IMG/VR virus record: IMGVR_UViG_3300021964_000662
Location: 1 to 21,356 of that record
Strand: one strand, 5' to 3'
Length of the DNA stretch: 21,356 bases
From: a virus
The notes below the pieces were generated by a model. It saw only the letters and a list, made by a program, of their open reading frames with translations. It did not search any database and was not told where the DNA came from. A program made the translations under genes and the position numbers. Shown here one piece after another: positions 1-21,356 of the stretch (the first letter of the stretch is position 1; each line of letters opens with the position of its first letter).

Positions 1-255
1 AGAGCAAAGGAAATTGCTGATCAAAATGCTGTCGCTGAAGATATGGATGAGCAGTCAAAGCAGCAAATGGAACAACTCGCTATGATGAATTATGTTCCTG
101 GTTTTGATACATACAATAGGAGTATCAATGGTGGGTATCTTCCTGATGTCCAATTCTACACTGAGACTAAAGTGCCAGAATCTCGGCGTGGATTAAGAAA
201 CGGACTGGCGCAGCAAATCCTTCATGAAAAAATGGTGGAGATGCAATATCAATAG
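1..255 (+). CDS. C-terminal part of an unrecognised phage protein
   Basis: The reading frame is open from the first base of the window and ends at TAA 253-255, so only the last 84 residues are seen. A methionine at 43 is internal rather than a start, because the frame is open upstream and no ribosome binding site precedes it. The visible part begins with an acidic, Gln-rich helical stretch, followed by NYVPGFDTY and a C-terminal segment with RRGLRNGLAQQILHEKM. I do not recognise the family. It precedes a run of + strand genes (lipoprotein, coiled-coil membrane protein), so a virion or lysis-associated role is possible, but that is only context. The next gene starts 9 bases after the stop. Confidence 0.75.
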   Translation, partial: RAKEIADQNAVAEDMDEQSKQQMEQLAMMNYVPGFDTYNRSINGGYLPDVQFYTETKVPESRRGLRNGLAQQILHEKMVEMQYQ

Positions 256-263
256 GAGCACTA

Positions 264-362
264 ATGTCTGATAGAGATTTCTACAACCTTAGAGAACTAA
301 TCCGTAAATTACAGCGAAAAGTAGAACATCTGGAAAAGAAATTAGAGGAACGAACGACATGA
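264..362 (+). CDS. 32-aa helical mini-protein
   Basis: A short ORF starts at ATG 264, a few bases after a clear AGGAG (254-258), and stops at TGA 360-362. The stop overlaps the ATG of the lipoprotein gene (ATGA, 359-362), the arrangement used throughout this genome. The peptide begins MSDRDFYNLREL and is nearly all charged heptad-like helix (IRKLQRKVEHLEKKLEE), so it probably forms a short coiled coil. Function is unknown. The ribosome binding site and the coupled overlap are the evidence that it is translated; it might also serve to feed ribosomes into the lipoprotein gene. Confidence 0.65.
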   Translation: MSDRDFYNLRELIRKLQRKVEHLEKKLEERTT

Positions 363-715
363 TTAAAATTTTAATACCGGCAATCTTACTAACTGGGTGC
401 TCTATGGTACCCAGTTTCTGGGATGATAATGAATCAAGGTTAGCAGTAGACGTCAGGTTTGCGGTCAATAAGATAGACTGTTCAATTCCTTATCAGGAAC
501 AGGTTGCAGATTTGAAAGACAGAGTCGATCTGTTTGCTATGTACTCCGAATCACGTGGTTCCGATGATATTGGTGAGATAGTTGGTATGATGCAAGAAAC
601 CGTAGATGGTTTGTATGAAGACAAATCAAATAACTCTTTCTTTTGTAATTTAAAAAAGAAAGTTCTGGTCAAACAATCAGCTGACATTGCCGATGCGGTG
701 ATGGGGAGATATTAA
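359..715 (+). CDS. Small phage lipoprotein (118 aa)
   Basis: The N-terminus is a short signal peptide ending in a lipobox: MIKILIPAILLTGC, with Cys14 the predicted lipidated residue. The mature protein of about 105 residues would be anchored to a membrane, most likely the inner leaflet of the outer membrane in a Gram-negative host. It holds two further cysteines (C40 and C96) that could form a disulfide. No enzymatic motif is visible. The gene overlaps the 32-aa ORF before it (ATGA) and the 80-aa ORF after it (TAATG at 713-717). A membrane-anchored coiled-coil protein is encoded two genes downstream, which makes an outer-membrane spanin role conceivable, but o-spanins are usually shorter. Lipoprotein status is well supported; function is not. 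Confidence 0.75.
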   Translation: MIKILIPAILLTGCSMVPSFWDDNESRLAVDVRFAVNKIDCSIPYQEQVADLKDRVDLFAMYSESRGSDDIGEIVGMMQETVDGLYEDKSNNSFFCNLKKKVLVKQSADIADAVMGRY

Positions 716-957
716 TGAGTGAACAAATTAAAGAACTACAAGCATTACTGTCATGTGGCGACAGTTTTGTTGAAAGACAAGCGTCGCTTGCTCTTGAAAT
801 TGCTGATGCACAAGCAGTGGGTAATATATCATCTCAGCAAGCTAAAGAGCTCATGGAGGATCTCGTTCGTACAGATGAAATTGAAGGTAAGTCGGAAGAT
901 ATTGTCTTGGTTGGGAAACTCATCACAGGAGTGATGGGATTAGCATCAGTAGTGTAA
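715..957 (+). CDS. Unknown 80-aa protein with hydrophobic C-terminus
   Basis: ATG 715 overlaps the lipoprotein stop (TAATG) and has a GGGGAG site upstream at 703-708. The first 60 residues are soluble and helical, with IKELQALLSC near the N-terminus and AKELMEDLVRTDEIEG later. The last 18 (DIVLVGKLITGVMGLASV) are hydrophobic and could be a C-terminal membrane tail, though the segment is short and contains a lysine. The family is not recognised. The same region in another frame (719-934) is also open, but this frame has the better ribosome binding site and the coupled overlap. Confidence 0.75.
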   Translation: MSEQIKELQALLSCGDSFVERQASLALEIADAQAVGNISSQQAKELMEDLVRTDEIEGKSEDIVLVGKLITGVMGLASVV

Positions 958-998
958 TGTTAGAGATGAAAGAGTGGTTTTTAAAGGAGAGTGTATAA

Positions 999-1523
999 AT
1001 GGCAGAGTTTGAGTTTGCGGGAACGACTTTCCGTGGTGGCAAGATGTTTGTTGTCCTTACTGCACTCTCGACTCTGGGTGGTGCAGCATGGGGCGGCTTT
1101 GAAGTCTATAAAGATTATATGGACATGAAAGAAATTATCCAGAACATGGATACTGATGCAATGAATGCACGTATGGATATAGTCAATACAAAACTAGATG
1201 AGGCAATTGATTACACGCGTGATATTAAATCTGGTCTCAGGGACGATATTCTTGCAATTGAAAAACAAGTTGATCGGATGGAAGATAAAATTCGTGAATC
1301 AGAACAAGAAACACGTGATATTATTGCGAATGCTGAAGAACGATTTGAGAATAAAAGAGACGCTCTACAAAACGATTATGATGAAAAAGCAAATCGTCTT
1401 GCGGAGCGTAATGATGGTATGAGAACTGATCTTGAAGACAAAGTGGATCGGGAGGTCAAGGATCTTGAAGATAGATTAGGTAAGAAACTCCAGCGCGCTT
1501 TGGACAACCCTCTGGCTAATTAG
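999..1523 (+). CDS. Membrane-anchored coiled-coil protein (174 aa)
   Basis: The protein has a short N-terminal cytoplasmic segment (residues 1-15, ending FRGGK), one likely transmembrane helix (about 16-37, MFVVLTALSTLGGAAWGGF) and then about 130 residues of highly charged heptad-type helix (RMEDKIRESEQETRDI, DLEDKVDREVKDLEDRLGKK). Positive charges before the helix favour N-in/C-out topology, leaving the coiled coil in the periplasm. That is the layout of an inner-membrane spanin, but virion proteins can look the same, so the role is inferred only. Translation starts at ATG 999 behind AAAGGAG (984-990). It is the last gene of the + strand run, and its final codons form the 5' arm of a terminator hairpin. 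Confidence 0.8.
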   Translation: MAEFEFAGTTFRGGKMFVVLTALSTLGGAAWGGFEVYKDYMDMKEIIQNMDTDAMNARMDIVNTKLDEAIDYTRDIKSGLRDDILAIEKQVDRMEDKIRESEQETRDIIANAEERFENKRDALQNDYDEKANRLAERNDGMRTDLEDKVDREVKDLEDRLGKKLQRALDNPLAN

Positions 1524-1540
1524 AGGGTTTATTTCTTCTT
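1506..1540 (+). terminator. Rho-independent terminator for the + strand gene run
   Basis: An 8-bp perfect stem, AACCCTCT (1506-1513) with AGAGGGTT (1522-1529), encloses an 8-base loop, and is followed by a T-rich tract TATTTCTTCTT (1530-1540). It overlaps the last codons of the coiled-coil gene and the stop of the convergent - strand gene. The T-tract is on the + strand side only, so it should mainly stop + strand transcription. Confidence 0.75.
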
Positions 1541-1698
1541 AGTACATTATATGGATCTACTTGATCCAACCATACATTACCAAGTGCTGCAACATAGGCA
1601 TCATAGGACTTCATCTGAAACTCTGTTTGCTTATCACCTGGAATAAAAATCTCCTGAAACTCTTCAGGAGTAATATCCATCTCAACTTTAATTTTCAT
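1516..1698 (-). CDS. Unknown 60-aa protein
   Basis: A small acidic protein starting MKIKVEMDITPEEFQEIFIP. The start overlaps the stop of the preceding gene (ATGA, 1695-1698). Its stop (TAG, 1518-1516) lies inside the loop of the + strand terminator, so the two transcription units converge and overlap by 8 bases. No known motif. It is the last gene of the long leftward transcription unit. Confidence 0.7.
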   Translation of the reverse strand: MKIKVEMDITPEEFQEIFIPGDKQTEFQMKSYDAYVAALGNVWLDQVDPYNVLRRNKPSN

Positions 1699-2024
1699 AA
1701 TTTAATAATCTCCACTTTGTCACCATAATTTTCTTTGAGTTCGTTGTAAATGCCAGCGTTACTCATTCGTAACCCTTGGTATGATTTATATAGATTATAC
1801 CACGATCCTGACTCAGTGTATACAACTATTTTATGAGATTCAATATCAATATTCATTTCTTTGATCTGGCTGCTCAAGCGCCATGAATCACCATAGAGAT
1901 AAGAACCACTCCAACCAGAGAGGATCTTTTGAAACTGTTCGCCTTCGTGGTTAACTTCGATGATTACCCAAGAGTCTGGTGTAATGCCTTGTTCTGCTGG
2001 CATTTGCATTGTTTCGTCACTCAT
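1695..2024 (-). CDS. Unknown 109-aa protein
   Basis: The N-terminal 15 residues are Met/Gln/Glu-rich and look disordered. The rest mixes strands and aromatic residues (SWVIIEVNHEGEQFQKILSG, SGSYLYGDSWRL, IVVYTESGSWYNLYKSYQGL) and suggests a small alpha/beta fold. No catalytic or metal-binding signature is visible and the family is not recognised. It overlaps the upstream gene by 8 bases and the downstream one by the ATGA at 1695-1698, so it is translated as part of the small-gene array. Confidence 0.7.
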   Translation of the reverse strand: MSDETMQMPAEQGITPDSWVIIEVNHEGEQFQKILSGWSGSYLYGDSWRLSSQIKEMNIDIESHKIVVYTESGSWYNLYKSYQGLRMSNAGIYNELKENYGDKVEIIKL

Positions 2025-2397
2025 CTGCCCACCTTATACGTTTGCCGTAGTGTGTTTCAAACTGTTCAATAAGTGTATCATATGGCAAGAGTTCTTCAGT
2101 TGTCAAGTCCCATAGATATTCACCAAGTGCATTCCAGTCTTCCCTGTGCATGGGTGCAACACTATATTCATGCCAACCATTCCAATACTCGTCACCAGGA
2201 ACACCACGAATATCAATACGGCCGCCTGCATAGTATGTGGTGACTTCCTCGTATTCCCATACATCACCTGGACCAAGACCTTTAGGATAAATCGTTTCAC
2301 CTTCTTTGAGAACTTCGCTTACGATTTCAGTGAGTCCTCGATCGCGATACCATTCCATACTAACAGGTCCCATCATATTGGTGCTGTAAGTAATCAT
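2017..2397 (-). CDS. Conserved-looking unknown phage protein (126 aa)
   Basis: The start is placed at ATG 2397, which forms an ATGA overlap with the upstream 67-aa gene. A GTG eight codons earlier (2421) is open but would run further into that gene. The protein begins MITYSTNMMGPVSMEWYRDR and then has Gly/Trp/Tyr-rich segments (GPGDVWEYEEVTTYYAGGRI, WNGWHEYSVAPM). The aromatic-rich, acidic make-up resembles the small conserved proteins of unknown function in large T4-like phages, but I cannot name the family. No enzymatic motif is visible. Confidence 0.7.
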   Translation of the reverse strand: MITYSTNMMGPVSMEWYRDRGLTEIVSEVLKEGETIYPKGLGPGDVWEYEEVTTYYAGGRIDIRGVPGDEYWNGWHEYSVAPMHREDWNALGEYLWDLTTEELLPYDTLIEQFETHYGKRIRWADE

Positions 2398-2597
2398 ATC
2401 TCGCCACCACAATGCGGACACTTTGGTTTTAATTTTCTGACCAAATCTCTCAACTCTTTGGCTTCTTCCATCAACTTTTTCAGTTTATCCTTCTGACGAT
2501 CACCCTTTGCCTTTTCTAGTTCTTGTTTAAGATCCCTTTTTAACACACTAAGTCTCTGTTCAAATACTCCGGCAAATGCTGTGATCGTCTTACTCAT
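2394..2597 (-). CDS. 67-aa coiled-coil protein with C-terminal CxxC knuckle
   Basis: Residues 13-58 are a long charged helix (LKRDLKQELEKAKGDRQKDK, LMEEAKELRDLVRKLK), followed by a terminal CPHCGGEI. The single CxxC would be half of a zinc ribbon, so metal binding would need a dimer, which the coiled coil could supply (inference). The start ATG 2597 overlaps the stop of a possible 16-aa ORF (ATGA) and the stop overlaps the next gene (ATGA, 2394-2397). Function is unknown. Confidence 0.7.
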   Translation of the reverse strand: MSKTITAFAGVFEQRLSVLKRDLKQELEKAKGDRQKDKLKKLMEEAKELRDLVRKLKPKCPHCGGEI

Positions 2598-2644
2598 TCT
2601 GTTAATCCATAAGCCACCTGGCCTAATCTAATCCAGCCCATCAT
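2594..2644 (-). CDS. Possible 16-aa micro-ORF
   Basis: The otherwise empty gap between two genes is exactly filled by an ORF of 16 residues (MMGWIRLGQVAYGLTE). Its stop forms an ATGA overlap with the next gene, and its start lies just after the previous stop with AGAGG about 12 bases upstream. The fit to the overlap pattern is the only evidence. It may be a translational-coupling leader instead of a functional peptide. Confidence 0.3.
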   Translation of the reverse strand: MMGWIRLGQVAYGLTE

Positions 2645-2645
2645 T

Positions 2646-2855
2646 TTACTTTACCTCTTGAGGATAATACCTCACAATTTCAAAGTTTTCTTCAGGGTAT
2701 CCAAAACTACATACCCACTCTGCTAAATCAAAATCAGGCTTGACCCAAAGATCATACCCAGTACCGCCCACTGCTTCATCTGGTAGTGCACGAGGAAATC
2801 CATATGCCCAACCAGCTGGAGTTGGATCGACCATTAATTGGTATTTAACCGCCAT
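2646..2855 (-). CDS. Unknown 69-aa protein
   Basis: A small soluble protein starting MAVKYQLMVDPTPAGWAYGF, with a Gly/Pro-rich middle (ALPDEAVGGTGYDLWVKPDF) and an aromatic C-terminus. ATG 2855 has GAGGAAGAAAA directly upstream and lies 22 bases inside the end of the preceding gene. The family is not recognised and no motif is visible. Confidence 0.7.
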   Translation of the reverse strand: MAVKYQLMVDPTPAGWAYGFPRALPDEAVGGTGYDLWVKPDFDLAEWVCSFGYPEENFEIVRYYPQEVK

Positions 2856-3214
2856 TTTTCTTCTTCCTCTTGCATCTTCTCTTGTTCGTTGTGACCAATC
2901 GGAGTGATTGTGTTTTTAATAATTAACTCATCGTCCCATGCTTCACCAATCATAGGTTCGTCTTTTCGGAACTGTGCGATTGCTTCTTCAAGCGTAACTT
3001 CACGTGTAGACACGATTGTCTCACCGAGATGCTGTTGTGTAAACTCCTTTGCTTCCTCACAGACTACTGTATCAGACGCATACACTTCAGGTGTGCAAGG
3101 AAAAGCTCTCATACCATTTTTAAAGTACCTCTCTTCCCCAACATTATCTGGTACTTCCACTACGTATCTCATTCTAAATTGGGAGATAGTATCTACCATT
3201 ACATATTTACTCAT
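2834..3214 (-). CDS. Unknown 126-aa protein
   Basis: The protein begins with beta-rich sequence (YVMVDTISQFRMRYVVEVPD), then a helix around VCEEAKEFTQQHLGE and an acidic tail (NEQEKMQEEEEKWRL). The start ATG 3214 follows AAAGGAGAAGAAG, a strong Shine-Dalgarno region located inside the last codons of the 25-aa membrane ORF upstream. Its size and sequence are typical of small conserved proteins of T4-like phages, but I cannot assign a family. Confidence 0.72.
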   Translation of the reverse strand: MSKYVMVDTISQFRMRYVVEVPDNVGEERYFKNGMRAFPCTPEVYASDTVVCEEAKEFTQQHLGETIVSTREVTLEEAIAQFRKDEPMIGEAWDDELIIKNTITPIGHNEQEKMQEEEEKWRLNTN

Positions 3215-3284
3215 CTTCTTCTCCTTTAATCAAAAACCAAATCAGTCCCAAACAAAATAAAAGTATCCACCCTGATATTATCAT
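3207..3284 (-). CDS. 25-aa single-pass membrane micro-protein
   Basis: ATG 3284 overlaps the stop of the preceding gene (ATGA, 3281-3284). The ORF runs to TAA 3209-3207, which overlaps the first codons of the next gene. The peptide is one hydrophobic helix (IISGWILLFCLGLIWFLI) followed by KGEEDE, i.e. a short N-terminus, one membrane span and an acidic tail. The overlap at both ends and the clean membrane helix make it a credible gene even though it is very short. It may act on the host membrane; the function is unknown. Confidence 0.65.
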   Translation of the reverse strand: MIISGWILLFCLGLIWFLIKGEEDE

Positions 3285-3649
3285 TCTATTACCTGAGCCT
3301 TACCGTGCTTGAACTTACCGAAGCGATTCTTTTTCATATTAACTTTAAACATCGTATACTTCCAGCCTGGGGGTGGAGGTGGAATACATTTATCTTCTCT
3401 GGTCATCATGCTTGTAGTTGTCTGTATGACTTTAATTAATCTACCAAACTCTTTCTTACAAGCCCAGATAGCAGCTGGAATACTTTTGTTGAAGAACTTA
3501 CGCTCATGAGGAAATCCAACCCCATCTTCAAATTTTACCGTGATCCAATAGCTGGTAGTGTCATCTTCTTGATTGTACCAAGCATCGGTCAAAGTATCAT
3601 CACCCCTCATTGATGCTGGCTTGAACTTTCCTGCTCTTTGATTACTCAT
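3281..3649 (-). CDS. Unknown 122-aa basic protein
   Basis: Notable segments are SYWITVKFEDGVGFPHERKF, AIWACKKEFGRLIKVI, a proline run (CIPPPPPGWKYTMF) and a basic C-terminus (KKNRFGKFKHGK). The excess of Lys/Arg in the last 25 residues could suit nucleic-acid contact, but there is no named domain. It begins just after the upstream gene's stop and overlaps the 25-aa membrane ORF downstream by four bases. Confidence 0.72.
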   Translation of the reverse strand: MSNQRAGKFKPASMRGDDTLTDAWYNQEDDTTSYWITVKFEDGVGFPHERKFFNKSIPAAIWACKKEFGRLIKVIQTTTSMMTREDKCIPPPPPGWKYTMFKVNMKKNRFGKFKHGKAQVIE

Positions 3650-3652
3650 AAT

Positions 3653-4159
3653 TTAATCCCATAATGATCTATAATACTTTCCAAATAATGTTAATCCATT
3701 TCCAATTCTTCGATGATGCTTTTCCATACCTTCGCGATCGATTTGAAACGTATCTTGTGGTCCACGCTTCATTTCTGAATAACCATTTTCTAACTTCTCC
3801 CAGTATACGTCAGATTTACCTGAGTAAAATTGTTCGTCGTTATCGTCGTCAAGAATTTGTTCAAACGACCAGATCATTTCATCCATAACATAATCCCAAC
3901 GATCAAAGAAATGTGGATCTGTTTCTCCGTTGACACTATACTTTTCTTCATACCACCCATGAGGCATCCTTAATTCGTACGGTACGTCTTCGCTATCGAC
4001 ATTAGGTGCACCATGCTTAGTAGCCTTTAATTGCTTAAGCATTGGAAGAATAATCAACGCAAGTGTATGGTCCATATCCCACGTGTCGTAGTCATGGATA
4101 CGAATCTCTTCTCTACGAGGAGTGTCATCATCTTTATATGGACCAATTGTTATTTTCAT
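3653..4159 (-). CDS. Conserved phage protein of unknown function (168 aa)
   Basis: The sequence has the look of a conserved T4-like phage protein: MKITIGPYKDDD at the N-terminus, DYDTWDMDHTLALIILPMLK (residues 23-42), KATKHGAPNVDSEDVPYELR, then FDRWDYVMDEMIWSFEQIL, and a C-terminal RRIGNGLTLFGKYYRSLWD. I associate this pattern (a D/W-rich segment, a KHG.P..D..DVP segment and a D.W..V.DEMIW.FE segment) with an uncharacterised family found in many myoviruses, from memory and without a search. No catalytic residues can be assigned. The start overlaps the 51-aa gene by ATGA (4156-4159). Confidence 0.75.
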   Translation of the reverse strand: MKITIGPYKDDDTPRREEIRIHDYDTWDMDHTLALIILPMLKQLKATKHGAPNVDSEDVPYELRMPHGWYEEKYSVNGETDPHFFDRWDYVMDEMIWSFEQILDDDNDEQFYSGKSDVYWEKLENGYSEMKRGPQDTFQIDREGMEKHHRRIGNGLTLFGKYYRSLWD

Positions 4160-4311
4160 TCAGTTAAAAACTCCGGATCAGGCTCGTTATTACTATTGAT
4201 CTGTTCGTATAGATCAGCATTGACAGCACCGTATTTTTTGACAAAATCTTCTTTTGACAAGTTGATTGCATCTTCTTGCATATCAAAGAAGTCGTTACCC
4301 ATCTTACTCAT
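4156..4311 (-). CDS. 51-aa unknown protein
   Basis: ATG 4311 follows GTAGGAGAATTCTA (a strong Shine-Dalgarno) and overlaps the preceding stop (TAATG). The stop TGA 4158-4156 overlaps the next start (ATGA). The product is acidic and probably helical (MGNDFFDMQEDAINLSKEDF, KYGAVNADLYEQI). Ribosome site and both overlaps strongly support translation. Function unknown. Confidence 0.72.
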   Translation of the reverse strand: MSKMGNDFFDMQEDAINLSKEDFVKKYGAVNADLYEQINSNNEPDPEFLTE

Positions 4312-4541
4312 TAGAATTCTCCTACTGTTCCATTCTTAGCATAAAAAGCAGCTGCCCCACGTTCGTACGAAGTTGAGGCGCGAAGCTTACGTATTTTCTC
4401 TTCAAAGAAATCTTTCTTGATCTCGTCGTGTAAAATATTTATTGCTTTGACCCAGCCTTTGTTCATCCAGAACGTAACTAACAACTCGTCCTGCTTGGCA
4501 AAGATTTCCTTTGCACCTGGTACATCAATATTACGTAACAT
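4311..4541 (-). CDS. Unknown 76-aa protein
   Basis: A mostly helical protein (GAKEIFAKQDELLVTFWMNK, INILHDEIKKDFFEEKIRKL) with a Ser/Ala/Gly-rich C-terminus (STSYERGAAAFYAKN). The start ATG 4541 has GGAGG nine bases upstream and sits 11 bases inside the preceding gene. No motif recognised. It is the second gene behind the early-type promoter at 4785-4813. Confidence 0.7.
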   Translation of the reverse strand: MLRNIDVPGAKEIFAKQDELLVTFWMNKGWVKAINILHDEIKKDFFEEKIRKLRASTSYERGAAAFYAKNGTVGEF

Positions 4542-4758
4542 TTTTTGTAGCCTCCGCTGTACGATTGTTATTTAACTTTAACAACGCGTAATTCAAATTA
4601 GTGATTGCACCACGCATTGCTTCCGTTTCAACAGCACTTGCATCGATCGTTTGCAAATCATTGTACATACGATCCAAGGTAACTTGCATCTTTTTGATTT
4701 CCATCATCATGTCCCAACGTGGTGTATTAGAAGCTGCAACTTTATTTAACATTTTCAT
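4531..4758 (-). CDS. Unknown 75-aa helical protein, first gene after an early-type promoter
   Basis: The protein is predicted to be all helix (MMMEIKKMQVTLDRMYNDLQ, AITNLNYALLKLNNNRTAEA) and may form a coiled coil. The start ATG 4758 has GAGGAG nine bases upstream. It is the first gene downstream of the T4-early-like promoter, with a leader of roughly 20 bases after the predicted transcription start. That suggests expression immediately after infection and possibly a host-takeover role (inference). No family recognised. A second ATG two codons on (4752) is possible but has no better ribosome site. Confidence 0.75.
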   Translation of the reverse strand: MKMLNKVAASNTPRWDMMMEIKKMQVTLDRMYNDLQTIDASAVETEAMRGAITNLNYALLKLNNNRTAEATKNVT

Positions 4759-4784
4759 AATCTATCTCCTCATTTGATATAACC

Positions 4785-4813
4785 ATTATCCTATATTTTA
4801 AGAAAAGGTAAAC
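4785..4813 (-). promoter_or_regulatory. T4-early-type promoter A
   Basis: On the - strand GTTTAC (4813-4808) and GATAAT (4790-4785) are separated by 17 bases. GTTTAC is the characteristic -35 element of T4 early promoters. The block from the spacer through the -10 and on to the ribosome site (ATATAGGATAATGG, then ATCAAATGA and GGAGATAGAT) is repeated almost exactly at 5614-5670, which supports a regulatory rather than coding role. Predicted transcription start is about 4778. Confidence 0.7.
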
Positions 4814-4848
4814 ATCGATTTCAATATTTTTTTCACTAACAATTTCAA

Positions 4849-5175
4849 TCATTTATTTAAATGTTTGCACTCGCCTCGGAACTTGAATCCTGTGCAGGTG
4901 CATGTGTTCTTTGTTTTGTTGACCTGGTACACTTTACCTTTCGATCCAGCTACTTCAATGATGTCATCATCGTGCTCTTCAGGTACTGTACCAACTAAAT
5001 CAAATGTACGACCTCGAGTGTCAAACTTCAGCGGTTTTGTATACTTATCTAAACCCCTAGAGTAATCACCAACTTGGAACCAGACAAGTTTGTCTTTCTC
5101 GTTGACATAATACAAATGTGGATGATAGAAGAACTCATCCACCTGGCCAGTTGTTTCACAAAGAATACGGATCAT
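4849..5175 (-). CDS. Small SWIM zinc-finger protein (108 aa)
   Basis: The C-terminus carries a SWIM-type zinc-binding motif CxCx8CxH: C92, C94, C103 and H105 in CTCTGFKFRGECKH. SWIM domains are small zinc-binding modules in transposases, MEKK1 and DNA-repair partners, where they mediate contact with DNA or proteins. Residues 1-80 contain strand-rich sequence (LYYVNEKDKLVWFQVGDYSR, TFDLVGTVPEEHDDD) of no recognised fold, and KGKVYQVNKTKNT leads into the motif. The gene starts at ATG 5175 overlapping the upstream 28-aa ORF (ATGA) and belongs to the operon driven by promoter B. The zinc motif is clear; target and function are unknown. Confidence 0.72.
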   Translation of the reverse strand: MIRILCETTGQVDEFFYHPHLYYVNEKDKLVWFQVGDYSRGLDKYTKPLKFDTRGRTFDLVGTVPEEHDDDIIEVAGSKGKVYQVNKTKNTCTCTGFKFRGECKHLNK

Positions 5176-5258
5176 TCAGGTCCTCCACTTACAAAATAAT
5201 ATAATATTAAACCGAAACCAATACCAAACATTGATGCAAGTATTAGTTCAATCCACAT
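5172..5258 (-). CDS. 28-aa single-pass membrane micro-protein
   Basis: ATG 5258 overlaps the stop of the preceding ORF (TGATG, 5260-5256) and the TGA at 5174-5172 overlaps the next start (ATGA). The peptide is essentially one transmembrane helix, MWIELILASMFGIGFGLILY, followed by YFVSGGPE. Coupling on both sides and the hydrophobic profile support a real gene. It is paired with another small membrane protein directly upstream. Function unknown. Confidence 0.65.
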   Translation of the reverse strand: MWIELILASMFGIGFGLILYYFVSGGPE

Positions 5259-5359
5259 CAAAACTTTCTCCATTCACCGGAGATCAAAAGATACGCAATC
5301 GCGATACCTGTTACTCCAAGTACCAACATCACGTCAAGATAATTTGCTGTGTAACCCAT
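5258..5359 (-). CDS. 33-aa single-pass membrane micro-protein
   Basis: The ORF starts three bases after the stop of the ArdC-N-like gene and ends in TGATG, coupled to the next membrane peptide. Residues 10-27 (VMLVLGVTGIAIAYLLIS) form a transmembrane helix, followed by a polar GEWRKF tail. The position in a promoter-B operon between two folded proteins suggests early expression. The upstream ribosome site is weak, so it may depend on translational coupling. Confidence 0.6.
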   Translation of the reverse strand: MGYTANYLDVMLVLGVTGIAIAYLLISGEWRKF

Positions 5360-5361
5360 AA

Positions 5362-5613
5362 TTAAGCCCTCGCTAAAACTTCTGATGCGTCAAATACTGA
5401 GAAGAAACGTGGCTTCTTAGAAGTCTCTGTTTCGTCCTCATCCTTTGAGAACATTACCAGCCTAGCACAAGCTTTCAAACCTTTCAATTTTTTACCTGGG
5501 ATTCCCAGGTCACGAGTTGCCTGCTTGAAGGTAACGACTGCATCAACACCAACAGCTGCCAAAGTTTCTGCGTTCATGCCAGTGTACTCACGCTTTGTTA
5601 CAAAATTCATCAT
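5362..5613 (-). CDS. Small protein resembling the ArdC N-terminal domain (83 aa)
   Basis: The sequence follows the pattern of the N-terminal, ssDNA-binding domain of the anti-restriction protein ArdC (DUF1738 type): REYTGMNAETL (YxGxNxxxL), then VTFKQATRDLG (TFKQAxxLG), a basic GKKLKGLKAC, LVMFSKDE, and KKPRFFSVFDASEV (VF near the end). The zinc-metalloprotease half of full-length ArdC is absent, so this is a stand-alone domain. The start is placed at ATG 5613 (or 5610) behind AAGGAG. The earlier in-frame ATG (5643) lies in the -10 of promoter B and would not be transcribed. It is the first gene after that promoter, so early synthesis is likely. The similarity is by eye, so the family call is moderate and an anti-restriction role is inferred. 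Confidence 0.6.
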   Translation of the reverse strand: MMNFVTKREYTGMNAETLAAVGVDAVVTFKQATRDLGIPGKKLKGLKACARLVMFSKDEDETETSKKPRFFSVFDASEVLARA

Positions 5614-5641
5614 ATCTATCTCTCCTTCATTTGATGTAGCC

Positions 5642-5670
5642 ATTATCCTATATTATATGAAAAAGAAAAC
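5642..5670 (-). promoter_or_regulatory. T4-early-type promoter B
   Basis: On the - strand GTTTTC (5670-5665) and GATAAT (5647-5642) are 17 bases apart, the same spacing as promoter A. The two share ATATAGGATAATGG at the -10 and then (T/C)A(T/C)... ATCAAATGA with a GGAG ribosome site. The -10 contains the ATG that opens the longer reading frame of the gene behind it, which shows that the shorter start is the real one. Predicted transcription start is about 5635. Confidence 0.68.
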
Positions 5671-5696
5671 AGTTTTTTTGTAATTATTTGAATTTA

Positions 5697-5903
5697 TTAT
5701 TCTGAAGGATTTGAATCGGTTAGATGATAAAGCTCATCCAGGTTGTAGTAATGAATACCGTCCGAATCTTCGTACGATATGATGAGGGGTTCGTCGTCTA
5801 ACATAATACTGGAAAGAAGTTCTTGTAGCTCCCGAGCGAGTTTTTTTTCTTCTTCCAGCTCTTTTCTTTTTCTGAATTCGTTAATATTAGTTATATTTGA
5901 CAT
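5697..5903 (-). CDS. Unknown 68-aa acidic protein
   Basis: The N-terminal half is a charged helix (INEFRKRKELEEEKKLAREL) and the C-terminal half is acidic with aromatics (IISYEDSDGIHYYNLDELYH). The ATG at 5903 overlaps the last 17 bases of thyX in another frame, with a poor ribosome site, so translation probably depends on thyX. It is the last gene of the replication operon before promoter B; the 53 bases between its stop and the next gene's promoter show no obvious hairpin terminator. Function unknown. Confidence 0.65.
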   Translation of the reverse strand: MSNITNINEFRKRKELEEEKKLARELQELLSSIMLDDEPLIISYEDSDGIHYYNLDELYHLTDSNPSE

Positions 5904-6564
5904 ATTCTGCTATACCAGGAAATATTGCCGCAATAGCGCATGCACATTCTCTAGCAACCTCCATATGTTCTTTCTGAGTTCCGTTACCTGAACGTAGTTC
6001 AATATAATGAATCCACGATCTAATAGTTCCATTCATATACAAACGCGATGTTGTTAGACCTTCGGGTAACAAAGCACGTGCTTGTTCTTTTGCAATACCA
6101 AGCTTGATCGCTCTTTTGTATTCTCGTTCTGCCATCCACATAACACGACCTTGAATGCGATACCATTCACGTTCAAGCTCTTTGTCCTCAACTTCGATCG
6201 AGTTCTGTCGATTCTTTTCATCTTGCAGCCGAGCCTCACGCCGAACAAACATTTCATCAAACTCTTGGTCTGGATTTGCATATCGCTGAGAAAACTCTTG
6301 AAAGGAAAATGATCGATGACGTAGAATCTGTCGAGCAATGTCTCTTGTAGTCTCAATCTCTAAACAAGCACTGACCATCTCGAACGGGGACCAGTGTTTA
6401 TGCTTTGATAGATATCCAAGGAGTTTCTCATTCGTCTCCTTGTTGAGCTGGTTGGATGGGTTGGAGACACGGGCACAGAAGGCGACGAGATCTTGTATTG
6501 AGGAGTCGGCTTGTTCTCCCAATTCAGGATTTGGTTGCGAGTAAGATACAAGTTTAACATTCAT
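5887..6564 (-). CDS. thyX: Flavin-dependent thymidylate synthase ThyX
   Basis: ThyX methylates dUMP to dTMP using methylene-tetrahydrofolate as carbon donor and FADH2 as reductant. The family signature RHRxxSxxxxSxR is present exactly as RHRSFSFQEFSQR (residues 82-94), and the C-terminal substrate-binding region LTTSRLYMNGTIRSWIHYIE and LRSGNGTQKEHMEVA also matches. At 225 residues it is the usual length. The start is taken as ATG 6564, which overlaps the MazG-like stop (ATGA, 6561-6564) and gives the expected MNVKLVSY N-terminus; an ATG six codons earlier (6582) lacks a ribosome site. It sits with MazG-like and dUTPase-like genes, so the phage adjusts thymidine supply during replication. Confidence 0.95.
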   Translation of the reverse strand: MNVKLVSYSQPNPELGEQADSSIQDLVAFCARVSNPSNQLNKETNEKLLGYLSKHKHWSPFEMVSACLEIETTRDIARQILRHRSFSFQEFSQRYANPDQEFDEMFVRREARLQDEKNRQNSIEVEDKELEREWYRIQGRVMWMAEREYKRAIKLGIAKEQARALLPEGLTTSRLYMNGTIRSWIHYIELRSGNGTQKEHMEVARECACAIAAIFPGIAEYVKYN

Positions 6565-6806
6565 AGCTCCAGGTTGCTCCATTGTTTTAATTTGTGTCGT
6601 TTGGCTTTTGAGCCGTCCACAAGATCTGTGTATGTCAGCAATTGCTTTTCAATACAGATTTCCATCATACAGTAGAGATCCCCAAGTTCTTTTTTAAACA
6701 TTTCCGTTGATTGTTCACTAGGAAATCTTAGCATCTTTGAGCAGGCTTGAATAACCTCCCCACACTCTTCAGATGTAATCGTCATTAACTCTTCATGCTC
6801 TGTCAT
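6561..6806 (-). CDS. MazG-like NTP pyrophosphohydrolase (81 aa)
   Basis: The MazG/all-alpha NTP pyrophosphatase motif is visible: EECGEVIQACSK (EExxE, residues 13-17) and KKELGDLYCMM (ExxD, E40 and D43), which bind the Mg2+ needed to hydrolyse (d)NTPs to the monophosphate. At 81 aa it is a minimal single-domain version, as in many phages. Phage MazG proteins are proposed to cleanse dNTP pools or to alter ppGpp, but the substrate is not known here. The start is set at ATG 6806, overlapping the helicase stop (ATGA); a start three codons earlier (6815) is possible. The downstream gene thyX overlaps in the same way. Confidence 0.82.
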   Translation of the reverse strand: MTEHEELMTITSEECGEVIQACSKMLRFPSEQSTEMFKKELGDLYCMMEICIEKQLLTYTDLVDGSKAKRHKLKQWSNLEL

Positions 6807-8182
6807 AGCTTCCATCCATTAGTATCAGGTTTTTCATTATTACCAAAAGTGTTTAGTGGTTTGTCAGGAATCGGATCGTCATTCATAAGATCCTGCTCTT
6901 CCACATCATAAAGTCTCATTTTAGCTCTGTCGACTCCAATGAGAAATCGCTTAGCGATAGTGGGATCGTTATATCTGTTTTTAAGTTGCTTAACCATGAG
7001 CTGTCCAGCTTGTTCGAGTTCCTCAGTAGATATAAGCGCAAACATGAGGTCGGCAGTGGCAGGGAGACCAAACGATTCTGATGTGTCTTCAAGGCCAACA
7101 TCAGAGTTGGAATAACCGGACCTGGTCGTCTGGGTTGCCGATACAATAGGTACATCGAATTCCACAGCGAGTCCCCGAATCTCTTCTGCAATTGCTTTAA
7201 TGTAATTGTAGGAGTTGATTGCACCGCCCATTCCTTTCATCCGAGAACTAGAACAAATATTCAAATAGTCAATGAAGATGATATCCGGAATAAATTGTTT
7301 CTTGAGCTTAAGCTCATTAAGTAGACCGCGGAAATGACCAGCGTGCGCTTGGCCAGTGGGATACTCTTTAATAATCAACTTACCATTTGTCTTACGAGAG
7401 ATATCTGCAACCTTAGTAGTAAACATATCCTTTGACAGTTTATCCAACTGATCAATAGGCACATTCAATAAGTTCGCATCAATACGTTCTGCAATACGCT
7501 CTTCGGCCATTTCCATAGTTATATATAAAACATTGCTTTGTTGTGTTAGTGAAGCAGCAGCCATGTGACACATAAACAGAGACTTACCCACACCAGTCCC
7601 CGCAAGAGCGATATTAAGCGTTTTAGCCGGCAAACCTCCCTTTGTAATTCGGTTGAAGTATTCAAGGTCGAAAGGTAAGCGTTCTTCCTCAGTGTGATAA
7701 AATTCGTATCGTTGTTCTGCGTTTTCTGTATAGTCATGGCCTACATTATTATCAAATCCAACACCCAGAGCTTTACTCAATAAATCAGGTAAAGCACCCT
7801 TTGTTAATGACTCATGTTTACCATCAATAATAGAAATAGATTCCATAATTGCGTTGTGGATCGCACGATCCTGACACCACTTCTCAGTAGTATCACTGAG
7901 CCAATCTTCGTCTACCTTTTCGTTTGAGAATAGATGTGGTAAGATCTCAGATGACATTCTGTACTGTTCATCCGTCAGCCTGTCTGACTGATCAATCTCA
8001 ATCTGAAAAGATTCGGCGGTAGGAAGTTTGTTATACTTAGCCACAAACTTTCCGGCCTCCTTAAAGAGGATCCGATATATTCCCTCAAAGTAATCAGGCT
8101 TGATAAAAGGTAAAACCTTTCTCATGAATTTCTCATCAGTCAAAAGGTTTCGTAGAATAGTCTGTTCTAGGTTTGCATTCAT
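6803..8182 (-). CDS. 41: Replicative DNA helicase, DnaB family (T4 gp41-like)
   Basis: A hexameric 5'-3' replicative helicase that unwinds the fork and carries the primase. The N-terminal helical domain (to about residue 150) is followed by a RecA-type ATPase core: Walker A AGTGVGKS (194-201), ITMEMAEERIAERI, Walker B IIFIDYLNI (301-309), and the DnaB-type SATQTTRSGYSNSDVGLEDT and SFGLPATADLMFAL segments. At 459 aa it is close to T4 gp41 (475). The ATG 8182 overlaps the preceding stop (ATGA). It lies two genes downstream of uvsX, the same association as uvsX and 41 in T4. The usual partner primase (gp61 type) is not in the window, but an unrelated primase-like gene is (16622-17560). Confidence 0.93.
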   Translation of the reverse strand: MNANLEQTILRNLLTDEKFMRKVLPFIKPDYFEGIYRILFKEAGKFVAKYNKLPTAESFQIEIDQSDRLTDEQYRMSSEILPHLFSNEKVDEDWLSDTTEKWCQDRAIHNAIMESISIIDGKHESLTKGALPDLLSKALGVGFDNNVGHDYTENAEQRYEFYHTEEERLPFDLEYFNRITKGGLPAKTLNIALAGTGVGKSLFMCHMAAASLTQQSNVLYITMEMAEERIAERIDANLLNVPIDQLDKLSKDMFTTKVADISRKTNGKLIIKEYPTGQAHAGHFRGLLNELKLKKQFIPDIIFIDYLNICSSSRMKGMGGAINSYNYIKAIAEEIRGLAVEFDVPIVSATQTTRSGYSNSDVGLEDTSESFGLPATADLMFALISTEELEQAGQLMVKQLKNRYNDPTIAKRFLIGVDRAKMRLYDVEEQDLMNDDPIPDKPLNTFGNNEKPDTNGWKL

Positions 8183-8472
8183 ACTTGTTCTTTAAAGTCC
8201 ACACTTCCATCCTCTACACCCTGCAGCAACAGGGCATATAGAACATTTGTCACATGCTGTAGGAAGTCTTGATCCTCTTTCTGTAAATCTGGATCGGGTG
8301 ATGAGATAATCTCAAAGTTATATCTCAGACACCCTTCCTTCCCATCCAATCTTATAGTGTCATATTGTACTACAGTTTCAATAAAAGGTCCAGAGAGGAT
8401 TCTCACAGCCCATTGATCATCCTGTTCAGGAACAAGTTCATAATCCTCATTCTCCTTCAACGGTTCTGTCAT
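8179..8472 (-). CDS. Unknown 97-aa protein between uvsX and the helicase
   Basis: An acidic protein (MTEPLKENEDYELVPEQDDQ, RILSGPFIETVVQYDTIRLD, SSPDPDLQKEDQDFLQHVTN) without a recognised domain. The start is ATG 8472, behind a perfect AACGGAGG with six bases spacing; the TTG one codon earlier is not needed. The ribosome site lies inside the last codons of uvsX, and the stop overlaps the helicase start. Conserved small ORFs at this place occur in T4-like marine phages. Sandwiched between uvsX and the helicase gene, it may take part in replication or recombination (inference). Confidence 0.78.
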   Translation of the reverse strand: MTEPLKENEDYELVPEQDDQWAVRILSGPFIETVVQYDTIRLDGKEGCLRYNFEIISSPDPDLQKEDQDFLQHVTNVLYALLLQGVEDGSVDFKEQV

Positions 8473-9490
8473 CAATAGCCTCCGTTACGATTGAGAATCG
8501 TTTTTTGATGTATTCTTTGAAATCTGTTCCTGCCAATATGGGTTGCCAGAACTCAGCAGTGAGCGTATCCCGTTCTCGCGACTTTGGATCCATAAGCTCG
8601 CCAGAGCTCCGGTCGACACGACAATACCAACCGTTAGAAGGCTTAGCAACGTAGCCGCCGTCCAAAGCAACATCAAGCAAACCGCTCCAACGCTGAACAC
8701 CACCTTCCCAACTGACTGAAATAGGAATTCTTGACTTTTCTTTAACAAACCTTGATTTCTCCACATTGATCACAAAGTGATAACCCTTGATCTCTGTTCC
8801 TTGCTTATCTTGCTGACGACCAATGATCCAGATATTATCTGCTGAATAGTAGACACCAGTACCACCCGACACAATGTCTTTAGGGAACAGTCCTTGTTCC
8901 TTGTATGTATGATTGATAGCCACACATGGAATATCCTTCATAGTCAAATACGGAGTAGTCATCCGGAACAATGACTTCAACTGCTTGGCGCGAGACATGT
9001 CTGCTACTGATTTTTCGTTCATCGTATCCTCGAGTTCTTTCTTGGATGCAATGTTACCAATTGAGTCAATGATGATGATTACTTTATCGCCCTTCTCGAT
9101 ATTCTCGAGTTGGTTAATCAAGTCAAACTTCAGTTCTTCAATATTCATTACAGGTGTGTGAAGTACGCGACCAGTATCAATACCAAATGTCTTAAAGTAT
9201 TCCTGAGGGGAACCAAACTCTGAGTCATAGAAAAGTAGGACACTATCCGGATACTGATCCAGATAGGCTGATGCCATCATCAGAGCAAAAGAAGTTTTAA
9301 AGTGTTTCGAAGGACCTGCTAGAACAGTCAACCCAGGACTAAGGCCACCATCAACATCACCTGATAGGGCAACGTTGATCATTGGTACTTTGGTTGGTAT
9401 CATATCCTTACTTGTAAAGAATTTAGATTCAGAAAGAATTGATGTCTCTTTGACCTTCGAATTCTTTTTCAGTTTATCCATTATTGACAT
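8447..9490 (-). CDS. uvsX: UvsX-like RecA-family recombinase
   Basis: UvsX forms ATP-dependent filaments on ssDNA and drives strand exchange in recombination-dependent replication. The Walker A loop is of the unusual UvsX type, AGPSKHFKTS (residues 58-67), rather than the RecA GxxxxGKT. Walker B is KVIIIIDSIGNI with D142; other landmarks are VLLFYDSEFGSP, PCVAINHTYKEQG and a glycine-rich DIVSGGTGVYYSADNIWIIG (DNA-binding loop region). At 347 aa it is near the T4 protein (391) but shorter at the C-terminus. The start ATG 9490 overlaps the preceding stop (TAATG) and has AGAGGG seven bases upstream; Met4 is a possible alternative. The helicase follows after one small gene. Confidence 0.94.
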   Translation of the reverse strand: MSIMDKLKKNSKVKETSILSESKFFTSKDMIPTKVPMINVALSGDVDGGLSPGLTVLAGPSKHFKTSFALMMASAYLDQYPDSVLLFYDSEFGSPQEYFKTFGIDTGRVLHTPVMNIEELKFDLINQLENIEKGDKVIIIIDSIGNIASKKELEDTMNEKSVADMSRAKQLKSLFRMTTPYLTMKDIPCVAINHTYKEQGLFPKDIVSGGTGVYYSADNIWIIGRQQDKQGTEIKGYHFVINVEKSRFVKEKSRIPISVSWEGGVQRWSGLLDVALDGGYVAKPSNGWYCRVDRSSGELMDPKSRERDTLTAEFWQPILAGTDFKEYIKKRFSIVTEAIDDRTVEGE

Positions 9491-9663
9491 TATTGAACCC
9501 TCTGGATGACAACACGATCAGTATCTGCTATTTCACCCCGTTCAATCTTTGCATCAAGAACTTTTTTCGAGTAAACTTTGTAATGACTTCCGTTTTCTCT
9601 CATTACACAATATACAGTGTTTGCTGTTAGTGGGACATCTCGCTTATCCGTATTTTTCGTCAT
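9490..9663 (-). CDS. Unknown 57-aa protein
   Basis: The start chosen is ATG 9663, with AAAGGA seven bases upstream and a 20-base overlap with the previous gene. A longer reading to 9735 would overlap that gene by 92 bases and is unlikely. The protein is basic and strand-rich (VPLTANTVYCVMRENGSHYK, SKKVLDAKIERGEI). It ends in TAATG, coupled to uvsX. Family not recognised. Confidence 0.7.
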   Translation of the reverse strand: MTKNTDKRDVPLTANTVYCVMRENGSHYKVYSKKVLDAKIERGEIADTDRVVIQRVQ

Positions 9664-10141
9664 GCTTTTTTCCTTTGCCGTAATCACCATCATACTTATG
9701 GAGAGCTTCTGCTGTAAATGAAAGATATTGTCCAATACGAGTTCCCGATTGAATTCTCATCGGTCCAATGTGCACATGCATTACTCCAGCCATGACCCCC
9801 TGATACCCACTATCATATAATCCAGAAGTAAGGAATACACCATTACGGTTCAGAGTGCTGCGCGTAATAACAAAACCAGCCTCTCCTTCGGCTACTTCAA
9901 TTTCGTTCTCCATGATTACTTCATAATGTCCCGGCTCAAGGTTGTAGTAACCTTCTTCATCAGGTTGAATCTCTTTAGAGCCTCTGTGTAACTTCTGCTT
10001 CTCGTCAATGATGAACCAATTCTCTAAAATTCTAAATACTTTTCCTAACCGAAGGTCGACAGCATTTGGCTGGACATCCTCTTCTTGTACATTGGTCAAC
10101 ATTGAACTATTGGTATCACTACCAATATTAATCATTGTCAT
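9644..10141 (-). CDS. dUTPase / dCTP-deaminase-family protein
   Basis: The trimeric dUTPase/Dcd fold is recognisable from VQPNAVDLRLG (23-33), TRSTLNRNGVFL (93-104), GLYDSGYQG (107-115) and RIGQYLSF near the C-terminus. The family yields dUMP from dUTP or deaminates dCTP, both feeding thymidylate synthesis. GxxDxxYxG matches dUTPase motif 3, with D110 and Y113 as the expected catalytic Asp and its neighbour. The glutamate that Dcd enzymes need for deamination (in the LE segment after DPGxxG) is Val/Met here (QGVMAGVMHV), so dUTPase activity is the better prediction. The start is set at ATG 10141, with GAGGA about nine bases upstream; 10156 and 10135 are alternatives. It overlaps both neighbours. 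Confidence 0.78.
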   Translation of the reverse strand: MTMINIGSDTNSSMLTNVQEEDVQPNAVDLRLGKVFRILENWFIIDEKQKLHRGSKEIQPDEEGYYNLEPGHYEVIMENEIEVAEGEAGFVITRSTLNRNGVFLTSGLYDSGYQGVMAGVMHVHIGPMRIQSGTRIGQYLSFTAEALHKYDGDYGKGKKHDEKYG

Positions 10142-10415
10142 TATTGCTATCCTCATTTTGAAGTTCGTTCAACAAAAAGATCGAGTAGTGAATAATCTTC
10201 ATTACATCTTTAGGATTGTATCCCTCTTTCTTTCCAAAGCGCTTTGCGTACTTGATAATATTCGACATACAAGCCTCTTTCATAATACCCATGTCGTCCC
10301 AGTCGTCAGTTACCTGGTGACCAGACTTGCCACTGTAGTGTGCATTGTATGTTGAGTCAACGTACTGCTGAATCGCTTTGATGATCTTATCTTCATTACG
10401 CTTGTATTCAATCAT
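10128..10415 (-). CDS. DUF3310-like small phage protein (95 aa)
   Basis: Residues 49-82 carry the pattern of the DUF3310 phage family: ACMSNIIKYAKRFGKKEG (N-x-x-K-Y-x-x-R-x-x-x-K) and then PKDVMKIIHYSIFLLNE, two amphipathic helices. Members are small proteins encoded near phage replication genes and are sometimes annotated as nucleotide kinases without evidence. The family's usual N-terminal HYxxG element is weak here (GHQVTDDWDD). The gene starts at ATG 10415 overlapping the upstream stop (ATGA), and its Asn/Asp-rich tail overlaps the dUTPase-like gene. Assignment is by motif only. Confidence 0.6.
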   Translation of the reverse strand: MIEYKRNEDKIIKAIQQYVDSTYNAHYSGKSGHQVTDDWDDMGIMKEACMSNIIKYAKRFGKKEGYNPKDVMKIIHYSIFLLNELQNEDSNNDND

Positions 10416-10834
10416 TCACTAACCTCTTCTACTTCTAAAGGTCCATATATCCACGTCTCAGTATCGTGGTGATCCCAGCCAGCATTCTCAAGTCCTGCCC
10501 AGCCATCTTCTTCCCACAACTCGAGAACCTCATACATTATACTCGTTTCCTGGTCTTCAGTCAACTTCTGGTTTGGAGACCAGGCCTCGGTGACATCAAA
10601 TGAAAAACTATCAGAGGATTCCATGTCTTCGATATCAAATTCCTGAACACAGAATCCATTCTCGTTCAAAGCATAGACTGCTTCAAACTCGACGTCCTCA
10701 TCCATGCCAAGTGTATACGTAGCAAAACGCCAACCTGTCTCGAAGTTGACGTATATGTTCTTTTCCTCATTGTACCAAGTTTCTGTCTCTATGACATTCT
10801 TCTTAATCTCATTCGTCACTCTGATCAGTTTCAT
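10412..10834 (-). CDS. Unknown 140-aa acidic protein
   Basis: A strongly acidic protein (FDIEDMESSDSFSFDVTEAW, EDQETSIMYEVLELWEEDGW, DHHDTETWIYGPLEVEEVSE) with many Trp, Glu and Asp residues. Such composition is seen in phage DNA mimics and in host-protein inhibitors, but no specific similarity is claimed. The start is taken as ATG 10834; a GTG four codons earlier (10846) is open but would overlap the upstream gene further. The stop overlaps the next start (ATGA). Confidence 0.7.
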   Translation of the reverse strand: MKLIRVTNEIKKNVIETETWYNEEKNIYVNFETGWRFATYTLGMDEDVEFEAVYALNENGFCVQEFDIEDMESSDSFSFDVTEAWSPNQKLTEDQETSIMYEVLELWEEDGWAGLENAGWDHHDTETWIYGPLEVEEVSE

Positions 10835-11081
10835 TTTCTTGCTCACGTTCCCATATCAAATTTTCCACATGCACGATCACATTAGAGAAACCCATCTGAA
10901 GAGGATGGTTATCATTAAGTTCTTCATTTCTAAAATGATCAAGCTCAGCTAACTGCTCGTCAGTCAGTTCCTCAACAGACTCTATACCATAATATTCTGT
11001 AACATATTCTTCAACACATTCAGTCATCTCTCGTTCTACCCAGTCGAGAATCTTGTGTGTTCTGTGCCATTCAAAAGCCAT
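10809..11081 (-). CDS. Unknown 90-aa acidic helical protein
   Basis: The protein is acidic and helical (HKILDWVEREMTECVEEYVT, SVEELTDEQLAELDHFRNEE) with a terminal acidic tail. ATG 11081 overlaps the stop of the transglycosylase-like gene (TAATG), and GGGAG precedes it by eight bases. It follows directly on the deazaguanine block, which makes a partner role possible, but nothing in the sequence shows one. No family recognised. Confidence 0.7.
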   Translation of the reverse strand: MAFEWHRTHKILDWVEREMTECVEEYVTEYYGIESVEELTDEQLAELDHFRNEELNDNHPLQMGFSNVIVHVENLIWEREQENETDQSDE

Positions 11082-11947
11082 TACTCTGCTCCCACTAGCT
11101 TGTCAATAAAGTCTATATTATACACTACTGAGTTCAATTGGTCAATACCAACAGCATCTTTCCATGGAGGTCCAAGACTAGCAGGGAAATCAAATTCAAC
11201 TTCTTTCTCAAACTTACCATTGACAAGACCAGTAGGAGAGTTATCAAAACGAACATTATTCAGTCCAGCCCACACTGCAGCAGACGAATCCCAGGTAGCA
11301 ATGTATTTGTGCCATGGTTCAAGCAATGAGATCTCGTTCGGACCATCAACCATACCCAGGCAATGGAAGATCCCATAATAATCGTTATGATTGTTGAAAT
11401 ACCCTCGTTGTGTTAATAACTCAAGGATACGATAGCGAGACATGTACCGCTGAAGCTTGTTATCTTTCTCTACACCAAATGCATTAGGACATCCAAGGAT
11501 AGAAAGACCAATACGATCCACATAATTACGACCATCATCTAAAGCCCATTCCATACAGTACAGATAATCTTCAAGATCACCTACCTCAGATTGAGGAACG
11601 AAGAATGTATCGTATCCTTCTCTATGATAGATCGGAGCTGTTTCTTCTGCAGCTGCAATCGTCCTAGACGAATGTTCACCAGGATAGTCGGACATGACAA
11701 TCATATCTGCTCTACAGGCTTCAGCCATTGGAAGAAGGTCATCAGTGGAGTACATTGGACGACCCTGCTTATACATCTCGAAAGCAGAGTTATCCATAAT
11801 CTTCTGCTTACCATCATCCAGGTTAGCATAGAAGTCTCGATAGACAGGATCCTGCTCAACAAGGTGAGCCAGGATTAGATGTGCACCATTGGTACGAGTG
11901 AAAGCACCGAGAAACGCAGTCGGTGCAATATGACAAAAGTTAACCAT
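11081..11947 (-). CDS. dpdA: DpdA/Tgt-like DNA guanine transglycosylase (putative)
   Basis: The order of motifs fits the tRNA-guanine transglycosylase TIM-barrel family: IMDNSAFEMY (50-59, equivalent to the DSGGFQ segment), ADMIVMSDYPGE (80-91, equivalent to the DECTP segment), a conserved middle part (EDYLYCMEWAL, YVDRIGLSILG), HCLGMVDGPNEI (195-206, equivalent to HxLGxGxPxxI) and TWDSSAAVW (218-226), where D220 would be the catalytic nucleophile. The C-terminal CxCxxC zinc site of tRNA Tgt is missing. Phage DpdA proteins exchange guanine for a 7-deazaguanine in DNA. The operon partners FolE, QueD-like and QueE make the same base pathway, which supports the DNA rather than tRNA assignment. 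The start ATG 11947 has AAGGA upstream. Similarity is by eye, so the sub-family is not resolved. Confidence 0.72.
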   Translation of the reverse strand: MVNFCHIAPTAFLGAFTRTNGAHLILAHLVEQDPVYRDFYANLDDGKQKIMDNSAFEMYKQGRPMYSTDDLLPMAEACRADMIVMSDYPGEHSSRTIAAAEETAPIYHREGYDTFFVPQSEVGDLEDYLYCMEWALDDGRNYVDRIGLSILGCPNAFGVEKDNKLQRYMSRYRILELLTQRGYFNNHNDYYGIFHCLGMVDGPNEISLLEPWHKYIATWDSSAAVWAGLNNVRFDNSPTGLVNGKFEKEVEFDFPASLGPPWKDAVGIDQLNSVVYNIDFIDKLVGAE

Positions 11948-11956
11948 AATAAATCC

Positions 11957-12301
11957 TTATTCAAATGTTAGACGGCAGCCGTTCTCACCATCCTCCGATA
12001 CTTCAATAGCAATTGTACGATCCGGATAATTCTCTCGAACATATCCGGCCAGCTCACGAGCCATCATTTCACAGCTCTTGTAATCGAGTTGCATTGTGCC
12101 ACCATCATACAGAGCCTCAAGCTCACGTTTAAATAAAATAAACTCAACATCCCGATCATCGTGCATCACCTCGAGCTCTACTCGGAAGTGAAAGATATGA
12201 CGATGAGGATGTCTGAGAAACTCTACACCTTCTGGTGCATCAGGATACTTGTGGATACCTTCCTTACGGAACGTAACCCAAATAAAATCTTTACTTTGCA
12301 T
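11957..12301 (-). CDS. Possible T-fold (QueD/PTPS-like) protein next to dpdA
   Basis: A 114-aa protein with HPHRHIFHFRVELEVMHDDR (31-50) followed by DVEFILFKREL, YKSCEMMARELAGYVRE (74-90) and IAIEVSEDGENGCRLTF. The order (a histidine cluster on a strand, a DF-type segment before a helix, a helix with a PTxEN-like start, a final strand with a Glu) resembles the 6-pyruvoyltetrahydropterin synthase/QueD fold, but the canonical HGH and Cys are not conserved. The position directly before dpdA and two overlaps fit a pathway role. It could equally be a conserved T4-like phage protein of unknown function. The gene starts at ATG 12301 and ends 9 bases before dpdA. Confidence 0.5.
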   Translation of the reverse strand: MQSKDFIWVTFRKEGIHKYPDAPEGVEFLRHPHRHIFHFRVELEVMHDDRDVEFILFKRELEALYDGGTMQLDYKSCEMMARELAGYVRENYPDRTIAIEVSEDGENGCRLTFE

Positions 12302-12743
12302 TCTCTAACCTTTCCTTCAGTGGTTGAAATTTTTCATGAAATGGTTTATTATCTCTTAAATTATAGATATTAGCAACCACCCAATTGCGCTGCTTCTTAC
12401 TCAGCAATCTAAGCTCTGTAATACCACTACATGTATCATACTTGTTATTATCCTCACATCCAAGATACTTTTCAACCCATACTTTCGTATAACCAGTAGC
12501 TGGGAACAGATCATTTAAAAAGAATTGTTCAATAATATTGACTTGTGTTTGCGATAAATTAGGCCACGAGAATGCTGTTTTTCCATCCCAGTCCTCATAG
12601 TTCTTTTCATATCCATCATCAACTTCGGGATTGAATCTATCATCAGCATTTGAGTGATGCGTTTGGCCAAACTTAACCCAACATTTTGATTCATCGGGGA
12701 TTGAATACACTTTATTAACCATATCTCTCATATAGAATTTCAT
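12291..12743 (-). CDS. Unknown 150-aa protein, faintly GIY-YIG/T5orf172-like
   Basis: The N-terminal third has NKVYSIPDESKCWVKFGQTH (10-29) with an arginine at 36, and IIEQFFLNDLF near residue 72. A VY..., K-x-G-x-T, Arg and later Glu series is reminiscent of GIY-YIG-type (T5orf172) DNA-binding or nuclease domains, but the match is weak and some landmarks are missing. The C-terminal half (CSGITELRLLSKKQRNWVVA) shows no domain. The ATG 12743 overlaps the stop of the next gene upstream (TAATG). Function should be treated as unknown. Confidence 0.65.
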   Translation of the reverse strand: MKFYMRDMVNKVYSIPDESKCWVKFGQTHHSNADDRFNPEVDDGYEKNYEDWDGKTAFSWPNLSQTQVNIIEQFFLNDLFPATGYTKVWVEKYLGCEDNNKYDTCSGITELRLLSKKQRNWVVANIYNLRDNKPFHEKFQPLKERLENAK

Positions 12744-12991
12744 TAGATCACCTTCTCATTCAAACAGACATTCTTAATAAACACCATATATTGCTCACGA
12801 CCCCAACGTTCGAGATATTCTTTCTTACCAATTCCCATCTCTACAGTTGACTTAATGGATCGAATCTTCGCTCGATGATTGTCTTGTTTACCACGCACAT
12901 ACTGATCTATCATATTATCACAGAAAGTGTACAACTCGTCAAGGGTCTCTATCAAATTTGCTTCTGTAATCAAGTGCTCAAGATTTTTCAT
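12743..12991 (-). CDS. Unknown 82-aa helical protein
   Basis: A helical, moderately basic protein (MKNLEHLITEANLIETLDEL, MIDQYVRGKQDNHRAKIRSI, KEYLERWGREQYMVFIKNVC). ATG 12991 lies ten bases after the preceding stop with only a weak ribosome site (GAGAAA). The stop overlaps the next start (TAATG). No family recognised, but it is co-transcribed with the deazaguanine block. Confidence 0.68.
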   Translation of the reverse strand: MKNLEHLITEANLIETLDELYTFCDNMIDQYVRGKQDNHRAKIRSIKSTVEMGIGKKEYLERWGREQYMVFIKNVCLNEKVI

Positions 12992-13001
12992 AATATATTT
13001 C

Positions 13002-13250
13002 TCATTTCAAATAAGTTCCCCAAGGATACCTCATTTCTTCCGGTAGGTCAACAGGCCCACCTTGATCTAACCACATTTTAGAGATAGTGTAAATGGCGCA
13101 ACCATCTACAACTACATCACGCCATCTACATTCCATTTCTTCAAAATCATAGATGCCATCAGGAACTTTCTTTCTGAACTTGTCTGGCATCACATGAGTG
13201 CGGAAGTACTTCTCTAAGACTTCTTCACCAATCAAATCACGCAGATCCAC
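13002..13250 (-). CDS. Unknown 82-aa protein, GTG start
   Basis: The frame opens at GTG 13250, which overlaps the last codons of folE by 14 bases; the first in-frame ATG is only at residue 21, so GTG is the better start. Sequence features are DLRDLIGEEVLEKYF, a Cys/Trp segment (DFEEMECRWRDVVVDGCAIY) and WLDQGGPVDLPEEMRYPWGT. The family is not recognised. The overlap with folE suggests coupled expression. Confidence 0.65.
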   Translation of the reverse strand: MDLRDLIGEEVLEKYFRTHVMPDKFRKKVPDGIYDFEEMECRWRDVVVDGCAIYTISKMWLDQGGPVDLPEEMRYPWGTYLK

Positions 13251-13911
13251 GAATATTTGCCATTACTTCTTTACGAAGCTCACTATTGTGTACACCAAAT
13301 TCACCAAGGCAACATGCCGTAACAGTTGTTGAGTTTGTATCCTTGATACCACGCTGACTTACACACGTGTGACCTGCTTCAACGACAACCATCACATCCT
13401 GGCTACCAGTAATGTAAGCAATTGCATGAGCAATCTGCTGTGTCAGCCTCTCCTGGACCTGAGGACGCTGAGCGAAGTATTGAGTGATACGATTGAGTTT
13501 AGATAGGCCTAGGACCTTCTCTCCTGGGATATAAGCGATGTGGGCATGACCAATGATAGGACGTAAGTGATGCTCACAATCAGAGTACAGAGTAATGTTC
13601 TTCTCAAGAACAAACTCATCACCGTGACAGAACTTATTCTCTACAGTAGTACACTTAGGGAATGTATCGTAACGAAGACCAGAAAAGATCTCATCAACAT
13701 ACATCTTAGCAACACGCATAGGTGTTTCTTCTAGTGAGTCGTCAGTCAAGTCAAGACCAAGTACTTCGAGCATCTCTTTAGTAAGGTCGGCAATCTTACT
13801 GATCTTCTCATCACGATCAGCTTTGACCATCTCGGTGATAGGAGTATTGATACCCCAAGCGTCCAGGTGTTTATTGACCGCACGGCCTAGTTCAGGATTA
13901 CTTTTAGACAT
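13237..13911 (-). CDS. folE: GTP cyclohydrolase I (FolE)
   Basis: FolE converts GTP to 7,8-dihydroneopterin triphosphate, the entry step to folate, biopterin and 7-deazaguanines. The catalytic core is clear: SDCEHHLRPIIGHAHIAYIP (110-129) gives zinc ligands C112 and H115, EKVLGLSKLNRITQYFAQRP follows, and EAGHTCVSQRGIK (178-190) gives the third ligand C183. At 224 residues it matches the bacterial enzyme (about 220). The start ATG 13911 has AAGGA seven bases upstream. It shares the operon with QueD-like, QueE and the DpdA-like gene, so it most likely supplies the deazaguanine pathway here. It is preceded by an unusual GC-rich leader (13912-14029). Confidence 0.95.
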   Translation of the reverse strand: MSKSNPELGRAVNKHLDAWGINTPITEMVKADRDEKISKIADLTKEMLEVLGLDLTDDSLEETPMRVAKMYVDEIFSGLRYDTFPKCTTVENKFCHGDEFVLEKNITLYSDCEHHLRPIIGHAHIAYIPGEKVLGLSKLNRITQYFAQRPQVQERLTQQIAHAIAYITGSQDVMVVVEAGHTCVSQRGIKDTNSTTVTACCLGEFGVHNSELRKEVMANIRGSA

Positions 13912-14029
13912 ATTTGTTTCCTTCTCAGATTATGTTTAACGACCGTGGAGAGGCGAGGACGGTCAGGCCTGGGCCAGGGAAAAACTCATTGCGAGTGCAA
14001 CTCCTGGAATACCTTGTTGCTTGAGACAT
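13912..14029 (-). promoter_or_regulatory. GC-rich structured leader upstream of folE
   Basis: This 118-base gap is the longest in the leftward transcription unit and is much richer in G+C than its surroundings. On the - strand it can form GACCGT...ACGGTC (13964-13941, a 6-bp stem with a 12-base pyrimidine-rich loop), CCAGG with CCTGG, and TTGC-ACTC-GCAA. The order and spacing suggest a folded 5' leader that could regulate folE translation, for example in response to a pterin or deazaguanine. A 34-codon ORF (14029-13925) crosses it but has no ribosome site and unusual codons. No known riboswitch consensus was matched. Confidence 0.4.
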
Positions 14030-14602
14030 TTATTTATACTCTTTCAGCTTTTTAGCTGGACTCTGCCAGTCCCATAGGGGCTTTTCAATCAAGTAATTAT
14101 CGATCGATGCATTCTTCTTACCTTGCTTGAGAGCAGCCTTTTCATCGATTGTAATGAAAGCAGAATTCTTCTCATGCTCACGACACTCGACTCGAGAGAT
14201 GTAGGCTCGCCCATCAGTAATTAAATAAATGAATGGATTGACCTGTTCCCAGATAAAGATCGACGACATCTCCATTGATACTCCATATGGAAGTATCCGA
14301 AGGTCTACAAGACCAGCTCCATAAGCCAAAGTAATATCATCCATACGAGGATCATCTGCACCAGCCAAAGCTGTGTGATCAAAATAGTACTCAAGAAAAC
14401 TTTTCACTTTCTTTAGATCACCAAAGCCAACAATCCATCCATGTTCGTCAGCTTCACCAGCAAACTCAAAATGAACAGAACGATCATAGCCGTGCCACTT
14501 AGAGCATGGTCCCTCACATTCTCGTCCTAGCTCGTCTGTATCAAACCATTGCATATGAGCAACAGGAAGATTGTAGTACGACTTAGTGCTTCGTAGTATC
14601 AT
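14030..14602 (-). CDS. queD: QueD-like 6-carboxytetrahydropterin synthase (190 aa)
   Basis: QueD converts dihydroneopterin triphosphate to 6-carboxy-5,6,7,8-tetrahydropterin. The family layout is visible: VAHMQWF (H16, a zinc ligand), CSKWHGYDRSVHFEF (C33 and H37), HGWIVGFGDLKKVKSFLEYY, FDHTALAG (catalytic His of the LDHxxLN segment), and PYGVSMEMSSIFIWEQV in the place of PTSEN. The normal HGH second histidine is Tyr39 (HGY), so one zinc ligand appears to be replaced. At 190 aa it is longer than E. coli QueD (121), with insertions in the middle and a C-terminal extension. The start ATG 14602 has AAGGAG seven bases upstream and overlaps the upstream gene by 20 bases. Confidence 0.82.
   Translation of the reverse strand: MILRSTKSYYNLPVAHMQWFDTDELGRECEGPCSKWHGYDRSVHFEFAGEADEHGWIVGFGDLKKVKSFLEYYFDHTALAGADDPRMDDITLAYGAGLVDLRILPYGVSMEMSSIFIWEQVNPFIYLITDGRAYISRVECREHEKNSAFITIDEKAALKQGKKNASIDNYLIEKPLWDWQSPAKKLKEYK
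14031..14038 (-). promoter_or_regulatory. TATAAATA, T4 late-promoter-like box
   Basis: The exact T4 late promoter octamer TATAAATA lies on the - strand 120 bases before folE, overlapping the final codons of the queD-like gene (Tyr-Lys-stop). The same octamer occurs inside the polymerase gene, where it merely encodes Tyr-Lys-Tyr, so this copy may also be chance. Confidence 0.25.
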
Positions 14603-14819
14603 TCTTAAACTCCTTCATAAACTTCTCACTATCCTCCAGATGTTCAAAGTACCAGCGGTCACCGTAAACTTCTGTAAATGTATTCACATCCCATGACTGC
14701 TTAGGTACATTAGCCTTACACCAATCCTTAGCAGCCATTCTAAAATCACTGTGGATGTCCACTATGAATGGGTCTTGTAGCCACCTACGCTTATGCTCAA
14801 ATATCTCTAGTGGTAGCAT
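14583..14819 (-). CDS. Unknown 78-aa protein in the deazaguanine block
   Basis: The start is set at ATG 14819, which overlaps the phosphoribosyltransferase stop (TAATG) and follows AAGGA. A frame extension to 14849 would overlap that gene by 31 bases. The sequence EIFEHKRRWLQDPFIVDIHS followed by DFRMAAKDWCKANVPKQSW and a C-terminal acidic, aromatic stretch looks like a conserved phage protein, but I cannot name it. It overlaps queD by 20 bases and carries the queD ribosome site. Confidence 0.7.
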   Translation of the reverse strand: MLPLEIFEHKRRWLQDPFIVDIHSDFRMAAKDWCKANVPKQSWDVNTFTEVYGDRWYFEHLEDSEKFMKEFKNDTTKH

Positions 14820-15277
14820 TAATCCTTCTCCCAAGGGAAGCTGATCCAACGTTCGTCATCAATACGTAAAGAAGTAGCATCCGTTGTGAATGTACTTCCT
14901 ACCCTTTCCACTAACGACACAAACTTCATAGTACGAGGCTGTACATCGATTGGAGGAGATGTTGAGTACTCTTCCTTAATCTCCGTCATTGTTAGACCAC
15001 TATCGTTGATATCGTCGACAAAGACAACAGTCTTGCCCGATTGTAATTCTTCATCGACAGTACCTGAATACATCTTAATATCATTATCACGTGTCGACCA
15101 AGGCATACACTCCATCGGAACATCCAATGCATGAGAGAGGTGGAGAGCCGGAAGAAGACCACCGCGAGCAATCCCCACAATTAGGTCTGGTCTCATCTTT
15201 GACACTTCATACTCTAGGTTCTTCATCATAGAAAGAGTATCCTCGTATGTCAAATATATTTTTGATTTAAATTTCAT
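14819..15277 (-). CDS. Purine-type phosphoribosyltransferase (Gpt/Hpt-like)
   Basis: The PRPP-binding loop of type I phosphoribosyltransferases is present as VVFVDDINDSGLTM (84-97; DD-x-x-D-S-G), after DLIVGIARGGLLPALHLSHA (31-50), the characteristic N-terminal strand and basic glycine segment. At 152 aa it is the size of E. coli Gpt (152), which salvages xanthine and guanine to nucleotides with PRPP. In this operon it could raise GTP for FolE, or act on a deazaguanine base; both are inference. The final WISFPWEKD resembles the C-termini of xanthine-type PRTases. The start is ATG 15277 with a weak ribosome site. Confidence 0.85.
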   Translation of the reverse strand: MKFKSKIYLTYEDTLSMMKNLEYEVSKMRPDLIVGIARGGLLPALHLSHALDVPMECMPWSTRDNDIKMYSGTVDEELQSGKTVVFVDDINDSGLTMTEIKEEYSTSPPIDVQPRTMKFVSLVERVGSTFTTDATSLRIDDERWISFPWEKD

Positions 15278-15305
15278 TAAAATTCTCTTTTTTCATATAT
15301 ATACT
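15277..15305 (+). promoter_or_regulatory. Candidate sigma70-type promoter for the HNH gene
   Basis: On the + strand TTAAAA (15277-15282) and TATACT (15300-15305) are 17 bases apart, followed by a 28-base leader with AGGAG (15321-15325) before the HNH start. The -35 is a weak match to TTGACA, so this is only a candidate, but the gene lies alone on this strand and needs its own promoter or read-through. Confidence 0.35.
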
Positions 15306-15333
15306 AATAGGGTCATGCATAGGAGAATAACCC

Positions 15334-15708
15334 ATGGTCGATAGAACTACACCCAAATATCAAGCAATTGGGGCCAAAGCCCAACAAACAATGAGAACAA
15401 AAAGACGTCAGTGGTTTTTTGAATACAAATCTGGACTGTCTTGCGTATATTGTGGGGAGAACAACCCCCTCTGCCTCGATTTGGATCATATTGATCGATC
15501 CAGTAAGAGGGGCATCATAGCCACTATGATAACTGGTGGATATGCTTGGGAACGCGTTATGGAGGAAATTGAAAAATGCCAACCCGTTTGTGCCAACTGT
15601 CATCGTATTAAATCCATACTCGAATCAAGTAAAATGCAACATGTAGACATTGAAAAATATATCCCTGAAAACATGTTACACTTACGTCCCGATCTGATTT
15701 CCGAATAG
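15334..15708 (+). CDS. Freestanding HNH homing-type endonuclease
   Basis: A 124-aa HNH nuclease with a zinc-knuckle pair: CVYCGENNP (C37, C40) and CANCHRIKS (C86, C89), flanking LDLDHIDRSSKRG (D51, H52) and the final N88/H90 of the ββα-metal motif. The same arrangement (CxxC, LDxDHID, EIEKCxPVCANCHR) is typical of freestanding HNH genes in phages. The gene is antiparallel to all its neighbours, between the phosphoribosyltransferase gene and queE, and overlaps the last 27 bases of queE. Such genes spread by cutting related genomes that lack them. It has AGGAG eight bases before ATG 15334. The overlap means it is in an intergenic site rather than interrupting a gene. Confidence 0.9.
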   Translation: MVDRTTPKYQAIGAKAQQTMRTKRRQWFFEYKSGLSCVYCGENNPLCLDLDHIDRSSKRGIIATMITGGYAWERVMEEIEKCQPVCANCHRIKSILESSKMQHVDIEKYIPENMLHLRPDLISE

Positions 15709-16611
15709 GTAGCAATGTACCCGAGCTGATACATTGTATCCTCGTTCGTACGCTATCTTAGCCACATCACCCGCCACCTCGTGTTGTCCTTCGACGGTGG
15801 CAGAAACGGGCATCACCCAGACAGGCCAATAAACATTCTTGGCTCGGAGATCAGCGATCACACTTTCCATCTCTTCCCACTGTTCCTTCTCAGGACCCAT
15901 CACAAACTTCAGCTGACCTGAAGGACCATGATCTCTACGATATTGTGATTGAGCAATATCATGATACTGAGCAATAACATCAGGCTTGATAGCTCGCTTA
16001 GGATCTTCACCAGCAACGGTCCATAGCTTAGGAGATACAGAGAAGAATGTAGGAATTCTATTCCTCACACGACCTGTAAAGTACTCTACAAAATCATCCT
16101 TCAACGGTTTCGTACCATTCGTCTCAAATGTAAGACCACCGGGTGCTTGGCCCATCACCTTGAACTCTTCAAGGATTCCCACAATACAATCCTGACTAGT
16201 GGGCATCAAAGGCTCACCCCCAGTAAAACACATATGGGATGTTTGACCAGATACAGGATGTGTAAAGTCTCCGTCTGGGTTTGAATCTGTTACAAGAACT
16301 TTTCGAATATGTTCGGCTAGTTCTTCGGGAGTGCCTTTGCCCATCAAATGCTTGAACTTCTTCGACCAGGTATAAGAACTATCACAACCTTTCTCGAATA
16401 CAGGAAGATCCTCAACACGAGTAATATCTGTCAGATCAATTTTCTCGTATGGAAGATCATAGGTATCCGGATTAGTTGGATCCTCTTGCCCAAACCCATT
16501 ACACTGCAGGTTACATAAGAAGAATCTAAGCCAGGCTGTCGGTACACCAGTGTAATGCCCTTCCCCCTGGATAGAGTTAAATATTTCACTGTATAAGTAT
16601 TCTTTCATCAT
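15682..16611 (-). CDS. queE: 7-carboxy-7-deazaguanine synthase QueE (divergent radical SAM)
   Basis: QueE turns 6-carboxytetrahydropterin into 7-carboxy-7-deazaguanine with a radical SAM cluster. Landmarks are SIQGEGHYTGVPTAWLRFF (13-31), C33 and C37 (FLCNLQCNGFGQ), C76 in GCDSSYTW, and FTGGEPLMP (129-137, the GGEP SAM contact). The usual CxxxCxxC is here CX3C plus about 38 residues plus C: the third cysteine of the canonical spacing is replaced by Phe40, and the CDSSYTW cysteine is the likely third ligand after an insertion. At 309 aa it is longer than B. subtilis QueE (243). ATG 16611 (with 16608 and 16620 as alternatives) is preferred. The frame is open upstream to 16710, but that overlaps the primase gene. 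Confidence 0.85.
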   Translation of the reverse strand: MMKEYLYSEIFNSIQGEGHYTGVPTAWLRFFLCNLQCNGFGQEDPTNPDTYDLPYEKIDLTDITRVEDLPVFEKGCDSSYTWSKKFKHLMGKGTPEELAEHIRKVLVTDSNPDGDFTHPVSGQTSHMCFTGGEPLMPTSQDCIVGILEEFKVMGQAPGGLTFETNGTKPLKDDFVEYFTGRVRNRIPTFFSVSPKLWTVAGEDPKRAIKPDVIAQYHDIAQSQYRRDHGPSGQLKFVMGPEKEQWEEMESVIADLRAKNVYWPVWVMPVSATVEGQHEVAGDVAKIAYERGYNVSARVHCYLFGNQIGT

Positions 16612-16621
16612 GATTCCCATT

Positions 16622-17560
16622 TTACATGTTTTTGTAGACAAATTCAAGCGCTCTGTCCGCTTCTTTGTCAAACGGTCTATTAGCATACCAGTTGCCTGTA
16701 TCTTGATCAAACTCCTTGCATAGATGGGTTATCTCAGATGCTGTGATAGGATACTCACGCTTAACAGCATTAGCAGCAATCGATACCATAATTCGATACA
16801 TCGTATGGTACCAACCAGTTCCAGTGATTGATCTATATTCTGATTCAAGGTGTTTAGGGAAGAATGGACAGTCGCGATACGATGTCCAATGGTAGCCAGT
16901 ATTTTCTAATTTAGCTTTTCGGTGTTCAATAATCTGCTTTTGCATTTCCTCTGGCAGACGATCGATAAAATTATTTGAGTCTCTTTTCTCTGAGTATGGA
17001 AACTCAGACATCAACTCATCTGGATCAATAGGTTGTACGCTACCACCAGTAAAAATAAAGTTGTCAGCGCCGAGATATTGACCAGGGATATAATACATTC
17101 TTGATAGATCTTTAGTTTGGCGATCGCCGATGTCGCCGAGCTTTGATTGGAGAGCGTACCAGAAGTGTTTGATATGATCTTTTCCAACTCTTCGTCTAAG
17201 TGGAAATACAAGCCTAAATTTCGGCGAATCGCTCCTGCTACTTGCAGTACTATAGCAAACGTAGTGATAATCACCAGCCAGTACATCCAACTCACTCTTT
17301 AAGTCTCCTTTAAATTCATGATCGTCAACATCAACTGCACACCAGCCACCCCAGTCTACAACATTGTTGTTAGCTCTTGTTGTATCTGGTATATAGGTGG
17401 CCGGGGATATTAGTTGAGCGTCTTTCTTACTTTCTCTTGGAACTTGTGCTAACTTATACAACAGCTGCTCAAACTCAGCGAAGGACTTGAAGTCCATTCG
17501 CTTATGAGTCTTGTTATCAAATATTTTATTGAAAATTGTTAATGATATATCAGTTGTCAT
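16622..17560 (-). CDS. Archaeo-eukaryotic-type primase-like protein
   Basis: The protein resembles AEP-superfamily (PrimPol-like) primases: WGGWCAVDVDDHEF (70-83) supplies the DxD-type catalytic acidic residues, YSTASSRSDSPKFRLVFPL (103-121) resembles the conserved Ser/His and basic segment, and KDLSRMYYIPGQ (150-161) is a third conserved block. The C-terminal half (WYHTMYRIMVSIAANAVKRE and the segment near NRPFDKEADRALEF) looks like the helical PriCT-type domain. AEP primases lay down primers and can fill gaps. T4 itself uses a DnaG-type primase (gp61). The gene lies between DNA polymerase and queE and overlaps the preceding ORF by 11 bases. Assignment is by motif, not by search. Confidence 0.65.
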   Translation of the reverse strand: MTTDISLTIFNKIFDNKTHKRMDFKSFAEFEQLLYKLAQVPRESKKDAQLISPATYIPDTTRANNNVVDWGGWCAVDVDDHEFKGDLKSELDVLAGDYHYVCYSTASSRSDSPKFRLVFPLRRRVGKDHIKHFWYALQSKLGDIGDRQTKDLSRMYYIPGQYLGADNFIFTGGSVQPIDPDELMSEFPYSEKRDSNNFIDRLPEEMQKQIIEHRKAKLENTGYHWTSYRDCPFFPKHLESEYRSITGTGWYHTMYRIMVSIAANAVKREYPITASEITHLCKEFDQDTGNWYANRPFDKEADRALEFVYKNM

Positions 17561-17780
17561 TTTTCACTAAGTAAATATTGTTTTCAGCTGGTGCACCTTT
17601 CTCATCTATAAATTCAAGATGACTAAATTCTGGTACATTATAGCCTATCCCCTTCAGGAAGTCAACATACGCGTCCAACATCTCATCACGTGATGCTTCA
17701 TCTGCAATTTCATGCACAATAGTCCGTGCTGCTGTAAATTCCTGATGAAATTCTGGGCATTCCCATTTAAGTGTAATCAT
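17550..17780 (-). CDS. Unknown 76-aa protein after DNA polymerase
   Basis: A small acidic protein, MITLKWECPEFHQEFTAART, then helical (IVHEIADEASRDEMLDAYVD) and an Asn-rich end (NIYLVKNDN). The start overlaps the polymerase stop (ATGA, 17777-17780), and the stop overlaps the primase start by 11 bases, so it is translated in the replisome operon. T4 places regA downstream of 43-linked genes, but this sequence is too short and too different to call RegA. No family recognised. Confidence 0.7.
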   Translation of the reverse strand: MITLKWECPEFHQEFTAARTIVHEIADEASRDEMLDAYVDFLKGIGYNVPEFSHLEFIDEKGAPAENNIYLVKNDN

Positions 17781-20323
17781 ACGAAAAAGTCCTCTAGTGT
17801 TGCTTCTTGTTCCGCCTTCCAGCCAATTGCAGCCAGAATGAAACGAAGGGGTTCGAGAAATGTCTTCTCAAATTGTTTATTATAGTCAATATATTTATCC
17901 AACCTCAGCTCCTGCGGCAGATAGTCTGGAAATGTGATTACATTCTCCTTAATGTAATTCGGTAGTCTCAGATAACAAAACTTGATCTTATCTCCATCCT
18001 GAATCAATTGATACTTCTTCTCCAGTCCCATATTCTTGATGTGATGGTTATATGTCAGAGCACCCCGAACATGGATAGGAGTTCCTTTCTGATAGATATC
18101 TTTACGTTCAGAATCTACCCATTTGGTGAGGTTCGAGACACCCCTCGGAAACGAAACGTCTTCTGGCGATAGCGACATAAACTCAGCCTTGAAGTCTGCA
18201 ATCTCTTTCTGAGTTTCTTCTTCTGTCGATGATATGATGACCCTGAATAGTTTCTTCAGAGCATCTCGACAGACAGTTGGAGTAGACGACTTGATTGCCT
18301 CAATACCCATAATCTTTAACTTCGGTTCAGCATACTGAACACCCTCACTGTTATGCACATTGAGAATGTATCTCTTCTTTGCAGTCCAGATACCACGATC
18401 GGCAATCACCTCTCGCTTCATCACCATCTTGTTCTCGTATGCATTCATTCGCCTGGCCAGCTCGTCATAGCCATTTGCAATGATAGGCTCGAACTTATCT
18501 CTACAAACACTATCTAGGAACTTGACAGGATTATTAGGATTAAATTTATCAACTAGTTTATTAGTCTTAATATACAGGGAATCTGTATCGATGGCAACAA
18601 TGTAATCAGTATCTGTTGTACCAATCAGTTGGTTCATATATCCATTAACATACTTCTCTGCCCATCGAATAGAGAGACGACCAGACGATGTAATTGCATC
18701 TGCAATCCGAAGATCAAAGTATCTAAAGTGAATGTTACCCAATGCCCCATAAAGACTGTTCATCAGAATCTTACTAGCTTGTTGAGCATTATCAAGAGTC
18801 GCAATCTCTTTCTCTAATGCATATCTGTCATGGGGTGTACTATCAGCTGGGAGATTCTGTAGTCTCTGTTCAGCCTGCAACATCTTCTGTTTCGTCTGCT
18901 TGCGGTCGGCGTAAAGTTGATCGACGACTTCAGGTAAGAAGCCACGCTTGTCCTTTCTGAAACACTGACCAGTAGCGGCCATTGCATATTCCGTATCGTT
19001 CTGTACTGAATTGTTGAGGATTCCTTCAATTGTAACTCCTGGTACACGATGTGGCACAATAGTGTCTGGTGACATATTGTATTGCATAATCAAGTGAGGA
19101 TACAGAGAGTTCAAGTCAAATGAACAGATCCAGTCATGTCGGCCGACCATAGGATCTTTGACATGACCACCACCTAGGTCAGCTTTCTCTTGTGGAGGTC
19201 CGCGGAATGGAATTGCAATCTTTCTATCGTAAAGAACACGATAGATGTATGTATCCCAGATCGATGTTGTTCCGAATGCCTGATCATAGTTGACTCCGGC
19301 TCGATATGCCATAGTCATAGCCAATGTAATCAACCCAAGCTTGTCTTCGAGTCGGTCTACCAACTCAACGTCTTTTATGTTGTAATCAATAAACTTCTGG
19401 AAGTCGTGCTTGTACAAGGTAAACAATGATCCATGCTCTTCGTACGATAACTTACGTTCTCTGAGAACAACGTGAGCAATATGATCTAGTCGGTACGACT
19501 CCTGAGCTCCGTACGAATATCCAAACTTCTTAAACAGGTCAAGATAGTCGAGAAGCATGATACCACGAATCTGATAGTTAGCAATTGTTTTATTATTGAT
19601 TGTTAATGGTCTGGATTGTATTATTTTATGGGGTGATAGTTTATTTGTAAAATGTCCAGGGTTTCCAATATCATTGTTATCAATGACTTTAGTAATTCGA
19701 TTGACCAGGTAAACCATATCAAACAGTTTACTGTTCCAACCTGTAACAACATCTGGTGTGTTCTGACTATCGGACCACCAATCGAGAAACTTCATTAGCA
19801 GCTGAGCTTCACCATTACATTTTTGATACATGACAACATTATCTTTCATAATAGACTTACTTGTGTCGTAGTCGTACAGACCCCACACGTAGTAGATATT
19901 ATCGATATTATTCTTACAGGTAATTGAGATAACTTCTCGGTCAGCTCTCTCCGGATGAGGAAATCCATCATCAGAGGCGACCTCGATATCGATTGTAGTT
20001 ACGTTGATAATGTTCCGATCAAATTTGATTTCACCAGGCCAATGCTTCTGACGATACTGAGCAGCAAAGTCGTCGTTGCCATACAATTTGCAGTTAACAA
20101 CATCCTTCTTGTCATTTATGTATTCGATGCAATCGCTAATAGAATCAAACTCACGCGTGATGGCCTTGTTTCCATCAAGAGCTGTCCAATCTCCATTAGG
20201 ATCAGATTTGTGTATGGTGGGTCTGAAGTTTCGGTCTACTCGAGTGAAGCGCTTGCCATGATCGTCGTAGCCTCGACAGTAGATTGTGTTTCCGTATTTA
20301 TATACAGATGTATAAAATGACAT
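17777..20323 (-). CDS. 43: Family B DNA polymerase (T4 gp43-like)
   Basis: The replicative polymerase with 3'-5' proofreading, 848 aa (T4 gp43 is 898). Exonuclease motifs: ExoI VTTIDIEVAS (108-117; D112, E114), ExoII VTGWNSKLFD (193-202), ExoIII YNIKDVE (314-320). Polymerase motifs: A SFDLNSLYPH (401-410), B KILMNSLYGALGN (518-530), C AIDTDSLYI (577-585) with the catalytic DTD. The C-terminal QEATLEDFFV resembles the clamp-binding tail of gp43 from T4/RB69. The gene is intact with no intron or intein seen, and starts at ATG 20323 behind GGAG. It is followed by a stop/start overlap. Clamp, clamp loader and ssDNA-binding protein are not in the window. Confidence 0.97.
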   Translation of the reverse strand: MSFYTSVYKYGNTIYCRGYDDHGKRFTRVDRNFRPTIHKSDPNGDWTALDGNKAITREFDSISDCIEYINDKKDVVNCKLYGNDDFAAQYRQKHWPGEIKFDRNIINVTTIDIEVASDDGFPHPERADREVISITCKNNIDNIYYVWGLYDYDTSKSIMKDNVVMYQKCNGEAQLLMKFLDWWSDSQNTPDVVTGWNSKLFDMVYLVNRITKVIDNNDIGNPGHFTNKLSPHKIIQSRPLTINNKTIANYQIRGIMLLDYLDLFKKFGYSYGAQESYRLDHIAHVVLRERKLSYEEHGSLFTLYKHDFQKFIDYNIKDVELVDRLEDKLGLITLAMTMAYRAGVNYDQAFGTTSIWDTYIYRVLYDRKIAIPFRGPPQEKADLGGGHVKDPMVGRHDWICSFDLNSLYPHLIMQYNMSPDTIVPHRVPGVTIEGILNNSVQNDTEYAMAATGQCFRKDKRGFLPEVVDQLYADRKQTKQKMLQAEQRLQNLPADSTPHDRYALEKEIATLDNAQQASKILMNSLYGALGNIHFRYFDLRIADAITSSGRLSIRWAEKYVNGYMNQLIGTTDTDYIVAIDTDSLYIKTNKLVDKFNPNNPVKFLDSVCRDKFEPIIANGYDELARRMNAYENKMVMKREVIADRGIWTAKKRYILNVHNSEGVQYAEPKLKIMGIEAIKSSTPTVCRDALKKLFRVIISSTEEETQKEIADFKAEFMSLSPEDVSFPRGVSNLTKWVDSERKDIYQKGTPIHVRGALTYNHHIKNMGLEKKYQLIQDGDKIKFCYLRLPNYIKENVITFPDYLPQELRLDKYIDYNKQFEKTFLEPLRFILAAIGWKAEQEATLEDFFV

Positions 20324-20345
20324 AGTTTCTCCATAATGATTGGGT

Positions 20346-20351
20346 ATTATA
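20346..20351 (-). promoter_or_regulatory. Candidate -10 box upstream of the polymerase gene
   Basis: On the - strand a perfect TATAAT lies 23 bases before the polymerase start, preceded directly by TG (ATGTATAAT). The -35 at 17 bases (TTCCCC) is poor and there is no T4 MotA box, so it would need an extended -10 or an activator. It falls in the last codons of the 41-aa gene. Confidence 0.35.
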
Positions 20352-20472
20352 CATCATTTTTTTCAGGTGGGGAACTCCTTTTATTGAAAATTTTATCCCA
20401 GTTTTCAGAAAACTTTTTAGGATCGACGGGACGGGGATCGCTCCCCTTCCCGCCATGCCACGTCTTAGCCAT
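20347..20472 (-). CDS. 41-aa conserved small phage protein (HGGKGS motif)
   Basis: ATG 20472 overlaps the end of the peroxiredoxin gene and the ORF ends at TAA just before the polymerase leader. The peptide starts MAKTWHGGKGSDPRPVDPKK and continues with FSENWDKIFNK. I associate the W-x-GGKGS-x-PRP then N/Y-D-x-IF pattern with a family of tiny basic proteins in T4-like phages (from memory). No function is known. The codons for GGKGSDPRP form a strong GC-rich hairpin (20427-20452). Confidence 0.75.
   Translation of the reverse strand: MAKTWHGGKGSDPRPVDPKKFSENWDKIFNKRSSPPEKNDV
20427..20452 (-). other. GC-rich hairpin inside the 41-aa gene
   Basis: On the - strand CGGGA pairs with TCCCG and GGGG with CCCC around a six-base loop (AGCGAT), with one mismatched pair between the two blocks. 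There is no U-run after it, so it is not a standard terminator. It encodes the conserved Gly-Lys-Gly-Ser-Asp-Pro-Arg segment, which may be enough to explain it. Confidence 0.5.
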
Positions 20473-21010
20473 AGACTACATCTACCTTTGCACGAAGATA
20501 TTCTAAGACTGATTCTGGTGATGATTCGCCATAAGGATCCGGATCATCTGCTGTTGCATCTGGTTCTACAAACATTTTTTCAATGACACCGTTATCTACA
20601 ACCATAGCATATCGGCGTGACCGAGTACCAAATCCAACGGCTGACATGTTGATAGCCATTCCCATTTCTTTTGTGAACTCTGCATTACCGTCAGGAATAA
20701 AATCAATCTTACCAGCACAGTCTTGCTCAAGCATCCACTTACGCATAACAAAAGTATCATTTACCGATAACACATAGATCGCATCAATCATATGAGATTT
20801 GATAACATCGTGTTGTGCTACAAAACCCGGCACTTGATATGTAGAGCAAGTGGGTGTATACGCACCCGGTAGCGCAAACACTACGACACGATTGCCCAGG
20901 AAAATATCCTTTGTTTCTACGTCTACCCATTTGAATGGATTATCCCCTCCGATAGATTCATCACGGACTCTCTTCTTGAAAGTCACGTTAGGTACTGGTC
21001 TACCTTCCAT
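20465..21010 (-). CDS. Peroxiredoxin (Prx5/AhpC-type)
   Basis: A thiol peroxidase reducing H2O2 or organic hydroperoxides. The active-site segment LPGAYTPTCSTYQVPGF (47-63) carries the PxxxTxxC motif with peroxidatic C55, and VLSVNDTFVMRKW, FGTRSRRYAMVVDNGVIEKM and PDPYGESSPESVL fit the Prx5 subgroup (181 aa, typical length). The only other cysteine is C98, so whether a resolving cysteine works within the chain is unclear; a one-Cys mechanism is possible. Peroxiredoxins are uncommon in phage genomes and would be an auxiliary metabolic gene that protects the infected cell from oxidative stress. The start ATG 21010 overlaps the preceding stop (TAATG) and lies next to AAGGG. Confidence 0.92.
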   Translation of the reverse strand: MEGRPVPNVTFKKRVRDESIGGDNPFKWVDVETKDIFLGNRVVVFALPGAYTPTCSTYQVPGFVAQHDVIKSHMIDAIYVLSVNDTFVMRKWMLEQDCAGKIDFIPDGNAEFTKEMGMAINMSAVGFGTRSRRYAMVVDNGVIEKMFVEPDATADDPDPYGESSPESVLEYLRAKVDVVYG

Positions 21011-21153
21011 TACCCTTGTCCTCTGTATGTCTTGTGTGATCTCTTCTTTGCTTTATTCATAGAAGAAGTTTTAACTGTTCCTCTACCAATAGAGGTTCCT
21101 TTCTTAAAAGATTCAGGGCGCCATGCGACGCCCATGCTAGATTTAGCAGCCAT
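21010..21153 (-). CDS. 47-aa basic protein
   Basis: The ORF is delimited by TAATG overlaps at both ends (21155-21151 and 21012-21008). The product is strongly basic, starting MAAKSSMGVAWRPESFKKGT and ending with KKRSHKTYRGQG, rich in Lys, Arg, Ser and Gly, so it may bind nucleic acid. No family recognised. The overlaps are good evidence of translation. Confidence 0.65.
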   Translation of the reverse strand: MAAKSSMGVAWRPESFKKGTSIGRGTVKTSSMNKAKKRSHKTYRGQG

Positions 21154-21356
21154 TATGCATTAATACCTTCTGAGTAGACAGTCTTACCATCAATACGTGA
21201 AGCAGTTAAAATAGATTTACGATTATCTCCATCAGCTTTATAGCTAACATGCACCCAACCAGAATCAGGGATACCTGGAGTATAGAACTCAAGAATGAGT
21301 TGATCGAAATCGAGATTATCCCGGATCCACTCTGCGAGATCCGCGTTTGGAACTCC
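21153..21356 (-). CDS. C-terminal part of an M15-type peptidase (probable endolysin)
   Basis: The frame is open to the window edge, and the last 67 residues are seen, ending in TAA 21155-21153. The segment LAEWIRDNLDFDQLILEFY followed by DSGWVHVSYKADGDNRKSIL matches the C-terminal part of phage peptidase M15 (VanX/D-Ala-D-Ala carboxypeptidase type) endolysins, with the His of GWVHVSY as a zinc ligand. These enzymes cut peptidoglycan cross-links. The N-terminal zinc residues lie outside the window. It is the most upstream gene of the leftward operon that can be seen. Confidence 0.72.
   Translation of the reverse strand, partial: GVPNADLAEWIRDNLDFDQLILEFYTPGIPDSGWVHVSYKADGDNRKSILTASRIDGKTVYSEGINA

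What the first reader, a model, noticed from the sequence alone, without database searches (positions are those of the whole stretch)
5362..5613. Stand-alone ArdC-N-like domain behind an early promoter
The 83-aa protein follows the ArdC N-terminal (ssDNA-binding) pattern: YxGxNxxxL, TFKQAxxLG, a basic turn, a hydrophobic strand and a terminal VF. ArdC protects incoming DNA from restriction, and here only the DNA-binding half exists. Its place directly after a T4-early-type promoter suggests it works as soon as DNA enters, before the modification enzymes are made.
Basis: partly seen in the sequence, partly recalled or inferred. Interest (0 to 1): 0.6.

Follow-up and report, generated by a model that had tools for sequence, protein, structure and literature searches.

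The report
Stand-alone ArdC DNA-binding domain in phages
Uncultured T4-like phages carry, behind a dedicated early promoter, a very small protein that is just the DNA-binding core of a plasmid antirestriction protein, which gives a natural test of whether that half alone can protect invading DNA.

Summary
The 83-aa gene is real, and the ArdC-N reading holds. It belongs to a family seen in 70 uncultured viral loci and is under strong purifying selection. All 49 aligned members hit Pfam ArdcN, one over the curated cut-off. The family profile matches an ArdC-N alignment at 97% probability, against at most 0.8% in controls. A blind PDB search with the AlphaFold model ranks R388 ArdC first (Z 8.2 and 7.9; next unrelated 4.4). 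It is a trimmed ArdC-N: helix 1 with the PW..KPW segment, the linker and the metallopeptidase are absent, and no metallopeptidase was found in 18 records that carry it.

The promoter also holds. Nearly every copy sits 21-33 nt behind a two-block early-type promoter (TGTTGACTT-15-GTATAATGG), although the neighbours differ in almost every lineage. In the window it is degenerate but at the same place.

Not shown: any function. The sub-claim that it acts before the modification enzymes is not supported, because queE lies in a run behind an equally strong early-type promoter. Most likely it is an early ssDNA/junction-binding protein that shields phage DNA. A domain-only form was almost absent among 80 ArdC-N viral loci, and I found no published description.

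The parts
5362..5613 (-). 83-aa stand-alone ArdC-N-like protein (P0001)
5622..5625 (-). Shine-Dalgarno GGAG, 8 nt before the ATG
   Evidence: sequence
5663..5671 (-). -35 block TGTTTTCTT of the early-type promoter
   Evidence: conserved in position over 57 distinct upstream regions
5640..5648 (-). -10 block GGATAATGG; the start codon of the longer 93-aa ORF lies inside it
5697..5903 (-). 68-aa conserved ORF upstream, present only in the close relatives; no known family
5887..6582 (-). thymidylate synthase ThyX, upstream context
   Evidence: phrog_85, 2.8e-69

Best explanation
The protein is a minimal, free-standing ArdC-N (beta-hairpin, BHD-like) DNA-binding domain made at the start of infection from its own sigma70-type promoter. 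Shown here: homology, trimmed architecture, promoter, purifying selection, shuffled neighbourhoods. Inferred: after synthesis it binds ssDNA, DNA ends or ss/ds junctions of phage DNA through its basic KKLKGLK turn and beta3-beta4 hairpin, and by occupying DNA keeps restriction or other nucleases of the host from acting on it, working like ArdC without its protease.
For: All 49 members hit PF08401, best E 2.9e-6, with no other family shared by more than 7; L046 is over the curated cut-off, 23.0 vs 22.6 bits. hhalign against ArdC-N gives 97.3-97.5%, versus at most 0.8% for 60 column-shuffled and 0.4% for 53 unrelated family alignments. Blind PDB fold search: ArdC 6sna/6i89 Z 8.2/7.9 over residues 42-131, next 4.4. 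The only PDB sequence hits of profile A2 are ArdC (E about 0.4). Basic protein, pI 9.2, conserved K30, R34, K44, K47, K67, R82. Own promoter in nearly all copies, family median 19.9 bits vs -2.1 for 342 other genes, with 25 named upstream neighbour clusters plus 10 unclustered ones, as for an autonomous early host-takeover gene. ArdC's protease active site is dispensable for antirestriction and its N-domain is the ssDNA-binding part (PMC7213743).
Against: No function was tested. The domain lacks ArdC helix 1 with the PW..KPW segment and the C-terminal strand, so DNA binding may differ. Type I enzymes cut dsDNA whereas ArdC prefers ssDNA, so the protective mechanism is unsettled even for ArdC. 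Phage DNA enters as dsDNA. The beta3-beta4 tip is acidic in many members.
Confidence: 0.45

Rival explanations
1. An early DNA-binding accessory of replication, recombination or repair (junction or lesion recognition, like the BHD modules of Rad4/XPC), not an antirestriction factor.
For: In the window it lies near uvsX, gp41 helicase, thyX and mazG. The fold lists after ArdC are XPA and Rad14 damage-recognition domains, at low Z 2.9-4.4. ArdC-N is related to the BHD domains of Rad4 (PMC5512222, PMC7213743).
Against: Neighbours differ in most lineages, with uvsX or helicase nearby only in close relatives. T4 gp32 SSB is present in 11 of 18 records that carry it, so it does not replace the replicative SSB.
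Confidence: 0.25
2. A counter-defence protein whose target is something other than restriction (for example RecBCD-type nucleases or another DNA-sensing defence), using DNA-end or ssDNA binding.
For: Early promoter, small size, plastic location and no cultured counterpart fit the general profile of host-takeover genes.
Against: No direct evidence; no defence system is linked to it here.
Confidence: 0.15
3. A phage transcription or nucleoid regulator built on the domain.
For: Basic small DNA-binding domain at the head of a short gene run, with a median gap to the next gene of 2 nt.
Against: No operator-like repeats were sought or found; the domain family is described as non-specific ssDNA binding (PMC7213743).
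Confidence: 0.1
4. Not related to ArdC; a chance motif likeness.
For: The window protein alone is under the Pfam cut-off, E 0.017, 15.8 vs 22.6 bits.
Against: Family-level sequence, profile with controls, and blind structure search all point to ArdC.
Confidence: 0.03

Closest known systems
ArdC of plasmids R388 and pSa, N-terminal ssDNA-binding domain (PF08401; PDB 6i89, 6sna)
   Same: Signature T-G-x2-Y-x-G-x-N-x3-L, T-F-x-Q-A, basic KG turn, beta-hairpin and the VF(N/D) squiggle; same fold over ArdC 42-131
   Different: Lacks helix 1/PW..KPW (first about 35 model positions), the linker and the zincin metallopeptidase; 80-103 aa instead of about 300
Full-length phage ArdC (Caulobacter phages Ccr, Brevundimonas phages, Synechococcus phage Ssp-JY41)
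   Same: Phage-borne ArdC-N
   Different: These carry the metallopeptidase (tested for the Ccr5 protein); of 80 ArdC-N loci in viral contigs, 78 have at least 244 aa from match to stop and only one short one is complete
Polyvalent proteins of phages and conjugative elements (PMC5512222)
   Same: Use ArdC-N as a DNA-binding header
   Different: Multi-domain, thought to be delivered with the DNA; this one is a single domain transcribed after entry
Rad4/XPC BHD domains and Tc-38
   Same: Published distant relatives of ArdC-N; also short, beta-hairpin based
   Different: Eukaryotic repair and kinetoplast proteins; no direct match found here with P0001

Membership tests
ArdC-N domain (PF08401) | Profile score over the curated cut-off | tested here: inconclusive
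   Window protein 15.8 bits, below 22.6; relative L046 23.0, above; 49 of 49 members match the model
ArdC-N domain (PF08401) | Core signature residues in order (YxGxNxxxL, TFxQ, KG, VF) | tested here: met
ArdC-N domain (PF08401) | ArdC-N fold (nested beta-hairpin) | tested here: met
   AlphaFold model pLDDT 87; best PDB matches 6sna Z 8.2 (76 residues, 3.1 A) and 6i89 Z 7.9
ArdC-N domain (PF08401) | Helix 1 with PWxKPW | tested here: not met
   Matches begin at model position 36; the promoter lies 21-33 nt before the ATG, which leaves no room for it
ArdC-N domain (PF08401) | ssDNA binding | not testable with these tools
   Needs EMSA
ArdC antirestriction protein (whole) | C-terminal zincin metallopeptidase (PF18818) | tested here: not met
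   Absent from the gene and from 18 records with the family; the model finds it in 4 of 4 control records. Many of the 18 are fragments
ArdC antirestriction protein (whole) | Antirestriction activity | not testable with these tools
   Needs plating or transfer assays
T4-type early promoter | GTTTAC or GTTGAC -35 and TATAAT -10 near the start codon | tested here: met
   Met by the family as a whole; published T4-like consensus in PMC1524935. The window copy itself is degenerate (GTTTTC, GATAAT)

The most novel reading that the evidence does not exclude
A single trimmed ArdC-N domain, without protease or header helix, is by itself a working immediate-early antirestriction or anti-nuclease protein, spread as a gene-plus-promoter cassette through uncultured T4-like phages.
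Probability: 0.4. Interest if true: 0.65.

Novelty: new variant of a known kind. Interest (0 to 1): 0.5.

Why it matters
How ArdC protects DNA is unsettled: its protease active site can be mutated without loss of antirestriction, so the DNA-binding part is suspected to be enough. A natural family that keeps only that part makes the question directly testable, and gives a very small DNA-binding fold that links plasmid antirestriction with the beta-hairpin domains of eukaryotic repair proteins. It also gives a name and a likely activity to a gene family of uncultured T4-like phages that no library labels.

Tried and rejected
Relatives in cultured phages: none credible. The weak Erwinia phage hit (E 8) lies inside a 4128-nt (about 1,375-aa) gene and was dropped. 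PHROGs and NCBIfam gave no hit for P0001. The conspicuous TATAAT just upstream of the conserved -10 was rejected because it is not conserved in L003 and L023. A plain TTGACA/TATAAT scan did not list the window promoter; the family-trained model did. A missing protease encoded elsewhere was rejected as far as 18 records allow. A role as replacement replicative SSB was rejected because gp32 coexists. No Rad4/XPC chain appeared in the PDB lists, which is not evidence against that kinship. A DpdA-like reading of the 288-aa protein at 11081-11947 came from memory only and found no support.

Full report
Observation. The ORF 5362-5613 (minus) encodes 83 aa after a GGAG Shine-Dalgarno. Nothing similar is in 50,697 phage records at DNA or credible protein level, but IMG/VR gives 19 close relatives and 70 in all with a profile. 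Where both rates could be measured against ten relatives, dN/dS is 0.04-0.20. The gene is real and selected.

Virus. The window carries UvsX, DnaB-like (gp41) helicase, ThyX, MazG-like, primase and a family-B DNA polymerase whose best relatives are Kyanoviridae and cyanophages at 47-52% identity. Six of 18 records with the family encode a T4 major capsid protein (Gp23, E below 1e-145) and 11 encode gp32. These are uncultured T4-like phages.

Homology. P0001 alone is a weak ArdcN hit (E 0.017, below cut-off). Family evidence is strong: 49 of 49 members hit PF08401 and no other family recurs in more than 7; L046 passes the cut-off. Profile-profile comparison with nine ArdC-N sequences taken from plasmids and phages gives 97.3-97.5%. 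Controls: 60 column shuffles at most 0.8%, reversed 0.1%, 53 other families at most 0.4%. Profile A2 against all PDB sequences lists only ArdC, though at E about 0.4. The AlphaFold model (pLDDT 87, pTM 0.73), searched blind against the PDB, ranks 6i89 first in Foldseek (E 0.13), and VIA-align gives 6sna Z 8.2 and 6i89 Z 7.9 over the whole model, with the next rows at 4.4. No single one of these is final (Z about 8 alone can be a common arrangement), but independent routes agree.

Architecture. The match begins at Pfam position 36: helix 1 and the PW..KPW segment that ArdC proteins share are missing, as are the linker and metallopeptidase. The promoter position leaves no room for a longer N-terminus. 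PF18818 is absent from all 18 records searched, five of them about 98-147 kb, and present in four of four controls. Among 80 ArdC-N loci fetched from viral contigs, 78 run at least 244 aa from the match to the stop and one short one is complete, so a domain-only form is unusual there, although that search favoured close ArdC relatives.

Promoter. Across 57 distinct upstream regions a two-block motif (TGTT[G/T]AC[T/A]T, 13-15 nt, GTATAATGG) lies 21-33 nt before the ATG. Family median is 19.9 bits (18.8 leave-one-out) against -2.1 for 342 other genes, and no shuffle reaches the family's lower quartile. A few copies (L025, L064, L067) score poorly. The window's copy (TGTTTTCTT-14-GGATAATGG) is degenerate, but scored with a model trained without its clade it beats 1000 of 1000 shuffles. 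Related phages share descent, so these are not 57 independent cases; the spacers between the two blocks nevertheless differ. The motif matches early promoters of T4-like phages, GTTTAC with G at -33 in several phages (PMC1524935). It occurs in front of other genes too: in the window before the 75-aa ORF at 4531-4758 and before primase followed by queE, and 27-29 times per 140 kb in two long relatives against 7 in shuffles.

Neighbourhood. Upstream neighbours fall in 25 clusters plus 10 unclustered cases, downstream ones in 21 plus 14. The constant unit is promoter plus gene. It often heads a short run, with a median gap to the next gene of 2 nt.

Mechanism. ArdC's N-domain is the non-specific ssDNA-binding part, its protease active site is dispensable, and the authors propose that DNA binding alone interferes with HsdRMS (PMC7213743). 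The phage protein keeps the core, the basic turn and the VFN/VFD squiggle. I therefore put most weight on an early DNA-shielding protein, with repair or replication accessory as the main rival.

Novelty. ArdC-N, ArdC in phages and polyvalent proteins are known (PMC5512222). I found no description of this trimmed single-domain family in the held literature, which is not exhaustive. It is a new variant of a known kind.

Noticed in passing
13237-13911, 14030-14602, 15682-16710: FolE, QueD-like and QueE-like genes together: a 7-deazaguanine precursor pathway, possibly for DNA modification; no transglycosylase was identified.
   Followed up: partly
11081-11947: 288-aa conserved protein without any Pfam, NCBIfam, PHROG or PDB hit, with relatives in Aeromonas, Vibrio and Rhizobium phages (39-49% identity) and an early-type promoter in front of its likely homologue in L090.
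   Followed up: partly
4531-4758 with promoter at 4814 (minus): A 75-aa orphan ORF with an early-type promoter even closer to consensus (TGTTTACCT-14-GGATAATGG) than that of the ArdC-N gene.
   Followed up: partly
4849-5175: 108-aa protein ending in a SWIM-like zinc finger (CxC..CxH, Pfam E 0.012, below cut-off).
   Followed up: no
15334-15708 (plus): HNH endonuclease-like ORF on the opposite strand, overlapping the 3' end of queE.
   Followed up: no
L088, promoter at 17676 (minus); cluster 33: A protein resembling DUF932/TIGR03299 proteins (from memory, not tested) recurs near the ArdC-N gene in seven loci, and a similar one has a strong early-type promoter in the closest long relative.
   Followed up: no
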